A DNA stretch of 64,000 bases, taken from assembly GCF_008629675.1 (NCBI RefSeq), contig NZ_VWOX01000016.1, positions 1-64,000 of the forward strand, given 5' to 3'. Positions within the stretch are counted from its first letter, which is position 1, and each line of letters begins with the position of its first letter. A model generated the notes under the pieces. It saw only the letters and a list, made by a program, of their open reading frames with translations. It made no database searches and had not been told where the DNA came from. Positions 1-64,000 of this stretch are shown here, piece after piece. Position numbers and translations under genes: made by a program. Origin of the DNA: Roseiconus nitratireducens (lineage in GTDB: Bacteria > Planctomycetota > Planctomycetia > Pirellulales > Pirellulaceae).

Positions 1-189
1 AAGAAAAGCACGTCTCTTCCCGGCTCGGAAAGCTGTACGACCTCCTAGCGGGAGGGTGAACCAGAGAACGCCTGACATGGATCGCTCGATGGACTTCTGC
101 GGAACTGACCCACAAATGCAGAGCCGCTGAACCACGAGCTGAACAACACCACGTTGACGTCACCACGGTCGCCGGAGCCATCCCCGACC
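1..189. repeat. Partial copy of a dispersed repeat, otherwise non-coding
   Basis: The first 60 bases carry a stretch with GCTGTACGACCTCCTAGCGG and then GAGGGTGAA. This resembles the sequence that follows the repeat at 27178-27322 (GCTGCACAACCTGCTAGCGG, AAGGGTGAA) and the run CTTCCCGGCTCGGAAAG is close to one at 19168-19182. It looks like a degenerate end of the family B element described below. The rest of this stretch shows no credible gene. Confidence 0.4.
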
Positions 190-2367
190 TCATTCGGCGG
201 TTGTCGGAGGTTCCAGGATTCCGTCCTGGTTGATGCGGCCGCCATCGGCGGGCATTTCGAACGGTCCACCCACGCGCCGGCCCGGTTCGGCAGGCACCTC
301 GTCGGAAAGCTGCTTGGCACCGGGCAGGATCTCCACCGGCGATGATTCCAGGAGTCCCGAATCTGCCGGCAGCGTTTCGATCGGACCCGATTGCATGGAC
401 GCTCCGTCCGCGGGCACACCACCGGTGGATTGGATCGCCGACGGGTCGAAGCTTTGACGCGTGATCGGGGCCGGGATCGTGACGTCCTCGGGATGCAGTC
501 GCGGTGCCAGGAACAGGCCTTTCTCGTAGGCGTCCATTTGGGCTCCTGGAGCCCAGGCGCCTTCGGCCAATTGGACCTGGTTGTACGCCAGCAACGAACC
601 CTTTTCGCGATGCAATTCGCGAATCGCCAGGTTGTAGTTTGCCAGCGAGCGGTAAAAGTCGCTTTCGCTGACGACGACCTGCCGTTGGGCTTGCAACAGG
701 AAGTTGATGTTATCCAGTCCGTCCAGGTAGCGGCGTTCAAGTACCGAGGACTGTCGCAGGTCCGATTGGTAGCGGTTGTAGTTCGTTTCTACCAGTTGGA
801 ACGTCAATTCCAGACTCCGCACGGCGTCGGACAGGTCGTGGCTGATGGCCAATTCGGTTTCAGCAAGGACGGCGCGTTCACGGTTGACCTGAAGCCGCGC
901 GTTGGCGACGGCCGCGCTGGCACGGCGAAGCCCCACCGGCAAGGAGAACTCGAATCCGGCCTGCCATTCCTGATAGTCTCCATCGGTGATCGAGGAGTAC
1001 AAACCGTTCAACGGTCCGTCGTCGGTGTCCCCAAACAAGTTGTTACCGAGCCCGCGATAGCGATACAGGCTGACCAGATCCAATTGCGGGCGTTTGTTCA
1101 GCCGAGCAGCGTATAGTTCCAACTCGCGGCGCTTGACTTGAAAACGCTGTCGGCGGATTTCGACCCGACGGTCAAGTGCCTGGGCCAGCGCCGAGTTCCA
1201 ATCGTAGACAACTTTGGTGTCGATCGGGTCGGTCGTCGGTTTGATCAGCTTGTCGTCGGTTGCCGGCAGTCCCAGCAAGTACCGCAGACGCTGTTCGCGC
1301 GCATACAAGCCGTCTTCGCTGGCCAGCCGCGCCTGCACACTGGCTTGGAACTGATAGAACTGCGACTGGGCTTGGGCTTCTTCATCCTGGCGACCCGCCC
1401 CGACCTCCAGACGTGCCCGCTGGTACTGAAACGTCTTCAATGCCGATTCGCGGCCTTTGACATTCGCTTCCAGCAGCCGATATGCGGTCCACAGGTCCCA
1501 GTAAGCTTGTTCGACGTCCGAGACCAGAGCGATCACGTCGGATTCAAAATCCGCCAACGCCGTGTCTTCATTGATCCGGGCGACCATGACGCCGTTGTAT
1601 TGTCCCGGAGCGGTCGCGTTGCCGACAATGCGGTTGTACTGCAGGCCCGCTCCACGCAAGATCGGTTGTCGCCATTCGGCTTCGACCCAACCATTGAAAT
1701 CGCTGCTGAATTGGCGGAATGGACGGTTGTTTCGATCGTAGTCCACGACGTGGCGTAGCGCGAAGCTCGCTCCAGTGGCCGTCCGCTTTCGCAACTCGGC
1801 CTGAAATGCTGCGGCGGTTCCGACGGTCACCCGCGGCGTGAAGGCCCCGCCCAGACCGCCGGTTTGGATGTTGTTGGGACGGTCCGTCGTGAACCAATTC
1901 AGCGACTGGTTGAACTGCGCGTCGTAAGCGGCTAGCGCGGCTTCAGTTCCCTGTTGGCTGGTAGCGATCAGGGACGGATCGTAGACCGTCGCGGCTCCTC
2001 CTACCGAATTGACAGTGCCGGAAATCCGGCGAATGACCGGACTGTTTTGCATGGCCATCGCCACCGCGTCGTTCAGCGTCAATTCCAGCGTCGGCAACGT
2101 CGCCGGATCGACCAACGCGCGAGGCTCCGCCGCCGTTTCGGCCGCCGCCGTCACCGGCGTGGCGCATTGGGCCACTTCGGGGTACTCGATCGCCATGTCA
2201 ACGTTGCGGTGATACGACTCGGTCGTATCGTGCGGCCCCGGGCCCAGGTGATCCCAGACGCGGCATCCTGTCGTCGCCGGAACGGTGATTGCCACGGCCA
2301 GTGCCGTCACGAGTTCGCGGAGCCGTCGACGCTTCAATTGCTTGGGGGACTCGTTCTGGATCGTCAT
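190..2367 (-). CDS. TolC-like outer-membrane efflux protein
   Basis: Predicted outer-membrane channel of the TolC/OEP superfamily, which lets RND, MFS or ABC export systems pass substrates out of the cell. The 725-residue product starts with a basic stretch, a hydrophobic segment and a lipobox-like TTGC around residues 35-38, so it may be a lipoprotein. The body has the long helical segments with conserved Asn/Ala and Arg/Gln-rich coiled coil typical of the two OEP repeats (for example LSDVEQAYWDLWTAYRLLE and LANYNLAIRELHREKGSLL). The ATG at 2367 is preferred over a TTG eight codons upstream because the signal sequence then begins normally. It is longer than usual (about 450-500 residues), with an extended N-terminus and a Pro/Ser/Gly-rich tail. 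It is the last of three same-strand genes; no cognate pump lies in the window. Confidence 0.85.
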   Translation of the reverse strand: MTIQNESPKQLKRRRLRELVTALAVAITVPATTGCRVWDHLGPGPHDTTESYHRNVDMAIEYPEVAQCATPVTAAAETAAEPRALVDPATLPTLELTLNDAVAMAMQNSPVIRRISGTVNSVGGAATVYDPSLIATSQQGTEAALAAYDAQFNQSLNWFTTDRPNNIQTGGLGGAFTPRVTVGTAAAFQAELRKRTATGASFALRHVVDYDRNNRPFRQFSSDFNGWVEAEWRQPILRGAGLQYNRIVGNATAPGQYNGVMVARINEDTALADFESDVIALVSDVEQAYWDLWTAYRLLEANVKGRESALKTFQYQRARLEVGAGRQDEEAQAQSQFYQFQASVQARLASEDGLYAREQRLRYLLGLPATDDKLIKPTTDPIDTKVVYDWNSALAQALDRRVEIRRQRFQVKRRELELYAARLNKRPQLDLVSLYRYRGLGNNLFGDTDDGPLNGLYSSITDGDYQEWQAGFEFSLPVGLRRASAAVANARLQVNRERAVLAETELAISHDLSDAVRSLELTFQLVETNYNRYQSDLRQSSVLERRYLDGLDNINFLLQAQRQVVVSESDFYRSLANYNLAIRELHREKGSLLAYNQVQLAEGAWAPGAQMDAYEKGLFLAPRLHPEDVTIPAPITRQSFDPSAIQSTGGVPADGASMQSGPIETLPADSGLLESSPVEILPGAKQLSDEVPAEPGRRVGGPFEMPADGGRINQDGILEPPTTAE

Positions 2368-2543
2368 CAGTTTTGCCGCGGATGGATGCAAAGACCCCGT
2401 GGCCGTGTCAAATGCCGCGTGATCCCGCCGAAAGGTGAATTCGCTGGATCACCTATCGTCGTCGCGACCGACAAAACTGGACCTGCTGGCATCCGTTTCG
2501 CACCCCGATCATCCGTGTATCCGGCAAAGTCAACCAAACGGAG

Positions 2544-3788
2544 TCAAACTTTGACGGTTCTGCCGTTCATGACGGCGTGGATCTCCTGCGCGGCTCGGGT
2601 GGCTCCGGAGGGGCCAGCGAAACGCCCGGCGACTTCGCGGGCGGAGACTGCGATCTGCGAATCGGCGAGCACTTGCTGCAGCAACTCGCCTAGATCACGG
2701 TCGCGCCGCAACGTCCGGCCGCATCCGAGACGCTCGACCCGAACGGCATTGTCGAATTGATCAAACGCCATCGGGCGAATGATCTGTGGGATCCCGGCCC
2801 GGAGCGATTGGGACGTCGTGCCGATGCCTCCGTGGTGCAGGATCGCTCGACAGTGGGGCAACAGTTGGGAAAGCGGGACGTAGCCGAGCCCGCGGACGCC
2901 GGGTGGCAACTCCGCCGGAAAACATTCCGAGTGACTGCTCAACAGCAATCCCGGAATGTTCTGTCGCGAACACTGCGAGGCGGCCCGCTGGAAGAATTCG
3001 CGGCTGTGTCGGTTGGCCGTTCCGGTTGTAAAAACGACGGGCCGATCGGTCGGCGGCGTGAATGCTTCGCCGGCACCATCGTCCAACGGAAATCCCACGT
3101 GCCGTAGTTGTTTCAGCGCCCCTTCGGTCTGGGGTGCGAACCAGCCTGGATACATTGCCAGAATCCGGTCGGGTGAAAGCCACCAGTCATGCATGATCCG
3201 TCGCACCGGCGGCAATCGGTTTGCTCTTCGGATCCGGTTGATCGGTCCGGTCATCAACGGATCCAGGAACAACGCGTCACCCAGCCAATACGCCAGTTTG
3301 AACGTGCTGCGAAGACGCGTGGGCTCCAATCGCCACGGCGTCAGGTGCGCCGGCTGTTCAGGAACCCTCAGCATCAACGGTGCCAGGTGGACATCCACCA
3401 GCGGCGTGGTCGGATCCAAGTCGCGAAAAATCCGTGAGGCAAAGTCCAGCGGATGGGAAACCAGGACCGTGTTTCCCGGTCGATGCAGTTCTTGGATCTT
3501 CTGGAAATGCAGCGGCAGGTAGTCGGCCACGATGCCCCGAATGACCCGGTACATTCCTCGGGCCAGTTTCCAGAACGCCGGATCGGACAAGAGTTCGTCA
3601 AAGGTTTCCCGATCGATCAGCGGATGAGGGTCCAGGCCGGCGTCTCGCGCCAACGCCGCGTAGGGTTCGGCCAGCGAGATCGCCACGTCATATCCCAGTT
3701 CCCGCAGCTGGACGCCGATCGCGATCATCGGGTTGACGTCCCCACGCGAGCCCGGCGCGGAAAGAATGGCCAGGGGCGGCGAACTCAT
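2544..3788 (-). CDS. GT1-family glycosyltransferase (UDP-glucosyltransferase-like)
   Basis: A 414-residue GT-B fold glycosyltransferase of family GT1 (MGT / sterol-glucosyltransferase-like). The N-terminal acceptor domain opens with the characteristic GSRGDVNPMIAIGVQL. The C-terminal nucleotide-sugar domain has GLGYVPLSQLLPHCRAILHH followed by GGIGTTSQSLRAGIPQI and PMAFDQFDNA, matching the conserved donor-binding HxGxGT and Q/D region. It likely glycosylates a lipid or natural product in the cytoplasm; the acceptor cannot be told. Its ATG directly abuts the TAA of the upstream regulator gene (stop at 3789-3791), indicating translational coupling. Confidence 0.85.
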   Translation of the reverse strand: MSSPPLAILSAPGSRGDVNPMIAIGVQLRELGYDVAISLAEPYAALARDAGLDPHPLIDRETFDELLSDPAFWKLARGMYRVIRGIVADYLPLHFQKIQELHRPGNTVLVSHPLDFASRIFRDLDPTTPLVDVHLAPLMLRVPEQPAHLTPWRLEPTRLRSTFKLAYWLGDALFLDPLMTGPINRIRRANRLPPVRRIMHDWWLSPDRILAMYPGWFAPQTEGALKQLRHVGFPLDDGAGEAFTPPTDRPVVFTTGTANRHSREFFQRAASQCSRQNIPGLLLSSHSECFPAELPPGVRGLGYVPLSQLLPHCRAILHHGGIGTTSQSLRAGIPQIIRPMAFDQFDNAVRVERLGCGRTLRRDRDLGELLQQVLADSQIAVSAREVAGRFAGPSGATRAAQEIHAVMNGRTVKV

Positions 3789-5615
3789 TTAACGTTCGAT
3801 CTCATACTCGGTGATCTTGCGATACGCGGTCGCTCGGCTGATTCCCAGCAGCGTTGCCGCTTCGGGAACATTCCCACCGGTGCGGCGGATTGCCTTTTTG
3901 ATCAGGCGTTTCTCCCATTCATCGATCCGCAGCGTGTCCAGCCGGCTGAGCCCCGCGTCGCGCAGGCCCAGGTCATCGGGTTGAATCTCTTCGTCGTCGG
4001 CCATCACGACGGCGCTGTCGATCACGTTGCGCAATTGACGCACGTTGCCCGGCCACATGTAGTCCTGCAACCGGTTGCGAGCCGCCGAGGACAGTGTCAG
4101 CTGGTTGCGACCGTGCTGTCGGCGAAAGTGATCCAGAAAATGGTCGATCAGCAGGTCCAGGTCGTCACCGCGATCTCGCAGCGGTGGGAGGACCAATTCG
4201 AACACACTGAGCCGGTAGAACAAGTCTTCGCGAAAGCGTTTCTCACGCACAAATTCCGCTAGATCGCGGTTGGTTGCGGCGATCACGCGCACGTCGACAC
4301 TGACTTCACGGCTGCCTCCGACCGGCAAGAACGGGTGGCCTTCCAGAATCCGCAACAACTTCGCCTGGCCTTCCAGCGTCAATTCGCCAATTTCGTCCAG
4401 AAACAACGTGCCCGTATGGGCTTGTTGGAACCAGCCTTCGTGATCCGCGTCGGCTCCGGTGAACGAGCCTTTCTTATGCCCGAACAGCTGACTCTCAATC
4501 AATTCCGATGGGATTGCCGCACAGTTGACCGTCAACATTGGCCGCATCTTCCGCTTGCTGCTCCGGTGCACCGCGCGGGCCACCAGTTCCTTGCCGCAAC
4601 CGCTCTCACCGCGGATCAAGACGCTGCCATTGGCGTTGGCGATCCGGGCGATCTTCTCCTTCAAACGCAGCATCACCGGGCTCTCTCCGATCAGCTCTTC
4701 CGTGTCGGCATTTCGCGTGGCAAGCTGTTTGGCCTGGACGCGCAACGAGTCATGCTTCATCGCCCGGTCCAGACCGACCGCCAGCAGTTGCGCCGCCGCG
4801 ACGGCAAACTCAAAGTCGTTTTCGTTGAACGAAGGCTGATTGCGATACAGGTGCAACACGCCCAGGGTGGTTTCGCGTGTATCCAAGGGGACGTAGATGG
4901 CGTCGGACCACTTTGAGGCGTCGGGCAGCTTGTCCGAATCGTCTTGCTCCCGCGGACGGGTGTCGTTCACCCAGATCGCTTCGTCGTCGCTCATCACCCG
5001 TCGCAACAGCGGACGGCTCAGACGAATCTTTTCGCCCTGCTCTGGCGGGTCGACGCGATGGGGCCGCTGGCGGCCGTCGCCGGGATCAAAGGAAACTCCC
5101 ACCACGTCGGCGGCCGTGCGCTGTCGCAACAAAGCCAGGACGGTGTCGATGACTTCGTCCGGGTTTTCCAGTCGAAGCAACGACAGGCTGAGCGAATAGA
5201 GGTCAAACAGGTAGCCGACCTTGGCGACCCCGTGCACCGAGTCATAGGCCTTGCCGTCGACCCGCATTGCAATGTCCTGGACGATCGTTTGAAACGCGTC
5301 GTCCAATTCGATGCTGTCGGCCGAGGCGCTGACGAATCGCAGTTCCGTGGCTCCGACGGTCAGCAAGGCTTGGTCATGAAGCTGAGCCGTGTCAATCTTT
5401 TGTCCGTTGACGAGCGTCCCGTTGCGGCTGTCGGTGTCGCGAATCTGCCAGGCGTCTTCGTCGAAAAAAATCACCGCGTGAAACCGGCTGCAAACCGGAT
5501 CGGAGAGCATGATCTCGCACGTCGAACCACGACCGATGTGCATCGGACGGTCAGGGTCCAGCGGAAAATGACGACCTTTTTCAGGGCCCGATTGGACCGC
5601 GAGGTACGCGACCAT
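3789..5615 (-). CDS. FHA-GAF sigma-54-dependent transcriptional activator
   Basis: A 608-residue bacterial enhancer-binding protein that would activate RNA polymerase holding sigma-54. Domains in order: an FHA phosphothreonine-binding domain (about 1-95, with GRGSTCEIMLSD, SRFHA and NGTLVNG), a GAF sensor (about 145-290), an AAA+ ATPase (about 310-540) with Walker A GESGCGKELVA, the sigma-54 contact loop GSFTGA, Walker B LFLDEIGEL and the R-finger region FREDLFYRL, and a C-terminal Fis-type HTH (NVPEAATLLGISRATAYRKI). The contact loop has Ser in place of the usual first Ala (GAFTGA), a tolerated but less common variant. The FHA domain implies control by a Ser/Thr kinase. Two coupled genes follow, so it may regulate its own operon. 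Confidence 0.92.
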   Translation of the reverse strand: MVAYLAVQSGPEKGRHFPLDPDRPMHIGRGSTCEIMLSDPVCSRFHAVIFFDEDAWQIRDTDSRNGTLVNGQKIDTAQLHDQALLTVGATELRFVSASADSIELDDAFQTIVQDIAMRVDGKAYDSVHGVAKVGYLFDLYSLSLSLLRLENPDEVIDTVLALLRQRTAADVVGVSFDPGDGRQRPHRVDPPEQGEKIRLSRPLLRRVMSDDEAIWVNDTRPREQDDSDKLPDASKWSDAIYVPLDTRETTLGVLHLYRNQPSFNENDFEFAVAAAQLLAVGLDRAMKHDSLRVQAKQLATRNADTEELIGESPVMLRLKEKIARIANANGSVLIRGESGCGKELVARAVHRSSKRKMRPMLTVNCAAIPSELIESQLFGHKKGSFTGADADHEGWFQQAHTGTLFLDEIGELTLEGQAKLLRILEGHPFLPVGGSREVSVDVRVIAATNRDLAEFVREKRFREDLFYRLSVFELVLPPLRDRGDDLDLLIDHFLDHFRRQHGRNQLTLSSAARNRLQDYMWPGNVRQLRNVIDSAVVMADDEEIQPDDLGLRDAGLSRLDTLRIDEWEKRLIKKAIRRTGGNVPEAATLLGISRATAYRKITEYEIER

Positions 5616-6363
5616 GATTCGTTCACAGCGTAAGGAATGGAGGCGAATCGGTCTGCAAGATCCGCGAGCGAAGCGACTTTCGAATTCCGTCGTCGAAAGC
5701 GTCGGTCGATTTCGTGATCAATCGAAATCGCCGACTCCACGCTCCACGATGCGCCTGAGTTTGGCGAGTGAGTTTGTCGGGGGGAACTTTGGAAAAGCGG
5801 GATGCGTCCGCCGGGAGTGCCCCGCCGCGAACTCCAACCATCGCAGACCGATGTTCAAGTCTACGCAGCGTCTCAATTTTAGACTAGGTTCTCTCCGGAT
5901 GCGTCGGCGACTCCGTTCGGTCGCTCCGGATTTCGGCAGAATTCCGGCGTCGGCCCCGTTTTATCCCAGATTGCCAAAGGGAGAGGGGGTGGGCCGATCG
6001 CCCCTGCTCGGTCGGGCCCAGGCTTGCAGTTGGCGAATCAACGTAGCTACCGTCGCCCGACGGTGGCTGGATCCGGGTTCAATCCACGCTCTGGCGAGCG
6101 TGGCTACTGCAGCTGGCGCATTGGCGTAGCTACCGTCGCCCGACGGTGGCTGGCTCCGGGTTCGGTCCACGCTCTGGCGAGCGTGGCGACTGCAGCTGGA
6201 GGATTGACGTAGCTACCGTCGCCAGACGGTGGCTGGCGACGGTTCAATCCACGCTCTGGCGAACGTGGCTACTGCAGCTAACCCGAATTCATTCCACGCT
6301 CTGGCGAACGTGGCGACTGCAAGTCGGCGAATTGACTCTTCTCTCGATCGGGACCGGTCCACG
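5616..6363. repeat. Intergenic gap with three 83-bp tandem repeat units (family A)
   Basis: No gene is supported here. From 6043 the run GTAGCTACCGTCGCCCGACG begins three units at 6043, 6126 and 6209, a period of exactly 83 bp, plus a truncated fourth to about 6335. Each unit holds two imperfect palindromes, TACCGTCG-CCCGACGGTGG and CCACGCTCTGGCGAGCGTGG, so the transcript could fold into a series of hairpins. Related units occur at 13278-13454, 29070-29133 and 33195-33296. The first 400 bases (5616-6040) show nothing recognisable. Confidence 0.8.
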
Positions 6364-8247
6364 TTAAACGTTGACCGCCGCCTGATCCTGGAAGGTCGGC
6401 GGTTGAGCGTCCAATTCCGCCGGCTTTTCCAACACGCCCTGACAGCCCTTCCAAACCAGGATGCCTTCGACCACCATCCAGGCTTGCAAGCCCAGGATGG
6501 TCATTCCGAACGCGCTGAGGACCAGGTTGCCGTCCGGGATCCAGTTGTAGATCAGGTCGTACGTGATCGCCCAGGCTGGCATCAACAACATCACAAACAT
6601 CGGCAACATCACGGCGGCCAACGGTTTACTGCGGCGGGCCAAAAAGACCAACGCCACCATCAACGCCAGTCCGGCCAGCAGTTGATTGGTCGCCCCGAAC
6701 AGGGGCCAGAGCACCAAGCCGCCCGTTCCGGGACTGTCCCCGGCGAAGATCGCGATGGCCAGCCCCACACCCACGGCGATCGTTGTGGCAACGTACTTGT
6801 TGGCCACGGGTTTGGCGTTCATCGACAGCGCCAGCTCGCTGATCACGTAACGCTGCAAACGGGTTGCGGTGTCCAACGTCGTGGCCGCAAAGCAAGCGAC
6901 CAGCACCGCCATGATTGCGATCGACAGTCGGATGGAAATACCCAAGGTGCTCAGAAAGTTGGCTCCGCCGTCGACGAACGCCCGCAACTTTTTCGCCAGG
7001 TTCTGTTTCTTCCAACCGGCGTCGGGCGACCCATCGGCACCGGTCCGATAGTACTGCCGCCACGCGGTGCGGCCCGTTTCCTGGCCGCGCTGGATGTCCA
7101 CCACACTCGTCGCGGCGGCTCCTTCACCGACACTGACCACGCTGCGATTCAGGGGCCCCATCCCGACTCCGGCCGAACAGGCCAGGATGACCAGCACTGC
7201 CAGCATGCCTTCGAGCAACATGCTGCCGTAGCCGACCGCCTGCGCATCGCTGGCTTTTTGCAGTTGTTTGCTGGTCGTTCCGCTACTGACCAGACAATGG
7301 AAACCACTGCAGGCGCCACAGGCAATGGTGATGAACAAAAACGGGAACATGCTGGGGGCATCGGCCGGCACTTCGCTGGCAATCGCGGGAGCCGAGTTGC
7401 CCAGGTCGGCGCGACCCGACACTGATGCGATTCCCAGTCCGACCACCAGCAGCGCCAGCGCGACAAACAGTTGCAGGCTGTTGATGTAGTCACGCGGTTG
7501 AAGCAGCAGCCAGACCGGCAGCACCGACGCCACGAAGGCGTAGATCAACAGGACGATCGTCCAGACCACCGTGGGAGTCCAGAATTCGCTCTCGGCGGGC
7601 AACCAGGGCTTCAAATCGACCGGCAAGTAATAAGCGCCCACGTAGACCGCCAAGTACAACGCGGCGAGCCCCAGCATGCTGGGCACCAGGATGCTGCCGC
7701 CGCCGTGATACACCCGATAGCCGATCACGACGGCGATCGGCATCGCAATCCAGACGCTGAGCACCGATTCCGGATAGATCGCAAAGATGCTGGCGATGAC
7801 CAGTCCAAAGACGGCCAACACCACCGACAATGCCAAAAACAAGACCAGCAGAAACAGCAGCTTGGCCCGCGGCGAGATCAAACGCCCGGCCGCCTGCCCC
7901 ACCGTCTGGCCCTTGTTGCGGATCGAAATCACCAGGGCGGACAGGTCGTGCACCCCGCCGATCAAGATCGAACCGAAGACCACCCACAGCAGCGCCGGAA
8001 GCCAACCCCAAAAGACGGCCAGAGCCGGCCCGACAATGGGACCGGTCCCGGCAATGCTGGTGAAATGATGCCCAAAGACGATTGATTTTCGCGTGGGGAC
8101 GAAATCGACGCCGTCGTGGCATTCCTCGCTTGGCATCAGGTAATCGTCCGTCAAGCCGAACAGTTTCTTTGCCAGCCAACGACCGTAGGTGTGATAGGCA
8201 ACAAGGAATCCGACCATGGACAGGACGGCGACAGCCAGAGTGCTCAT
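6364..8247 (-). CDS. cstA: CstA-family carbon starvation / peptide or pyruvate transporter
   Basis: A 627-residue polytopic membrane protein of the CstA family, which imports peptides or pyruvate under carbon limitation. It opens with the family's first helix and the GRWLAKKLFGL segment, then SIVFGHHFTSIAGTGPIVGP, the hallmark conserved loop, then WVVFGSILIGGVHDLSALV. A later CSGFHCLVSSGTTSKQ segment is also typical. Roughly 14-16 hydrophobic segments are visible. It is shorter than E. coli CstA (about 700). It lies alone and is divergent from trxB, sharing a 255-bp intergenic region. Confidence 0.9.
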   Translation of the reverse strand: MSTLAVAVLSMVGFLVAYHTYGRWLAKKLFGLTDDYLMPSEECHDGVDFVPTRKSIVFGHHFTSIAGTGPIVGPALAVFWGWLPALLWVVFGSILIGGVHDLSALVISIRNKGQTVGQAAGRLISPRAKLLFLLVLFLALSVVLAVFGLVIASIFAIYPESVLSVWIAMPIAVVIGYRVYHGGGSILVPSMLGLAALYLAVYVGAYYLPVDLKPWLPAESEFWTPTVVWTIVLLIYAFVASVLPVWLLLQPRDYINSLQLFVALALLVVGLGIASVSGRADLGNSAPAIASEVPADAPSMFPFLFITIACGACSGFHCLVSSGTTSKQLQKASDAQAVGYGSMLLEGMLAVLVILACSAGVGMGPLNRSVVSVGEGAAATSVVDIQRGQETGRTAWRQYYRTGADGSPDAGWKKQNLAKKLRAFVDGGANFLSTLGISIRLSIAIMAVLVACFAATTLDTATRLQRYVISELALSMNAKPVANKYVATTIAVGVGLAIAIFAGDSPGTGGLVLWPLFGATNQLLAGLALMVALVFLARRSKPLAAVMLPMFVMLLMPAWAITYDLIYNWIPDGNLVLSAFGMTILGLQAWMVVEGILVWKGCQGVLEKPAELDAQPPTFQDQAAVNV

Positions 8248-8395
8248 GTGCGATGTGGGGCGATGGAGAGGGGCGTCGGATTTGACGCGACGGGAAGCGC
8301 GGGGTGAATCCGAATCTTACTCCATCCCTGGGGCCTTTGGACATCTCCGTCAAACGGGCGGTCCGGCGGATCGGGGGTGCCGTCGGCTCGACCGC

Positions 8396-8425
8396 TTGGA
8401 ACACCCGCTGTCCGGCTCCTATAAT
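8396..8425 (+). promoter_or_regulatory. Candidate sigma-70 promoter for trxB
   Basis: TTGGAA (8396-8401) and a perfect TATAAT (8420-8425) are separated by 18 bp on the strand of trxB, about 77 bp upstream of its GTG. The position in the divergent cstA-trxB region supports the call; it is inferred from consensus only. Confidence 0.5.
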
Positions 8426-8502
8426 CCCGCCGTTCTAATCCAATTTATCCGAGATTTTGCAGTCTTCCTGAGGATCTGCGACCAGCAAGGAGTCCTGGCA
8501 CC

Positions 8503-9573
8503 GTGAGCAACGAGATCGAAAAGACCGTCATCATTGGCAGTGGTCCGGCCGGCTGGTCAGCCGCCATCTACGCGGCACGCGCCAACCTGAATCCGGTCGT
8601 CTACGAGGGAACGGTCAAACCGGAGATGATTCCGCTGGGCCAATTGGCGTTCACCACCGAAGTCGAAAACTACGCCGGTTTTCCGGCGGGGAACGTTCGC
8701 GCCTTTGTCGAATCGGCGGTCGACAAGGACCGTCATTGGAACCTCCCCCCGGCGCCCCAGGGCCACGAAAAGGACGGCCAACCGCATTACGCCGTCCAGG
8801 GGGTGGAGCTGATGGAACTGATGAAGCAGCAGGCGATCAACTTTGGAACCCGCGTGATCGGCCAGGACATCGTCAGCGTCGACTTCAGTAACCGCCCGTA
8901 CGAGTTGACCACCAGCGAAGGCGACGTCGCGCGGGCGAAAACGGTCATCGTCGCCACGGGGGCGCGTGCGAACTACCTGGGATTGCCCAGCGAAGAGGAG
9001 TACAAGAACAAGGGCGTCAGCGCCTGTGCCGTCTGTGACGGAGCCTTGCCGCTGTACCGCGGCAAGCCGCTGGCAGTCGTCGGCGGTGGGGATTCGGCCG
9101 TCGAGGAAGCCGTTTACCTGGCCAACTTGAAGGGCGCCGCGACGATCCACATGTTGATCCGACGCGACGAAATGCGGGCTTCCAAAGTCATGCAGCAACG
9201 TGCCTTGAACCACCCCAACATCGAAGTGCTTTGGAACACCGTTGTTGATGAAGTGCTGGGTGACGGCAACGTCGTGACGGGGCTGAAAACCAAGAGCACG
9301 GTCGACGACACGGAAAAGGAGTTGCAGGTCGGCGGAATGTTTGTGGCGATCGGCCACACACCCAACACGGCTTTCCTGCAAGGAGCGTTGGAGATGAATG
9401 ACTCGGGTTACATTCGCTGGAAGAAAGCCTTCCGCACGATCACGTCGGTCCCCGGCGTGTTCGCCGCCGGAGACGTGGCCGACGATTATTACCGCCAGGC
9501 GATCACCTCGGCGGGAACCGGTTGCATGGCAGCCCTCGACGCCGAACGCTACCTGGCCGAACTGGAAGGCTGA
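8503..9573 (+). CDS. trxB: Thioredoxin-disulfide reductase
   Basis: A 356-residue FAD-dependent reductase that passes electrons from NADPH to thioredoxin. It shows the N-terminal FAD-binding [16 protein letters not shown], the redox-active ACAVCDG (Cys175 and Cys178), the NADPH-binding [13 protein letters not shown] and the C-terminal FAD motif [16 protein letters not shown]. It is longer than E. coli TrxB (321), mostly through an insertion around residues 66-98 ([14 protein letters not shown] region). The GTG start follows AAGGAG at 8487-8492 with 10-nt spacing. It appears to be transcribed alone from the promoter at 8396-8425. Confidence 0.95.
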
Positions 9574-9885
9574 CCGCATCGACGCGACGGTGGGAACAGG
9601 GGCGATCACCCATTCCCGAAGTGACGACCGCCTCCTGCCGACGGCGTGGCCGACGAAAACGGCGCTGCCGCCCCCGGTGGAGGGTCCACCTGCTGCCGGG
9701 GGTCGTCTCCGACACGACCGCCACGACTTGCCCGGCCGGAAGAATTGGCTCGACCCCGAGAGGATTTTTGGCCGGGGAAGCAGGCAGGAACGCCACCGGA
9801 GGTAACATCCTCGGGGGACGATCGACTATATTCCGCCCCTAAGATTCTGCCCCTCCTTCCACCTCTCTTCCCCGCCACCCTTTCG
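9574..9885. other. Intergenic stretch without recognised features
   Basis: An open frame in phase with the downstream transporter extends back to 9646, but its 80 residues are Pro/Gly/Arg-rich low complexity and lack a signal sequence or conserved motif. The coding region is better started at 9886, so this gap is treated as 5' untranslated sequence. Confidence 0.5.
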
Positions 9886-11646
9886 ATGTCTGATCACCCT
9901 GAGTCGACCCTCGAGAATGATTCGTCGCCGGTTCCCGCCTCCATGGGGAACGAGAAAGTTCAGGCGGATCGGGAGTTGCTTCGCGAGGCGCAGGCCAGCG
10001 GAAAAACACTCGGTGCCTACGTTCGGCTATCCGGCCCCGGTTGGTTGCAATCGGCGATCACACTCGGTGGCGGGTCACTCGCCGGGTCTCTGTTTTTAGG
10101 CGTGCTGGGCGGCACCAGCCTGCTGTGGTTGCAACTGATGGCGATCACGATGGGAGTCATCATGCTGTCGGCGATCAGCTACGTCACGCTGTCGACCGGA
10201 CGCCGACCGTTTGAAGCGATCAACCGCGAGATCAATCCCGCGCTTGGCTGGGGTTGGATCATTGCGACGGCCATGGCCAACATCATCTGGTGCATGCCCC
10301 AATTCAGTCTGTGTTACGACGCGTTGGACAAGAACCTTGCGGACCTGTCCGGAACCGGCGGCGGTTTGGGCGACGGTTTGGGTCCTAAGATCGCCGTGAC
10401 GGTGGTTCTCTTTTTGGCGGCCGGTTTCGTCGTCTTGCTGAACACGCGCCAGGGGCGCGCGGCGAAGCTGTTCGACGTTGTGCTCAAGTCGCTTGTCGGA
10501 ATGGTGGTGATCTGTTTCTTTGGCGTGGTCATCCTGTTGGCTGCCAAGGGGCAACTTGATTTTGCCGCCATCCTGGCCGGGTTCATCCCCGACTTTTCGC
10601 AATGGAATCAGCCGGCCGGGGACATGGCCGCGGCGGTGGCTGGGATGAGCGAGCCGCGTCAGGCGTTTTGGACCGATCAATTGGTCAGCACGCAACGCTC
10701 TGTCATGATCGCCGCGGCCGCCACCGCCGTCGGGATCAACATGACGTTCCTGCTGCCGTACTCGATGCTGGCACGCGGTTGGGACAAGCCGTTCCGCGGG
10801 CTGGCAAGGTTCGACTTGTCCACCGGGATGGCAATTCCCTACGTGTTGGTCACCAGCTGCGTGGTGATCGCAGCGGCCGCATCGATGCACAACAAGATCG
10901 ACGCCTCACTTGCGAGCGACGATTTGGCGACCATGCAGAAAAGTCCCTACTACGCCAGTGTGGAGCCGATTCTGTTGTCGCGTATTGACAGCGAGCTGAC
11001 CGAATCGGAAGCAGAGTCGATGCCCGTCGATGAGAAACTGCAGCTGGCGGCGGAATTGGACGAGAACGAAAAACGAGTGGCCCTGTCATTGGTCAAACGT
11101 GATGCGTTTCAACTTTCGACCACGTTGCAACCGTTGCTCGGTGCAAAGCTGGCCAACCTGGTCTTCGGCTTGGGCGTGTTCGGAATGGGGTTCTCCACGA
11201 TCGTGATCCTGATGTTGATCAACGGGTACGCGTTCCGAGAAATGGCCGGGCAGCCTGACGGGACCACGCCGTTCGTGATTGGCTGTCTGGTGGCGGGACT
11301 CAGTGGGGCCAGCTGGTTCTACGTCTGGGACAGCGAAGCCAAATTCTGGCTGGCCATCTTTGCCAGCAGCTTTGGTGCGATGTTGCTGCCGATCGCTTAC
11401 GTGACGTTCTTCCTGATGATGAACAGCAAGCGGATCTTGGGCGACGAGAAGCCGACCGGGGGCAGGATGATCGTCTGGAACGTGCTGATGCTGTTCGCCG
11501 TGATTGGCGCGATCGCGGCAGCCGTTTCCGCCATTCATGGAAAGGCCAACGACCCCAAGGCGTTCCCCGTGATCATGGGATTGTTGGTCGTTTACGGGAT
11601 TGCCATCGTGGTCGGGTTCACCGCCAAACGTGGCCAGACCGCGTGA
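9886..11646 (+). CDS. Nramp-related membrane transporter lacking the metal-site DPGN motif
   Basis: A 586-residue polytopic membrane protein with the LeuT-fold arrangement of the Nramp (divalent metal transporter) superfamily; about 11-12 membrane helices are visible. TM1 reads GPGWLQSAITLGGGSLAGSL, aligning with the Nramp GPGF...DPGN region, but the Asp and Asn that bind Mn/Fe are replaced by GGGS. The TM6 equivalent (INMTFLLPYSMLARGWDKP) likewise lacks the usual MPH. A soluble insertion of about 75 residues (KIDASLASDD... to ...ENEKRVALSLVKRDAF) sits in the second half. The fold family is fairly certain; the substrate is unlikely to be a classical Nramp metal and remains unknown. The start at 9886 (MSDHPEST) is chosen over an in-frame ORF start at 9646. 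Confidence 0.75.
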   Translation: MSDHPESTLENDSSPVPASMGNEKVQADRELLREAQASGKTLGAYVRLSGPGWLQSAITLGGGSLAGSLFLGVLGGTSLLWLQLMAITMGVIMLSAISYVTLSTGRRPFEAINREINPALGWGWIIATAMANIIWCMPQFSLCYDALDKNLADLSGTGGGLGDGLGPKIAVTVVLFLAAGFVVLLNTRQGRAAKLFDVVLKSLVGMVVICFFGVVILLAAKGQLDFAAILAGFIPDFSQWNQPAGDMAAAVAGMSEPRQAFWTDQLVSTQRSVMIAAAATAVGINMTFLLPYSMLARGWDKPFRGLARFDLSTGMAIPYVLVTSCVVIAAAASMHNKIDASLASDDLATMQKSPYYASVEPILLSRIDSELTESEAESMPVDEKLQLAAELDENEKRVALSLVKRDAFQLSTTLQPLLGAKLANLVFGLGVFGMGFSTIVILMLINGYAFREMAGQPDGTTPFVIGCLVAGLSGASWFYVWDSEAKFWLAIFASSFGAMLLPIAYVTFFLMMNSKRILGDEKPTGGRMIVWNVLMLFAVIGAIAAAVSAIHGKANDPKAFPVIMGLLVVYGIAIVVGFTAKRGQTA

Positions 11647-11679
11647 GCAGACTTTAGCGCCGCGGCGTGACCGATGGCT

Positions 11680-13047
11680 TCATGACGACGACTGGGCCAG
11701 CGCCAAAAGTTGGTCACGCTTCTGCAGGCGTTGGCGTTTCGCCGCGTCGGCCGCTTGATCGACGGGCGGTTGGATCTTGCCCAGCGTCAGGATCGCCTGG
11801 TCGGGCCGCCGAAGCACGCGAAGTTGGATTTGGGCCAGACGCAGACAGGCATCGTCGCTGGCGGGGCCTTGCTGGTCGATGACCACGGCCAGCGGACGGA
11901 TCGCGTTGACCCATTGCTTCGCCGCACCCAGCGATTGGGAGTAGTGCAGCAGTGTCTTCTCGGACAGTCCCGCGGCAATTTTCAGTTCGTCGATTTTCAG
12001 GAACGCTTGCTGGGCCGCCGGCAAGTTCCGTGTCTGCAGGCTGTTTCGAAGGATGTAGGCCAACCGATTGAACTCCGGGTGCGCCTGGCAGCGGGCCGAG
12101 ATCTCCTCGGGCGTTGTTTGCTGCGATTTCTTCTTGTGACGCAAGCCGCGTTTCAATCGGCCGGGCTTTACCGTGGGGGAGGATTTGCGCGCCGGCGGGG
12201 GCGCGGGGGCGGCCGCAGGGACGGGCATCGCCACTCCCAAGCGACGCGTTGCCGACGCGTCACCACCGCCCAAGGCGAGTGCCGTGCCCACGGGGTCATG
12301 GATCTCTTCGTGCTGCTCGGAATCCCGCTGGCGTTGCTTTGCGCCGTAGAAAAACGGGTACGCCTTCATCCAGTCGTTGCGTGACACCACATCCCAGCCT
12401 TCACAATCGACGGTGTCGGCGCGCAGCATGTGAAATGCGATCGGAGCACCGACCAGGGCGCCGATCATGTGTCCCATCGCGCCGGACATGCTGAATCCAC
12501 CCAGGATCAGATCGACAAGTTGCAAGAAGATGAAAAAAGCACCGAAGGAGATGATCCTCGCCTCGAACGTTCCAAACGCGACGAAGAATAAATAGAAACA
12601 TTCCAATTCGTTCTCCGGCGCCCAGATGATGGCGATCGCCATCAGTCCAAACACCACACCCGATGCCCCCAGCACGCTGCCTTCACCGGCCAGGAAAAAC
12701 ATCGGGATCTGCGCGATCGCCCCGATCGCCATGCAAATGGCAAAGTAGACGGCAGTGAATCTGGCCGTTCCGATCTTGCCCTCGACGATCAATCCGAAGG
12801 CGAACAGAAAGAACATGTTTCCCAACAGGTGAAAAATGTCGGCATGCATGAAGGCGCAGGTCAACCATTGCAGCGGGTTGATCTGGTTGAACTGCAGAAA
12901 CAGCCATTCGATGCTTTCGACTTCGACATTTCCCAGCATCAGCTGCACGGTCGTGGCACAAAAGATTGCGATGTTTGCCACGATGATGCTGGCCGTCGCG
13001 ATCGGCCAGTGGTACAGCGGCGCGTCGGTGCTGTAGGGGATGATCAT
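11680..13047 (-). CDS. Rhomboid-family intramembrane serine protease with extended C-terminus
   Basis: A 455-residue membrane protein. The N-terminal about 215 residues form a six-helix rhomboid domain: HADIFHLLGNMFF (residues 68-80, the HxxxxHxxxN motif), catalytic Ser129 in GASGVVFG and catalytic His193 in SGAMGHMIGALVG. It would cleave transmembrane substrates in the cytoplasmic membrane. Residues from about 230 are soluble: a Pro/Lys-rich linker, then a helical region with TPR-like spacing (LAYILRNSLQTRNLPAAQQAFLKI). The ATG at 13047 gives a membrane helix at residues 14-38; the open frame continues upstream to 13380 but that part is repeat-derived. It is convergent with the transporter gene, 33 bp apart. 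Confidence 0.9.
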   Translation of the reverse strand: MIIPYSTDAPLYHWPIATASIIVANIAIFCATTVQLMLGNVEVESIEWLFLQFNQINPLQWLTCAFMHADIFHLLGNMFFLFAFGLIVEGKIGTARFTAVYFAICMAIGAIAQIPMFFLAGEGSVLGASGVVFGLMAIAIIWAPENELECFYLFFVAFGTFEARIISFGAFFIFLQLVDLILGGFSMSGAMGHMIGALVGAPIAFHMLRADTVDCEGWDVVSRNDWMKAYPFFYGAKQRQRDSEQHEEIHDPVGTALALGGGDASATRRLGVAMPVPAAAPAPPPARKSSPTVKPGRLKRGLRHKKKSQQTTPEEISARCQAHPEFNRLAYILRNSLQTRNLPAAQQAFLKIDELKIAAGLSEKTLLHYSQSLGAAKQWVNAIRPLAVVIDQQGPASDDACLRLAQIQLRVLRRPDQAILTLGKIQPPVDQAADAAKRQRLQKRDQLLALAQSSS

Positions 13048-13497
13048 GGAGATCCGGTGCCGGTGGATGCCACGAGGGAGAAGGGAGGTTCGTGAGACAA
13101 GCTGCCCGCTTTGAACCGCGGAAAGGTCACATCGGCGGGCGCGGGCGGGGACGGTGCGGCCGTCTACTGTACACCGATTTGCCGGCTGTTTGGGGAACCC
13201 CGGGCGCTGGCGAGCGTTTTTGTGGTGCGGATCAGCCTGAAAGAGCTGGCGGAGCGGGGTAGCGGCGTTGCGAATCGTCCACGCTCTGGCGAGCGTGGTT
13301 ACGACGCGTGTTCGAGCCAGGTAGCTACCGTCGCCCGACGGTGGCTGTCGCGTGTTTCTCACGCTTTGGTTGCGAACCACGCTCTGGCGAGCGTGACTAC
13401 GGCGTGTGATCTAGCCGGTCTCGCCCGGTAGCTACCGTCGCCAGACGGTGGCTGTGAATGAAATCCTCATCGTTTCTCACCTGCCGTCGTGGGGTCG
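13048..13497. repeat. Intergenic gap with family A palindromic repeats
   Basis: Between about 13278 and 13454 lie two copies each of CCACGCTCTGGCGAGCGTGG-type and GTAGCTACCGTCG-type palindromes, the same elements as at 6043-6335 but with different spacers. The remaining part (13048-13277) shows nothing recognisable. The gap separates two minus-strand genes. Confidence 0.75.
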
Positions 13498-15180
13498 TCA
13501 CAGTTCGGCGGCCAACTGTTCGCGAAAGATCTTGCTGTTGTGCCGGATGTCGACCGGCAACGGCGTGTCGCGGATGATGATGTCTTCGATCGTCCGCGTC
13601 AGCGGATTACGAGATGCCAATTCCAGGAGTTCTGCAGCTAGTTGATCGGACTGGGCCTTGTTCTGCGGGCGATGTTCCTTGACGGGCTCGATCAGAATCA
13701 CCGGCGTTTGGTCACCGGGGATGCCGCGGCCGACCAGGGCGGATCGGTAAACGCGAGGATGCGCATTAAAGATCGCTTCGCAGGGAACGGTGTACCAGCT
13801 CCGTTTACCGCGCGTGACGCGATGTGCCTTGCGCCCGCAGAACCAGAAACGGTCCTCCGCATCCAGGTATCCGACGTCACCCATACGATGCCACACGATG
13901 TCTCCGTCGGAGACCTTGTGCATCGGGTTTTGATCTGTCCGGACGACGTACCGTCGCGTGACCATGGGGCCGGTCACGATCAGCTCGCCGATTTTTCCCC
14001 GTGGCATCTCCTGGATCCGATCGATCGATTCGATTGGACCGTCATCAATTTGGATCACTTTCCACTGGACGCCGTCGAATCGCGTTCCCACGCACACGCC
14101 CTTGCCCTTGGCCGCGGCCGGTCCGGTTTGCGAGATCACTTCGCGGGATTCGATCGATGCGATCGGGAGCGCTTCGGTGGCACCGTACGGAGTAAAAATC
14201 TCCGCATCCTCCGCGACCAATTGGCGAAGCTTCGCCAGAGTCGCCGCGGGAACCGGCGCCCCGGCCGAAAGGACCCGACGCAGTGTCGGGAAAGGACGGT
14301 CGATGTTTTGGGCTTCGCACCAGCGGACGACGGTGTTCCAGAGCGCCGGCGAACCGAACGCCTGATCGATCTCCCACTGACGCGCCGCTTCGATCAACCG
14401 TTCCGGGTGCACATCGGCCGGCCGCGTCGGATCCATGTCGGGGATGATGGTGGTCACGCCCATCACGGCATCAAACAATCCGAACAGCGGAAAGCAGGCC
14501 AGGTCGCGAGAACCACGGTGGATGTCGTAGCGTTCGCGGATGCGATCAATTTGCGCGTGGAAGGTTGCGTGGGTGTACAGCACGCCTTTGGGTGGACCGG
14601 TGCTGCCGGTGGTGAAGATCACCGCGGCCGGGTCGGGGCGGTTGATCTGCGGAAGCAACGCTTCGCGCTTGGCTTGCGGAACGTCTTCGCCGATTTGCAG
14701 GATCTGGTCCAGCGTCTTGCCGCCCCAGAAGTACCGCCGTCCCACCGTCACGTTCCAGCGGGCGTCGGGAAACCGGTTCCGCAGCAGCGAACGCACCGCC
14801 TGGGCTTTGGGGATGCCGACGAAACCGTCCGGTTTGGCTTCGGCCAGGCACCGCAACAAATGTTTTCGTCCCATTCCGGGATCGATCAGGACGACCACCA
14901 CGCCGGCCTTCAACAGGGCGAACACCAGTTCAATGAACGGGGCGCCAAACGGAACCAGCATCGCGATCCGCATTCCGGGCTGGATGCCCCAACGCACCAG
15001 CCCGCAAGCAATGGCTTCGCTGCGGTCGTCCAGGCTTTGAAAGGTCGTCAGCGCGTAACTTCGATTGCCGTCAGCGGTCGGCGGCCCGCTCGGTTGCGCG
15101 ATCGCGATCGCTCCGGGCGCAAGCGAGCTGACGACGCGTAGCCGTGAGGCGACGTTTCCGTCTCGGACGTGGCTGGTCAT
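13498..15180 (-). CDS. OleC-like AMP-dependent ligase (acyl-CoA / beta-lactone synthetase family)
   Basis: A 560-residue member of the ANL adenylate-forming superfamily. The ATP-binding P-loop-like motif reads FTTGSTGPPKGVLYTH, followed by TPYGATEALP (A5), HRMGDVGYLDAEDRFWFCGR (A7-A8) and a C-terminal domain ending near NSKIFREQLA with the A10 Lys. Overall organisation (short N-terminus, GRKHLLRCLAEAKPDGFVGI, SAGAPVP) most resembles the OleC group, which turns beta-hydroxy acids into beta-lactones in long-chain olefin synthesis. No oleA, oleB or oleD is nearby; instead it is the third gene of an operon with mch and a RimK-like ligase, 12 bp after the latter. A role on another carboxylic acid is therefore possible. 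Confidence 0.8.
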   Translation of the reverse strand: MTSHVRDGNVASRLRVVSSLAPGAIAIAQPSGPPTADGNRSYALTTFQSLDDRSEAIACGLVRWGIQPGMRIAMLVPFGAPFIELVFALLKAGVVVVLIDPGMGRKHLLRCLAEAKPDGFVGIPKAQAVRSLLRNRFPDARWNVTVGRRYFWGGKTLDQILQIGEDVPQAKREALLPQINRPDPAAVIFTTGSTGPPKGVLYTHATFHAQIDRIRERYDIHRGSRDLACFPLFGLFDAVMGVTTIIPDMDPTRPADVHPERLIEAARQWEIDQAFGSPALWNTVVRWCEAQNIDRPFPTLRRVLSAGAPVPAATLAKLRQLVAEDAEIFTPYGATEALPIASIESREVISQTGPAAAKGKGVCVGTRFDGVQWKVIQIDDGPIESIDRIQEMPRGKIGELIVTGPMVTRRYVVRTDQNPMHKVSDGDIVWHRMGDVGYLDAEDRFWFCGRKAHRVTRGKRSWYTVPCEAIFNAHPRVYRSALVGRGIPGDQTPVILIEPVKEHRPQNKAQSDQLAAELLELASRNPLTRTIEDIIIRDTPLPVDIRHNSKIFREQLAAEL

Positions 15181-15192
15181 GGGCGGGGCGCT

Positions 15193-16143
15193 TCAAGCCT
15201 GGATGAGGGAGGTTTGTCGTTGCAGCGTTTCGACGATGCATTCGGCCAACGACGGCTCGATGACACTCTGGGCGCCTTTCCAGCCTGGGATCGCGTTGAC
15301 CTCCAGAAAAAGGGGAGGCCCATTGTCGTTGTCGATCAGATCGACCGATGCATAGACCAGCCCCAGCATGGCGGCAATTCGACGTCCGGATTCGGCCATT
15401 GTCTCGGAAACCGAAGCCGCGCGGCAGACCGCTCCGGCCGACACGTTGCTGCGAAATCCTTCGTCGTTTTCGCGCCGGACCGCGAACACCCGGTGGCCGA
15501 TGACCAGCAATCGCGTGTCACGTCCGCCTGGCGGGATGAAACGCTGCACCTGCAAAACCGATTCCAGTTTGTCCAGGGTCGAGAAACACGTCCAGGCAAG
15601 CTGTGGGTCGCGGATCCGCATCACGCCCCGCCCTTCACCGCCAAGTACCGGTTTGACGACGCAGTCCCCGCCCAAGTCGTCGAATGCGGCCATCGCCGCG
15701 GAACGTGATTGCACAAACCGCGTTTCGGGGATCGGGTAGCCTGCCGCCGCCAGTCGCGCCAGCGTGGCAAACTTGTCGATCGCCAGTTCCAACGCTCGCG
15801 GCGGATTGACGACCGGGATCGGTTGGTCCCCGATCCGATCCGAAAGCGCGTGAAGAATCGCCAGGCGAAACGTCAGACGGTCCAGCGACGCCATCGGCAT
15901 GGTTCGTGTCAGGATCGCGTCGTGGTCCTGCAACCGGATGCCATCTTCACATCCAGGAAGCCCGGATCCGGACGCATTCAGGCGCAGCTTGCCGGTCGCG
16001 ACGCTGGCGGCCAGAGCTTCGTAGGGCACGATCTGAAGCCGGCAATTCATGCGTCGCGCCGCGGCGCGAAGCTCTTCGGCGTGCCATCCTGCGGACGGAC
16101 CGATCATCAGAAACCGGTGTCGATTCAAGCCGGCTCCGTTCAT
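15193..16143 (-). CDS. RimK-like ATP-grasp ligase linked to tetrahydromethanopterin genes
   Basis: A 316-residue ATP-grasp protein of the RimK family, which adds amino acids (often glutamate) to a carboxylate. Visible motifs: VVKPVLGGEGRGVMRI (ATP-binding Lys and Gly-rich loop), DTRLLVIGHRVFAVRR, and the Mg-binding LFLEVNAIPGWKG near the C-terminus. Its ATG overlaps the TGA of mch by 4 nt (ATGA at 16140-16143). RimK-like genes accompany H4MPT genes in methylotrophs and planctomycetes, where they are thought to glutamylate the cofactor (as MptN does in archaea). I infer that function here from context. Confidence 0.82.
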   Translation of the reverse strand: MNGAGLNRHRFLMIGPSAGWHAEELRAAARRMNCRLQIVPYEALAASVATGKLRLNASGSGLPGCEDGIRLQDHDAILTRTMPMASLDRLTFRLAILHALSDRIGDQPIPVVNPPRALELAIDKFATLARLAAAGYPIPETRFVQSRSAAMAAFDDLGGDCVVKPVLGGEGRGVMRIRDPQLAWTCFSTLDKLESVLQVQRFIPPGGRDTRLLVIGHRVFAVRRENDEGFRSNVSAGAVCRAASVSETMAESGRRIAAMLGLVYASVDLIDNDNGPPLFLEVNAIPGWKGAQSVIEPSLAECIVETLQRQTSLIQA

Positions 16144-17156
16144 ACACCGAAGGACTCACGCAACACGTCGGTCATCACCTGGCCCGCTGAAAACGTCTTT
16201 CCGGATCGCAGGTTGTGCATCGTGACCACCGCCGGACTGAACAACGCGGGATCGACCGCGTAAAAGTCGTGGTCGTAGTCCGCAAAAATCTGGGCGAACG
16301 GTCGTCCGTGGTCCCGCGATTGGCTGCTGGGAACACGATCGTAAACCGATTCCACGTCCTGGTCCTCGCAATCGACCCACAACGTCACCGTGGCACCGTA
16401 CAGCATCGCGTCGTTGGTGCGTCCGATCCCGCCAACGGTGTCCGCTTTCTTTGCCGGCGGCGGCAAGGGAGCGCAACCGGTTGCCGAAACCACGCGACCA
16501 ACGTCGAAGTGAAGCGAATGCAACTTGTGCATCGCGGTTTCCACGCTTCGCGAAACGACCTGTACGGATCCCGCGATCGAACTGCTGGGGGCAACGGCCA
16601 AGCGGATCGACTCTGGCGGAAGGCCACATTCTTCGGCCATCACCGCGATTGCCGAGGGCGTCGGCAGCTGGTCCGATTCCAGGACGCCACAGGCGAGGCG
16701 GGCGTCTGCGTCCGCGAGCGCATACTCTCGCAGCACGTCTTCGCGTCCGCGGAGCAATCGCATCGGACCGCTCCCCATCGCAAAGAAATCATCGCTTTTG
16801 ACGGGCCATCCGGCGTACTGGCATCCCAAACAACCCAGCAACGGCGCGTCGGTGCGGACGTACACGGCGTTGTTGGAAACCAACCGGTCGGGATCACACG
16901 GTACCAGCACGACGTCGGCCAGATCGGCCAAACAAAGCCGCGCCAATTCCAGTCCGCCGGCGAGTGTTCCGGTGGTGTCGACGCCAAAATCCCAAACCTC
17001 CGCTCCCGCCACGTGAGCGACCTTTCCGCCGCGGGGATCGCGATCGGCCAGTTCCGTCAAACGCCGTCCCGCAGCTGCGTTTGGCCCCGGCGATGCGTCC
17101 GCTGCGGGGGGAGTCTTCGGGGAGGAGTTCGACCGTGATTCGGAGCGTGCATTCAT
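16140..17156 (-). CDS. mch: Methenyltetrahydromethanopterin cyclohydrolase
   Basis: Interconverts methenyl-H4MPT and formyl-H4MPT in the tetrahydromethanopterin-linked C1 pathway for formaldehyde oxidation. The 338-residue product has the family motifs DFGVDTTGTLAGGLELARLC, GCQYAGWPVKSDDFFAMGSG (residues about 112-135) and GGIGRTNDAMLYGATV. The N-terminal about 25 residues are Ser/Pro-rich and non-conserved, so initiation may be slightly further in. A long open frame continues upstream on this strand to 17783 but is only the shadow of def. First gene of the mch / ATP-grasp / AMP-ligase operon, divergent from def. Confidence 0.93.
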   Translation of the reverse strand: MNARSESRSNSSPKTPPAADASPGPNAAAGRRLTELADRDPRGGKVAHVAGAEVWDFGVDTTGTLAGGLELARLCLADLADVVLVPCDPDRLVSNNAVYVRTDAPLLGCLGCQYAGWPVKSDDFFAMGSGPMRLLRGREDVLREYALADADARLACGVLESDQLPTPSAIAVMAEECGLPPESIRLAVAPSSSIAGSVQVVSRSVETAMHKLHSLHFDVGRVVSATGCAPLPPPAKKADTVGGIGRTNDAMLYGATVTLWVDCEDQDVESVYDRVPSSQSRDHGRPFAQIFADYDHDFYAVDPALFSPAVVTMHNLRSGKTFSAGQVMTDVLRESFGV

Positions 17157-17369
17157 GCGTCCGATCGTGCCGCAAGCGGGTCCGCCTGTCGAGAGGGGGC
17201 GGACGACCCTGGTTGCCCCCGCGTCGCCGACCGGGCGTCCGTTGACCGGTCTGCCAGGTTCGCCGCGGGGCATCAAAACGCCAGAATTCGTGCTACCCCG
17301 AATGACAGGATCGTCGCAATCGGTCATCCTATTCGGTTGGTCCGAGTTACTTCCGTTTTGCATTCCGCC

Positions 17370-17954
17370 ATGCCGCTTGAAGTCATTTATTACCCGCATC
17401 CGACGCTTCGTTTCGTCAGCAAGCCGGTGCGTCGCGTGGACGCCGATTTGCGCCGCATCGCCGACGAGATGCTGGACTTGATGTACGAATCCAAGGGCGT
17501 CGGTTTGGCGGCCAACCAGGTGGATCTGCCGATCCGGATGTTCGTCGTCAATCCGACCGGCGAAAAAGGCAGTGGCGAAGAATTCGTCATCATCAATCCC
17601 GAAATCCAACGCCCCAAAGGCAGCGAGACTGCCGAGGAGGGGTGTCTGAGCTTGCCGGGGCTGCAGGGAGACGTGATCCGTCCGAAATCGGTCCGCGTCA
17701 GTGCCTTTGACATTCAGGGCAACCCATTTGAAGCCACGTTGGAAGGGTTTCTCGCCCGGATCTTCATGCACGAGAACGACCACCTGGATGGGACGCTGTT
17801 CTTCGATCGGATGAGCAAGGAAGCTGCGTCAGAGCTGCAACCGGGGCTGGAAGAGTTGGAGATCGATTTCCGCTCCCGTCAGAAGACCGGTTCGGTGCCG
17901 TCGGATGAAGAATTGATTCGGCGGCTTTCGGATTGGACCGACCGCTACTGTTGA
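17370..17954 (+). CDS. def: Peptide deformylase
   Basis: Removes the formyl group from the N-terminal methionine of new proteins. The 194-residue protein carries all three deformylase motifs: GVGLAANQ (43-50), EEGCLSLPG with metal ligand Cys92, and HENDHLDG with His134, catalytic Glu135 and His138. The ATG at 17370 begins MPLEVIYYPHPTLR, the usual N-terminus; an in-frame start 11 codons earlier is unlikely. It is followed after 58 bp by fmt, which supplies the formyl group, the common def-fmt arrangement. Confidence 0.96.
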   Translation: MPLEVIYYPHPTLRFVSKPVRRVDADLRRIADEMLDLMYESKGVGLAANQVDLPIRMFVVNPTGEKGSGEEFVIINPEIQRPKGSETAEEGCLSLPGLQGDVIRPKSVRVSAFDIQGNPFEATLEGFLARIFMHENDHLDGTLFFDRMSKEAASELQPGLEELEIDFRSRQKTGSVPSDEELIRRLSDWTDRYC

Positions 17955-18012
17955 CGCGACGCAGCGGGATCCGCGTATCCCAACGTCTCCTTCACCGTCC
18001 AGGAAGAATATT

Positions 18013-18966
18013 TTGCGAGTCATCTTGATGGGAACCGGCCCGTTCGCGGTGCCGACCTTCGATGCCATTTGTTCCGCCGGGCACGAAGTCGCCCTGGTCG
18101 TCACCAAACCCGAACCTCCGGTCAAGAGCCGCAAGGGGCCGCCCCCGGCGCCGGTCCGTCAGTGGGCGGTCGGCCGCGAGTTGCCCGTCTTTGATCCGGA
18201 AAACGTCAATGATGTCGACGCCGTCGAGACATTGAATCGGCAAGCCGCCGACTTGCTGGTGGTGTGTGACTATGGACGCATCTTGAAACCGGAGGTGTTG
18301 GAGAGCTCAACGCTTGGCGGCATCAATTTGCACGGCTCGCTGCTGCCTGCCTACCGCGGCGCCGCGCCGGTGCAGCGGGCATTGCTCAGCGGAGATCGTG
18401 AAACGGGCGTGAGCGTGATTCACATCACGCCGCGGCTGGACGCGGGCCCGGTGCTGGGTCAGCAGGTGACCGAGATTCGGTCGGACGAGACGGCGGGCGA
18501 GTTGGAGGAGCGGCTGGCGGATTTGGGGGTCGCATTGACGCTCGAGTGCATCGACCAGCTGAGCCAATGGGATGGGCAAACCGCCATCGGCACGGCGCAG
18601 GAGGCGGCAAAGGTCAGCAAGGCACCTCGGTTGAGTAAGTCGGAGGCCGCGATCGATTGGAATCGCACTTCGCGAGAGATCGATTGCCACGTCCGTGGGA
18701 TGCAGCCCTGGCCGGTCGCCTTCGCGCAGTTGGCCGTGCGTCCGGACAAACCGCCGTTGCGGCTTGCGATCTTGCAAGTTTCACCGGCCGACTGCGAACC
18801 GACCGACCTGTCGCCGGGCCAAATCGTCGACCCCCAGGAATTCACCGTGGCGACGCAAGACGGTTCGCTGCGGATCGATCGTCTGCGGCCCGCGGGGAAA
18901 CGGGAAATGACGGGCCAGGAATTCGTTCGTGGACACCAGTTGAGCCGTGGAACGTCGTTGTCGTGA
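18013..18966 (+). CDS. fmt: Methionyl-tRNA formyltransferase
   Basis: Transfers a formyl group from 10-formyl-tetrahydrofolate to initiator Met-tRNA. The 317-residue protein starts with MRVILMGTGPFAVPTF, has the folate-binding and catalytic segment INLHGSLLPAYRGAAPVQRA and the following RLDAGPVL (catalytic Asn, His and Asp all present), and a C-terminal tRNA-binding domain. Initiation is at TTG 18013, the only position giving the complete Rossmann start. It lies 58 bp downstream of def on the same strand. Confidence 0.95.
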   Translation: MRVILMGTGPFAVPTFDAICSAGHEVALVVTKPEPPVKSRKGPPPAPVRQWAVGRELPVFDPENVNDVDAVETLNRQAADLLVVCDYGRILKPEVLESSTLGGINLHGSLLPAYRGAAPVQRALLSGDRETGVSVIHITPRLDAGPVLGQQVTEIRSDETAGELEERLADLGVALTLECIDQLSQWDGQTAIGTAQEAAKVSKAPRLSKSEAAIDWNRTSREIDCHVRGMQPWPVAFAQLAVRPDKPPLRLAILQVSPADCEPTDLSPGQIVDPQEFTVATQDGSLRIDRLRPAGKREMTGQEFVRGHQLSRGTSLS

Positions 18967-19381
18967 AACAGTGAGGTGCATTCAGAAGATGAGGTCGTGT
19001 CGCTGTACTTCACCCTCCCTCCGGGAGGGTCGCGGAGGAGCTTGCGACGACGCGGGGAGGGCACGTCGGGCGGTATTGATTTCAGCTGGTTGTCTAAGCC
19101 ACCCTCCCCAAAGGCTCGAGCCTCGCCTTTGACCCTCCCGGAGGGAGGGTGAACTTTGGAATCACGTCTTTTCCAGGCTCGGAACGGAACGGTTTGACGC
19201 GTGCCAAGTCAGCCCGCGGGAAGTCGCGGAACGTTCCCTGCGACGGTGTCCCGAAGGGCGGATTTCGATTTTTCGGACGGTGCAGTTAATCTTTGCCGGT
19301 TATCTGTCCGATACCGGTTGTGACGGGCCCTTGTTTCCTCGATGGTCCCGATACGTGAAGATCCACCAAAGGCATGAAGCC
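18967..19381. repeat. Intergenic gap with a 145-bp REPIN-like element (family B, inverted orientation)
   Basis: A 145-bp unit runs from 19009 to 19153. It begins TTCACCCTCCCTCCGGGAGG and ends with the reverse complement CCTCCCGGAGGGAGGGTGAA, so the two arms are near-perfect terminal inverted repeats, each with its own internal palindrome. The interior contains CGACGACGCGGGGAGGG and CCACCCTCCCCAAAGGC. Copies in the opposite orientation lie at 27178-27322 and 53522-53665. Bases 19154-19381 show nothing convincing apart from being the leader of the next small gene. Confidence 0.85.
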
Positions 19382-19621
19382 ATGAGCCGCAAATCGACTT
19401 CTGGACGCATCACACGAGCTACCGCACTTGCCCTTCTGACTGGCACCTGCCTTGTTGGCGCGACCGGTTGCCAGGTCACGATGAACGGCCAGACGCTGCC
19501 CAGTCCGTATTACCTGCAGGATGACGTGCAGTACTTCCCCAGCGGTCCCGAGTTCAAACTGTCGCGTGAAGCCGCGGCGTTGAAAGCGGCCCGGGCCCAA
19601 GAGAAGCTGGATCGTCGGTAG
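19382..19621 (+). CDS. Small putative lipoprotein, conserved-looking, unknown function
   Basis: A 79-residue protein with a basic N-terminus (MSRKSTSGRITRATA), a hydrophobic stretch and a lipobox-like GATGC ending at Cys29, so it is probably exported and lipid-anchored. The mature part contains NGQTLPSPYYLQDDVQYFP and ends in an Ala/Lys-rich helix. I recognise the pattern LPSPYYLxDDVQYFP as recurring in planctomycete hypothetical proteins, but no function is known to me. The ATG at 19382 is preferred to an upstream in-frame start because it places the signal sequence at the N-terminus. Confidence 0.75.
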   Translation: MSRKSTSGRITRATALALLTGTCLVGATGCQVTMNGQTLPSPYYLQDDVQYFPSGPEFKLSREAAALKAARAQEKLDRR

Positions 19622-19677
19622 CCCGCGGCCGGATGCGCCGATAGCTCGGAAAACGGACCGATCGGGAACCTGACCGA

Positions 19678-19932
19678 TCAGGAAAGCTTTCCGATCGCTT
19701 CGGCGACCAGTGCCGGGTCGTCACTCTGACGCAGGTGCTGGATCTGTTCCGGGGACATCCCGGCCTTCTCCAGATGGCTGCACAGCCGTTTCCAGACCGT
19801 CTCGCGTTTCTTGCCTTCGCTGAGATACAACTCGGTCACCGCCTCCTGGGCCTTTTGCAGCCCGATGGCGTCACGGTTCTGGTAGTAATTCTTGATGATC
19901 CGTTCTTGGTATCGCGATCGATTAGCGCTCAT
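19678..19932 (-). CDS. Small conserved hypothetical protein
   Basis: An 84-residue, soluble, mostly helical protein starting MSANRSRYQERIIKNYYQNR and continuing with a basic and acidic helix set (AQEAVTELYLSEGKKRETVW). The composition is protein-like and unlike its antisense frame. The N-terminal pattern resembles small uncharacterised planctomycete proteins. It is convergent with the lipoprotein gene, 56 bp apart. Function unknown. Confidence 0.7.
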   Translation of the reverse strand: MSANRSRYQERIIKNYYQNRDAIGLQKAQEAVTELYLSEGKKRETVWKRLCSHLEKAGMSPEQIQHLRQSDDPALVAEAIGKLS

Positions 19933-20443
19933 TCAGCTGATTTCCCGGCGTCGGTGAGTGAAGGATTGCGTGGGCCCAGGGGCGACTTTCGACGCCCGGC
20001 TTGGAATTGGACCGTCGATTCGTGGGCGAAATCGCTGCCGGCTGTTCACCGTGCAGGCAATCGGCGGAGAAAACGGTGCAGACAAAATCGGCAGGCCTCC
20101 ACGGTTATCGGATTGGCCGCCGACCGCCTATAGTAGGCATTTGAAAGGGCGGAAGACCAAGCGGGTCCAGGGACCGGTTGTTCGGGCAGTCGTCGGAAAC
20201 CCGACGCGCGGCCATTTGGGGAGCGATCCGGCCGGCCGCCAACGGAATGCGACACGGGCTGCACGGAGCAGTCGGGCGAAACCGGACCTGGCGGAAGACC
20301 CGATCCCGAAACGGCCGGGCACACGGCCGGCCCGTTGAATCCGGGCCGAAACGGCAGCCAGCGAAGCAACAATGCCGCCAGCGCAGCAAAAATGCCACCA
20401 GCAAAGCAACAAGATTGTACCGATTGATGAGGGTTCAGCGCGA
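19933..20443. other. Intergenic stretch with a 20-bp tandem repeat ahead of aroH
   Basis: No gene is supported in these 511 bases. Three consecutive 20-bp units lie at 20351-20370, 20371-20390 and 20391-20410 (for example AATGCCGCCAGCGCAGCAAA and AATGCCACCAGCAAAGCAAC), ending 33 bp before the aroH ATG. An in-frame extension of aroH runs through the last of these units but its residues are not conserved-looking. Confidence 0.6.
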
Positions 20444-20872
20444 ATGATGGTTTGCCGAGGAGTCCGCGGTGCGACGACGGTTCCGGTCGATGATCGCGAC
20501 GAAATATTGCTGGCAACACGCCAGTTGCTGGCATTGATGATTCGGCGAAACGAGATCGACACGGCCGATCTGGCCAGCGCCTTGTTCACGGTCACCAGCG
20601 ATCTTTCGGCAGAATTTCCCGCTCTGGCGGCGCGACAGTTGGGATGGCTGGAAGTGCCGCTGATGTGCGGTTACGAGATCACCGTCGAAAGGTCGCTGCC
20701 GCGCTGCATCCGCGTGCTGCTGCACTGGAACACGACCAAAGCCCAATCGGAAATCCAACACATCTACCTTCACGATGCGGTGAAGTTGCGCCCCGATCTC
20801 TCCGAACTGCCGGCGGTGGATTTCGAGGAGTTGGAGGAGTGGATTCAGACCCAGGTGAGTCCCAAGAACTGA
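20444..20872 (+). CDS. aroH: Chorismate mutase, AroH type
   Basis: Converts chorismate to prephenate, the committed step towards Phe and Tyr. The 142-residue product matches the trimeric pseudo-alpha/beta-barrel AroH class: CRGVRGATTV at the N-terminus, LMCGYEITV, RCIRVLLHW and HIYLHDAVKLRPDL. Counting from this ATG, Cys75, Glu78, Arg90, Tyr108 and Arg116 fall at the same numbers as the active-site residues of B. subtilis AroH, which strongly supports the start at 20444. A short C-terminal acidic extension follows. The next gene begins 3 nt after its stop codon. Confidence 0.93.
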   Translation: MMVCRGVRGATTVPVDDRDEILLATRQLLALMIRRNEIDTADLASALFTVTSDLSAEFPALAARQLGWLEVPLMCGYEITVERSLPRCIRVLLHWNTTKAQSEIQHIYLHDAVKLRPDLSELPAVDFEELEEWIQTQVSPKN

Positions 20873-20875
20873 GCA

Positions 20876-21895
20876 ATGGCACGTCGAAAAACCGAGGTCC
20901 GATTTCACGCGGCGGTGGACTTGAGCGTCATCCATGCTGCTTTTGTCGTCGCGACGGGGGGACCGTGTGGGGATGCCAAAACGGAAGCGGCGCTGGTCGG
21001 GCCGACTACCGAGATCAACACCCGCTTGATTTCCGCCTCGGTCGATGTGCGGGGATTCTGGTCGGCACTGTTCGCCGCGGTGGCGGCCAAGCAGGCAGCC
21101 CGCGACGCCTGTGAACCGGCCTTGTTGGCTGCCGGGTGCAGTGAACTTCAGGTGGACCAGACCGCGCCGGCGATCGCCAGCCGACTGGATGAATGTCGTA
21201 TCGCGTTTGCCAAACGGTTCCCGAAACTGCGCGAACAATTGCAACTGCGTTCGGGGCCGTTGAAGGATCGTTGGCAGACCTATGGCCCGGGCTTGTTGAT
21301 TCAGACGGCCGGTCAAATCTGGGCGGCCGCGCCGCCGGATGACTGGTGGCCGCCGCGGATCGATGTGTTGTTGGTGCAACCGATGCGGGGTGGCGACGGC
21401 GGATTCGATTCCAGCGAAGGCCGGGTTTGGATGGAGGCGATGTTGACCGATGCCGATCCGCAGGTGAGCGAATTGTTTCGGTTGGCCTATTGGATCACGC
21501 GGGTGGCCGTCGGGCGGCATTTGAGTGCCACGCTGGGCGTTCCGAGCGAACCGTCGGCGCCGGAGGACTTTGGGTCGGGCACCCATCGCGTCTCGTCACT
21601 TCCCTGGGACCTGGGGTGTGTCCCGGTTGTGCTGGCTGCCGGACACGAGTTGGAAATTCTGCGGACCGACAAGCTGCCGATCGCCGACGCAATTCGGCTG
21701 TGGCGCTTGGGCGACCCCGCCGTCGGCCAGGTCGTCGATCAGTGGTGGCAACAGTGGGGCGATTCCAAGGCGCCGACACCGGTGGCACTCAAAGCACTGG
21801 ACCGGATGTTGGAACCGCTGCGTCGGGCCGGCGAGGCCGCGGGCGGCGCCGCGCGGCGCGGATCGGCCAACACCACTGAGCATCCTCGACGCTGA
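20876..21895 (+). CDS. Unknown protein coupled to aroH
   Basis: A 339-residue soluble protein that I do not recognise. It has no signal peptide or membrane segment. Visible features are an Ala-rich N-terminal half, a PPDDWWPPRIDVLLVQPMRGG segment, VWMEAML, and a C-terminal Gly/Ala/Arg-rich tail. The gene starts 3 nt after the aroH stop (TGA GC A ATG), so co-translation is likely. The link to aromatic amino-acid synthesis is contextual only. Confidence 0.75.
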   Translation: MARRKTEVRFHAAVDLSVIHAAFVVATGGPCGDAKTEAALVGPTTEINTRLISASVDVRGFWSALFAAVAAKQAARDACEPALLAAGCSELQVDQTAPAIASRLDECRIAFAKRFPKLREQLQLRSGPLKDRWQTYGPGLLIQTAGQIWAAAPPDDWWPPRIDVLLVQPMRGGDGGFDSSEGRVWMEAMLTDADPQVSELFRLAYWITRVAVGRHLSATLGVPSEPSAPEDFGSGTHRVSSLPWDLGCVPVVLAAGHELEILRTDKLPIADAIRLWRLGDPAVGQVVDQWWQQWGDSKAPTPVALKALDRMLEPLRRAGEAAGGAARRGSANTTEHPRR

Positions 21896-21911
21896 AGACT
21901 CTCGACGCCGA

Positions 21912-22664
21912 TCATCGTTCGCCGCTGTCGTCACCGATCTTGACCTTGATCGACCCCAGCATCTTGGTCATGTCGGCTTCCTTGCGACCGACGAACAGGA
22001 TGTTGTCCAGGACGATCGATCGTTTCTCGGTGCTGGGGTGCAGGATCAAACGTCCGGCTCCCAGCAGCAGGTACTCAAACACGTCATTGATCTCTTTATC
22101 CACACGCAGGTTGGGTGCCGGGTAGCGTTTCAGGTCACTGAGCAATCCGTGGTGGTGCAGCAATTCGTTGTTGGACAGTTCCCAGTAGTTGAATCGTGCG
22201 CTGATGAACATGGCGATGTACATCAGAGTCATCGCGACACTCATGCACAAGAAGAACATCGTGTTCGCGACCGGTCGGATGCGAACGGCATAGTCTCCCA
22301 AGGTCGGCAACCAGTCGGGATAGACTAGAAACAGCATCCAGGCGCCGAGGGCGAAGGTGGTGATGACGAATACCAACGTCAGGGAGGTGGCCCTGGGAAA
22401 GTCGAACACGATCACAAACAGGTTGGCCATCATGACGCCCAGGAACAAACCGGTCACCACGACCGGCGTCGTTTGCTCCGGGGAAACGCTGCTGTATTCG
22501 CCGGCCCACAGGACCACCGTCGCGATCAACGACATGATCAACGTGGGATACATGAAGATGAACTTCGGATACGGGATCAGGTAAATCCGTTTGCGTTTCT
22601 TGTGCGTCGACGCAGCTTCGGAACGACTTGCCGTCGCGCTGGATTCAGATTCGGTTGTGCTCAT
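21912..22664 (-). CDS. Conserved-looking four-helix membrane protein, unknown function
   Basis: A 250-residue protein with a Ser/Glu-rich cytoplasmic N-terminus, a basic patch (HKKRKRIYLIPYPKFIF) and four hydrophobic segments between about residues 38 and 160. The C-terminal about 85 residues are soluble (ARFNYWELSNNELLHHHGLL, then LLGAGRLILHPSTEKRSIVL) and resemble a PH-like bacterial domain (bPH-type pattern of short beta strands), but that is tentative. It is convergent with the aroH operon and divergent from ndk. Confidence 0.75.
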   Translation of the reverse strand: MSTTESESSATASRSEAASTHKKRKRIYLIPYPKFIFMYPTLIMSLIATVVLWAGEYSSVSPEQTTPVVVTGLFLGVMMANLFVIVFDFPRATSLTLVFVITTFALGAWMLFLVYPDWLPTLGDYAVRIRPVANTMFFLCMSVAMTLMYIAMFISARFNYWELSNNELLHHHGLLSDLKRYPAPNLRVDKEINDVFEYLLLGAGRLILHPSTEKRSIVLDNILFVGRKEADMTKMLGSIKVKIGDDSGER

Positions 22665-22957
22665 TCATTTCGCCTTGTGGGAATGATCCGTCGCGGACTG
22701 GTGCTGCTTGTCGGACGGGGCTTTTTGGTTGGGCCCCGAAAGGGCTGCTTTGGGGCGCGCCGCATCGCCGCTTTGACACCTCGTCAAACGCTTGACTCTA
22801 GCACGTCCGATGGTCCCGCTTAATCCCCGACACGCCCGCTTCGCGCCGTCAGGGGCGGAGTCGATAATCCGGCGCTGATCCCGATTTCCGCGGCCTGATG
22901 TGCTTTCTCGCAGGTCGCCGGGTCCCTTCCCAGATGAAACTTGCCGGAGCTTGTTTG

Positions 22958-23428
22958 ATGAGCGATTCGATGCAGCGCACCCTTGTCTTGCTGAAACCCG
23001 ATGCGGTCGAACGCCGCCTGATCGGACAATTGATCTCGCGTTTCGAAGCCAAAGGGCTGAGCATCGTGGCCATGAAGATGTTGCGTGTGACGCCCGATCT
23101 GGCAAAGCAACACTATGCTGAGCACGTCGAAAAGCCCTTCTATCCCAGCTTGGAGTCCTTCATCACCTCCGCGCCGATCGTCGCGATGGCGATCGACGGG
23201 CTGGAAGCCATTTCGGTCGTCCGTGAGATGCTGGGAGCGACCAGTGGTCTGAAAGCCGCCGCCGGCACCATCCGTGGCGATTTCAGCAGCAGCCGACAGA
23301 TGAACCTGGTTCACGCCAGCGATGGTCCCGAAGCGGCGAAGCGCGAGCTGGACTTGTACTTCACGGCCGACGAGTTCTGCGATCACACGTCGGTTTTGAC
23401 GCCGTTTCTGCGGGCGGACGACGAGTAG
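22958..23428 (+). CDS. ndk: Nucleoside diphosphate kinase
   Basis: Balances nucleoside triphosphate pools by transferring the gamma phosphate through a phosphohistidine. The 156-residue protein has RTLVLLKPDAVERRLIG at the start, the ATGLKAAAGTIRGDF-type segment and the catalytic NLVHASDG with His119. The ATG at 22958 is chosen because it gives the standard N-terminus; an upstream in-frame Met at 22898 adds a non-conserved leader. The length is close to the normal 140-155. Confidence 0.95.
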   Translation: MSDSMQRTLVLLKPDAVERRLIGQLISRFEAKGLSIVAMKMLRVTPDLAKQHYAEHVEKPFYPSLESFITSAPIVAMAIDGLEAISVVREMLGATSGLKAAAGTIRGDFSSSRQMNLVHASDGPEAAKRELDLYFTADEFCDHTSVLTPFLRADDE

Positions 23429-23769
23429 AGATTGCCCTGGGACCGGCCGCGAAGAAACGGTCGGTCACGAAGATCGCCAGGCGGAGCCTGCGTTTCAGCG
23501 GGTTCCAAGGCGGGAGCCTTGGAACCAGTGAATAAGAGACACACAGGCCGCTGGCCTCGTTTGGCTGGCCGCGATGTCTTGGCGATCGGCAGGCGGAGCC
23601 TGCGTTGCAGTGGGTTCCAAGGCGGGAGCCTTGGAACCAGGGAATCAGTGACACACGGTTCGCTGGCCTCGTTTGGCTGACCGCGATGTCTTGGCGATCG
23701 GCAGGCGAGCCTGCGTTGCAGTGGGTTCCAAGGCGGGAACGCCTTGGAACCAGGCATGGGGTGAGGGTT
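23429..23769. repeat. Intergenic gap with three palindromic repeat units (family C)
   Basis: GGTTCCAAGGCGGGAGCCTT followed by GGAACC occurs at 23501, 23613 and 23724 (the third with a 2-bp variation), a spacing of about 112 bp. Each unit also holds a shorter palindrome (AGGCGGAGCCTG) and a shared stretch TGGCCTCGTTTGGCTG. A single related copy lies at 51008-51033 in the opposite arrangement. No gene is supported. Confidence 0.8.
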
Positions 23770-24378
23770 TTACAGCCCGTTGCGGACGACCCCGACAGCA
23801 ACGCCAATGATCTTAGCTTCATCGACAAAGATCGGCGACATCTCTGAATTGGCCGGTTGCAAGCGGATCCGATTGTCTTCGGGCTCGGGAAACCAGAATT
23901 TCAGCGTCGAGTCGCCGGAGGGAAGTTCGGCGACGACCATTTGCCCGGGCTCGGCGACGTCCTGCTTTTGGACCACGACGAAATCGCCATCTTGGATGTT
24001 GGCGTCGATCATCGAGTCCCCGGAAACCTGCAGGATGAAACGATCGTTCTGGCAAAACATGCCGCTGAAATCGACTTGATCGTTCTTCTCGAATGCCAGG
24101 GTGCCTGCGCCGGCGGCTACCTGACCGGCCATCGGCAGGCTGTGGCCGCGGCGATCGATGCTTTCGGTCAGCTCGATCGCTCGCGATTTATTCGGGCTTC
24201 GTCGGATCAGCCCTTTGCGTTCCAATGCCCTCAGGTGGCACATCACTCCATTCGGGCTCTTGATACCGAAGGCTTCTCCGATCTCACGGACGGTCGGTCC
24301 ATAGCCTCGGTTGAGGATCAATTCCCGGATGAGTTCGTACACGCGCCGCTGGCGATCGGTGAGCGGTCTGGTCGACAT
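23770..24378 (-). CDS. lexA: LexA SOS repressor
   Basis: Transcriptional repressor and self-cleaving protease of the SOS response. The 202-residue protein has an N-terminal winged HTH (REIGEAFGIKSPNGVMCHLRALERKGLI), a cleavage site in QVAAG (Ala89-Gly90), the nucleophile Ser122 in VSGDSM and the catalytic Lys160 in STLKFWF. Domain lengths match LexA exactly. It is divergent from dnaA with an 828-bp intergenic region, which contains a 7-10-7 palindrome 63 bp upstream of its start that could be its own operator. Confidence 0.95.
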   Translation of the reverse strand: MSTRPLTDRQRRVYELIRELILNRGYGPTVREIGEAFGIKSPNGVMCHLRALERKGLIRRSPNKSRAIELTESIDRRGHSLPMAGQVAAGAGTLAFEKNDQVDFSGMFCQNDRFILQVSGDSMIDANIQDGDFVVVQKQDVAEPGQMVVAELPSGDSTLKFWFPEPEDNRIRLQPANSEMSPIFVDEAKIIGVAVGVVRNGL

Positions 24379-25206
24379 TCGCTGGCCCTAACAAAGAAGA
24401 GAAGAGGTGTCGTCGCAGTGACAACAATCGTAACTTTAGCTCATGGATGCATTTCAGTCCATGAAGCCACCCGTCGGCGTGACGCCGCACCGGATGACAT
24501 TTGTCCAATGTCACTGAGATAATCGGAAGCCTCGCAAAGTTCCCGACGCAAGCCAATCGGGGAATTCACACGCCGTGCCGAAATGGGCCATTTTTTCCCG
24601 TCAGGACGCCGGGAATCGGTTGCGAATCGGGTCCGGTGAAGATTCGGAGTGGATGCTGCAAGCGGTTGCTGTAAAAGGAGTTAAAGCCGAGGGGGTGGGT
24701 CGCTTGAGAGAATTCGGGGACGAAATCCGACATTTTTTCCACCTCCCGGAAAACTCGCCGGGGGACACTTCCCCCGGCAGATTGCCCCCGGCTGACAGCC
24801 CATCCTGACCGGGATTTATTGCCCGAACCGACACATCGGGAAGCAATCTGATCAAAGGCCGATCAAGATGCTATCAATCGGTTTGACTTGCGTGCTAGCA
24901 AACCTAGAATCTCGCCCACTCGATGAACGTCAGATGAAGAACGCGGCAAGGGTCAGTCCCGAGCCTGGCTGTTCAGGAGGCGGATCGAGTTTGAATTGAC
25001 GAGGGAGGCTGAGATGCCACCCAGCGGAGCTAGGTTGGCTGCTTGTCTTGCCAACGCTTTGGCTGCTTTTCCGAGTCAGTTCGGTTGTCGTCCCCGCCCA
25101 ATCAGCTCACTCGGTTCACGTGTCTCGAATCGGGTCCGCTTGCATTGGGCGCCCACTCCCCACACCGATCTCGCGAACGTCCATGATGGAGGATTGCGCT
25201 CCCGGT
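24379..25206. other. Long divergent lexA-dnaA regulatory region
   Basis: An 828-base region without a convincing gene; a 77-codon frame from 24575 has no conserved features. It contains two dyads near lexA (24441-24464 and 24495-24513) and two T6-containing runs (CCATTTTTTCCCG near 24588 and ACATTTTTTCCACC near 24731). The latter includes TTTTCCACC, one mismatch from the TTTTCCACA DnaA-box variant. No cluster of TTATCCACA boxes is seen, so an origin is not claimed. The dnaA leader appears long. Confidence 0.5.
24441..24464. promoter_or_regulatory. Perfect 7-10-7 palindrome upstream of lexA, candidate operator
   Basis: TCATGGA (24441-24447) and TCCATGA (24458-24464) are exact inverted repeats around a 10-nt spacer, 63 bp upstream of the lexA start. 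Dyads of this kind commonly serve as LexA autoregulatory operators, and planctomycete SOS boxes are poorly known. A second dyad TGACAT-N7-ATGTCA lies at 24495-24513. Assignment to LexA is inference from position. Confidence 0.4.
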
Positions 25207-27096
25207 ATGTCAACAACGCAAGGCTGCAACGATGACAGGGACGTCGTCGATCGATTCAAGGAGGCATTGGAGCAGCGTGTGGGGCCCGAGCGGTTCGACA
25301 TTTGGTTCGCCAGAATCCGATTCGAATACCGCGACCCTCAGTCCCCCGGCTCTGATCCGCCAGAGCACGCTGCGGTTGCCAACCAAGGTCCCGTTGCCAA
25401 TCCATGCAGGACCGAAGCATCGGACCCGTCGGATAGCGGAGAACCGGATAGCGGAGAACCGGATAGCGGAAAACCCAGTCGCGGAGAAACGACCCGGGGA
25501 AGGGCGCGGGGAAAACTGGCCGCGATTGCGCAGGGTCAGTTCGCGGCCGATCGGCTAAGCAAACATTTTCTGTCGGCCATGCGTGGTGCGGCTGCCACCG
25601 TTTTTGGCGGCGATACCGCGGTGGTGATCGAAGTCGACGACACGCCGGCCCAACAGGTTCCGTTGCCGTTTTGTGACGCTCCGACGGAGGGTGCCGGGGG
25701 TGCGGATTCCACCGCGGCGCAGTCCACCGATTTGCAGTCCACCGGGGTGCAGCGCGTCGACGGCCCGGCGGTTGTGCCTTCCCGACCGGCTTCCATTTCG
25801 CGCCGCGCCACAAAAGGCCACGGTGGATCCGGAGCCAAATCGCTGCGTTCGATTCTGAGCGACGGCACGAATTCTCGGCGGCCGGGAGCACCGCGGCAGG
25901 GCACCGGTCGACCTTCGACCGCGGCGGAGCACGCCCGACAGTTATCGTTGCCGGAACTGGAAGCCGGGCTGAGCGCGGCGTCCGCGACGGGCCCCGCTGG
26001 CCGTCCGGCACAGTCGGCGCCCCAGGCGACGCAGCCATCTCCGTCGGGCCAACCTTGCAAATCGGGGCACACCTGGGAGAACTTCGTCGCCGGCAGCTGC
26101 AACGAATTGGCGCGAACCGCCTGTCAGATGGCAATTCAGAATCCGTCCGTCGCGTCTCCGCTGGTGTTGTGGGGGCCGCCCGGTTGCGGCAAAACACATC
26201 TGCTCAGCGCGGTAGCGGGCAAGCTTCGCGGATTGCACCGACTGCGTCGCGTCGTGTTGATGTCGGCCGAGGAGTTTACGAACGATTTCATCAAGGCGTT
26301 GAACACGAATTGTTTGCCGGCATTCCGGCTGCGGTTTCGCGATGTCGATGCCTTGCTGATCGATGACATTCAGTTTTTCGTCGATAAGAAGGCAACGATT
26401 CGGGAGTTGCACCACACGATCGAATCACTGGCTGAGTTTGGAAAGCCGTTGGTCTTCGCCGGCACCAAGGCGCCCACGGAAATCCAGGGTTTGGGCAGCG
26501 AGTTGTCTGGCCGCCTGGCTTCCGGGCTGGTCTGTCAGGTGCAATCGTTGGACGTTGCCACTCGGATGGAACTGTTGCAGCGGTACGCCGACCAGCGGTG
26601 TTCTTTTGCGTGGCCGCGTGAGACGCTGAAGGAAATTGCCGAATTGGCCGATGGCGAGGGGCGGGTGCTCAGCGGGATCGTGAATCTGGTCGCGTTGCTC
26701 CAGCGGATGCTGGGGGAAATGCCAACGATGCAGCAGATCCGACAACACGGCAGCCACCTGCTGCGTTCCTCGGGCGTCCCGATCACGTTGTCGGCGATCG
26801 AGCGGGCGGTCGAAAAGGTATTCGAATTGGACTCCAAGTCGTTGCAGTCCAAATCGCAGACCAAGGCGATCACCGAGCCGCGGATGTTGGCAATGTTTCT
26901 GTCGCGCGAGATGACCAGCAGCGCATTTTCGGAAATCGGCGGTCACTTTGGGGGACGCAGCCACAGTACGGCAATCCTGGCGACCCAGCGGGTGCGGCAA
27001 TGGATCGACGGCGGTAAAGCCATCGGCCGCGGGCGGGCGGCCCTGTCGACCGACGAGGCCATCCGACGGATCGAATCCATGCTGAAAACCGGCTAA
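25207..27096 (+). CDS. dnaA: Chromosomal replication initiator DnaA with long low-complexity linker
   Basis: AAA+ initiator that binds DnaA boxes and opens the origin. From the ATG at 25207 the product is 629 residues. Domain I is visible at about 5-40 (RFKEALEQRVGPERFDIWFA). A Ser/Gly/Pro-rich linker then spans about 60-290, including a threefold SGEPD repeat. The AAA+ domain has Walker A GPPGCGKTHLL (about 323-333) and Walker B ALLIDDIQFF. The C-terminal DnaA-box domain IV reads MLAMFLSREMTSSAFSEIGG, then HFGGRSHSTAI. Typical DnaA is 440-470 residues, so the extra length is in domain II. GGAGGA at 25188-25193 precedes this ATG by 13 nt; earlier in-frame starts at 25048 and 25183 are possible. 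Confidence 0.9.
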   Translation: MSTTQGCNDDRDVVDRFKEALEQRVGPERFDIWFARIRFEYRDPQSPGSDPPEHAAVANQGPVANPCRTEASDPSDSGEPDSGEPDSGKPSRGETTRGRARGKLAAIAQGQFAADRLSKHFLSAMRGAAATVFGGDTAVVIEVDDTPAQQVPLPFCDAPTEGAGGADSTAAQSTDLQSTGVQRVDGPAVVPSRPASISRRATKGHGGSGAKSLRSILSDGTNSRRPGAPRQGTGRPSTAAEHARQLSLPELEAGLSAASATGPAGRPAQSAPQATQPSPSGQPCKSGHTWENFVAGSCNELARTACQMAIQNPSVASPLVLWGPPGCGKTHLLSAVAGKLRGLHRLRRVVLMSAEEFTNDFIKALNTNCLPAFRLRFRDVDALLIDDIQFFVDKKATIRELHHTIESLAEFGKPLVFAGTKAPTEIQGLGSELSGRLASGLVCQVQSLDVATRMELLQRYADQRCSFAWPRETLKEIAELADGEGRVLSGIVNLVALLQRMLGEMPTMQQIRQHGSHLLRSSGVPITLSAIERAVEKVFELDSKSLQSKSQTKAITEPRMLAMFLSREMTSSAFSEIGGHFGGRSHSTAILATQRVRQWIDGGKAIGRGRAALSTDEAIRRIESMLKTG

Positions 27097-27548
27097 ACGG
27101 CGTCGACGTTGCAACAGCCACGGTCTCCTAGGACGTCGTGCCGCTTTTCGGGCCAGCAGATGACGCGTTTTCTGAAATTCACCCTCCCTCCGGGAGGGTC
27201 AAAGGCGAGGCACGAGACTTTGGGGAGGGTGCCTTAATGAACCAGCTGAAATCAGTTGCGACGGACGGGCCCTCCCCGCGTCGTCGCAAGCTCCTCCGCG
27301 ACCCTCCCGGAGGGAGGGTGAAGCAATGCTGCACAACCTGCTAGCGGAAGGGTGAAGGTTGTTTTTGAGTGTTTGCACTGCTGTCGATACCGATGCACGG
27401 CTAAATACCGATGCACGGCGTGCCGGATGGAAATGACTTTCCATCAGCGTTTTACAGGTCGTCTCCGGTTGGAGTCTAATACGATTCGGGCCGTCGTCTA
27501 TTTACCGCCACCGTCATCTGATTCTTTCGCCATCCAAGGACCGGAACT
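27097..27548. repeat. Intergenic gap with a 145-bp REPIN-like element (family B)
   Basis: The element spans 27178-27322, begins TTCACCCTCCCTCCGGGAGG and ends CCTCCCGGAGGGAGGGTGAA, and is exactly the same length (145 bp) as the inverted copy at 19009-19153. A second, degenerate arm (CTGCACAACCTGCTAGCGGA, then AGGGTGAAG) follows to about 27358. Downstream, ATACCGATGCACGGC occurs twice, at 27387-27401 and 27405-27419. No gene is supported. Confidence 0.85.
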
Positions 27549-29012
27549 TTGATCGCCGACGATTTCGACAACTCGCGAAGAAAGAACAAGAAGCGCCCGC
27601 AAAGTGCCGCGGAAATACTGCAGCGCCAGCCGCCCTACGATTTGGAAGCGGAGATGGGGGTGTTGGGCAGCGTCCTGCTGTTGCCGGAAGTTTGCGACGA
27701 CATCGCATCGCTGAAAGCCGAAGACTTTTACGACGATGCCAATCGAATCCTGTACGGTCATTTGCGCGAGATGTACGACAGCGGTGACAAGATCGATGTC
27801 ACGTTGCTGGTTTCGCGTTTGAAGACGTCGTCCGAGTACGAAACGATCGGAGGCGGGGCTTACCTGGCCCGCCTGGCCAATTCCGTACCCAACGCGGCCC
27901 ACGCGGTTTACTACGCGGGGATCGTGTCCGAAAAGGCGGTGTATCGCAATCTGATCGAGGCCAGCACGGAGATCCTGCGCGACGCCTACGACCAAAGCAG
28001 CGATGCCCGGGAGTTGTGCGCCCAGGCCGAGCAGAAAGTCTTTTCCATCATGGACGGACGCTCGACCAACTCCTTGCATTCGATGAGCGATGTGCTGCAT
28101 GCCGCCATGGATCGCATGGAGGCGAGATTGCGTGGCGAGGTCACCGATGGCACGGTGGAAACGGGATTGACGGACTACGACACCATGACCGGTGGGCTGC
28201 ACAACGGCGAACTGATCATCTTGGCGGCGCGGCCGTCGATGGGCAAAACGGCGTTGGCGATGAACATTGCCGAGCACGCCGCGATCGAGATGCGGCAACC
28301 GGTGCTGTTTGTCAGCTTGGAAATGTCCGGGATCGAATTGGCCGACCGGATGCTGTGCTCGCTGGCCCGCGTTAACGGACACCGGCTCCGCAACGGAACG
28401 ATCAGCGCCGACGATCAATCCCGTTTGATCAACAAGGCCAACGAAATCAGCGCCGCTCCGTTCTTTGTCGATGACTCCCCCAGCCGAACGGTCAGCGAAA
28501 TCGCCGCGGCGGCACGGCGGATCAAGCGGAGGCATGGAAAGAACGGCGGCGAGGGAAATCTGGGGCTGATCGTGATCGACTACCTGCAGCTGATCGAACC
28601 GGACAACTCTCGCGACCCTCGTCAGGAGCAGGTCGCCAAGATCGCGCGTCGGCTGAAAGGCCTGGCGCGGGAACTGGAGGTCCCCATGCTGTGCCTGTCG
28701 CAGCTGAACCGCCAAGCGGAAGACAGCAAGGATCACCGTCCCAAACTGAGCCACCTGCGTGAATCCGGCGCCATCGAGCAGGATGCCGACGTCGTGATGT
28801 TCGTGCACCGCGAGGAGTACTACCATCGCGGCGAAGAGCGGGCGCAGTATGCGGGTCAGGCGGAGATCATTATCGCCAAGCAGCGGAACGGGCCGGTCGG
28901 TGACGTGCAACTGACATGGGAATCTGATTTCACCCGGTTCAGCAACCGTGCGCCCGAGCGGCACGACGAGTTCAGCGATTACGCCGAGTTCACGGCGCCG
29001 GGCGGCTTTTGA
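27549..29012 (+). CDS. dnaB: Replicative DNA helicase DnaB
   Basis: Hexameric helicase that unwinds DNA at the replication fork. The 487-residue product has the N-terminal DnaG-interaction domain (PPYDLEAEMGVLGSVLL) and the RecA-like C-terminal domain with Walker A ARPSMGKTALAMN (Lys233), Walker B LGLIVIDYLQLIEP, the arginine-finger region SQLNRQAEDSKDHRPKLSHL and RESGAIEQDADVVMFVHREE. Initiation is at TTG 27549, preceded by CCAAGGA at 27534-27540 (8-nt spacing). No intein is present. It is separated from dnaA only by a repeat-filled gap. Confidence 0.95.
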   Translation: MIADDFDNSRRKNKKRPQSAAEILQRQPPYDLEAEMGVLGSVLLLPEVCDDIASLKAEDFYDDANRILYGHLREMYDSGDKIDVTLLVSRLKTSSEYETIGGGAYLARLANSVPNAAHAVYYAGIVSEKAVYRNLIEASTEILRDAYDQSSDARELCAQAEQKVFSIMDGRSTNSLHSMSDVLHAAMDRMEARLRGEVTDGTVETGLTDYDTMTGGLHNGELIILAARPSMGKTALAMNIAEHAAIEMRQPVLFVSLEMSGIELADRMLCSLARVNGHRLRNGTISADDQSRLINKANEISAAPFFVDDSPSRTVSEIAAAARRIKRRHGKNGGEGNLGLIVIDYLQLIEPDNSRDPRQEQVAKIARRLKGLARELEVPMLCLSQLNRQAEDSKDHRPKLSHLRESGAIEQDADVVMFVHREEYYHRGEERAQYAGQAEIIIAKQRNGPVGDVQLTWESDFTRFSNRAPERHDEFSDYAEFTAPGGF

Positions 29013-29169
29013 TCGCGGCTTGCAAACCGTCGCTAAAACAGCTGGACAGCGGCGCGATGCAGTCGCCATGCTCGCCAGCGTGTGCAGTAAACACACTCGC
29101 CAGCGTATGCAGTAGGCACGCTCGCCAGAGCGTGAAAGTTGCACCAATCCCGCCGAATGCTGTGACCGC
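29013..29169. repeat. Short tandem array of family A half-palindromes
   Basis: Between about 29070 and 29133 the sequence CGCTCGCCAGCGTGTGCAGT, then ACACTCGCCAGCGTATGCAG, then CACGCTCGCCAGAGCGTGAA repeats with roughly 28-bp spacing. These are shortened versions of the palindrome in the family A elements at 6043 and 33195. They lie between the convergent dnaB and esterase genes. Confidence 0.65.
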
Positions 29170-30078
29170 CTACAGGTGTTGCTTCAAGAATTCTTCCGGC
29201 GACAAAATCGTTTCAATTTCGGACGGCTGGAGATTGGGGTACCGAAAAACGCAGGGCACCCCGGCCTGGTCCAGGCATTCCTTCAGGTACTGACCGAACC
29301 GCGGGTGATGAATCGACTCGTTCGGGTTGGCCGTCGGTGGCAGCGGAGTCGGCGTCAGTGGCATGTGGTACCGGAGGTACGTCGGCGGGTCATCAGCCGT
29401 CACGTAGGTCGCCGGGCTGGCCTGGCGGACCAACACGCGTTTCTCCGGGTCCTGCAATTCCGACAACGCCTGAATCCGGAACAGGGGATAGGCCGCGATG
29501 TGAATCCGTTCGGGACCACCGACGTGTTTCAGAATCCAATCGGGATCCAAGGTGGTCGGGGCATCAAGCGGAAGCACGCAGCGGACGCGGGTGCTTTGAT
29601 GCAGCACCGGGTCGTCGGATTCCGGATCGGCCATGTCGTCGCGGTAGGCGACCCACATCGCCATCACGGCTCCGGCGGAGCTTCCGGAAAGGGCCACGCG
29701 CTCCGCATCGAGATTCCATTGGTTGGCGCGACTACGGACAAATTGCACCACCCGGGCAGCGTCTTCCATGGGCGCCGGGTAGGGTGCGGCGTCCGGGCTG
29801 CCGACGGTGAACCGATAGTTGGCGCTGACGACAGCGATGTCCTGCTGCAGGTACCAGGACGGGGCAATGCCGCCCTTGTCACCCATCATCCAGCCTCCCC
29901 CGTGCAGGTAGATCAACACGGGGGTCGGGCCGGAGGGATCGGGCGGCAGGTAGACATCCAGCGTGTTGCGATGAAAGCGACCGTATCGGACATCGGCGTG
30001 GGTCGGCGAAGCGGCAAAACTGGTGGTCGCCGAAACGACCGCCAACAACACCAGCCCACCAAGCAGTCCCGGTCTCAT
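29170..30078 (-). CDS. Secreted alpha/beta hydrolase (carboxylesterase-like)
   Basis: A 302-residue hydrolase of the HSL/BD-FAE-like esterase group. It starts with a Sec signal peptide (MRPGLLGGLVLLAVVSATTS, cleavage near FAASP). It shows the oxyanion-hole motif YLHGGGWMMGDKGG, the nucleophile elbow SGSSAGAVMAMW and a likely catalytic His in ESIHHPRFGQYLKE. The substrate is probably an ester of a carbohydrate or lipid in the periplasm, not determinable here. Its ATG overlaps the stop of the upstream gene by 4 nt (30075-30078), so the two are co-translated. Confidence 0.85.
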   Translation of the reverse strand: MRPGLLGGLVLLAVVSATTSFAASPTHADVRYGRFHRNTLDVYLPPDPSGPTPVLIYLHGGGWMMGDKGGIAPSWYLQQDIAVVSANYRFTVGSPDAAPYPAPMEDAARVVQFVRSRANQWNLDAERVALSGSSAGAVMAMWVAYRDDMADPESDDPVLHQSTRVRCVLPLDAPTTLDPDWILKHVGGPERIHIAAYPLFRIQALSELQDPEKRVLVRQASPATYVTADDPPTYLRYHMPLTPTPLPPTANPNESIHHPRFGQYLKECLDQAGVPCVFRYPNLQPSEIETILSPEEFLKQHL

Positions 30079-32027
30079 TCCTTGTCCTCATCCTCAATCG
30101 GGTCGGCGCGAAGCGTGTAGAAACCGAAATGGATTCCATCGGGTTCGTCATAACCGAATACGCCAGTCGGGGCAAAGTATTTTTCGAATTCGGAGAACGG
30201 CGGCAACTCGTTGCGATCAAGCAGTTCAGAAAACTTGCGCGCGACCACGTTCCCTTCGCCCGCGTGGCGGAGGGCGTTTCGTGAGTTCTCGTCTTTAGCC
30301 AGGTCGTAAATGACTCGAATGCTGTCGCTGCCTTTCAGGAACGACAGCAGGAACGGCGACTCACCTTTCAACTGGCCGCCCAGTTCCCCGGACACCAATC
30401 CGTACTCTGGCAGATCCACCAGGCGTGGCAGGTTGCCGCCGGCGGCCAAAGAGGCTTTTTCGATGAACTTGGTGCTGTCGGCGTACACCAGCCAGTCGCC
30501 CAGGATCACCAGGGAAGGCTCGGGCCGGCGCATGTTCTCGGGGAAGTTGGGGCCGGGCCCGCGCAGCCGATAGACGACGTGCCCGCCAACGGTTTCCACG
30601 GTGAGGGCGTTCGGCATCCGGTCGCGAACTTTGGCGATCACCGATTTGGCTTTGATGGTGTCGCTCAACTCGAAAGCGAAAACATTGACACCGCTGTTGA
30701 ACCGAATTGGCATTTCCATCCAAGCGGCCCGGATGACCCGTCCGGTCAGGTTGTCGATCACGTCTTCCTGCAATTCGACACCCAGGCGGGTTTTCAGGGG
30801 CGTCTCCACGGCGTTCTTGAGCGCTTCTTGACCCTGGAAACGTTCAAAGATTTTGCTCAGGTTCGTGTACGTTTGGGCAATGTCCCAGTGGATCGAGGTG
30901 TAACCGCTGACGGACGCGGGGACCCAATTGGGCGGCGAGGTGTCACCGGTTTCGGGCCGCAGGACCCCCAGGACGCCATCCCGCGGCGGCTGGATGTTGA
31001 TGTGGTAGTGGGCGATGCCCTCAAACACATCGCCGCCGCGAAAGGAGCTGCCCGCGATCCCACCGATCCGCGATGCACCCAGTTCCTGAAAGACCGGCCA
31101 GAACAATCCGGCGGTGAGCGAACCGCTGCGTTTGACGACGCGGTCGATGATCGAATGGGGATCGACAAAAAACGTCAACTGCGGCCGAGTCTCTTCCGCA
31201 CCCACGCACCGGGAGATCATGGTTCCGAACGTGGCGTTTTCTGCCAACGTCGGCTCGTCGCTTTCACCGTTCCAGTGATCAAGCACGTCTTGGGCACTGC
31301 GGTGGCCGACACCGATGACCAGCGTATTCTCCTTCTCAAAGAACTCGATCGGCATCCGTCCTGGTCGGCTGGGAAGGAGGCGGGTCACCTCGGTGCCGTC
31401 AACTTTCTTCGTTCGCAAGCGAAACGGTCCTTCGGTTGCCCGCTGTTGCAAGCGATCGACGATCGACATCAACGAATCGATGTGCTCGCCGGCGTCAATG
31501 ATCAACGTGCCGCCGAACGAGTAGGCCTCGCGTCGACGCAGAGTCTCCATCCGGCGTTGGCGGGTGTCATCATCCTCGTCGTCAAAGTCCAACTCCGGCT
31601 TGTCATCTTCGTCCAGCGGCTTGGCCGGATGCACCGCAATGGCGACCTGTCCATGGGGGATGGCCAACAATTCGTCCAGCGAAACGCCGACCTCGTCACT
31701 GATGCGGTCAAACAGTTCCCTCGCGGTGACGTAGAACTCGTCGGCGAAGGGACGCATTTTGGGGTCGTTGAGCATCCTGCCCATCGAAGAGTTGCGCAAA
31801 TCCTCACGAAGGTCGTCGGCGTCGTCCAAGCGGACATAGGCGAGCGTGTCGCTGGGCAACAGGCGCGGGGCGCCGGGCAACGTGGTGGAATCCGAAGATT
31901 CGTTCTCGATGGCAAATGCGGAGCCCGTCCATCCGAATCCTGCCAGCAAAACCGAAAGGGCAGCGACGTGCAACGGGCGCGATGCCGATGGACGTGATGG
32001 TGTACCGGGTGAAGAACCAGCGTTCAT
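30075..32027 (-). CDS. Secreted protein of unknown function (DUF3352-like)
   Basis: A 650-residue protein with an N-terminal signal sequence (ASRPLHVAALSVLLAGFGWT, cleavage near SAFA) and a mature part that begins LLPSDTLAYVRLDDADDLRE. That opening, and repeated segments about proteins being 'judged' against paired ratios (GGTLIIDAGEHIDSL, GDWLVYADSTKFIEKA), resemble the DUF3352-type secreted proteins common in planctomycetes and cyanobacteria. An acidic loop DEDDKPELDFDDEDDD sits near residue 135. No enzymatic motif is visible. It is the first gene of a two-gene operon with the esterase. Confidence 0.8.
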   Translation of the reverse strand: MNAGSSPGTPSRPSASRPLHVAALSVLLAGFGWTGSAFAIENESSDSTTLPGAPRLLPSDTLAYVRLDDADDLREDLRNSSMGRMLNDPKMRPFADEFYVTARELFDRISDEVGVSLDELLAIPHGQVAIAVHPAKPLDEDDKPELDFDDEDDDTRQRRMETLRRREAYSFGGTLIIDAGEHIDSLMSIVDRLQQRATEGPFRLRTKKVDGTEVTRLLPSRPGRMPIEFFEKENTLVIGVGHRSAQDVLDHWNGESDEPTLAENATFGTMISRCVGAEETRPQLTFFVDPHSIIDRVVKRSGSLTAGLFWPVFQELGASRIGGIAGSSFRGGDVFEGIAHYHINIQPPRDGVLGVLRPETGDTSPPNWVPASVSGYTSIHWDIAQTYTNLSKIFERFQGQEALKNAVETPLKTRLGVELQEDVIDNLTGRVIRAAWMEMPIRFNSGVNVFAFELSDTIKAKSVIAKVRDRMPNALTVETVGGHVVYRLRGPGPNFPENMRRPEPSLVILGDWLVYADSTKFIEKASLAAGGNLPRLVDLPEYGLVSGELGGQLKGESPFLLSFLKGSDSIRVIYDLAKDENSRNALRHAGEGNVVARKFSELLDRNELPPFSEFEKYFAPTGVFGYDEPDGIHFGFYTLRADPIEDEDKE

Positions 32028-32477
32028 GGGATGCCTGATCAGCTAGCGAAAAGATGGGGAAAGACCGGCGGGGCGACCCGAGCCGGCCGGGAGTGCTCAA
32101 TTTGACGACCGATCCGCCGGCATGGGCGGCGACGCCATCTGTGGGTTGGCTGTTTTCCGTCCCGGGTGAGTGCCTGTCCACCCGGCCTGGAGCCACGCGT
32201 CATCATTCGTACGTCGCAGTCGAATCTTGTTGCGGTGAGGAAAAGTATCTCCGAAACGAACCTTCACTCGCTCGGTTAGAATAGGAATGTCATGGGGAAA
32301 GCGGGCCGATTGCCGCGTTCGGTTTTCCCAGCTGGCCGATGGTGCCCATTCCGACGCCGCCGGACTGAGTCGGTCTCGGGGTGACGGACGAAAAAAAAAC
32401 GAAACAAACCAGGGAAGCGACCAAACGATCGGGCCCGGCCGCGACGCGTCGTGGTGGGGTCGAATCGAGGAGTTGAA
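32028..32477. other. Divergent intergenic region without recognised features
   Basis: These 450 bases separate the DUF3352-like gene (-) and the Gly-rich BON protein gene (+). I see no repeat family member, no intrinsic terminator and no reading frame with conserved features. A GAGGAG stretch just before 32478 is the ribosome-binding site of the next gene. Confidence 0.5.
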
Positions 32478-33170
32478 ATGCGAAGACCAACCCAACTGTT
32501 CCGTGTTGCAGCGATCGTCCCGATGGTGGCGATTCTAATCCACGCGACGAACGTTCAGGGACAACAAATCGATACGGGGCAAACTGGCGGTCAGGCCGGC
32601 TCCGGTACGACCGGCGTGGGCGCGGGGAGCCAGTTTTCTCCCGACGGTCCGGACATGAGTGCCTTCGAAGGGATTCAGCGCGGCGACACCGTCGGCAGCA
32701 CCGACACCCAGGGATTTGGCTTGGGCGGCGAGACGACCGGAAACGCGCGGACCGGCGGTGGCCTTGGCGGCGCGTTTGGAGGCGGTGCTTTGGGCGGCGG
32801 CGGTTTGGGTCGAGGCGGATTTGGCGGCGGGCTTGGGGGCTTGGGAGGATTGTTCGGAGCTCTGGGCGGTGCCGGTCAAGGAACATCCACGCAGCCGCCC
32901 GCGATCCGTGTGCGGCTGCGGTCGGCCGTCGAAGTTCAGCCCCTGGTTCCGACCACCGTTCGGCGGACGGCTGTTCGCAGATTGGTCGCGGTGCCGGGAC
33001 GCGCCGGACTGGAGAACGTGAATGTGTCGATGGACGGTCGCACCGCAGTCCTGACTGGTGTGGTGGGAACCGCCAAGGACCGGCGGATGAGCGAACTGTT
33101 GTTGCGACTGGAGCCGGGAATCAGCCGCGTCGACAATCAGCTGGTCGTGCAGGAAGCGTCGCAACCCTAA
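32478..33170 (+). CDS. Secreted Gly-rich protein with C-terminal BON-like domain
   Basis: A 230-residue exported protein. Residues 1-28 form a signal peptide (LFRVAAIVPMVAILIHATNV, cleavage after VQGQ). Residues about 90-145 are an almost pure Gly/Leu/Phe-rich repeat (GGLGGAFGGGALGGGGLGRG). The last about 75 residues (LENVNVSMDGRTAVLTGVVG, TAKDRRMSELLLRLEPGISR, VDNQLVV) have the beta-alpha-beta pattern of a BON domain, which binds phospholipid or attaches to outer surfaces. The start at 32478 has GAGGAG at 32466-32471. Function is probably structural at the cell envelope. Confidence 0.75.
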   Translation: MRRPTQLFRVAAIVPMVAILIHATNVQGQQIDTGQTGGQAGSGTTGVGAGSQFSPDGPDMSAFEGIQRGDTVGSTDTQGFGLGGETTGNARTGGGLGGAFGGGALGGGGLGRGGFGGGLGGLGGLFGALGGAGQGTSTQPPAIRVRLRSAVEVQPLVPTTVRRTAVRRLVAVPGRAGLENVNVSMDGRTAVLTGVVGTAKDRRMSELLLRLEPGISRVDNQLVVQEASQP

Positions 33171-33374
33171 CGGCGTGATGCGGTTGGTAGTCCCGTAGCC
33201 ACGCTCGCCAGAGCGTGGACGGTCCACTTGCAGTAGCCACGCTCGCCAGAGCGTGGACGATGCACTTGATGTGGCCGCGCTCACCAGAGCGTGGACGATG
33301 CAGCCTCGCCACCGTCTGACGACATTCGCTGCATCGGTGTGCCAGACGGTCCGCCAGGCCCTGGCGCCCTTCAG
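33171..33374. repeat. Three 38-bp tandem repeats (family A)
   Basis: GTAGCCACGCTCGCCAGAGC followed by GTGGAC starts at 33195 and 33233, and the variant GTGGCCGCGCTCACCAGAGC at 33271, giving a period of exactly 38 bp. The palindromic core CCACGCTCGCCAGAGCGTGG can form a hairpin. Spacers are similar rather than unique, so this is not a CRISPR. It separates convergent genes and may act as a bidirectional terminator. Confidence 0.8.
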
Positions 33375-34361
33375 TTAAAACAGGCTGCGGTAGTAATCCA
33401 CACTGCGACGCAGACCGTCCGGGATGTCGACTTCTGGTTCAAAGTGCAGTCGCTGTCGCGCTTCGGTGACGTCGGCCAACGAATCTTTGACGTCGCCCAG
33501 TCGGGGCGGCTCGTGGATCGGCTGGATGTCTTTGCCCAAGATGTCTCGCAGGGCATCCAAAAGTTCTAAGAGGGTGGTGCGCTGCCCGCGAGCGACGTTG
33601 AACACGCTGCCACTGACGTCCGGCACGGTCGCGGCGAGCAAATTCGCTTTCGCGACATCCCGCACGAAGACGAAATCTCGGGATTGTGTGCCGTCGCCGT
33701 AGATGACCGGACGCTCGCCGCTAAGAATCATCGATACGAACCGGGGGATCACCGCGCTGTATTCGCTTTGGGGATCCTGTCGGGGGCCGAACACGTTGAA
33801 GAAACGCAGGATGACCGTTTCCAGATCGGTCGTTTTGGCGAACGCCTGCATGTAGGCTTCCGCGGCTAGTTTCGCCGCCGCATAGGGGGACAGCGGAGCC
33901 GGCGGGTCGGATTCGCGTTTGCTGACGAATTTGGAATCCCCGTAAGCGGCGCTGGTGCTTGCCAGCACCATCCGTCGCACCTTGGCTTCGCTGGCGGCGG
34001 CCAGCAGATTGACCGTACTCGTGGCACACCAGGCATGGCACAGTTCCGGTTCTCGGACGCTGCGGGGGACACTGGCCATCGCCGCCAGGTGGAACACGCA
34101 ATCGCAATCCGCAACCGCTCGGGCGGCAACCGAGGGATCCGAGGCATCGCCGCGTAAGAGTTCCATCGCGGCCTGATCGCCGAGATGGTCCAGATTGGAT
34201 TCGAAACCCGTGCTGAAGTTATCCAGAACGCGGACCCGTGCCCCCTGCTCCAACAACGCGTCGACCAGATGGGATCCGATGAAGCCGGCCCCGCCGGTGA
34301 CCAGACAGGTGCTGTCCCGCAGCGACTGCGTTCCGGCGGGAAGGGAATGAGGATTCGTCAT
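33375..34361 (-). CDS. NAD-dependent sugar epimerase/dehydratase
   Basis: A 328-residue extended short-chain dehydrogenase of the UDP-glucose-4-epimerase / UDP-glucuronate family. It has the Rossmann CLVTGGAGFIGSHLVDALL, the D-N-F-S-T motif (VLDNFSTGFESNL), the catalytic Ser region LASTSAAYGDS and the YAAAK catalytic Tyr/Lys. Such enzymes convert nucleotide sugars for polysaccharide synthesis, agreeing with the polysaccharide export and exosortase genes that follow on the other strand. The ATG at 34361 is chosen; a GTG at 34403 would add 14 residues. No SD precedes it. Confidence 0.88.
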   Translation of the reverse strand: MTNPHSLPAGTQSLRDSTCLVTGGAGFIGSHLVDALLEQGARVRVLDNFSTGFESNLDHLGDQAAMELLRGDASDPSVAARAVADCDCVFHLAAMASVPRSVREPELCHAWCATSTVNLLAAASEAKVRRMVLASTSAAYGDSKFVSKRESDPPAPLSPYAAAKLAAEAYMQAFAKTTDLETVILRFFNVFGPRQDPQSEYSAVIPRFVSMILSGERPVIYGDGTQSRDFVFVRDVAKANLLAATVPDVSGSVFNVARGQRTTLLELLDALRDILGKDIQPIHEPPRLGDVKDSLADVTEARQRLHFEPEVDIPDGLRRSVDYYRSLF

Positions 34362-34373
34362 GGAGGTGAACAA

Positions 34374-34520
34374 ATGAGTAGTTGGTCGTTGGCGGCCGAT
34401 CACTTCGGGTCGGGCGAGATGCCCGAATATCGAAGCTTTGATGAAAACTTAGATTGGGCGGATCAAATCCGCGAAATGGTCGTCGAAAGTACGGTGTTGT
34501 CGGCCGCAGAGTCTGCGTGA
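34374..34520 (+). CDS. Small 48-residue protein, unknown
   Basis: An ORF of 48 codons (MSSWSLAADHFGSGEMPEYR, then SFDENLDWADQIREMVVEST and VLSAAESA). It is acidic, without membrane segment. It has one of the best Shine-Dalgarno sequences in the window, GGAGGTGA at 34362-34369, 4 nt before the ATG, starting immediately next to the divergent epimerase start codon. Too short for homology by eye. It may be a real small gene or a leader ORF upstream of the tyrosine-kinase gene. Confidence 0.5.
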   Translation: MSSWSLAADHFGSGEMPEYRSFDENLDWADQIREMVVESTVLSAAESA

Positions 34521-34924
34521 TCCAGTTTTTGCTGGACCTAAAAGATTCTGTCGATCAAGGGGATTCTGCTGACCAGGAAGAGTTTTTGCCGCTTCCGGGA
34601 CGCAAAATCGCTATGGAGCAATCTAACCGGGGGTTAGACTGTGACAGACCCGATGCCCGGTAGAGCTTGAAATCTATCCCGGTCGCTGCGCATTTGCCAT
34701 TGCTTCAGTCCCGACACTGTTTTCCCGATGATTTGATGCCGCCGAACGGACGAGTCCGTTGGAACCGCAAACAGCGACGATCTGTGGAAGGGGCCTCGAC
34801 GCCTTTGCTCTGAACGTCGACCTTTCCAGTCCGAGCGCGAGCCCGCACGGGGCGAATGCTCCGCTTGCCGTTGGCCCCGCAATGGCGCCCAAGCTTTTAA
34901 GCCGAATCCTATTGCCCAACGACG
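34521..34924. other. Leader region of the polysaccharide operon with two dyads
   Basis: No gene is supported. TCTAACC-GGG-GGTTAGA at 34622-34638 is a perfect 7-bp inverted repeat with a 3-nt loop and TCCAG-TTTTTG-CTGGA lies at 34521-34536, right after the small ORF. Either could be a regulatory hairpin or protein-binding site. The region probably carries the promoter of the gene at 34925. Confidence 0.45.
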
Positions 34925-37690
34925 ATGATCGCACAACAACCCGGCCCGACACGGGCGTCCCGTCCTTCTTCGGTCACCCCGACGTCGCCGTTTCCGCAAT
35001 CGGTGGATGTCGTCGGCGCGCTATGGCGTTACCGCTGGGCCGTGGTGTTGCCGGCGTTGCTGCTGGGTGTGATCGGGTTTCTGGTGTATCTGCGGACGGA
35101 AGAGACCTATCGCTGCACGACTCGGCTGATGGTCGAGTCCAACCGGCCGCCCATTTTTGACGCGATGACCGGTGAGGTCGTCGGCGGCGTGCCGGACATC
35201 GAAGTCCTGGAGGCGCAGTTGTACAGCGACAAGGTCGCCACCATGGCCTACAGCAGCGTCGAAATGCAGCCGTTTCGTGGGCGGTACGAAAGCGACGTTC
35301 AGGTCTTCATCAAAAAGGTCCAGGAGCAACTGGAACTGGAGCCGGAGGTGACCGACGTCAAAACGGCCCAGTCGCTGGTCACCCTGCTGCATTTCGAGAG
35401 CCCGGACACCGAGCTTTGTGAAGCCGCCATCAAGTCTTACAGCCGCGCGCTGCAGCAGTACTTCAATGATCGCCACAAGAGTTCGCAGGGCGATCTGAAG
35501 AAATTGATTGATGCCGCCATCGGCGAATTGGCACCGGACCTAAAAGATGCCGAGCAACGGTATGCCGACTTCCGCCGTGACGCGGGCTTGTCCTGGGACA
35601 ACGACGGCAAGGCGATCAACCCGCACCGCGAGCAACAGCAGTACCTGACTCAACGTCGAGCGACGCAGTACGAAGAGTTGCGGCGTGCCCAAACCATCTT
35701 GGCGTCGATGGAATCGGTTGCCGAGCAGGCAACCGATCCCCGGATTGCTTTGAACGTGATGAGTCAGCTGCTGGGAGTCAAAGTCAGCACGATCGGTGCC
35801 CAGCGCGATCCCGATCCGATCGTCGGCGACAGCTTGTTGGCCGAGATCGACTTGGAAAAGAAGTTGCTGCCACTGATTGTGGAGCGAAACCGGAATGAAC
35901 GCGAGTTCGGTGCTTCGCACCCGACCGTCAAGGCGTTGGACAACGAACTGGAGACGACGCGGACGGAGCTGTTGCGTCTGGTCCGCGATCAGGCCGAACG
36001 AGTCACCAAGCTCCGCAAGGAGTGGTTCCAAGATCTCGGGGACCCCATCGAACAGGCGGAAAAGACGGTCGAAGCCGTGCTGTTTTCCAAGCGCGCCGAA
36101 GTGAAAATGCTGCAGGCTCACATCAAGGAGCTGGACGAGCAGATCATGTCGGAAAAGTTGAAGGCGGTTGAGCTGGCGGATGCCGAACAGACCAATGAGC
36201 AGTTGCTTCGCGAGATCGAGCAGTATCGAGAGCTGATGGGCCAGTTGAAAGAAAACATGGGCCGCATCGAATTATCCGAAGATGACGAGGGTTTGACCCA
36301 GGTCGTCGAACTTTGGGCCCCGACCAAGGCGTACCTGGTTGGTCCCAGTTTGCTGAAGATGGCCGGGGTCGGAACCGTTCTGGGCTTGTTGCTGGGAGGC
36401 GGTCTGGCGATTCTGCTGGAGAAAAACGCCAACACCTTCCGCGATCCCGATGAAATCAGTTCGCTGCTTGGCGTTCCGATCCTGACGCATGTCCCATTCT
36501 TCCGCGGCAAGAAACGCAAGGTCAAGAAGGGAGATGTGGATCCGTATGGAACCCTGTCGACCGATTTGGCGGTGGTGCACCAGCCGTCATCGACGGTCGC
36601 CGAGGCGATCCGGTCGCTGCGGACCGCCGTGTTCTTCGATGCGGCGGGGGCCCGAGGTGGCCGAGTTCTGCAGGTGACCAGCCCGCTGCCCGGTGACGGC
36701 AAGAGCACGATCGCGTGCAACCTGGCCTGCTCCATTGCCCAAAGCGGCAAACGTGTTCTGGCGATCGATTGTGACCTGCGGCGCCCGCAGCTGACGGACA
36801 ATTTTGATTTGGATGACAAGCAGGGGCTGACCAGCGTGCTTAACGGAGACTGTGATCCGTTGGAGGCGACGCATCAGACGCCACTGCCGACGCTGTCGAT
36901 CATGCCCTGTGGACCGATTCCGTCCAACCCGGCCGAAGCGCTCTCGCTGCCGCTGATGAATGAGCTGTTGGATCATTTGCGGGAACATTTTGACTACATC
37001 GTGCTGGACACCCCGCCGTTGTTGGTGGTGACCGATCCGAGCATTGTCGCCAGCATGGCCGATGCGCTGGTTTTGACGTTAAGGATTCGTCGCAAGAGTA
37101 AACCCAATGCCCGGGAAGCGATGAACATCCTGCAGGGCGTCGGGGCCAACGTGTTGGGCGTGGTCATCAACAATTCAGACGAAGCCGGTTCCAGCGACGG
37201 GTACCGTGGCTACGGGTATTACAAGCATGGGCGGTACGGCGGTCAGTACCGCCGCCGCAACGGTCAGGGGAACGCGACCAGCGTGGCGGTGTCCCACTCC
37301 AAACCGCTCCGGCGTCTGGAATCGCAAATTCAAACACCGGTCAACGGAGCGAATCATTCGGCCCGTTCGGCATCGGAGCCTGCGGCTGGTGGGCAGGCTG
37401 CAGCCGGTGGGCAGCCCGCGGCGAACGGATCCAACGGAACATCCAAGGCGCAGGTCTTTGTGCCACCGGATTCGCCGGCGGTTGCGGAGTGGCGTTCCCG
37501 TTCCGACAGGTCGCTTTCCGAACAGATTTCCTCCGAAGGAGAGGTCCCGGAGTCAGCTTCGCCCGAGCCCGTCGATTTATCCGACTCCGTCGAGCCGGAG
37601 ACCAAAAGGGCGGACATTGACAGCCCGACCGCAGATCAATCCGCCTCGGAAAATGAAGCCGGCGTGGGACGAGCACATTCACCGGGCTGA
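34925..37690 (+). CDS. Polysaccharide export tyrosine autokinase (Wzc/ExoP-like)
   Basis: A 921-residue inner-membrane protein that combines a Wzz chain-length domain and a BY-kinase, controlling polymerisation and export of extracellular polysaccharide. Membrane segments are at about residues 41-60 (WAVVLPALLLGVIGFLVYL) and 480-500 (VGTVLGLLLGGGLAILL), with a long periplasmic coiled coil between them. The kinase has Walker A SPLPGDGKSTIACNLA (Lys593), Walker A' VLAIDCDLRRPQ and Walker B DYIVLDTPPLL. A Tyr-rich cluster (DGYRGYGYYKHGRYGGQYRR, about 757-776) is the expected autophosphorylation site, though it is followed by an unusual Pro/Ser/Glu-rich tail of about 140 residues. Confidence 0.92.
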   Translation: MIAQQPGPTRASRPSSVTPTSPFPQSVDVVGALWRYRWAVVLPALLLGVIGFLVYLRTEETYRCTTRLMVESNRPPIFDAMTGEVVGGVPDIEVLEAQLYSDKVATMAYSSVEMQPFRGRYESDVQVFIKKVQEQLELEPEVTDVKTAQSLVTLLHFESPDTELCEAAIKSYSRALQQYFNDRHKSSQGDLKKLIDAAIGELAPDLKDAEQRYADFRRDAGLSWDNDGKAINPHREQQQYLTQRRATQYEELRRAQTILASMESVAEQATDPRIALNVMSQLLGVKVSTIGAQRDPDPIVGDSLLAEIDLEKKLLPLIVERNRNEREFGASHPTVKALDNELETTRTELLRLVRDQAERVTKLRKEWFQDLGDPIEQAEKTVEAVLFSKRAEVKMLQAHIKELDEQIMSEKLKAVELADAEQTNEQLLREIEQYRELMGQLKENMGRIELSEDDEGLTQVVELWAPTKAYLVGPSLLKMAGVGTVLGLLLGGGLAILLEKNANTFRDPDEISSLLGVPILTHVPFFRGKKRKVKKGDVDPYGTLSTDLAVVHQPSSTVAEAIRSLRTAVFFDAAGARGGRVLQVTSPLPGDGKSTIACNLACSIAQSGKRVLAIDCDLRRPQLTDNFDLDDKQGLTSVLNGDCDPLEATHQTPLPTLSIMPCGPIPSNPAEALSLPLMNELLDHLREHFDYIVLDTPPLLVVTDPSIVASMADALVLTLRIRRKSKPNAREAMNILQGVGANVLGVVINNSDEAGSSDGYRGYGYYKHGRYGGQYRRRNGQGNATSVAVSHSKPLRRLESQIQTPVNGANHSARSASEPAAGGQAAAGGQPAANGSNGTSKAQVFVPPDSPAVAEWRSRSDRSLSEQISSEGEVPESASPEPVDLSDSVEPETKRADIDSPTADQSASENEAGVGRAHSPG

Positions 37691-37876
37691 TCGGGACGGC
37701 GAACGTTCCTGGTTGCGCAACCATTCGGTGTTCGCTGGGAGCTCCCATGAGTGAATTTCAATCGCATCGGACGGCCTGCCGCGGAATTCGTCGTTTCGTC
37801 CGCCTCTTCGGAGGCCGGCAGTTACCGACCGGTCACTGGGCGAATCAACCTTTCACCCTCAACGAATTCCAGACTG

Positions 37877-39763
37877 ATGTCCACCACTGACTCCGCTCAG
37901 ACCACGATCGAGCGACCCGCGCGGGGCGACGCCGCGTCTGGAGCCGGGCGATCCGGTCATCCGGCCGAGCAATGGCGATGGTTCTACTTGGGATTGTTGC
38001 TGGCGATTCTGCCGCTGTTGATCCCTTACTTCACTGGCATGTGGGCGCTGGAGCGGTACCGCTACTTTCCGTTCGCCATCGCCGCGGTCGTGGCGCTAGC
38101 GTGGAATCGCAGTGACGGCGAATTCTATCCGCCCCGAGGCTGGATCAGCTGGGCGGCCATCGCGATCGGATTGTTCCTGGTCGTCGCCGGCGCGGTTTTG
38201 CAGTTCACCTGGTTTGCCGCCGTCGCACTGGTTTTGATCGCCGGGGCGATGTTGTACGCGATGCGGGGTCCTGAAGATCGGACCTTGGTTGCTTTGGTCC
38301 TGCCGTTGATGACCGTGGTGCAGCCGATCCGGGCCGATGTCTTGCTGGTGCAGTATCTGCAAGGGATCACGACCTGGATGTCCAGTGTTTTGTTGGATGC
38401 GATGGCGGTTCCACACGCGGTGGCCAACAACGTGATCCAACTGTCCGATCGCGAGCTCTTCGTCGCGGAGGCCTGCAGCGGCATCCAATCGGTGTTCACC
38501 TTGGGTTTCTTGGCCTGCCTGTTGATTGTTTGGCGGCGTCGCCGGCTGTGGATGACTCCGATTTATCTGGTGATCGCCTGCCTGTTGGCCGTGTTCGCCA
38601 ACGTGATCCGGGTGACGATCGTCGCACTGGCCTCGACGTGGTACGACGCCGACCTGGCTTCGGGATGGCCACACGACTTGCTCGGTTACATCGCGCTCGC
38701 GTGTGCCGGTGCGTTCCTGATTTCGTTTGACCATCTCATCGTCACGGTGTTCCATCGGGTTCCACAAGACGACGAACTGAACCCGATCATTGCGCTTTGG
38801 AACACGCTGTCATTGTCTTCCCATGAAGGGCAGCACGGCGGTCGAGGTGTTCAGCAGCGGGACTTGAACGAGGTTCAGCGGTGGGACCGCAGCAGCCCGA
38901 CCTACGCCTGGTCGCAACGGGCCTTGGCAAACGGAACGGTCCGGTACGGATTCGCCGGTGTCGTGGGGATCGTTTGCGCGCTCTCGCTGTTCCAGGTCTT
39001 GGTCTCACGCAAGCCGCCGGAGCTGATTCGCAGTGAGAAGGCGTTGGTCTTTGATCCGCCGGAAGACCTGTTGGAACCGTCGTTGAACGTTTTGACCGTG
39101 GTCGATCACGTCGCCAACCGCGGCTACGAGAATCCACGCTTGGGTGCCAACTCCGACATTTGGGAATGTCAGTGGGGCGACGTGGTGGCGCAGTTCGTCA
39201 TCAGCCAGCCCCATCAGGGTTGGCACGAGTTGTGCGATTGCTACCAGCGTTTGGAATGGAACCTGTTGGACCGGGACGTGCGCACTCCCGAGTCGTTGGA
39301 GCAGGTGGCGCCGCTGGCCATGGAGACCCGTCACCCCGACGCCCTGCGATCCTCCTACGTGATGGCACGTTTCAAACGCGAACCCGTTCACATCGGTTAC
39401 TTGATCTTTGCCGGCATCGGCAGCGACGGAACCTTGCTCGACGCCCCGGACAGCTTTTCGGCCTTCACGCACCGCGTCTGGAACCGAATCGATACCACGG
39501 GTGTGTGGGACCAGACCGAAGTCATCATGTTGCAAATGTGGCTGACATCACCGACCAAGTTGACGCCGCGAAAGCTGAAGGAATTGGAAAGGGAGTTCAT
39601 CGCCGTGCGGGCACAGGTCGCCGACGCCATCCGGGTGAATGCCGGGCGGGAGCTTCCCAAACAGGCGACGCGCTCGATCGCACCGCCGTCGGGAGACGCC
39701 GATCGCAAGGGCGGGCGTTTCGTGCCTGGCTCGGTTGTCATCCCCAGCGGCACGGAGCGATAA
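37877..39763 (+). CDS. Exosortase with fused C-terminal EpsI-like domain
   Basis: A 628-residue membrane transpeptidase of the exosortase family, which cleaves and attaches PEP-CTERM proteins at the cell surface in polysaccharide-producing bacteria. About eight membrane helices occupy residues 37-300. The active site is visible: Cys200 in EACSGIQSVFT, Arg245 in FANVIRVTIVA and His266 in WPHDLLGY. The C-terminal half (about 340-600) is an EpsI-like periplasmic domain fused to the enzyme. ATG 37877 is favoured over GTG 37751. It sits between the Wzc-like gene and a TPR gene, the usual exosortase/EPS setting. It may belong to the planctomycete XrtU group, which I cannot confirm. No PEP-CTERM substrate is in the window. 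Confidence 0.88.
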   Translation: MSTTDSAQTTIERPARGDAASGAGRSGHPAEQWRWFYLGLLLAILPLLIPYFTGMWALERYRYFPFAIAAVVALAWNRSDGEFYPPRGWISWAAIAIGLFLVVAGAVLQFTWFAAVALVLIAGAMLYAMRGPEDRTLVALVLPLMTVVQPIRADVLLVQYLQGITTWMSSVLLDAMAVPHAVANNVIQLSDRELFVAEACSGIQSVFTLGFLACLLIVWRRRRLWMTPIYLVIACLLAVFANVIRVTIVALASTWYDADLASGWPHDLLGYIALACAGAFLISFDHLIVTVFHRVPQDDELNPIIALWNTLSLSSHEGQHGGRGVQQRDLNEVQRWDRSSPTYAWSQRALANGTVRYGFAGVVGIVCALSLFQVLVSRKPPELIRSEKALVFDPPEDLLEPSLNVLTVVDHVANRGYENPRLGANSDIWECQWGDVVAQFVISQPHQGWHELCDCYQRLEWNLLDRDVRTPESLEQVAPLAMETRHPDALRSSYVMARFKREPVHIGYLIFAGIGSDGTLLDAPDSFSAFTHRVWNRIDTTGVWDQTEVIMLQMWLTSPTKLTPRKLKELEREFIAVRAQVADAIRVNAGRELPKQATRSIAPPSGDADRKGGRFVPGSVVIPSGTER

Positions 39764-39764
39764 G

Positions 39765-41264
39765 ATGCATTACCTCAATCCGCTTCGTTGGTTCCGCTGG
39801 ATCGGCCAGTTTGTGCACGAATGGTTCGTGGCGATCCCCTGGAATGACGCTCCCAAGGCGATTCCGGCGATCATCTTGACGATCGTCTTGTTCACGACCG
39901 GCTTCATCGCGTTCAGCGGCGGGACAGGTTGGCGCAACCGATTGTTGAACCGACAGCTGCAAGTTTCGCTGGACCGCGATGACTTCGCCACCGCCGAAAT
40001 CGTCGTGCGTCGTCAACTGGACGCGGACCCGGACGATATCGACCTGGTGCATCGCTTTGCGCTGATCCGCGAAGCCCAAGGCTTTTCCGATGAGACCCGC
40101 GTATTGATGGAAAAGTTATTGCACCGCCGGCATCTGCCCGCGGCCCGATGGTTGCTGAAGAACGAATTTGTCGGAAAACAGTGGGGCAGTTTGGACGCGG
40201 AGAAACGGGATCAGTTTGGCGAGGTGCTGGCAATGATCCATCGTAGCGCCCCGAAAGACACGGCGGTGACAAAGATGTACGCCGAGTACCTGATCGTCTC
40301 GCAACGATATGCCTCGGCGATTCCGCTGCTGGATGAACTCTCCGAAGTTGAACCGATGCGTGGCTTGCAGGCTGCGGCGCTTTCCCGGCAAATCGGCGAC
40401 AAGGTTGCCGCGGAACGATTTGCCGAGCGGGCGCTTTCGCGGGTAACCGAGATGTCCAAGGACGACCCGACCAATACCGCGTTGGCGATGGCGGTGGCTC
40501 GCAACCAGGTCTTTCTGCAGCGACACGCCGATGCGGTCAAGACGTTGGACCGGAGCGTCAAGGTGGCCAAAACGCCCGAGGAGCGCCAAGTCCTTTCACA
40601 GGCGCTCGGCGATGCCATCGTCGCCTGGGTCAAATTCATTGAAGAGTCTCCGGTGGACACCATCCAGGGACGGCTGCGTGTGTTGAAAATGTTGCAAGCC
40701 GCTCTGCGGTATGCCCCCAACAACCCACGCGTGGTCACCTTGGTCGCCGACCACGTGCTGCGCAGCACCGATGACTCGGGCGATTCCGAATCGGCCGGAG
40801 AGCGGCGGGCGGAATTGGAGAGCGTTCGCCAGGCGTTGGTCAGCGGGTCTTCGCCCGGGATCGCGCATTTCATCAAGGGCACCTCGGCGCTGATGGCCGA
40901 AGACGCCCAGCAGGCTTCCTTTCATCTGGGACTGGCCGCCGAAATGATGCCTCGCAGCGGCGCGATCCTGAACAACTTGGCCGTCGCGTTGGCGATGAAG
41001 GAAGAACCGGATTATCCGCGGGCGCTGAAGGTCGCCAACTCGGCGATCGAATTCGTGGAACAGCCGACGCCGCACTTCTATGAAACCCGTGGCCAGATCC
41101 TGTTTCGGATGGGCCGGTTTCGGCAGGCCATTCCGGATTTGGAACGGGCCTTGGCCGAGCCTTCTCTGTCCAAAAAAGCACATCAAATGCTGGCCGATTG
41201 TTACCAGCAGGAAGGCGACGAGGAGTTGGCTGAATCGCACCGCGCCGCGGCCGGCGATTCGTGA
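39765..41264 (+). CDS. Membrane-anchored TPR protein of the exosortase locus
   Basis: A 499-residue protein with one membrane helix near residues 33-50 (IPAIILTIVLFTTGFIAFSG) and a long periplasmic region built from TPR-like helix pairs (AEIVVRRQLDADPDDIDLVH, VALAMKEEPDYPRALKVANS, RGQILFRMGRFRQAIPDLER). TPR proteins of this kind (PrsT-like) accompany exosortases and polysaccharide assembly. The ATG at 39765 comes 1 nt after the TAA of the exosortase gene, indicating coupling. An in-frame upstream start at 39639 is rejected because it lies inside the exosortase. Confidence 0.85.
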   Translation: MHYLNPLRWFRWIGQFVHEWFVAIPWNDAPKAIPAIILTIVLFTTGFIAFSGGTGWRNRLLNRQLQVSLDRDDFATAEIVVRRQLDADPDDIDLVHRFALIREAQGFSDETRVLMEKLLHRRHLPAARWLLKNEFVGKQWGSLDAEKRDQFGEVLAMIHRSAPKDTAVTKMYAEYLIVSQRYASAIPLLDELSEVEPMRGLQAAALSRQIGDKVAAERFAERALSRVTEMSKDDPTNTALAMAVARNQVFLQRHADAVKTLDRSVKVAKTPEERQVLSQALGDAIVAWVKFIEESPVDTIQGRLRVLKMLQAALRYAPNNPRVVTLVADHVLRSTDDSGDSESAGERRAELESVRQALVSGSSPGIAHFIKGTSALMAEDAQQASFHLGLAAEMMPRSGAILNNLAVALAMKEEPDYPRALKVANSAIEFVEQPTPHFYETRGQILFRMGRFRQAIPDLERALAEPSLSKKAHQMLADCYQQEGDEELAESHRAAAGDS

Positions 41265-41566
41265 TCCGGCGGTCCGCCCGCAGGTGATCGGCAGCGGATG
41301 GGGCGAGACCACGTGTCCTGCTTGGCGGCCTCCCGAGTGCGACGAAATGCCCGGCCGGACAAAGTCATCTTCCGGTCCCTCGGAATAACCCAAATGGCCC
41401 TTCCTGCCCCGCTAGGATTTCCTTGATTCGGTTTGGGCTGACGTTTCCGGATGCCGAAAGTTAAACTTGGACGAAAACTGGCGCGGTTGGGCTCTCAGGA
41501 ATGGTTCCCCAGGGCGGTTCCGCCGGCGCGTGAGGCGGTTTCTTCGAATTGTTCCAACGGACTTCC
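41265..41566. other. Intergenic stretch, nothing recognised
   Basis: About 300 bases after the TPR gene. No family A, B or C repeat, terminator hairpin or credible frame is apparent. Confidence 0.4.
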
Positions 41567-41959
41567 ATGGCTCGATTTGGCATTTTTTCCGGGTTGTTGC
41601 TCTGCATCGACACGACCGTGGCGCTGTTCGGGTCGTTGGACAAGGCACCACTGTTGTTCATCCCGATGATGCTGGGCATCCCGATCCTGTTTTTCGGCGT
41701 CGTGGCACTGAACCCGCACCGACGCAAGCAGGCCCTGGCGACCGCGGCACTTCTGGGGGGGCTTGGGTGTCTGATCGGGTTCGGCCAGTTGATTCATCTG
41801 TTTTCGCTGTGGCGCAACGTCGGAGCGGTGAACCTGCACTACACGCGGATCGTCCTGTTGATGGTCGGCGTTTGCATCGCGTACCTGGCGACATACGCCT
41901 GGAATTGGTCGGCGCGGCGTAAATTCCGCATGATGTTCCTCAACCGCAGCGGCGGTTAA
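41567..41959 (+). CDS. Small four-helix membrane protein, unknown
   Basis: A 130-residue protein with four hydrophobic segments (FGIFSGLLLCIDTTVALFGS, LLFIPMMLGIPILFFGVVAL, ALATAALLGGLGCLIGFGQL, IVLLMVGVCIAYLATYAW) and a basic C-terminus (WSARRKFRMMFLNRSGG). It lacks recognisable functional residues. The ATG at 41567 starts just before the first helix. Its position upstream of cimA may be incidental, since cimA has its own promoter. Resembles uncharacterised planctomycete membrane proteins. Confidence 0.7.
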   Translation: MARFGIFSGLLLCIDTTVALFGSLDKAPLLFIPMMLGIPILFFGVVALNPHRRKQALATAALLGGLGCLIGFGQLIHLFSLWRNVGAVNLHYTRIVLLMVGVCIAYLATYAWNWSARRKFRMMFLNRSGG

Positions 41960-42080
41960 CGGCAAGGATCGTTTCGCTCTGCGAGCCGCGAAATCGAAGC
42001 CACTTTCGCGTCCCCAACAGCGACCATTCGAGATTTGGCTGGGCGCATCCCTTCGCCGCAGTGCCAACCAGCGACGGCGA

Positions 42081-42109
42081 TTGACGGACGATCCTGCAGG
42101 TCGTATCCT
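42081..42109 (+). promoter_or_regulatory. Candidate sigma-70 promoter of the cimA leader
   Basis: TTGACG (42081-42086) and TATCCT (42104-42109) have the optimal 17-bp spacing. Transcription would start near 42116, about 26 nt before the leader-peptide ATG and about 235 nt before cimA. It is the best consensus match in the cimA upstream region. Confidence 0.6.
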
Positions 42110-42141
42110 CTGGCCTGAATTGCCAGCCCCCCAAACCTTTC

Positions 42142-42207
42142 ATGAACACTGTGCCCTTCCGCCGAGTCATTATCAGCCGCGTCACCGGCATCATTCGCCG
42201 GTCATGA
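42142..42207 (+). CDS. Putative leader peptide of a cimA attenuator
   Basis: A 21-codon ORF encoding MNTVPFRRVIISRVTGII and then RRS. Four of 21 residues are Ile, in two adjacent pairs (codons ATT ATC and ATC ATT), and three are Val. This is the composition of leader peptides that measure charged Ile/Val-tRNA in ribosome-mediated attenuation. It lies between a good promoter and an intrinsic terminator directly ahead of citramalate synthase. No clear SD precedes the ATG, which is common in this genome. The second Ile pair (42190-42195) lies in the loop of a hairpin, and the TGA at 42205-42207 abuts the candidate antiterminator strand. Confidence 0.7.
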   Translation: MNTVPFRRVIISRVTGIIRRS

Positions 42208-42215
42208 CGCGGGGG
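42180..42215 (+). promoter_or_regulatory. Leader hairpin and antiterminator strand of the cimA attenuator
   Basis: CGTCACCGGC (42180-42189) pairs with GCCGGT (42197-42202) and, across a 3-nt bulge, GACG (42206-42209); the loop is ATCATTC with the Ile-Ile codons. CGCGGGGG at 42208-42215, just past the leader stop, is complementary over 8 nt (one G-U) to CCCCCGTG at 42302-42309, the 5' arm of the terminator. A ribosome stalled at the Ile codons would leave this strand free to block the terminator; one that reaches the stop codon would cover it. Confidence 0.6.
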
Positions 42216-42300
42216 ACTGAACCACCTGTCGGCCGGTCGTTGACCGTGGCCGCTGGTCGGTTCCGGCACAGTCTGCAACAGCTCTGACTGACACAGCTTG

Positions 42301-42336
42301 ACCCCCGTGGCTTTGAAGAAGCTCCGGGGGTTTTTT
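42301..42336 (+). terminator. Intrinsic terminator / attenuator before cimA
   Basis: ACCCCCG (42301-42307) pairs with CGGGGGT (42325-42331), with an inner GCTT-TGAAG-AAGC hairpin, followed by six T (42331-42336). The T run ends 15 nt before the cimA ATG at 42352. Position directly ahead of the coding sequence and about 340 bp after the preceding gene argues for an attenuator rather than a terminator of upstream transcription. A hairpin at 42230-42252 (CGGCCGGTC-GTT-GACC-GT-GGCCG) lies between it and the leader ORF. Confidence 0.75.
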
Positions 42337-42351
42337 CGTATTGAAACTGCC

Positions 42352-43947
42352 ATGAACGTAAAACCAATTCAGATCTACGACACGACCCTTCGCGACGGTT
42401 CCCAAGGCGAAGGAGTCAGCTTTTCACTCAACGACAAGCTGCAAATCGCGAAGCGACTGGCGGAGACCGGGATCGACTTCATCGAGGGCGGTTATCCGTT
42501 GAGCAATGAAAAGGACGTGGCTTTTTTCGAGCAGGTCCGCGAAATGGATCTCGGCGACGCCAAGGTGTGCGCCTTCGGAATGACGCGGCGACGCGGGCTG
42601 AAGCCGGAGGACGATCCGGGGATGCAGGCGCTGGTCCAGGCGGCGACACCCGTGATCACGGTCGTTGGCAAAACCTGGGATTACCACGCGACGGAGGTCT
42701 TGCGTGTCTCGTTGGAGGAGAACCTGGACATGATCGGCGAAAGCGTCGAATTCCTGGCGGGCCATGCCGAGGTGATCTACGACGCCGAGCATTTCTTTGA
42801 CGGCTACCGTGCCAACCCGGAATACGCCTTGAAAACGTTGCGGGCCGCGGCCGTTGCCGGCGCGACGGTGATGGCATTGTGCGACACCAACGGCGGATCG
42901 CTGCCCGAACAGATCGCCGAGGTGACTGCGGTTGCCATCGATTCGTTGAAAGACTTTCCGCAGGTGACATTCGGGATCCACTGTCACAACGATAGTGAAC
43001 TTGCCGTGGCCAATTCGCTGGCCGCCGTCGACGCGGGGGCGACTCAGGTGCAGGGAACGATCAACGGGATCGGAGAACGTTGCGGCAATGTCGATTTGAT
43101 TTCGGTCATGGCCAACCTGGCCCTGAAGAAAAAGGGCTATTCCGTACTGGGTGGTCGGGGCCTGCAGTCTCTGACGGAACTGAGTCGCTTTGTTTACGAA
43201 ACGGCCAACCTGCAATGGCGTGGCGGCCAGGCGTTCGTCGGGCAAAGCGCCTTCGCGCACAAGGGCGGGATGCACGTTCACGCGATCAACAAAGCCGCGT
43301 CCACGTACGAACACATCGACCCTTCCTTGGTCGGCAACGAGCGCAGGATTCTGGTCAGCGAGTTGTCCGGTCGCAGCAACATCGTTGCCGTCGCCACGCG
43401 GCATAGCATCGAAGACGACCGCGAGTTGCAGGACAAGATCCTGGCGGAGGTCGTGCGGTTGGAAAACCAGGGCTTCCAATTCGAGAACGCCGGCGGTTCT
43501 TTTGATCTGCTGGTCAAGCGAATCGTCGGTTCCTTCTCGCCGCACTTCAGTCCGATCAAATACCGCGTCGTTGCCGGGGAAACCTCGGCCGACGAGAAAG
43601 ATGTTTACGCGGAGGCGATTCTGAAGATCCGTGTCGGTGACCAGGATTGTTTCAACGCCGCCGAAGGACACGGGCCGGTCAACGCGCTCGACACCGCGCT
43701 GCGGGAAACGTTGTTGCCGTTTTATCCCCAGCTGCGCGACATGTACCTGATCGACTACAAGGTGCGCGTCGTCGACAACGGAGCCGGGACGGCCGCCGGA
43801 ACCCGGGTGAACATCGAAAGCGGTGACCACAAGGAAACCTGGGGCACGATCGGTGTGAGTGACAACATCATCGAGGCCAGTTTTCAAGCGTTGATCGATT
43901 CGGTCGAGTACAAATTGCACAAGGACAACGTGACGCCAGCGACTTAG
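42352..43947 (+). CDS. cimA: (R)-citramalate synthase
   Basis: Condenses pyruvate with acetyl-CoA to give citramalate, the first step of the threonine-independent route to isoleucine. The 531-residue protein has the DRE-TIM metal-binding motif IYDTTLRDGSQGEGVSFS (residues about 8-25), the metal-ligand segment GIHCHNDSELAVANSLAAV, NGIGERCGNVDL, and FAHKGGMHVHAINK, plus a C-terminal regulatory LeuA-allosteric dimer domain (VRVVDNGAGTAAGTRVNI). It is assigned CimA over 2-isopropylmalate synthase because of the IEGGYPLSNEKD substrate loop. Length fits CimA of this branch (about 520-540). It is preceded by the attenuator described above and followed 88 bp later by valS. Confidence 0.93.
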   Translation: MNVKPIQIYDTTLRDGSQGEGVSFSLNDKLQIAKRLAETGIDFIEGGYPLSNEKDVAFFEQVREMDLGDAKVCAFGMTRRRGLKPEDDPGMQALVQAATPVITVVGKTWDYHATEVLRVSLEENLDMIGESVEFLAGHAEVIYDAEHFFDGYRANPEYALKTLRAAAVAGATVMALCDTNGGSLPEQIAEVTAVAIDSLKDFPQVTFGIHCHNDSELAVANSLAAVDAGATQVQGTINGIGERCGNVDLISVMANLALKKKGYSVLGGRGLQSLTELSRFVYETANLQWRGGQAFVGQSAFAHKGGMHVHAINKAASTYEHIDPSLVGNERRILVSELSGRSNIVAVATRHSIEDDRELQDKILAEVVRLENQGFQFENAGGSFDLLVKRIVGSFSPHFSPIKYRVVAGETSADEKDVYAEAILKIRVGDQDCFNAAEGHGPVNALDTALRETLLPFYPQLRDMYLIDYKVRVVDNGAGTAAGTRVNIESGDHKETWGTIGVSDNIIEASFQALIDSVEYKLHKDNVTPAT

Positions 43948-44035
43948 CTGGGCAGGTCCCGCTACCGCCGCCTGCGTTTGATCGACTTTCCCTGTTCCGT
44001 CAACTCAACTCGTTTTTGCGTTTCGCCAGTTCAAC

Positions 44036-47000
44036 ATGATTCCCAACCGATTCGACCATACGACGGCCGCCGGGCCGATTGCGGCAAAGTGGGATGACGC
44101 CGGGTGCAGCCACGCCGAAGTTTCGCCGGACAAAGAACCGTACACGATCGTGATCCCGCCGCCGAATGTGACCGGCGCGTTGCACCTCGGCCACGGGTTG
44201 AACAACACCTTGCAGGACATCTTGATCCGGGCGAAACGCATGCAAGGGTTTGAAGCGTTGTGGTTGCCCGGGACGGACCACGCCGGAATTGCGACACAAG
44301 CGGTGGTCGAGCGCCGCTTGAAGGAGCAGGAGAACCTGACGCGTCACGACATCGGACGTGAAGCATTGGTCCAGCGGATCTGGTCTTGGAAGGACCAGTA
44401 CGAAAAACGCATCATCGGACAACTCAAGCGGATGGGGTGCAGCTGCGACTGGCGACGGCTGCGATTCACGCTGGACGAACGCTGCGCCGCAGCGGTCCGC
44501 GCCACCTTCTTTGATCTGTTCCAAAAAGGCTTGATCTATCGCGGCAAGCGGCTGGTCAATTGGGACACCTTCCTGCAGACGGCCGTCAGCAACGACGAAG
44601 TGGAGAACGTGACGCGGAAAGGTCACTTCTATCATTTCCGCTATCCCGTGATCGATCCTAAGCCGGGTGAACCCTCGCACGTGGAAATCGCGACCACGCG
44701 TCCGGAAACGATGCTCGGCGACACCGCAGTTGCCGTCCATCCGGACCCTTCCCAGGCCTTCGCCAAGATCGAGCGAGAGTTGCGAGGCAAGATCGCCCAG
44801 GCGAGTGCCAAGGAAAAGTCTGAACTGGAGCAGCAGTTGGAGGCGATTCAGCGACGGCAGGATGCGATGCTGGCGGATCTGGAGATGTTGCGCGAGATGG
44901 CGGCCGATGGACGCAAGCTGATGCTGCCGCTGGTCGAGCGCGAAATCCCGCTGGTGGCGGACGAGTGGGCCAAGCCTGAGCTGGGGTCGGGCTGCGTGAA
45001 AATTACACCGGCCCACGACCCGAACGATTACGAGGTCGGGATGCGGCGTTCGTTGCCGATGATCAACATCCTGAACCCCGACGGCACGATCAACTCCGCC
45101 GCGCCCGCCTACGAGGGGCTGACCATTGCCCAGGCCAGAAAGCAGGTGGTTGCCGACTTGGAAGCGGCCGGTCTGCTGGGCGACATCGAGGATCGTGACA
45201 TCGAAATGCCGTTATCCGACCGCAGCAAGACGGCGATCGAACCTTACCTGGCGGATCAATGGTTTGTCGCAATGGACCAGCTGGCCCAGTCCGCGATGGA
45301 CGCGGTGTCTTCCGGACAGGTCGACATCATTCCTGAACGGTACGAAAAGGGATACCTGGACTGGTTGGGGGAAAAACGTGACTGGCCCGTCAGCCGCCAA
45401 TTGTGGTGGGGCCACCGAATTCCGATCTGGTCGGCGACCTACGACCGGGAGAGTGAGGCGAAGCAGGTGGTCGCCGCGGCGAGTGAGATGGGTGCTTCCG
45501 GGGAAGTCGACGCCAAGGTGCAGGCGGACGAGGAGACCGGCCAATTCAGCGTGTTCGTCTGTCTTCGGCAAGAAGATTCGCCGCTGGAACCCAAGGTTGA
45601 AGCGTTGGGCTTGGAACGCGATCCCGACGTGCTCGATACCTGGTTCTCCTCGGCCCTCTGGCCCCACAGCACGTTGGGATGGCCGGAACAGACCGAGGAA
45701 CTGGCGTACTTCTATCCGACTTCGACCCTGTGCACGTCGCGCGACATCATCACCCTGTGGGTTGCTCGAATGGTGCTGATGGGGTTGAACAACCTGGGCG
45801 AAGTCCCGTTCCATGACGTCTACATCCACCCCACGATCCTGGACGGAAACGGGGAGCGGATGAGCAAGAGCAAAGGCAACGGGGTGGATCCGATCGACGT
45901 GATCGACAAGTTCGGTCCTGATGCGCTTCGCTTCGGGCTGGCACGTTTGGCCACCGAGACGCAAGACGTTCGGCTGCCGGTGCAATACGAGTGCCCGCAC
46001 TGCGAAAAGCTGGTGGATCAAACCAAGAAGAATCGCACGGCTCCGGTCGTCGATTGTCCCTCATGCAAGGAACGGTTTTCGACGCAGTGGGCGGAAACGG
46101 AAGGGCATCGTGCGTTCCCTAAAGCCGCGGTGGTCAGCGAGAAGTTTGAAACCAGCCGCAACTTCGTCAACAAACTTTGGAATGCCGCCCGATTCGTGCT
46201 GATGAATCTGGACGACTACCAGCCGCGACCGATCGATGTCGAAACCCTGCCGTTGGAGGACCGTTGGTTGCTGAGCCGATTGGCGACGGTGACCCGGCAG
46301 GTGACCGAGGGGATCGATCAGTTCAAGTTTTCCGAGAACGCAAGAATCCTCTACGACTTTGCCTGGGACGAGTTCTGCAGCTTTTACGTGGAAATCGCCA
46401 AGCCTCGCTTGGCCGACGATTCGCTGCGGGCCGCAACGCAAAACGTGATGGCGCACGGACTGGATACACTGCTGCGGTTGCTGCACCCGATCATGCCGTT
46501 CGTGACCGAATCGATCTGGGAGTACCTGGGCCAGTTGGCTCCCGAGCGTGGCTTGCAGCCCGCCAAGGTGTCCGAATTCGCGATGACGGCAAGTTGGCCC
46601 ACCAGTCACGCGGAGCATTTTGACGAAACGATCGAGCGACAGTTTTCGCAGTTCCAAGAAGTCATCGGCGCGGTGCGCAAGATTCGAGCCAGCCAGAACA
46701 TTGCTCCGCGTGAGACGGTTCCGGTTGCGATTCGTTGCGACGCGGCAAGCCAGGCGTTGCTGGATCCCATGAAGTCGTATTTCGGCTCATTGGCCGGGGC
46801 CGAGGTCGTTGCGCTCGGGCCGGACGCAAAGCCGTTTGCCACCGATGCCCCGCTGGCCTTGCCGTCGATCGACATGGAAGTTCACGTGGACTTGGAGAAG
46901 TTCATCGACGTGGAAGCCGAACTGACGCGTCTGGAAAAGCTGTTGGGGCAATTGGTCAAACAGATTCAAGGCAAGGAATCGAAGTTGTCCAACGAGAACT

Positions 47001-47125
47001 TTGTTTCTCGGGCTCCAACCGACGTGGTTGAAAAGGAACGCGAATCGTTAAGCGATTTGGTGGTTCAACGCGAATCGGTTCAGGGCGACATCGAGCGTCT
47101 GAAGGAGAAGGCGTCATCAAACTGA
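44036..47125 (+). CDS. valS: Valyl-tRNA synthetase with zinc-ribbon insertion
   Basis: Charges tRNA-Val with valine. The 1029-residue class I synthetase has the HIGH motif at HLGHG (residues 50-54), RMSKSKGNGVDP (about 608-619), the editing (CP1) domain with TRPETMLGDTAVAVHP and a C-terminal coiled-coil arm. An internal coiled coil (AKIERELRGKIAQASAKEKS, 239-300) inserted near the editing domain and a zinc ribbon at Cys653-xx-Cys656 and Cys674-xx-Cys677 are extra to E. coli ValRS (951 residues). Follows cimA. The 3' end overlaps the start of a Minf_1886-type gene. Confidence 0.95.
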   Translation: MIPNRFDHTTAAGPIAAKWDDAGCSHAEVSPDKEPYTIVIPPPNVTGALHLGHGLNNTLQDILIRAKRMQGFEALWLPGTDHAGIATQAVVERRLKEQENLTRHDIGREALVQRIWSWKDQYEKRIIGQLKRMGCSCDWRRLRFTLDERCAAAVRATFFDLFQKGLIYRGKRLVNWDTFLQTAVSNDEVENVTRKGHFYHFRYPVIDPKPGEPSHVEIATTRPETMLGDTAVAVHPDPSQAFAKIERELRGKIAQASAKEKSELEQQLEAIQRRQDAMLADLEMLREMAADGRKLMLPLVEREIPLVADEWAKPELGSGCVKITPAHDPNDYEVGMRRSLPMINILNPDGTINSAAPAYEGLTIAQARKQVVADLEAAGLLGDIEDRDIEMPLSDRSKTAIEPYLADQWFVAMDQLAQSAMDAVSSGQVDIIPERYEKGYLDWLGEKRDWPVSRQLWWGHRIPIWSATYDRESEAKQVVAAASEMGASGEVDAKVQADEETGQFSVFVCLRQEDSPLEPKVEALGLERDPDVLDTWFSSALWPHSTLGWPEQTEELAYFYPTSTLCTSRDIITLWVARMVLMGLNNLGEVPFHDVYIHPTILDGNGERMSKSKGNGVDPIDVIDKFGPDALRFGLARLATETQDVRLPVQYECPHCEKLVDQTKKNRTAPVVDCPSCKERFSTQWAETEGHRAFPKAAVVSEKFETSRNFVNKLWNAARFVLMNLDDYQPRPIDVETLPLEDRWLLSRLATVTRQVTEGIDQFKFSENARILYDFAWDEFCSFYVEIAKPRLADDSLRAATQNVMAHGLDTLLRLLHPIMPFVTESIWEYLGQLAPERGLQPAKVSEFAMTASWPTSHAEHFDETIERQFSQFQEVIGAVRKIRASQNIAPRETVPVAIRCDAASQALLDPMKSYFGSLAGAEVVALGPDAKPFATDAPLALPSIDMEVHVDLEKFIDVEAELTRLEKLLGQLVKQIQGKESKLSNENFVSRAPTDVVEKERESLSDLVVQRESVQGDIERLKEKASSN

Positions 47126-47466
47126 ATCACGATCCCAGATTCGAATCGGGCCAACCCGAACGCATCGAGTTCGTGCGGCACGCCGTGCGCGTGGCGCTCC
47201 GGGACCGCCAACTGACGCGTCGCGGCCACGTGGACGCGGGCGGCGTGTGTCGCGTCTTGTTGGAATTGGCCGTGGATCACTTTGCCGAACGCGGCAAGGA
47301 TGAACTGATCGCTTGGGGATTCGGTTCCAGCTCTGAAGTCGGTGACCTGATCTATGACCTGGCCCAACAGGGGGCCGTCGAGCTGGCTCCTGGCGATGCC
47401 CGCGAGGATTTCGACGGCTGGTACGATCTCCGGCAGCCGCCGGAGACTTGGAAGTTGCAGTGGTGA
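47116..47466 (+). CDS. Minf_1886-family protein, apparently with a non-canonical start
   Basis: A small soluble protein matching the Minf_1886 family pattern of planctomycetes and relatives: HVDAGGVCRVLLELAVDHFA, GSSSEVGDLIYDLAQQGAVE and EDFDGWYDLRQP. The only canonical start is GTG 47173 (97 residues), but homology to the family's usual N-terminus (DPRF...EFV) continues upstream to 47131. No ATG, GTG or TTG exists in frame there. AAGGAG at 47102-47107 is 8 nt before ATC 47116, so I give that as the likely start, overlapping the valS stop by 10 nt. CTG 47122 or a sequencing error are alternatives. Function of the family is unknown. Confidence 0.6.
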   Translation: MKLNHDPRFESGQPERIEFVRHAVRVALRDRQLTRRGHVDAGGVCRVLLELAVDHFAERGKDELIAWGFGSSSEVGDLIYDLAQQGAVELAPGDAREDFDGWYDLRQPPETWKLQW

Positions 47467-47891
47467 TTGCGCCGGCCGGTGGTTGATCGGGCTTGAACTT
47501 GGGTCAACGACGGTGCCAATCCGACGGGTCACGCCAGTTGTGGGGGCTTCCGCTGGCCGATCGTGGGGCGGAACAGGCGCTACAGCCGTCACGTCCAAGA
47601 GAACTGCGGTGACTGCACCGCCGCGGGCGGCTTGATAGCGAAATTCTGAAGGAAAGTCGGGGAATCGATTGCGGCCGGGCCGATAGCTGTCTGTGCACGG
47701 ATGATGCAGGCCTAGGTGTCTGCGAGCGCCGTGTTGCTAACGCTGTGTCCCAGCCGATCGTGCTGGCGAATCGAGATCGCAATTGCAAGACACGATCTGA
47801 AACGGATTCGTCGACGAACGGGCCACCCCACCGTCGGGCACAGTGAGAGCGCTGGCAAGACCCTTCCCAAGTACGTTCATGGAGAATCACG
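47467..47891. other. Intergenic stretch upstream of the Cys-rich gene
   Basis: About 425 bases with no credible frame or repeat. The last bases before 47892 carry a GGAG sequence that is the probable ribosome-binding site of the next gene. Promoter elements are not obvious. Confidence 0.4.
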
Positions 47892-48464
47892 ATGCGTCGT
47901 GTAATCGTTCCTGCCCTGCTGGCCGTTGTCATGGTCGCAGGCTCTTCGGCCAACGCTTCGGCGTTCGGCCTGTTTGACAAGTTGTGTCACAAGGGTTGTG
48001 ACACCGGCTGCGCCGCTGAACCGGCTTGCGGCTGTGAAGTGATCGAACCGGCATGCGGATGCGAAGTTGCCGAGCCGACTTGCGGCTGTGGCATCGTCGA
48101 GCCCGCTTGTGGTTGCGAGCCCTACGGATGCGACACCGGATGTGGACACAAGCACGGCCTGTTGGCCAAGCTGTTCGGAAAGCATCGCGGTTGCGGATGC
48201 GACACCGGTTGCGCTGTTGAGCCCGCATGTGGCTGCGAAGTTGCTGCACCGGCTTGCGGTTGCGAAGTTGCTGCTCCGGTTTGCGACAGCGGATGCTGCG
48301 GCAAGAAGAAGTTCGGACTGCTGCACAAGCTGTTCAACTGCTGCAAAAGCGACTGCTGCGACAGCGGATGCGCTACCTACGCTGAACCGGCTTGCGGCTG
48401 CGAAGTGATCGAGCCCGCATGCGGATGCGAAGTTGCTGCACCGAGCTGCGGTTGCGGTCACTGA
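47892..48464 (+). CDS. Secreted Cys-rich repeat protein
   Basis: A 190-residue exported protein with a signal peptide (MRRVIVPALLAVVMVAGSSA, cleavage near NASA). The mature part has about 42 cysteines, mostly in repeats of the unit EPACGCEV (variants APACGCEV, EPTCGCGI, APSCGCGH), in three blocks separated by Lys-rich segments with a conserved FGLLxKLF motif (for example FGLFDKLCHK, HGLLAKLFGK, FGLLHKLFNC). Such paired Cys could form disulfide cross-links or bind metal in the wall. Planctomycete cell walls are known to contain Cys-rich proteins, so a structural role is plausible. The gene has a strong terminator downstream. Confidence 0.85.
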   Translation: MRRVIVPALLAVVMVAGSSANASAFGLFDKLCHKGCDTGCAAEPACGCEVIEPACGCEVAEPTCGCGIVEPACGCEPYGCDTGCGHKHGLLAKLFGKHRGCGCDTGCAVEPACGCEVAAPACGCEVAAPVCDSGCCGKKKFGLLHKLFNCCKSDCCDSGCATYAEPACGCEVIEPACGCEVAAPSCGCGH

Positions 48465-48820
48465 TTGACGCCCTGGATGCTGCGACGCGGATTCGAAACC
48501 TCAGCGGAGCCCCTGCCAAGCACAACGTTCTAGCAACTCGGTCGTGATCCTCCGGGTCTCGTCTCCCTCACCGGAACTCACCGCCGAGTGGTGCAACGCT
48601 CCCCTTCGAATCCGATAAAAGCAATCTGAAAAAGAGCCCCGATGGCCAGACGGCCGTCGGGGCTTTTTTTGATGCTTAGATCGCCGGATGTCGCCCGATT
48701 CTTGTCGGTTCCATCGCCGCGTTGATACACTCACCTCGATGAACCTCATGGCGACCGATGTGGCCGGACTTCGGTCGGCCGCACGCCTTCACATTCCACA
48801 CGATTCAAGGAGCACCATCG
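48465..48820. other. Intergenic stretch with terminator between the Cys-rich gene and bcp
   Basis: Contains the intrinsic terminator at 48635-48670 and, at 48807-48812, the AAGGAG ribosome-binding site of bcp. Nothing else is recognised. Confidence 0.5.
48635..48670 (+). terminator. Intrinsic terminator of the Cys-rich gene
   Basis: AGCCCCGA (48635-48642) pairs perfectly with TCGGGGCT (48657-48664), extended inwards by GGCC/GGCC around an AGAC loop, and is followed by seven T (48664-48670). It is the strongest intrinsic terminator seen in the window, about 170 bp after the Cys-rich gene, in keeping with a highly expressed transcript. Confidence 0.9.
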
Positions 48821-49291
48821 ATGGCTGATTGGTTGGAACCCGGTAGCAAAGCACCCGCCTTCACGCTCAGCGACGATCAGGGCAATCAGGTCAAATTGAG
48901 CGAATTGAAGGGCAAGCCGGTCGTCCTGTACTTCTACCCTCGCGACGACACGCCCGGTTGCACGAAAGAAGCTTGTGCTTTTCGCGATCGATACGACGAA
49001 CTGAAAAAGCTGGGGGCGCAACTTTACGGTGTCAGTGCCGACACGGCGGAAAGCCACACCAAGTTCCGAGAAAAGTACTCGTTGCCCTTTCCGTTGCTGG
49101 TCGACGGCAAGCACACCATGTTGGAAAAATATGGTGCCTGGCGGGAGAAAAACATGTACGGCAAAAAGTCGATGGGGATCCAGCGGAGCACGTATCTGAT
49201 CGACGCCGACGGCAAGGTTGCCAAGGTCTGGAAACGCGTCAAGGTCGACGGCCACGACCAGCAAGTGATCGACGCCCTGAAGGAACTTTAG
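48821..49291 (+). CDS. bcp: Thiol peroxidase of the Bcp/PrxQ family
   Basis: Peroxiredoxin that reduces hydrogen peroxide and organic hydroperoxides. The 156-residue protein has the [19 protein letters not shown] motif with peroxidatic Cys47 and resolving Cys52, the typical five-residue spacing of PrxQ. The start at 48821 follows AAGGAG at 48807-48812 and gives [14 protein letters not shown], the standard N-terminus. Electrons would come from thioredoxin, for which trxB lies elsewhere in the window. Confidence 0.95.
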
Positions 49292-49532
49292 CCACGCGAT
49301 CAGATTCTTGCTCCCTGAATCCGTCGGACTCAAACGCGGGGTGCTGGGGGCGGCGACCGGGTCGCAACCTTGCACCGCTGGGCCGTGCGCCAACCGGCGG
49401 ACCCCCGGCACCGCCTGCCCGGCACGGCTCGCCCGTCATCCCCTAGCACGGCCCAGGGCAGCGGGATAGGCTGCGGCTATTCCAGGCGGATTTGTCGATC
49501 CCATCCATTCTCGCCAGCCCTTCGCCCTGCTC

Positions 49533-50990
49533 ATGGCTCAAACCATTGTCATCTTCGGCGCGTCCGGTGACCTGACCAGTCGCAAGTTGATCCCGGCCCT
49601 CTACAGCCTGTTCAAGAAAGACAAGTTGACCGAGACGCTGCGGATTGTCGGCGTGTCGCGGTCACCGTTTGAACACGAGGAGTACCGGGATTCGTTGCGC
49701 GAAACGACGGAAAAATTCACCGGATCGTTGTTCGATTCGGAGAGCTGGAACGCGTTCGCGGAGAACCTGTACTACGAGCCGGGTGACATCAACGAAGCCA
49801 AGGATTTCACGGAGCTGGCTACGTTTCTGAAGAAGATCGAGAACGGTGACAAGGCCGGTCGGCTGTACTATCTCTCGACCATGCCGCAGTTGTACGAGAA
49901 GGCGATCGAACAGCTCGGCAATGCCGGTCTTGCGGACGACAGTGACGGGTTTCGTCGAGTCATCATCGAGAAACCGTTCGGCACGGATCTGGCAACCGCC
50001 GAGGCGCTCAATGCGTCGATCCACCGCGTTTTTCGCGAGGACCAGATCTATCGCATCGATCACTACCTGGGCAAGGAAACGGTGCAGAACATTTTTGCCC
50101 TGCGGTTCGCCAATTCGATTTTTGAACCGATTTGGAACCGCAACTACGTCGACCACGTGCAAATCACGGTCGCGGAAGAAGTCGTGATTGGGCGGCGGGC
50201 CGGGTATTACGACAAGGCTGGTATCCTGCGGGACATGTTCCAGAACCACTTGTTGCAGTTGATGATGATCACTGCCATGGAGCCGCCAGCGCGGTACGAC
50301 GCATCACTGGTCCGTGACGAAAAGGTCAAGGTCTTGCACAGCGTCCGAAAAATGTCCGGTGGGGATTTCGCTTCCAATACCGTCCGCGGGCAGTACAAAG
50401 GCTACCTGCAGGAAGAAGGCGTCCCGCCGGGAAGCCAGACCGAGACCTATGCAGCGTTAAAGCTGTACTGTGACAACTGGCGGTGGAAAGGCGTGCCGTT
50501 CTACCTTCGCAGCGGCAAGGGCATGTCCTGCCGCACCACTCAAATCGTGATCCAGTTCCGCCAGGCGCCCCACATTCTGTTCGGCCACAAGACGAGGACG
50601 CCGGTTGGGAACCGATTGGTCATCCAGGTGCAGCCCGCCGAAGGGATCCAGCTGCATTTCGAAGCCAAGGTCCCCGAAAGCGAAATGAAGACCCGCACGA
50701 GCACCTTGGACTTTGATTTCAACCAGGCCGCCTCCGGTGGCATGCCCGACGCCTACCAGCGATTGCTGCTGGACGCGTTGCTGGGAGATGCGAGTCTGTT
50801 CGCCCGCAGCGACGAAGTGGAACTGGCGTGGGGGATTGTCGACCCGATCGATGCCGCTTGGCGCAGCCCCGCTGCCCCGCCGCTGTTTCCGTACGAAGTC
50901 GGGTTGTGGGGACCACCAGAGTCCAACGATTGGATGGCGGCGCAACGAAGAGAGTGGTTCGACGTCTGCCCGGTGCTGACCAAGCACTGA
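49533..50990 (+). CDS. zwf: Glucose-6-phosphate 1-dehydrogenase
   Basis: First enzyme of the oxidative pentose phosphate pathway: converts glucose 6-phosphate to 6-phosphogluconolactone and makes NADPH. The 485-residue protein has the NADP-binding IFGASGDLTSRKLIPALYSL at the N-terminus, the conserved YRIDHYLGKETVQNI catalytic segment and IIEKPFGTDL. All sequence features are standard and the length is normal (485-495). It stands alone on the plus strand. Confidence 0.96.
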   Translation: MAQTIVIFGASGDLTSRKLIPALYSLFKKDKLTETLRIVGVSRSPFEHEEYRDSLRETTEKFTGSLFDSESWNAFAENLYYEPGDINEAKDFTELATFLKKIENGDKAGRLYYLSTMPQLYEKAIEQLGNAGLADDSDGFRRVIIEKPFGTDLATAEALNASIHRVFREDQIYRIDHYLGKETVQNIFALRFANSIFEPIWNRNYVDHVQITVAEEVVIGRRAGYYDKAGILRDMFQNHLLQLMMITAMEPPARYDASLVRDEKVKVLHSVRKMSGGDFASNTVRGQYKGYLQEEGVPPGSQTETYAALKLYCDNWRWKGVPFYLRSGKGMSCRTTQIVIQFRQAPHILFGHKTRTPVGNRLVIQVQPAEGIQLHFEAKVPESEMKTRTSTLDFDFNQAASGGMPDAYQRLLLDALLGDASLFARSDEVELAWGIVDPIDAAWRSPAAPPLFPYEVGLWGPPESNDWMAAQRREWFDVCPVLTKH

Positions 50991-51144
50991 AGTACGGAAC
51001 GAACACCTGGTTCCAAGGCTCCCGCCTTGGAACCCGCTGCGTATCAGGCTCTGCCTGATCTGACACGCGGCTCCGTGAGCAAGCCGAGTCAGCCGCAGTG
51101 CGTCTCCGGGCACGAGCGTCTGAACCCGCTGGCCGCTCGGGAAG
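50991..51144. repeat. Single family C palindrome
   Basis: GGTTCCAAGGCTCCCGCCTT followed by GGAACC at about 51008-51033 forms a near-perfect stem, the reverse complement arrangement of the units at 23501-23749. It sits 17 bp after the zwf stop, between convergent genes, so it may serve as a terminator for both. Confidence 0.6.
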
Positions 51145-51372
51145 CTACTGGCAGATCCCGCCACAGCAGCGCGGAGCACCGCAACCCTCACCGGGGCCGG
51201 CCGTCGGCAGTGAACGCGATGATCCGTTCATGTTCGGAGCGGCAGGGGCACTCATCAACCGTTCCAGCTTGACCTCGCCACACTCCGGACAGGCAACCTT
51301 CTCATCGCCGGAGCGGACCAACAGTTCGACGGTGCGTTCACAACGCGGGCATTCGTATTCGTACAGTGGCAT
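51145..51372 (-). CDS. FmdB-type zinc-ribbon regulatory protein
   Basis: A 75-residue protein of the FmdB/CxxC_CXXC_SSSS family. The N-terminus MPLYEYECPRCERTVELLVR and ACPECGEV give two CxxC pairs that bind one zinc. A Ser/Pro/Gly-rich tail ends CGAPRCCGGICQ, with further Cys. Members of this family are small regulators of unknown target. The ATG at 51372 is preferred to GTG 51378. Convergent with zwf. Confidence 0.85.
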   Translation of the reverse strand: MPLYEYECPRCERTVELLVRSGDEKVACPECGEVKLERLMSAPAAPNMNGSSRSLPTAGPGEGCGAPRCCGGICQ

Positions 51373-51625
51373 CAGCACACCTGATCTGACAGACGCAAAG
51401 GGGAAAGGGCTGGACCAAACGTCATCGCCGGACGTTCCACGCCACCATCACGTCGGTTGGCTGAGGCATCCCGTTGGACCGTGTCCGCGGAAGCCGCCTG
51501 TGGAAGCCACTCGACTCTCTCGCCCCAACGGCGACGCTCCGGCAGTGCTAGGATGAACCCTTGAAGACCAGATTATTCTTAGCTTGAACGCGCCGGCTGG
51601 CAACTGCGGCCCGGGGGGAATTGGG

Positions 51626-52282
51626 ATGAAACGTGACGAAGTCCGGCAGGTCGATTCGATCGCCATCAACGAGTACGGGATCTCCGGACTGGTGCTGATG
51701 GAAAATGCCGGACGGGGAGCCGCCGAGCGGATCGCGGCCTGGTGTGATCGCTCTGATGCCGTGCGAATTCTGTGCGGCCCGGGCAATAACGGCGGCGACG
51801 GTTACGTGATCGCGCGGCATCTGGAACTGTTGGGATTCGCGGTCGATCTGGTCGCACTGGTGCCACCGGAAAAACTTTCCGGCGATGCGTCGGCCAACGC
51901 GATGATCGCCCAAAGGTCCGGTATTCCGATTGTCACGGCGGAATCCGTTTCGGAGTTGGAACAATCCATCGATGGGAACCACGTGTTGGTCGATTGTTTG
52001 TTGGGGACCGGAGCGAAGGGGGCCCCGCGGGGGCTGTATCACGACGCGGTCCGGCTGGCCAACGCAACCGATCGCAAACGGGTTGCAATCGATCTTCCCA
52101 CCGGGCTGGATTGTGACACGGGGCAGCCCAGCGAGATGACGTTCCGCGCCGATTTGACGATCACGTTTGTGGCGGCGAAGGATGGGTTCCAGAACCCGGA
52201 CGCGGCTCCATTTCTGGGCCACGTTGAAACCGTGGGCATCGGCGTTCCCCGGGTGTTGCTGCGGCGGTTCGGCGTGGTTTAG
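51626..52282 (+). CDS. nnrE: NAD(P)H-hydrate epimerase (YjeF N-terminal domain)
   Basis: Epimerises damaged NAD(P)HX so that a separate dehydratase can repair it. The 218-residue protein has LMENAGRGAAERI, the nucleotide-binding GPGNNGGDGYVIARHL, VDCLLGTGAKGAPRG and RVAIDLPTGLDCDTG, and ends TFVAAKDGF. It is a stand-alone epimerase domain; the dehydratase part found in E. coli YjeF is absent and not next door. The ATG at 51626 follows GGGGGGAATTGGG; a TTG at 51584 would add 14 residues. Confidence 0.93.
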   Translation: MKRDEVRQVDSIAINEYGISGLVLMENAGRGAAERIAAWCDRSDAVRILCGPGNNGGDGYVIARHLELLGFAVDLVALVPPEKLSGDASANAMIAQRSGIPIVTAESVSELEQSIDGNHVLVDCLLGTGAKGAPRGLYHDAVRLANATDRKRVAIDLPTGLDCDTGQPSEMTFRADLTITFVAAKDGFQNPDAAPFLGHVETVGIGVPRVLLRRFGVV

Positions 52283-52467
52283 ACGGGCGACGCGTGCCGG
52301 ACTTTTGCGCCGGCCCGTTTCACGCGGCATGTCTCGGGGGCTCACTGGGACGGAACGCGGGCGGCGGGCGCACGTGACCGGTAGGCGTCGCTCGGGCGGC
52401 CCGCAACTGGCGGCTGGGAGGTTGTCAGAGTCCGGCTGACGCGCTAGCTTCAACCTTTGCCCATTCG

Positions 52468-53454
52468 TTGACTCTGACTGAAATTCACCGAGGTCCCATC
52501 GTGGTCGAAGTTGTTGAAGCCGTTCCGTTGGATGTATCTGATGCCGACGCCCTGCGTTACTTGCCCGAGGGGCCCTACCAGATCGGCGAGGGACAGTTTT
52601 CCTGGGTGGCCATTCAGCACGGCGCTGACGTCCAGCACGGCAGTCTGAATCGATACGACCTGAACGCCGGGGAGAATGTATCGCTGGACCTGCCCGGGCG
52701 TCCCGGGTTCGCGTTTCCATGCAACACCGAGAATCGATTTGTCGTGGGGTGCGAGCGATCGCTGGGCTTCTTTGACGTTTCGACCGGCGACTGGCAGCCG
52801 TTCTGCGAAGGGGTCGATGCGGACGTCAGCAACACGATCATCAATGACGGCCTGGCGTACGAAGATAATTTGGTGTTCGGAACCAAGGACTTGGAATTCA
52901 AAACAAAGAAGGCCGGTCTGTATCTCTACCGAGGACGCGACGAAAAGTTGATCCGATTGCGAGACGACCAGATCTGCAGCAACGGGAAGGCCACGCTGGG
53001 TGAAGACGGATCTTTGTGGCTGCTGGACATCGATTCCCCCACACGCAAAGTCGTTCGCTATCGGTTGGACATCGACGCCGGAACGTTGGGCGAGCCGGAA
53101 GTCGTGTTGGATTTGAGCGATGACGCGGCGGTTCCCGATGGAGCGATTTTGACGCCGGACGCATCCGGATTGATCGTTTCGATGTTCTTGCCCGAATCAG
53201 CCGCCTATGGCCAGACACGGCTGTATGAGTTGTCCAGCGGGCAATGTCAAAAGGTTTGGCGAACTCCGTTGTCGCCCCAGAACACCTGCCCGGCGCTGGT
53301 TCAGCACCAGGGAACGTTGAAACTGGTGATCACCACCGCCGTCGAGCACATGACGCCGGCCGACCAGGCGGTTTGCACCGGCGCGGGAAGAATCTTCGTC
53401 GCCGACAGCGGGTTCGCCAGCGAAGGCTGGCAACCGCCTCGATTCGACGCCTGA
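52468..53454 (+). CDS. SMP-30/gluconolactonase-like beta-propeller protein
   Basis: A 328-residue protein of the SMP-30/gluconolactonase/LRE-like group: short beta-strand repeats, GEGQFSWVAIQHGADVQH at the start of the propeller, SNTIINDGLAYEDNLVFGTK, with the conserved Asn-Asp pair, DDAAVPDGAILTPDASGLIV and LYRGRDEKL. These enzymes hydrolyse sugar lactones, with a metal bound by Glu, Asn and Asp. No signal peptide is present, so it is probably cytoplasmic. Initiation is at TTG 52468. Location near zwf, whose product is a lactone, is suggestive but the genes are 1.5 kb apart. Confidence 0.75.
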   Translation: MTLTEIHRGPIVVEVVEAVPLDVSDADALRYLPEGPYQIGEGQFSWVAIQHGADVQHGSLNRYDLNAGENVSLDLPGRPGFAFPCNTENRFVVGCERSLGFFDVSTGDWQPFCEGVDADVSNTIINDGLAYEDNLVFGTKDLEFKTKKAGLYLYRGRDEKLIRLRDDQICSNGKATLGEDGSLWLLDIDSPTRKVVRYRLDIDAGTLGEPEVVLDLSDDAAVPDGAILTPDASGLIVSMFLPESAAYGQTRLYELSSGQCQKVWRTPLSPQNTCPALVQHQGTLKLVITTAVEHMTPADQAVCTGAGRIFVADSGFASEGWQPPRFDA

Positions 53455-53724
53455 GCCTGATCCCCGGGGGTTTGAAGGTCGTGCAGCTTTCCGATCCAGG
53501 AAAAAGCGTGCTTTTCTGAAATTCACCCTCCCTCCGGGAGGGTCAAAGGCGAGGCACGAGCCTTTGGGGAGGGTGTGTTCGTGAACCCACTGAAATCAAT
53601 CGGGCCGGACAACCCTCCCCGCGTCGTCGCAAGCTCCTCCGCGACCCTCCCGGAGGGAGGGTGATTCAAAGCTGCACGAGCTCTTTGCTGAGGCGTGAGG
53701 TGGTTGATCTTGGTCGTCGGCGGC
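53455..53724. repeat. REPIN-like 144-bp element (family B)
   Basis: Spans 53522-53665, same orientation as 27178-27322; both are preceded by TTCTGAAA. It begins TTCACCCTCCCTCCGGGAGG and ends CCTCCCGGAGGGAGGGTGA. It lies between convergent genes. A CTGCACGAGCTCTTTGCTGA stretch after it matches the degenerate tail seen after the 27178 copy. Confidence 0.85.
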
Positions 53725-55299
53725 TCAGCCGTCGGCGTGTTCGCTGGTCCGAAAGAACTCCTGCGGGAACGGCGCCTGACCACTGTGGTCCGGGTGTCGC
53801 CAGGGAAACACCGGGCCTCGGTCCTCCAGCAGCGGCACCTCGTCACCGTCGCTGGATTGAAGCAGATCCCACAGCAAGGTGTTCATCTGTTGGACTCGTT
53901 CCTGATGCTCCGCCGAATGGATCAGGTTGTGCATTTCGGCGGGATCGTTTTCCAGATCGTACAGTTCGTCACGGTCCCACAGGCCGTGACACCGAATGTA
54001 CTTCCAGCGGCCCCCGATCACGGCATGCAACGTCGGCGTGTGCGGGTAGTTCCGTTCCCAGTAGTATTCGTACAGCAGGTGTTGGCGGGGCGCCTGATCG
54101 GTCGGTTGTCGGCACAGGGCTTTCCAAAAACTCCTGCCATCGGCGTTCGGCAAGGGCGGAGCGCCGGCGGCCTCCAGAATCGTCGGTGCGATGTCAAGGT
54201 TGCCGACCAGTTGGTCGAACACTTCGCCCGCCGGAACTCGGCCGGGAGCCTTCATCAGCAGCGGCACTTTGGCACTCGCCTCGTAGGCCGTGCGCTTGTC
54301 GATCAACCCGTGGTCGCCAAACTGAAAACCGTTGTCGCCCATGTAGACCACCAGCGTGTTGTCATCCAAGCCGGTTTCGTTCAGGTAGCGATTCAACCGA
54401 CCAACGCTGTCGTCCACGGCCAGGATGGATTCGCAGTAGCGGCGGTAGTAGACCGTCGGTGAAAAGTCCGCGAGGTTGTAGCCAAACTCGACGCCGTGCC
54501 GGCTGTTGCGCTGATTGCGAACCCACATCGGCAGTTTGCCTTCACGCATTTGGTCCGGTGTGGGAATGGTGATCGGAAGGGGTTGGTTGTCATAGCGCCC
54601 CCGGTGCCGATCCGCGGGGACGAAATCGGCGTGCACGCCTTTGTGGCTGACGTACAGAAAGAACGGCCGATCACGATCGCGACGCTGTAACCACTCCAGG
54701 GCGTAGTCGGTCAATTCATCGGTAATGTAGCCTCGTTGTGGAACACGTTGACCGTTGACATTCAATCCATCGTAGGTCGTCTGCGGAACTTCACGCGTCG
54801 TCCCGTGTCCGTCCGGCCAGTAAGTACCCTGGCCCTTGAACGCAACCCAGTGGTCGAAGCCTCGCTGCGGATCATCGATGTCACCGCCCATGTGCCACTT
54901 GCCGATGAAAGCGGTTTGGTAGCCGGCTTGTTGCAGGTGTTGAGGGAAAAAGACCAGGCGTGGATCGACCGGGTGATAATTGTCGACGACGCGGTGGTTG
55001 TGCGCGTACTGGCCCGTCAGGATCGAAGCCCGGCTGGGTGAGCACAGCGAAGTCGTGACGTAGGCGTTCGTCAGACGTGCTCCGGACGCCGCCAAGGCAT
55101 CCAGGTGCGGCGTTTCCAAGAAGGGGTGGCCGGCGACACCGAGGCAATCGAAGCGGTGATCGTCACACAGGACGAACACGATGTTCAGCGGCGTCTCAGC
55201 GGCACCCGCGGGCAGGTTCAGCGTCACGCCGATCATGCCGGCAAGCCAAACGATCAAGTGGCCGCCAAGGTGGCGGCCCGGTGGGAAGTCAACGGGCAT
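53725..55299 (-). CDS. Secreted sulfatase
   Basis: Type I (formylglycine-dependent) sulfatase, which removes sulfate from glycans or other esters in the periplasm. The 524-residue protein has a signal sequence (HLIVWLAGMIGVTLNLPAGA), the metal-binding IVFVLCDDHRFDCLGV and the active-site CSPSRASILTG with Cys86 as formylglycine precursor, then GKWHMGGDIDDPQ and MGDNGFQFGDHGL. ATG 55299 is chosen; an ATG at 55341 would add 14 residues. Sulfatases are highly multiplied in planctomycetes that degrade sulfated algal polysaccharides. Confidence 0.92.
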   Translation of the reverse strand: MPVDFPPGRHLGGHLIVWLAGMIGVTLNLPAGAAETPLNIVFVLCDDHRFDCLGVAGHPFLETPHLDALAASGARLTNAYVTTSLCSPSRASILTGQYAHNHRVVDNYHPVDPRLVFFPQHLQQAGYQTAFIGKWHMGGDIDDPQRGFDHWVAFKGQGTYWPDGHGTTREVPQTTYDGLNVNGQRVPQRGYITDELTDYALEWLQRRDRDRPFFLYVSHKGVHADFVPADRHRGRYDNQPLPITIPTPDQMREGKLPMWVRNQRNSRHGVEFGYNLADFSPTVYYRRYCESILAVDDSVGRLNRYLNETGLDDNTLVVYMGDNGFQFGDHGLIDKRTAYEASAKVPLLMKAPGRVPAGEVFDQLVGNLDIAPTILEAAGAPPLPNADGRSFWKALCRQPTDQAPRQHLLYEYYWERNYPHTPTLHAVIGGRWKYIRCHGLWDRDELYDLENDPAEMHNLIHSAEHQERVQQMNTLLWDLLQSSDGDEVPLLEDRGPVFPWRHPDHSGQAPFPQEFFRTSEHADG

Positions 55300-55400
55300 C
55301 GGAGCGAACTCATGGCGGTGGTCGGATAAACGCACCACCATACTTCAGCGCCGCGGCACACACCACGCCGCCGATCTGCCCCTTCACGTTTCTTCCGCGT

Positions 55401-56414
55401 TCACTCTTTGCGGACGTCCGCCGTCAGAATCGCTTTGGCGGTCACCGACGCCTCACCGGCCGTGGTGATCTCGACGGCAACCTTTTGGGGACCGGACGCA
55501 TCGGTCGGCATGAACCGGGTCGGAACGATGTGCATCGTCTTGGCCACCGGTACCTCGGGGAATTCGACGTCCCATCCGGCGCAAGTGATCGTCTTGATCG
55601 TGAAGGGCTGATCGCCTTTGATGACCAAAGTCTTTCGGACTTCCTGACCGGGTTTCAGACTGCCCAAGGCAATCGCCTGAGGCGCGATGCTGAGCGGGCT
55701 GCTCACTTTTCCAGACACCGGCAGGGGAACCTCGGGCCGTTTGGAATCGTTCGTGATCACCACGATTTCATTCTGGAAGACACCGGTGGGTGCGTCCTCG
55801 CGGATCGCGACGGTCAATTCGTATTCACAGCTTCCGGCACCGCGGCTGGTCAGCTTTCTGCTCGGCACCAACCATGGAACGTTGCTGCGGACGTCGGCGA
55901 TTTCCCAATCGTCCCGTCCCGCGTACATCACGCGCGTGGACTTTCGAACCGCCTCGCCTTGATTGACGCTGCCGAACTTGATCGAACCGGGATGAAACAC
56001 CATGTCGCTGCGAATGTAGCCGTCCACGCGAAGCCGGACCTCGCTGTAAAACGGTTGGTCGATCACGACCGTCAGGTCGGCCCCCTTGGTCCCGCGGAAC
56101 GTGTCGGTATTGAACCGCGCAAGAATCGACCCCGTCTGACCGGGTTGAACGTATTCCGTTTCGACGATCGGCGTCGTGCAGCCGCAGCTGCGCCGGACCG
56201 TCTGGATGTGCAACGGCTGGTTGTAGGGGTTGAAGACCGGGAACCGGAATTCGGTTTTTGCGGCCACCGCGACCGTTCCGAAATTGTGCTTTTGGACCGC
56301 GAATGCGTTGTCGGGCCATTTCGGAGCAGCCGCTGACGCGCTGTCGTGTACCGCGAACCAGCTTGAAATCAAAACGGCATAGGCAAACGCAGTGACGGAT
56401 CTTGCGCTCAGCAT
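55401..56414 (-). CDS. Secreted DUF1573 (Ig-like) protein
   Basis: A 337-residue exported protein with signal peptide (FAYAVLISSWFAVHDSASAA). The DUF1573 hallmark is PVFNPYNQPLHIQTVRRSCG followed by CTTP, with TGSILARFNTDTFRGTKGAD, and a second Ig-like module is suggested by VPLPVSGKVSSPLSIAPQAI. The family is Ig-like and has unknown role; copies are frequent in planctomycetes, often beside sulfatases. It lies between the two sulfatase genes, divergent from the second. Confidence 0.85.
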   Translation of the reverse strand: MLSARSVTAFAYAVLISSWFAVHDSASAAAPKWPDNAFAVQKHNFGTVAVAAKTEFRFPVFNPYNQPLHIQTVRRSCGCTTPIVETEYVQPGQTGSILARFNTDTFRGTKGADLTVVIDQPFYSEVRLRVDGYIRSDMVFHPGSIKFGSVNQGEAVRKSTRVMYAGRDDWEIADVRSNVPWLVPSRKLTSRGAGSCEYELTVAIREDAPTGVFQNEIVVITNDSKRPEVPLPVSGKVSSPLSIAPQAIALGSLKPGQEVRKTLVIKGDQPFTIKTITCAGWDVEFPEVPVAKTMHIVPTRFMPTDASGPQKVAVEITTAGEASVTAKAILTADVRKE

Positions 56415-56865
56415 GTTGGTCGTCCCCCCCGGGTGTTGCTAAGGGTCTTTTGACAAATTCGGAATGCGCGGGATATCGGCGTAAGAGTCCCACTGGAGGG
56501 ACACTAGGTCATCCTGACAGCGGTGGCATCAAACTCCCCTGAGGGAGCCGTAAAATTCGGCCGGTCGATCGGGTGGCGGGTAGAAGTCGGGCTGGCGGGA
56601 GCAATCTCCCAAGCAGCCGATTTTCCGTCGTTCACCGCGAAATCCGTCGTCGATAGCGGCCAAAGGGCTGGCGAAAGCGAGTTCAAATGATCGGTTTCGC
56701 CGGCCGGCGCCATGATGGCCGAATCCCCCGGAATCGACAAGCCAATCCGCATATCTTCAACAGGTTTTCCACCTTGCCAAGAGGCCTCATTTTGGGTGGG
56801 TCGCCACGACGAAAGTCCCGCGACGCGTCCCGCTCGCATTCGAGTTCCGGCTAGACTGGGACACC
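56415..56865. other. Divergent intergenic region without recognised features
   Basis: These 451 bases separate the DUF1573 gene (-) from the second sulfatase (+). No repeat family, terminator or credible frame is seen; antisense frames lack conserved features. Confidence 0.45.
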
Positions 56866-58221
56866 ATGAAAAATCGAAATGAGCTCTTTCTGTGTTTGTT
56901 GTGGACGATCTTCGTCGCGGTCCCATCGCTGGGGGCAGCGGCTGACAAGAGCGATCGTCCGCCCAACGTCGTGATGATCATGGCGGATGACATCGGCGTC
57001 GAATGTCTGGGGTGCTACGGAAGCGAGCAGTACGCCACCCCGCACTTGGACGGGTTGGCCCAGCAGGGGATGCGGTTTGAAAACGCCCATGCACAGCCCA
57101 TTTGTACGCCCAGCCGTGTCCAGCTGATGACGGGCATCTACAACAACCGGAATTATTTGCGTTTCGGCGTATTGGATCCGGCCGCCTACACCTTTGGTAA
57201 TGCGCTGCGGGGGGCAGGCTACGCGACTTGCATCGCCGGCAAGTGGCAGCTTGGCGGCGGGTTCGACGGTCCAAGACGTTTCGGGTTTGACCGTTATTGC
57301 TTGTGGCAACTGACGCGTCGGCCAAGCCGCTATCCGAATCCGGGATTCGAAATCGACGGTCGGGAGGTGGATTTCAAGGAAGGCCAGTTCGGTCCGGACG
57401 TCGCATCGGACTACATCAATTCATTCATCAGCGAGCATGCCGACCGGCCGTTCTTTGTGTATTACCCGATGATCGCGCCGCACTGGCCGTTCGTTCCCAC
57501 ACCCGACCATCCGGATTGGGATCCGACGATGTGGCGCGACAAGAAATCCGAACCGGGCGGCTACAAAGACGACAAGTACTGGGACGCGATGGTGCGTTAC
57601 ACGGACAAGGTGGTCGGGAAAGTCGTCGACCATCTCGACGCCTGTGGCTTGGCGGACAACACGCTGGTGATGTGGACCGGCGACAACGGAACGTACCAGA
57701 GTGTCACTTCGCAGTGGCGGGGACGCGATTACGTGGGAGGCAAAGGCAGGACGACCGACAACGGGACCCACGTGGGTTTTTTGGCGCGCTGGCCCGGCGT
57801 GATCGAACCGGGCAGCGTCTCCGACACGTTGGTCGACTTTTCGGATGTTTTTCCGACGTTGTTGGAGGTGACCGGCGTGAAGCGGCCCACACCGGGCAAG
57901 CTCAGCGGCGTCAGTTTGCTGCCCGCGTTCACGGGGCAGGCGAGGAAAAAGCCCGTTATCTATTGCTGGTATGAACGAAACGGCGTCCGAGACCAGGCCA
58001 GTGAACACGTCCGCACCGCGACCCACAAACTGTATGCAGATGGACGTTTCTATGACGTCCAAAACGATTGGGGTGAAAAACACGACCTTGCGGCGGAACC
58101 CGTCTCGGGTTCGCTGCGGGAAATCCATGCAAAGCTTGAACAAGAACTCGACAAGCACCGTCAAATGACTTTGCAGGCTGATCCGATTCTGTCCCAGCGG
58201 CGTCAGGCCTACCCCCGGTGA
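56866..58221 (+). CDS. Secreted sulfatase
   Basis: A 451-residue type I sulfatase with signal peptide (MKNRNELFLCLLWTIFVAVP, cleavage near SLGAAA). It has PPNVVMIMADDIGVECLGCY with metal-binding Asp-Asp, the active-site CTPSRVQLMTG (Cys80), then AGKWQLGGGFDGPRRFGFDR and MWTGDNGT. It differs from the 53725 sulfatase in length and active-site context and is likely specific for another substrate. The substrate cannot be told. Confidence 0.92.
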   Translation: MKNRNELFLCLLWTIFVAVPSLGAAADKSDRPPNVVMIMADDIGVECLGCYGSEQYATPHLDGLAQQGMRFENAHAQPICTPSRVQLMTGIYNNRNYLRFGVLDPAAYTFGNALRGAGYATCIAGKWQLGGGFDGPRRFGFDRYCLWQLTRRPSRYPNPGFEIDGREVDFKEGQFGPDVASDYINSFISEHADRPFFVYYPMIAPHWPFVPTPDHPDWDPTMWRDKKSEPGGYKDDKYWDAMVRYTDKVVGKVVDHLDACGLADNTLVMWTGDNGTYQSVTSQWRGRDYVGGKGRTTDNGTHVGFLARWPGVIEPGSVSDTLVDFSDVFPTLLEVTGVKRPTPGKLSGVSLLPAFTGQARKKPVIYCWYERNGVRDQASEHVRTATHKLYADGRFYDVQNDWGEKHDLAAEPVSGSLREIHAKLEQELDKHRQMTLQADPILSQRRQAYPR

Positions 58222-58285
58222 TCCCGGGGGCCTGCCCGGGGCCCCAGCTCTTGGCCGATTTCCGCCTTTCGGTCATCATGAAATC

Positions 58286-58933
58286 ATGGATCACCTGGAA
58301 AAGTTCGTCGAAGCCGAAAACTTCTCGGTCGCCCTGCAGCGGGTGCGCGACGGCGATGACGAGGCGATCGCGGAGCTTTGGAACAACTACTTTCAGCGGC
58401 TGGTCCACCTGGCCGCCAAGCGGCTGCCGACGAACCTCAGGCGGTCGGCCGACGAAGAAGACATTGCCCTGTCGGCATTCAACAGCTTCATTGCCGGCAT
58501 CCGACGCGACCAATTTCCCGATTTGAGCGGTCCGGACAACCTGTGGGGGCTGTTAATCACATTGACCGGCCGCAAGGTCAGCGCCCATTTGCGTCACCAG
58601 ACCCGCCAAAAACGCGGGGGCGGAGCCGTGCGTGGTGAATCGGTGTTCATGGACGCCGCTGACCTGCAAAAGTCTGCCGGGATCGGTGGTGTTTCCGGAC
58701 AGCCGACGACGCCGGATTTGAATGCGGAATTGCAGGAGGAATGTGAACGGTTGTTGGATCAGTTGCCGGACGACCAACTTCGGCAAATCGCGGTCATGAG
58801 GATGGACGGTTTCCTGGTGGACGAAATCGCCGACCGCCTGCAGATCAGCAAACGGGCTACCGAACGCCGGCTGCAATTGATCCGGCGGACGTGGTCGGAA
58901 GCTGTTCATCATGAAGATGGCACCCATTCCTGA
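58286..58933 (+). CDS. ECF-family RNA polymerase sigma factor
   Basis: A 215-residue sigma factor. Region 2 is at about 25-90 (IAELWNNYFQRLVHLAAKRL, DEEDIALSAFNSFIAGI) and region 4 HTH at about 155-205 (QLRQIAVMRMDGFLVDEIAD, RLQISKRATERRLQLIRRTW). No anti-sigma gene is adjacent; instead a Ser/Thr kinase gene follows 78 bp later. ECF factors paired with Ser/Thr kinases are a recognised planctomycete arrangement, in which the kinase is thought to control sigma activity. Confidence 0.9.
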   Translation: MDHLEKFVEAENFSVALQRVRDGDDEAIAELWNNYFQRLVHLAAKRLPTNLRRSADEEDIALSAFNSFIAGIRRDQFPDLSGPDNLWGLLITLTGRKVSAHLRHQTRQKRGGGAVRGESVFMDAADLQKSAGIGGVSGQPTTPDLNAELQEECERLLDQLPDDQLRQIAVMRMDGFLVDEIADRLQISKRATERRLQLIRRTWSEAVHHEDGTHS

Positions 58934-59011
58934 TCGGCCTACCTTCAAAGCCACCCAGCCATGAATCATCCTGAACCCATCTGCCATTCTGGGCCAGTCA
59001 GGTAACGCGAG

Positions 59012-62000
59012 ATGAATCTTGACCAGCTGTCCGCCGCCGAACTGGCCGTGATCGATGCTGTTTGCTTGGATTTTGAGCAGCGACTTCGCAGCGGCCGCAG
59101 GGTTTCGGTCGAATCGGTGATCACATCCTTTCTGGAATCTTCTTCGGCGACGGATCGTGGCACGTTGGCAGAACCGTTGAGGCAAGAATTGATTGCCGTC
59201 GAGCGGGAACTGGACAGCGCAGAAATCCAAACCGAATTTCAGTCCCAACCGGTGCGGACGCCATTCCAGCCACGAACACGTCCGCCCGGCGGCGACGAAT
59301 CCGGCAAGCCGGTTCCGACGGCGCGAGTCGGCCCGGAAACTTATAGCGAGGCACCCGCTGCGGCGTCCGTGTCGGCAGCCCAGGGCGATCGGCCGTCCGG
59401 TCGTCCGGCGTCGAGTGGTCCTGCGGAGAACGGTACGGCGGAGAACGGTACGACTGAGAATCGCCAAGCTTCCCAGGGAGATTCCGCATCAAACCCGGGG
59501 CGACCAAGCCCGGCGCCGGGGACGGACCCGCAAGCGGGACCTGAGACGGTCGGCGGGGGCACGCTGCCGGGAATCGGGGGCATGCAAACGGCCGGCGACA
59601 CCATTCCTGATTCGGTCGGCCCCTACCTGATCGTCGATGTGCTGGCACGTGGCGGCATGGGCGTGGTGTACCGCGCGACCGACACGCGATTGGATCGACC
59701 GGTCGCGATCAAAATGTTGGGGTTCCCTCACCTGGCGGGCAGCGATCCGAAGCGGACGGAGTTGATCGACCGTTTCGAACGCGAGGCTCGGGCGGTGGCC
59801 GCCTTGTCGCATCCCAACATCGTGGAGCTGTTTGACGTCGGCGTGCAGCACGCGATGCCCTACGCGGTCATGGAGCTTCTCAACGGGACGACGTTGGCAA
59901 AGCGATTCGCGCATGGGCCTTTGTCCGCCGAACAGACTCGCCAGGTTGGGATGCAAATTGCCGGTGCTTTGGCGACCGCCCATGCCGCCGGCGTGATTCA
60001 CCGTGACCTGAAACCGCAAAACATCATGGTCGTCGATCCGGGGGACTCTGACGACCGCGACGCGATCCGGGTCAAGCTGGTGGACTTTGGACTGTCGCGC
60101 GTCAGTGATGCCGTGTTGCCGGACGCGGAAGTCCCGGCCGGCGAAACACGATCGGGGACGATTCTTGGCACTCCGGGCTACATGGCACCCGAACAGGTGC
60201 GCGGAGAATCGGCCAAAGACGCGGCGGATATTTTCGGGCTCGGCTGCATCCTGCACGAAGCGTTCTACGGCACGGCTGCGTTGCCCGGTCAAACCCCGGC
60301 CGACCGGTTGGCGGTCACGTTGGCGGGCGACGTCCAGTCCGACCTCAATCGCTATCGCGAGGCCCCGGAGCTGGGTGACCTGATCTCGCATTGCCTGGAA
60401 AAGCAAGCTGGGAAACGTCCCAGTGCGACGGAGGTTTATCGCAGGCTCCGTCAACTCTCCGCGGTTCCGGCGCAGGAGTCGCTGCTTGTCAACGACGGGA
60501 ACTGGTCGCGTCGACACGCCATGGTCGCTTTGTCAGGTGGCGTCGCTGGAATGCTGTGGGGTCTGTGGCCTCGTGACAACGCCGCCGGTCGGTTGGGAGA
60601 CATTCGCACGCTGGCGGTGCTGACGCCCCGCAACTTGAACGAGAACGCGACGCAAGATCGCAGCGGATTGCCCTTGGCGGGGCGGCGAATGTCCGATGGC
60701 GAAGCAATCGCGGTGGCGTTGGTCAATGAGCTGTCCGGTGTGGAGGGCTTGGCCGTCCGTCCGTTTCGTCCGCAGATGGCAGACTCTCCTGACGACTTCC
60801 GCAGGATCGGTGAGAACTTGAATGTCGATGCGTTGCTCACCGGCGCGTTCGAATTTCAGCAACACGGGGCACTCCAATATTGGGTCTTCAATTGGCAGCT
60901 GGTCAGCGCACAACGCGGCAATGTGTTGTACGGCGAACAATTCGTCAGTGAACTTAGCGGCGACCAATTGGGAGAGCGGTTGCTGACGCAGACGGGCGTG
61001 GCATCGAAAATTGCCAGACGGATCGATCGTGTCTTGGTCAGCACCGCCCAGAGCGGTCGGTTTCCAAAACCCGAAGCCTACGGATGCATGGTCAAGGGTT
61101 GGGCTCAGGCGGACATCGACAGTGTGGTCGGATTGCAGCGTGCCTTGGACTGTTTCCGGCATTCCTATCAGGTCGACAGTCGGTTGGTGGAGCCGCTGGC
61201 AGCGGTTGCGGTGACCGCCTTGCTGCTTGCCGCACGCAGTGAAGACGACACCGCGAAAGCTTTGTTGGGCGAGGCGAATCAGTCGTTCGTCGACGCGCTT
61301 CAGGTCGATCCCGATTCGATGGATGCCCAGTTGGCTCAGGCGATGTACGAATGGCAGACGCTGCAACACTACCAGGATGCGCGCGACCTTTTCGGCTCAC
61401 TGGCCATGACGCATGAATACAAGTGGCAGATCCAGCACCAATTCGGATTGCTATTGACCGCCCTTGGAGTTGAATCGGCGGCGATCGACATGTTGCGGGC
61501 CGCCAGCAAAATGAATCCGATGTCGGTGTTGGTCCGGGCGGATCGCTGTCGTGCCGACTGGTTCTTTCACTACCCGGAACGCGCCATCCGCGACGCCAAG
61601 TCGTATTTGTCCGGGGCCACCGAGCGTGATCCGGCCAACCATCTGATGACCGGGTTGTTGATCGACATCTACGAGGAGCAACGACAATTTGGGTTGGCCG
61701 CGGAACTGTTCGGATGGGAGCAGTCGGTCAATCATCCCGAGGAATACTTTCGACGCAGGGAGGAAACGTTGGTCGACATTCCCTATGGACCGTTCGGGCC
61801 GACCTTGAATCGCGCCATCTTTGATCTGCGGGCGGGCGACGTGGTCGTGGAAGAGCTTCCCGGTCGGCTGGACGAATCGGGCGCGCCGATGTTTCCTCTG
61901 TTGCTGGCCAGGCATCCGGCCTTCGCCGCGGTCCGTGAAAGTGCTGCGGCAGAGCGTTATCTCCCTGACGAGGAATCACTCGCGGTCGTCACTCCCACCA

Positions 62001-62035
62001 GGCAGAATGCCTACCGTAGGACAACCGATTCGTGA
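59012..62035 (+). CDS. Large membrane Ser/Thr kinase with FlgO/TolB-like and TPR-like output region
   Basis: A 1007-residue protein. Residues 60-200 are low complexity, including a repeated AENGT. The kinase domain (about 208-480) has the Gly-loop LARGGMGVVYRATD, Lys234 in VAIKML, catalytic HRDLKPQN (Asp332) and VDFGLSR (Asp358). A membrane segment follows at about 505-525 (MVALSGGVAGMLWGLWP). The exported part has a FlgO/TolB-like domain (NELSGVEGLAVRPFRPQ, NVDALLTGAFEFQQHGALQY) and TPR-like helices (CFRHSYQVDSRLVEPLAAVA). It is encoded after the ECF gene and before a coupled small gene, so it probably senses an envelope signal and controls the sigma factor. Confidence 0.9.
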   Translation: MNLDQLSAAELAVIDAVCLDFEQRLRSGRRVSVESVITSFLESSSATDRGTLAEPLRQELIAVERELDSAEIQTEFQSQPVRTPFQPRTRPPGGDESGKPVPTARVGPETYSEAPAAASVSAAQGDRPSGRPASSGPAENGTAENGTTENRQASQGDSASNPGRPSPAPGTDPQAGPETVGGGTLPGIGGMQTAGDTIPDSVGPYLIVDVLARGGMGVVYRATDTRLDRPVAIKMLGFPHLAGSDPKRTELIDRFEREARAVAALSHPNIVELFDVGVQHAMPYAVMELLNGTTLAKRFAHGPLSAEQTRQVGMQIAGALATAHAAGVIHRDLKPQNIMVVDPGDSDDRDAIRVKLVDFGLSRVSDAVLPDAEVPAGETRSGTILGTPGYMAPEQVRGESAKDAADIFGLGCILHEAFYGTAALPGQTPADRLAVTLAGDVQSDLNRYREAPELGDLISHCLEKQAGKRPSATEVYRRLRQLSAVPAQESLLVNDGNWSRRHAMVALSGGVAGMLWGLWPRDNAAGRLGDIRTLAVLTPRNLNENATQDRSGLPLAGRRMSDGEAIAVALVNELSGVEGLAVRPFRPQMADSPDDFRRIGENLNVDALLTGAFEFQQHGALQYWVFNWQLVSAQRGNVLYGEQFVSELSGDQLGERLLTQTGVASKIARRIDRVLVSTAQSGRFPKPEAYGCMVKGWAQADIDSVVGLQRALDCFRHSYQVDSRLVEPLAAVAVTALLLAARSEDDTAKALLGEANQSFVDALQVDPDSMDAQLAQAMYEWQTLQHYQDARDLFGSLAMTHEYKWQIQHQFGLLLTALGVESAAIDMLRAASKMNPMSVLVRADRCRADWFFHYPERAIRDAKSYLSGATERDPANHLMTGLLIDIYEEQRQFGLAAELFGWEQSVNHPEEYFRRREETLVDIPYGPFGPTLNRAIFDLRAGDVVVEELPGRLDESGAPMFPLLLARHPAFAAVRESAAAERYLPDEESLAVVTPTRQNAYRRTTDS

Positions 62036-62463
62036 AGTTCTCCGAGCAGATGATCGAGTTGGCGGTGCGTTTCAAAGCCGGTGGCGTTCCATGGACTCCC
62101 GCGGCCGGTGATTACGTTCTCGACCGGGAGGGCATCGTCGATCGTGGATCGCCCTTTCAGCCAGGTGTCTACTTCGTGCTCAACTACGACCATTTCATGC
62201 GATTGGCCGGCGGTGAGGACGCATTTCGCCGCCGGTTGGTGTGGTTGCCCACGTGGGAACAGTGCCGTGAGATTCTGCGTCAGAGCGGCATGACGGACGG
62301 TCAGCTTCAAGCGGAGCTAGTCGAACGCAACGCAATCGCCGGCGGCACCGAGCGTTTGGCCGTCTACGAATTGATTGCGGACCGCTATCCGGTGGCTCCC
62401 GGTTCTGCCACCGCGGGTTCAGGATTCTTTCAGCCTGTGAAAGACGGCCGCTCATCTTGCTGA
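62032..62463 (+). CDS. Small protein coupled to the kinase gene, unknown
   Basis: A 143-residue soluble protein. The GTG at 62032 overlaps the kinase TGA by 4 nt (GTGA), so the two are translated together. Visible segments are FSEQMIELAVRFKAGGVPWT, GDYVLDREGIVDRGSPFQPG, VYFVLNYDHFMRLAGGEDAF and LVWLPTWEQCREILRQSGMT. No family recognised. Close linkage suggests a partner or substrate of the kinase. Confidence 0.75.
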   Translation: MKFSEQMIELAVRFKAGGVPWTPAAGDYVLDREGIVDRGSPFQPGVYFVLNYDHFMRLAGGEDAFRRRLVWLPTWEQCREILRQSGMTDGQLQAELVERNAIAGGTERLAVYELIADRYPVAPGSATAGSGFFQPVKDGRSSC

Positions 62464-62896
62464 GGCAGTGTGGCTGTCGCCGCTTCGCGGCTGGTGGTGT
62501 CCGTGTAGCCGTTTCCGTCGGCTAAAGTCGACGGCAGGGGGCTGTCGGCGCTTTGCGACTGGGGGTCGGGGCGCCGAATTGGCGCAGCGGCATGGTCGTC
62601 TGGTTGGCGGCGTAATCGATACGGTCCGGCAGATTACCGCAATCCTCGTCCGTTTCTAAGAACTCACGAAGGATCAGCGGCGTCCAAAAGGCTAGCAGCG
62701 GATAAAAACCCCTAGGTTCGGGTCGGAAAGGTTACGAAACTTCTGGTCAGCTGAATCCCTGGCCGGGCGGAACGCACAACGTTTGACCCTGAACGGGATT
62801 CGCACACCACCCGTTCGGTGGAATGTGCGATGGCCGCCATGTATAGTGATCCCCTGAACTCCCCTCGCTTCCCACCGCGACTGAATAGCCTCTGGA
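62464..62896. other. Intergenic stretch, no gene recognised
   Basis: About 433 bases with scattered short ORFs lacking conserved features. TATAGT at 62842-62847 could be a -10 element for the next gene but no good -35 lies upstream. Confidence 0.4.
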
Positions 62897-64000
62897 ATGC
62901 TCAGCACGGCAAAGTCTCAATCGCTCACCCTGCTCAACAAGGTGACGTGTCCGCACTGTTGGCACGCCTACGCGCCCGAGGAGTCGTTGTGGATTTCGGA
63001 GCACCCGGATCTGTTGGGTGATGCGAAGCTGGGCTTCCAGCACGCCAAGCGTTTTCTCCCCAGCCGATTCAGCCCCCAGGGCGATGCGATCGACGAACTG
63101 GGACAGTATGCGACTCGGATGGCATGTCCGCGCTGCCATTTGCACGTCCCCCGGTCGATGTACCAGGTGCCCAGTTTATTTTTCAGCATCTTTGGCGCCC
63201 CCGCGTGCGGTAAGAGTTATTTTCTGACGTCGATGTCCTGGAAGTTGCGGCAGACGCTTCCGAAGCGTTTCGCGGTCTCGTTAAGCGACGTCGACGCGGC
63301 GACCAACTCGCGGATTCATGAATACGAAGAATTGCAATTCATGAACCCGGATCTGGACACGCCCGTCGCTTTGGCGAAGACCGAAGAACAGGGCGACATG
63401 TACGACACCGTGGACATGGGCGATCACAGCGTGTCGCTGCCGCGTCCGTTCATGTTCAATTTGCAGCCGCTATCCAGCCATCCCCGGTACAGTCGCAACC
63501 GAGAGATTTCCAAGCTGGTTTGTTTGTACGACAACGCGGGGGAAAGCTTTTTTCCCGGGGCGGATAAGACCGTCAATCCGGTCACGCGTCACTTGGCGTG
63601 TTCGAAGTGTCTGTTCTTCTGCTTCGATCCGACCCAGGACACGCGATTCCGGAGGGCCTGCGAGGGCAAGTCGGATGATCCCCAGATGGCGTCGCGGACG
63701 TCCAGGATGGCGCGTGAAACCACCGTCCGTCAGGACACGATTTTGTTGGAAGCGATCCAGCGGGTGCGGCGGCACGCGGGATTGCGTGACGATGAACTTC
63801 ATCAGCGACCATTGGTGATCATCGTGACGAAGTGGGACGCCTGGAAGAATCTGTTGCCGGACATTTCCAACGAGGAACCCTACCTGCCGGTGGAAGGATC
63901 GAAGCTGTGCCGCTTGGACAGCGCCCGAATCAAGAACGTTTCGGACAAGGTGGGTGAGTTGATGGCGGAGATCTGTCCTGAGATCGTTGCCGCCGCCGAA
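62897..64000 (+). CDS. Zinc-ribbon P-loop GTPase-like protein (DO-GTPase2-like), 3' end outside window
   Basis: An open frame of 368 codons from ATG 62897 to the window end. It begins MLSTAKSQSLTLLNKVTCPH and carries two CxxC pairs (Cys18/Cys21 and Cys77/Cys80) framing a probable zinc ribbon. A P-loop FGAPACGKSYF follows (G100 to S107), then DNAGE at 212-216 as a G3-type DxxG motif and VTKWD at 310-314 as a G4-type (N/T)KxD motif. The order suggests a TRAFAC-like GTPase related to the DO-GTPase2 group found in conflict-associated systems. The 3' end and any partner genes lie beyond the window, so the system it belongs to cannot be judged. Confidence 0.7.
   Translation, partial: MLSTAKSQSLTLLNKVTCPHCWHAYAPEESLWISEHPDLLGDAKLGFQHAKRFLPSRFSPQGDAIDELGQYATRMACPRCHLHVPRSMYQVPSLFFSIFGAPACGKSYFLTSMSWKLRQTLPKRFAVSLSDVDAATNSRIHEYEELQFMNPDLDTPVALAKTEEQGDMYDTVDMGDHSVSLPRPFMFNLQPLSSHPRYSRNREISKLVCLYDNAGESFFPGADKTVNPVTRHLACSKCLFFCFDPTQDTRFRRACEGKSDDPQMASRTSRMARETTVRQDTILLEAIQRVRRHAGLRDDELHQRPLVIIVTKWDAWKNLLPDISNEEPYLPVEGSKLCRLDSARIKNVSDKVGELMAEICPEIVAAAE

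Follow-up and report, generated by a model that had tools for sequence, protein, structure and literature searches.

Candidate isoleucine attenuators in front of planctomycete citramalate synthase genes and their leucine counterparts at leuA

The window, the whole 64,000-nucleotide stretch of Roseiconus nitratireducens DNA that was analysed, contained a cimA gene preceded by a compact leader region (Table 1). The cimA product was assigned as citramalate synthase by the TIGR00977 equivalog model, with a score of 665 bits against a cut-off of 450 (E = 5.2e-200). Its ATG was located 144 nt from the leader stop codon and 15 nt past the T run of the terminator, the latter spacing being that given in an earlier reading made from the sequence alone (the sequence-only reading). 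The downstream valS gene would possibly be co-transcribed with cimA. A 136-aa ORF lay 5' of the promoter (positions 41549–41959) and had no NCBIfam match; a similar reading was seen by eye upstream of cimA in one genome of the same genus (G010).

Table 1. Features of the cimA leader region and neighbouring genes in the window
Feature	Positions	Strand	Basis
Sigma70-like promoter, TTGACG-17-TATCCT	42081–42109	+	Promoter-like motif scan
Leader ORF, 21 codons, MNTVPFRRVIISRVTGIIRRS	42142–42207	+	Translation; corresponding leaders in relatives
First Ile-Ile pair, ATT ATC, just 5' of the 5' arm of the protector stem	42169–42174	+	Alignment of relatives
Second Ile-Ile pair, ATC ATT, forming the hairpin loop (ATCATTC)	42190–42195	+	Translation and folding
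Protector hairpin, CCGCGTC/GACGCGG with inner ACCGGC/GCCGGT	42177–42212	+	Folding; pairing in relatives
Antiterminator arm, CGCGGGGG, immediately 3' of the leader stop codon	42208–42215	+	Duplex energies and folding
Intrinsic terminator, T run 42331–42336	42300–42336	+	Folding; corresponding terminators in relatives
cimA, citramalate synthase, proposed regulated gene	42352–43947	+	TIGR00977
valS, 88 nt 3' of cimA	44036–47125	+	NF004349 and TIGR00422

The sequence-only reading had proposed a promoter, a leader ORF, a hairpin, an antiterminator arm and a terminator, and these were recovered with one correction. The promoter was found with the proposed hexamers and spacing, and it was the single promoter-like motif in the surrounding 1.5 kb, where 0.4 was expected from shuffles. 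The leader ORF contained the two Ile-Ile pairs and three Val residues described, and no Shine-Dalgarno-like sequence was evident before its ATG. The second Ile-Ile pair formed the hairpin loop as proposed; the hairpin itself had been drawn too small (42180–42209) and extended three nucleotides further on each side. The region 42175–42225 folded with a z score of -3.75, and none of 200 shuffles gave an equal fold. The claimed complementarity of the arm was also present, CGCGGGGG pairing over 8 nt, with one G.U pair, with CCCCCGTG at 42302–42309 in the 5' arm of the terminator, so that this arm had an alternative partner in 42208–42215. The terminator, placed by the sequence-only reading at 42301–42336, was found one nucleotide longer, and the region 42290–42342 had a z score of -2.95. 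A simple terminator scan of 41500–43000 called no site against 2.0 expected in shuffles, presumably because its rule was one unbroken stem with a loop of 3–8 nt. The pairing between CGCGGGGG and CCCCCGTG was present in the fold of 42200–42312, so that the antiterminator is predicted to form before the 3' arm of the terminator exists. Furthermore, the protector hairpin and the antiterminator arm shared positions 42208–42212 and are therefore mutually exclusive, as the attenuation mechanism requires.

The cimA gene was present in all 14 genomes of the same genus, and 12 of them kept the leader ORF, the hairpin, the arm after the stop codon and the terminator. In G010 the terminator alone was found upstream of cimA. 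In G012 (L009) the middle of the leader was lost and GTCATT directly abutted the terminator; a leader broken off in this way should leave cimA terminated without relief. The N-terminal part of the leader was variable, and the segment V-I-I-x-R-V-x-G was mostly kept, with V-I-T in place of V-I-I in G011 and L-I-I in G013. The arm was CGCGGGGG, with CGTGGGGG in G001, and the stop codon was one codon earlier in G003, G011 and G001. In the wider Stieleria-like clade, the stop codon was TGA or TAA at an unchanged position. The leaders of several relatives would begin at GTG or TTG. The start of one contig (L019, from G201) resembled a sequencing-adapter remnant, containing GTGTATAAGAGACAG, which we take to be a sequencing-adapter motif, fused into the cimA leader; the apparent leader peptide of G201 is thus an artefact.

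The twelve pairs of the hairpin were aligned in 25 rows, leaving out near-copies (G008, G009 and G062), G011 and G199; G197 and G198, in which this hairpin was missing, were also omitted, which favours the pair counts, and the rows of G003 and G001 were cut slightly off register. Among the 23 distinct sequences, 97.4% of 274 cells were paired, compared with 22–50% when the 3' arm was slid. The covariation score was 0.200 against 0.150 in shuffles, and 12 cells were changed on both sides against 4.3, both values lying above all 500 shuffles. Two of the five covariation measures were not above the shuffles, namely the number of pairs with changes in both partners (51/500) and that of further pair types (86/500). 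Most of the signal came from one pair, which was UA in 12 sequences and CG in 10, and relatedness inflates such scores.

The survey was extended to 204 planctomycete cimA upstream regions, comprising 91 from the family (of 184 matching genomes), 39 from planctomycete contigs (of 80 contigs, with 38 serving as controls and 3 near-copies dropped), 56 from an even draw across the phylum (of 58 matches, including L243 with almost no upstream sequence), and 18 loci from 19 searched genomes of the genus of Gemmata sp. IIL30. These included duplicate genomes, at least L067/L318, L061/L335, L037/G210 and L054/G321, and look-alikes were dropped for the non-redundant count. The detector required a terminator and an ORF of limited length ending 10–130 nt upstream of it, and ignored complementarity. 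In the first set of 130 upstream regions, a terminator was detected in 100, and 98 were usable. An ORF with Ile-Ile was found in 74 of these 98, compared with 8.2 expected from dinucleotide shuffles, and Val-Val in 30 compared with 9.2; small excesses were seen for Tyr, Met, Lys, Thr and Cys. In all 204 regions, a usable terminator was present in 131 (78 non-redundant), and in the other 73 the terminator was undetected or was preceded by too little sequence. Ile-Ile occurred in 60 of the 78 non-redundant regions against 6.3 expected, about nine times the expectation, and Val-Val in 25 against 7.4. Lesser excesses in the same 78 were found for Thr (21 vs 10.1), Met (9 vs 3.4), Tyr (6 vs 1.4), Leu (22 vs 14.6), Ala (21 vs 13.6) and Gly (17 vs 11.5), and the remaining amino acids were near or below expectation.

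By a looser Ile criterion, a leader was present at 117 of the 204 loci (family, 62/91; contigs, 24/39; phylum draw, 15/56; Gemmata genus, 16/18), a count that includes one probably false leader, G322_L227. All nine genomes of the phylum draw that belonged to the same family, order or class carried a leader (G042, G394, G262, G285, G304, G321, G337, G366 and G381). Further out, five leaders were plausible (G311, G342, G293, G313 and G345), that of G322 looked false, and the remaining loci of the draw had no leader; most of its deep members belonged to the 73 regions lacking a usable terminator. Extreme Ile leaders in the draw included MNIQNIIISIIINIGGD and MTNTLIIIGRIII. The element thus persisted well beyond the genus, and the proposal that a short Ile-rich ORF with paired stems would be conserved in relatives was upheld. 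A promoter of the form TTGACN-16..18-xAxxxT lay upstream of the leader stop codon at 52 of the 117 loci, compared with 0.4 expected in mononucleotide shuffles. No terminator was detected before cimA in several contigs with the titles Isosphaeraceae, Singulisphaera (GP187) and Aquisphaera (L053, L063, L064 and L070), nor in 10 of 11 loci of genus g51 of the same family (L120, L121, L126, L128, L130–L134 and L136), a pattern that would fit loss of the element in that genus. Among 38 cimA homologues from outside the planctomycetes (the titles named another phylum, except L101, which named none; L099 had less than 200 nt upstream), no leader was found, 37 having no detected terminator and one no Ile-Ile ORF; with its preference for GC-rich stems, the detector could have overlooked terminators in AT-rich controls. 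The best reading of this sequence survey is an attenuator that would be widespread in the class, lost in some groups, and present also in a few deeper lineages.

The position of the arm was examined at the 117 leader-bearing loci by sliding an 11-nt window against the 5' arm of the terminator. The mean duplex energy was -10.1 kcal/mol at the leader stop codon and -10.3 kcal/mol 3 nt further, compared with about -3 kcal/mol from -60 to -36 and -3.7 kcal/mol at +12. This minimum anchored on the stop codon indicates that the arm begins there, including at loci whose sequences otherwise have nothing in common, in agreement with the idea that a ribosome completing the leader would cover the antiterminator. 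The best duplex at offsets -3 to +6 reached -8 kcal/mol or lower in a fraction of 0.77 of the family loci (0.05 at control offsets of -60 to -51), 0.88 of the contigs (0.38), 0.80 of the phylum draw (0.20) and 1.0 of the Gemmata loci (0.44); GC-rich groups such as Gemmata also paired often at the control offsets. In many compact forms about 30–40 nt separated the stop codon from the terminator, and the stop codon may itself belong to the arm.

Leader RNAs were also folded with a ribosome footprint covering the A-site codon plus the next 12 nt, a figure given in PMC4833913; the rest was folded up to the terminator loop. In these folds, which represent equilibria of truncated RNA and not kinetics, the mean sequestration of the terminator 5' arm was 0.69 when the ribosome stood on the Ile codons, 0.36 when it stood at the stop codon and 0.56 without a ribosome. 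From stop codon to Ile codons, sequestration rose by more than 0.1 at 100 of the 117 loci, was flat at 16 and fell at one, which is the direction predicted if stalling at Ile codons favours antitermination. In the window the corresponding values were 0.80, 0.57 and 0.36; the ribosome at the stop codon still left the arm taken to 0.57, which counts against attenuation.

Control positions of attenuators elsewhere typically carry poorly used codons. The leader Ile codons were ATT 365 times (68%), ATC 160 times and ATA 9 times. The Ile codons of cimA itself were ATC 211, ATT 53 and ATA 4 in ten named genes, and ATC 26 and ATT 4 in the window.

The leader search covered a chosen set of genes, cimA, leuA, ilvB, trpE and hisG. 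The leuA gene, a homologue of cimA, was represented by 39 loci (37 over the family cut-off and 2 below), of which 3 short ones were dropped, 8 had no terminator, 2 had too little sequence before it and 26 were tested. All 26 contained an ORF with Leu-Leu, compared with 8.0 expected, and one contained Ile-Ile, compared with 1.6. The duplex minimum at leuA was -8.6 at -6 (27 loci). In the genome of the window, the leuA leader (L002, G000:C53:217829) was MMISLLSLLRLLLSPHGREMRVCTHR, ending 31 nt before the terminator, and four of its seven Leu residues were encoded by CTA. Across the leuA leaders, CTA accounted for 51 of 189 Leu codons, against 21 of 980 in the leuA genes. That cimA carries an Ile leader and leuA a Leu leader argues more strongly than any other finding for the leaders being read as codons.

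The other genes gave little of this kind. For ilvB, 30 loci were brought in and 17 scanned (12 of those over the family cut-off); a terminator-like site was found in 3 of the 17, with no clear leader. One ilvB locus from beyond the class (L176) had an ORF reading MTSAWRIIILLILVHFD... that stopped 22 nt short of a terminator-like site and may be a leader for branched-chain amino acids. Among 30 trpE loci, 2 short ones were dropped, 27 had no terminator, and the one with a terminator had no Trp leader. For hisG, 4 of 30 loci were short and dropped, 21 had no terminator and 3 had one too far upstream; of the two tested, one (L364, from G092) had a His-rich leader, MTLNHTKSGHHHSHAHHPRV, 26 nt before the terminator; no second such leader appeared among the hisG loci.

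The features of an attenuator were thus found together at cimA: a leader ORF rich in end-product codons, a terminator before the gene, an antiterminator that excludes the terminator, and a stop codon placed so as to mask the arm. A protector (1:2) hairpin was present in the window and the Stieleria-like clade; in the compact forms no conserved counterpart was apparent. The anatomy, the conservation, the amino-acid specificity of the leaders, the position of the arm relative to their stop codon and the direction of the folds all support this assignment, and the cimA leader is very probably a ribosome-mediated transcription attenuator sensing isoleucine supply, perhaps valine too. The classical attenuation proposed by the sequence-only reading is therefore supported, with a wider reach than was then supposed. 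From these features we infer ribosome stalling, termination and a response to isoleucine. In the proposed mechanism, a ribosome on the leader ORF would trail RNA polymerase. When charged Ile-tRNA is scarce, it would stall at the Ile codons and block the protector hairpin, so that CGCGGGGG would be free to pair with the 5' arm of the terminator and transcription would read through into cimA. When isoleucine is plentiful, the ribosome would reach the stop codon with its footprint over CGCGGGGG, the terminator would form, and a transcript of about 220 nt would result. In the absence of translation, the protector hairpin would likewise leave the terminator free. Valine may be sensed as well, as suggested by the Val-Val excess and the Val-rich Gemmata leaders.

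Three other explanations were weighed. The leader might act on translation or Rho, by re-initiation or exposure of a Rho site, rather than through the intrinsic terminator, and such re-initiation downstream of leader genes has been put forward for bacteria, Planctomycetes among them (PMC4833913); however, the 144 nt between the leader stop codon and the cimA start contain the terminator, and the arm at the stop codon is complementary to that terminator, which makes this reading very improbable. The hairpin might instead be an aptamer for a metabolite or a tRNA, as in a riboswitch or T-box, with the ORF incidental and its translation irrelevant. The strong sequence conservation of 42177–42212 in the Stieleria-like clade would fit such an aptamer, but other lineages combine an Ile-rich ORF and a terminator with an arm at the leader stop without evident common sequence, and in G198 and G197 this hairpin is missing while an Ile-rich leader is kept (MIASDLIISIAPVIGTTIGH in G198). 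In addition, no Rfam 15 family matched the window at gathering score, none of the five sub-threshold matches at E<=5 was a riboswitch or T-box, and the leuA twin replaces Ile by Leu; an aptamer is accordingly a highly unlikely explanation. A plain terminator of an upstream transcript with a chance ORF, cimA being driven from elsewhere, would suit the genomes whose terminator has no leader in front of it (G010, G012, G204 and G186), but is hardly credible given the ninefold Ile-Ile excess, the stop-anchored complementarity, the non-preferred codons, and the rarity of terminators before hisG (5/26) and trpE (1/28 loci scanned).

The attenuator reading has a consequence for Gemmata, since such an element works only with a ribosome on the leader while RNA polymerase is close, and coupling of transcription and translation is thus needed. 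In the Gemmata genus, the leader ORF ended 29–36 nt before the terminator at all 18 cimA loci, and the sequence after the stop codon looked complementary to the terminator arm by eye in 18 of 18 (computed for 16). The leader peptides were Val/Ile mixtures, for example ending in ...VIGVVVVITTG; 16 of 18 passed the Ile criterion and 11 had Ile-Ile. The leuA gene of Gemmata sp. IIL30 was preceded by a reading beginning MTVLPLLLDIRLLG, followed by an inverted repeat and a weak T run; the detector did not call it, and on our reading by eye it would be a Leu leader. Gottshall is said to have reported in 2014 that G. obscuriglobus separates transcription from translation. Reports of such segregation in G. 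obscuriglobus and doubts about the underlying cell plan are cited in PMC6212462, PMC5394234 and PMC6554331, and PMC13323073 sorts phyla according to whether their transcription is predicted to be runaway or coupled. We consider it likely that attenuation at cimA by isoleucine and at leuA by leucine is old and widespread in Planctomycetota, and that its upkeep in Gemmata speaks for coupling at these genes and against spatial segregation. If it works, the Gemmata attenuator bears on this dispute and makes coupling testable.

Proteobacteria and Actinobacteria are the groups in which leader-peptide attenuation is best known, and PMC4833913 gives a similar account. Among the matches listed in the open-licence literature, seen as titles and the starts of abstracts, no leader-peptide attenuator was recognised for planctomycetes or for cimA, and the accessible portion of PMC2965389 made no mention of planctomycetes. 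The kind of mechanism is known and classical, and the phylum and the target appear undescribed in the open-licence literature. The main interest lies in the reach of the element and its consequence for Gemmata. If widespread, the pair of Ile and Leu attenuators would provide the phylum with a known route of amino-acid sensing and with two natural reporters.

T-box leaders respond to whether a specific tRNA is charged, and they too control a terminator. The cimA element differs in using a translated leader, and the window had no T-box match at gathering score or at E<=5. The enterobacterial ilvGMEDA, leu, trp and his operons are controlled by leader-peptide attenuators. The planctomycete element resembles them in its short ORF rich in end-product codons, the alternative 1:2, 2:3 and 3:4 pairings, the stop codon beside region 2 and the poorly used codons at control positions. 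It differs in phylum and in its gene, cimA of the citramalate route to isoleucine, and sequence homology is not claimed; outside the Stieleria-like clade, moreover, the arm often lies about 30–40 nt before the terminator and no conserved 1:2 stem was seen. In Actinobacteria, candidate leader peptides rich in Ile, Val and Leu occur before ilvB and leuA, with terminators before ilvB, according to the available text of PMC1262725, which also describes upstream codon substitutions without effect at ilvB of S. coelicolor and does not mention cimA; unlike the planctomycete gene, actinobacterial leuA carries a LEU pseudoknot element. The leucine-rich attenuator peptide of Staphylococcus aureus, as summarised for PMC5794164, belongs to another phylum and acts beside CodY, and it is likewise a Leu leader controlling branched-chain synthesis.
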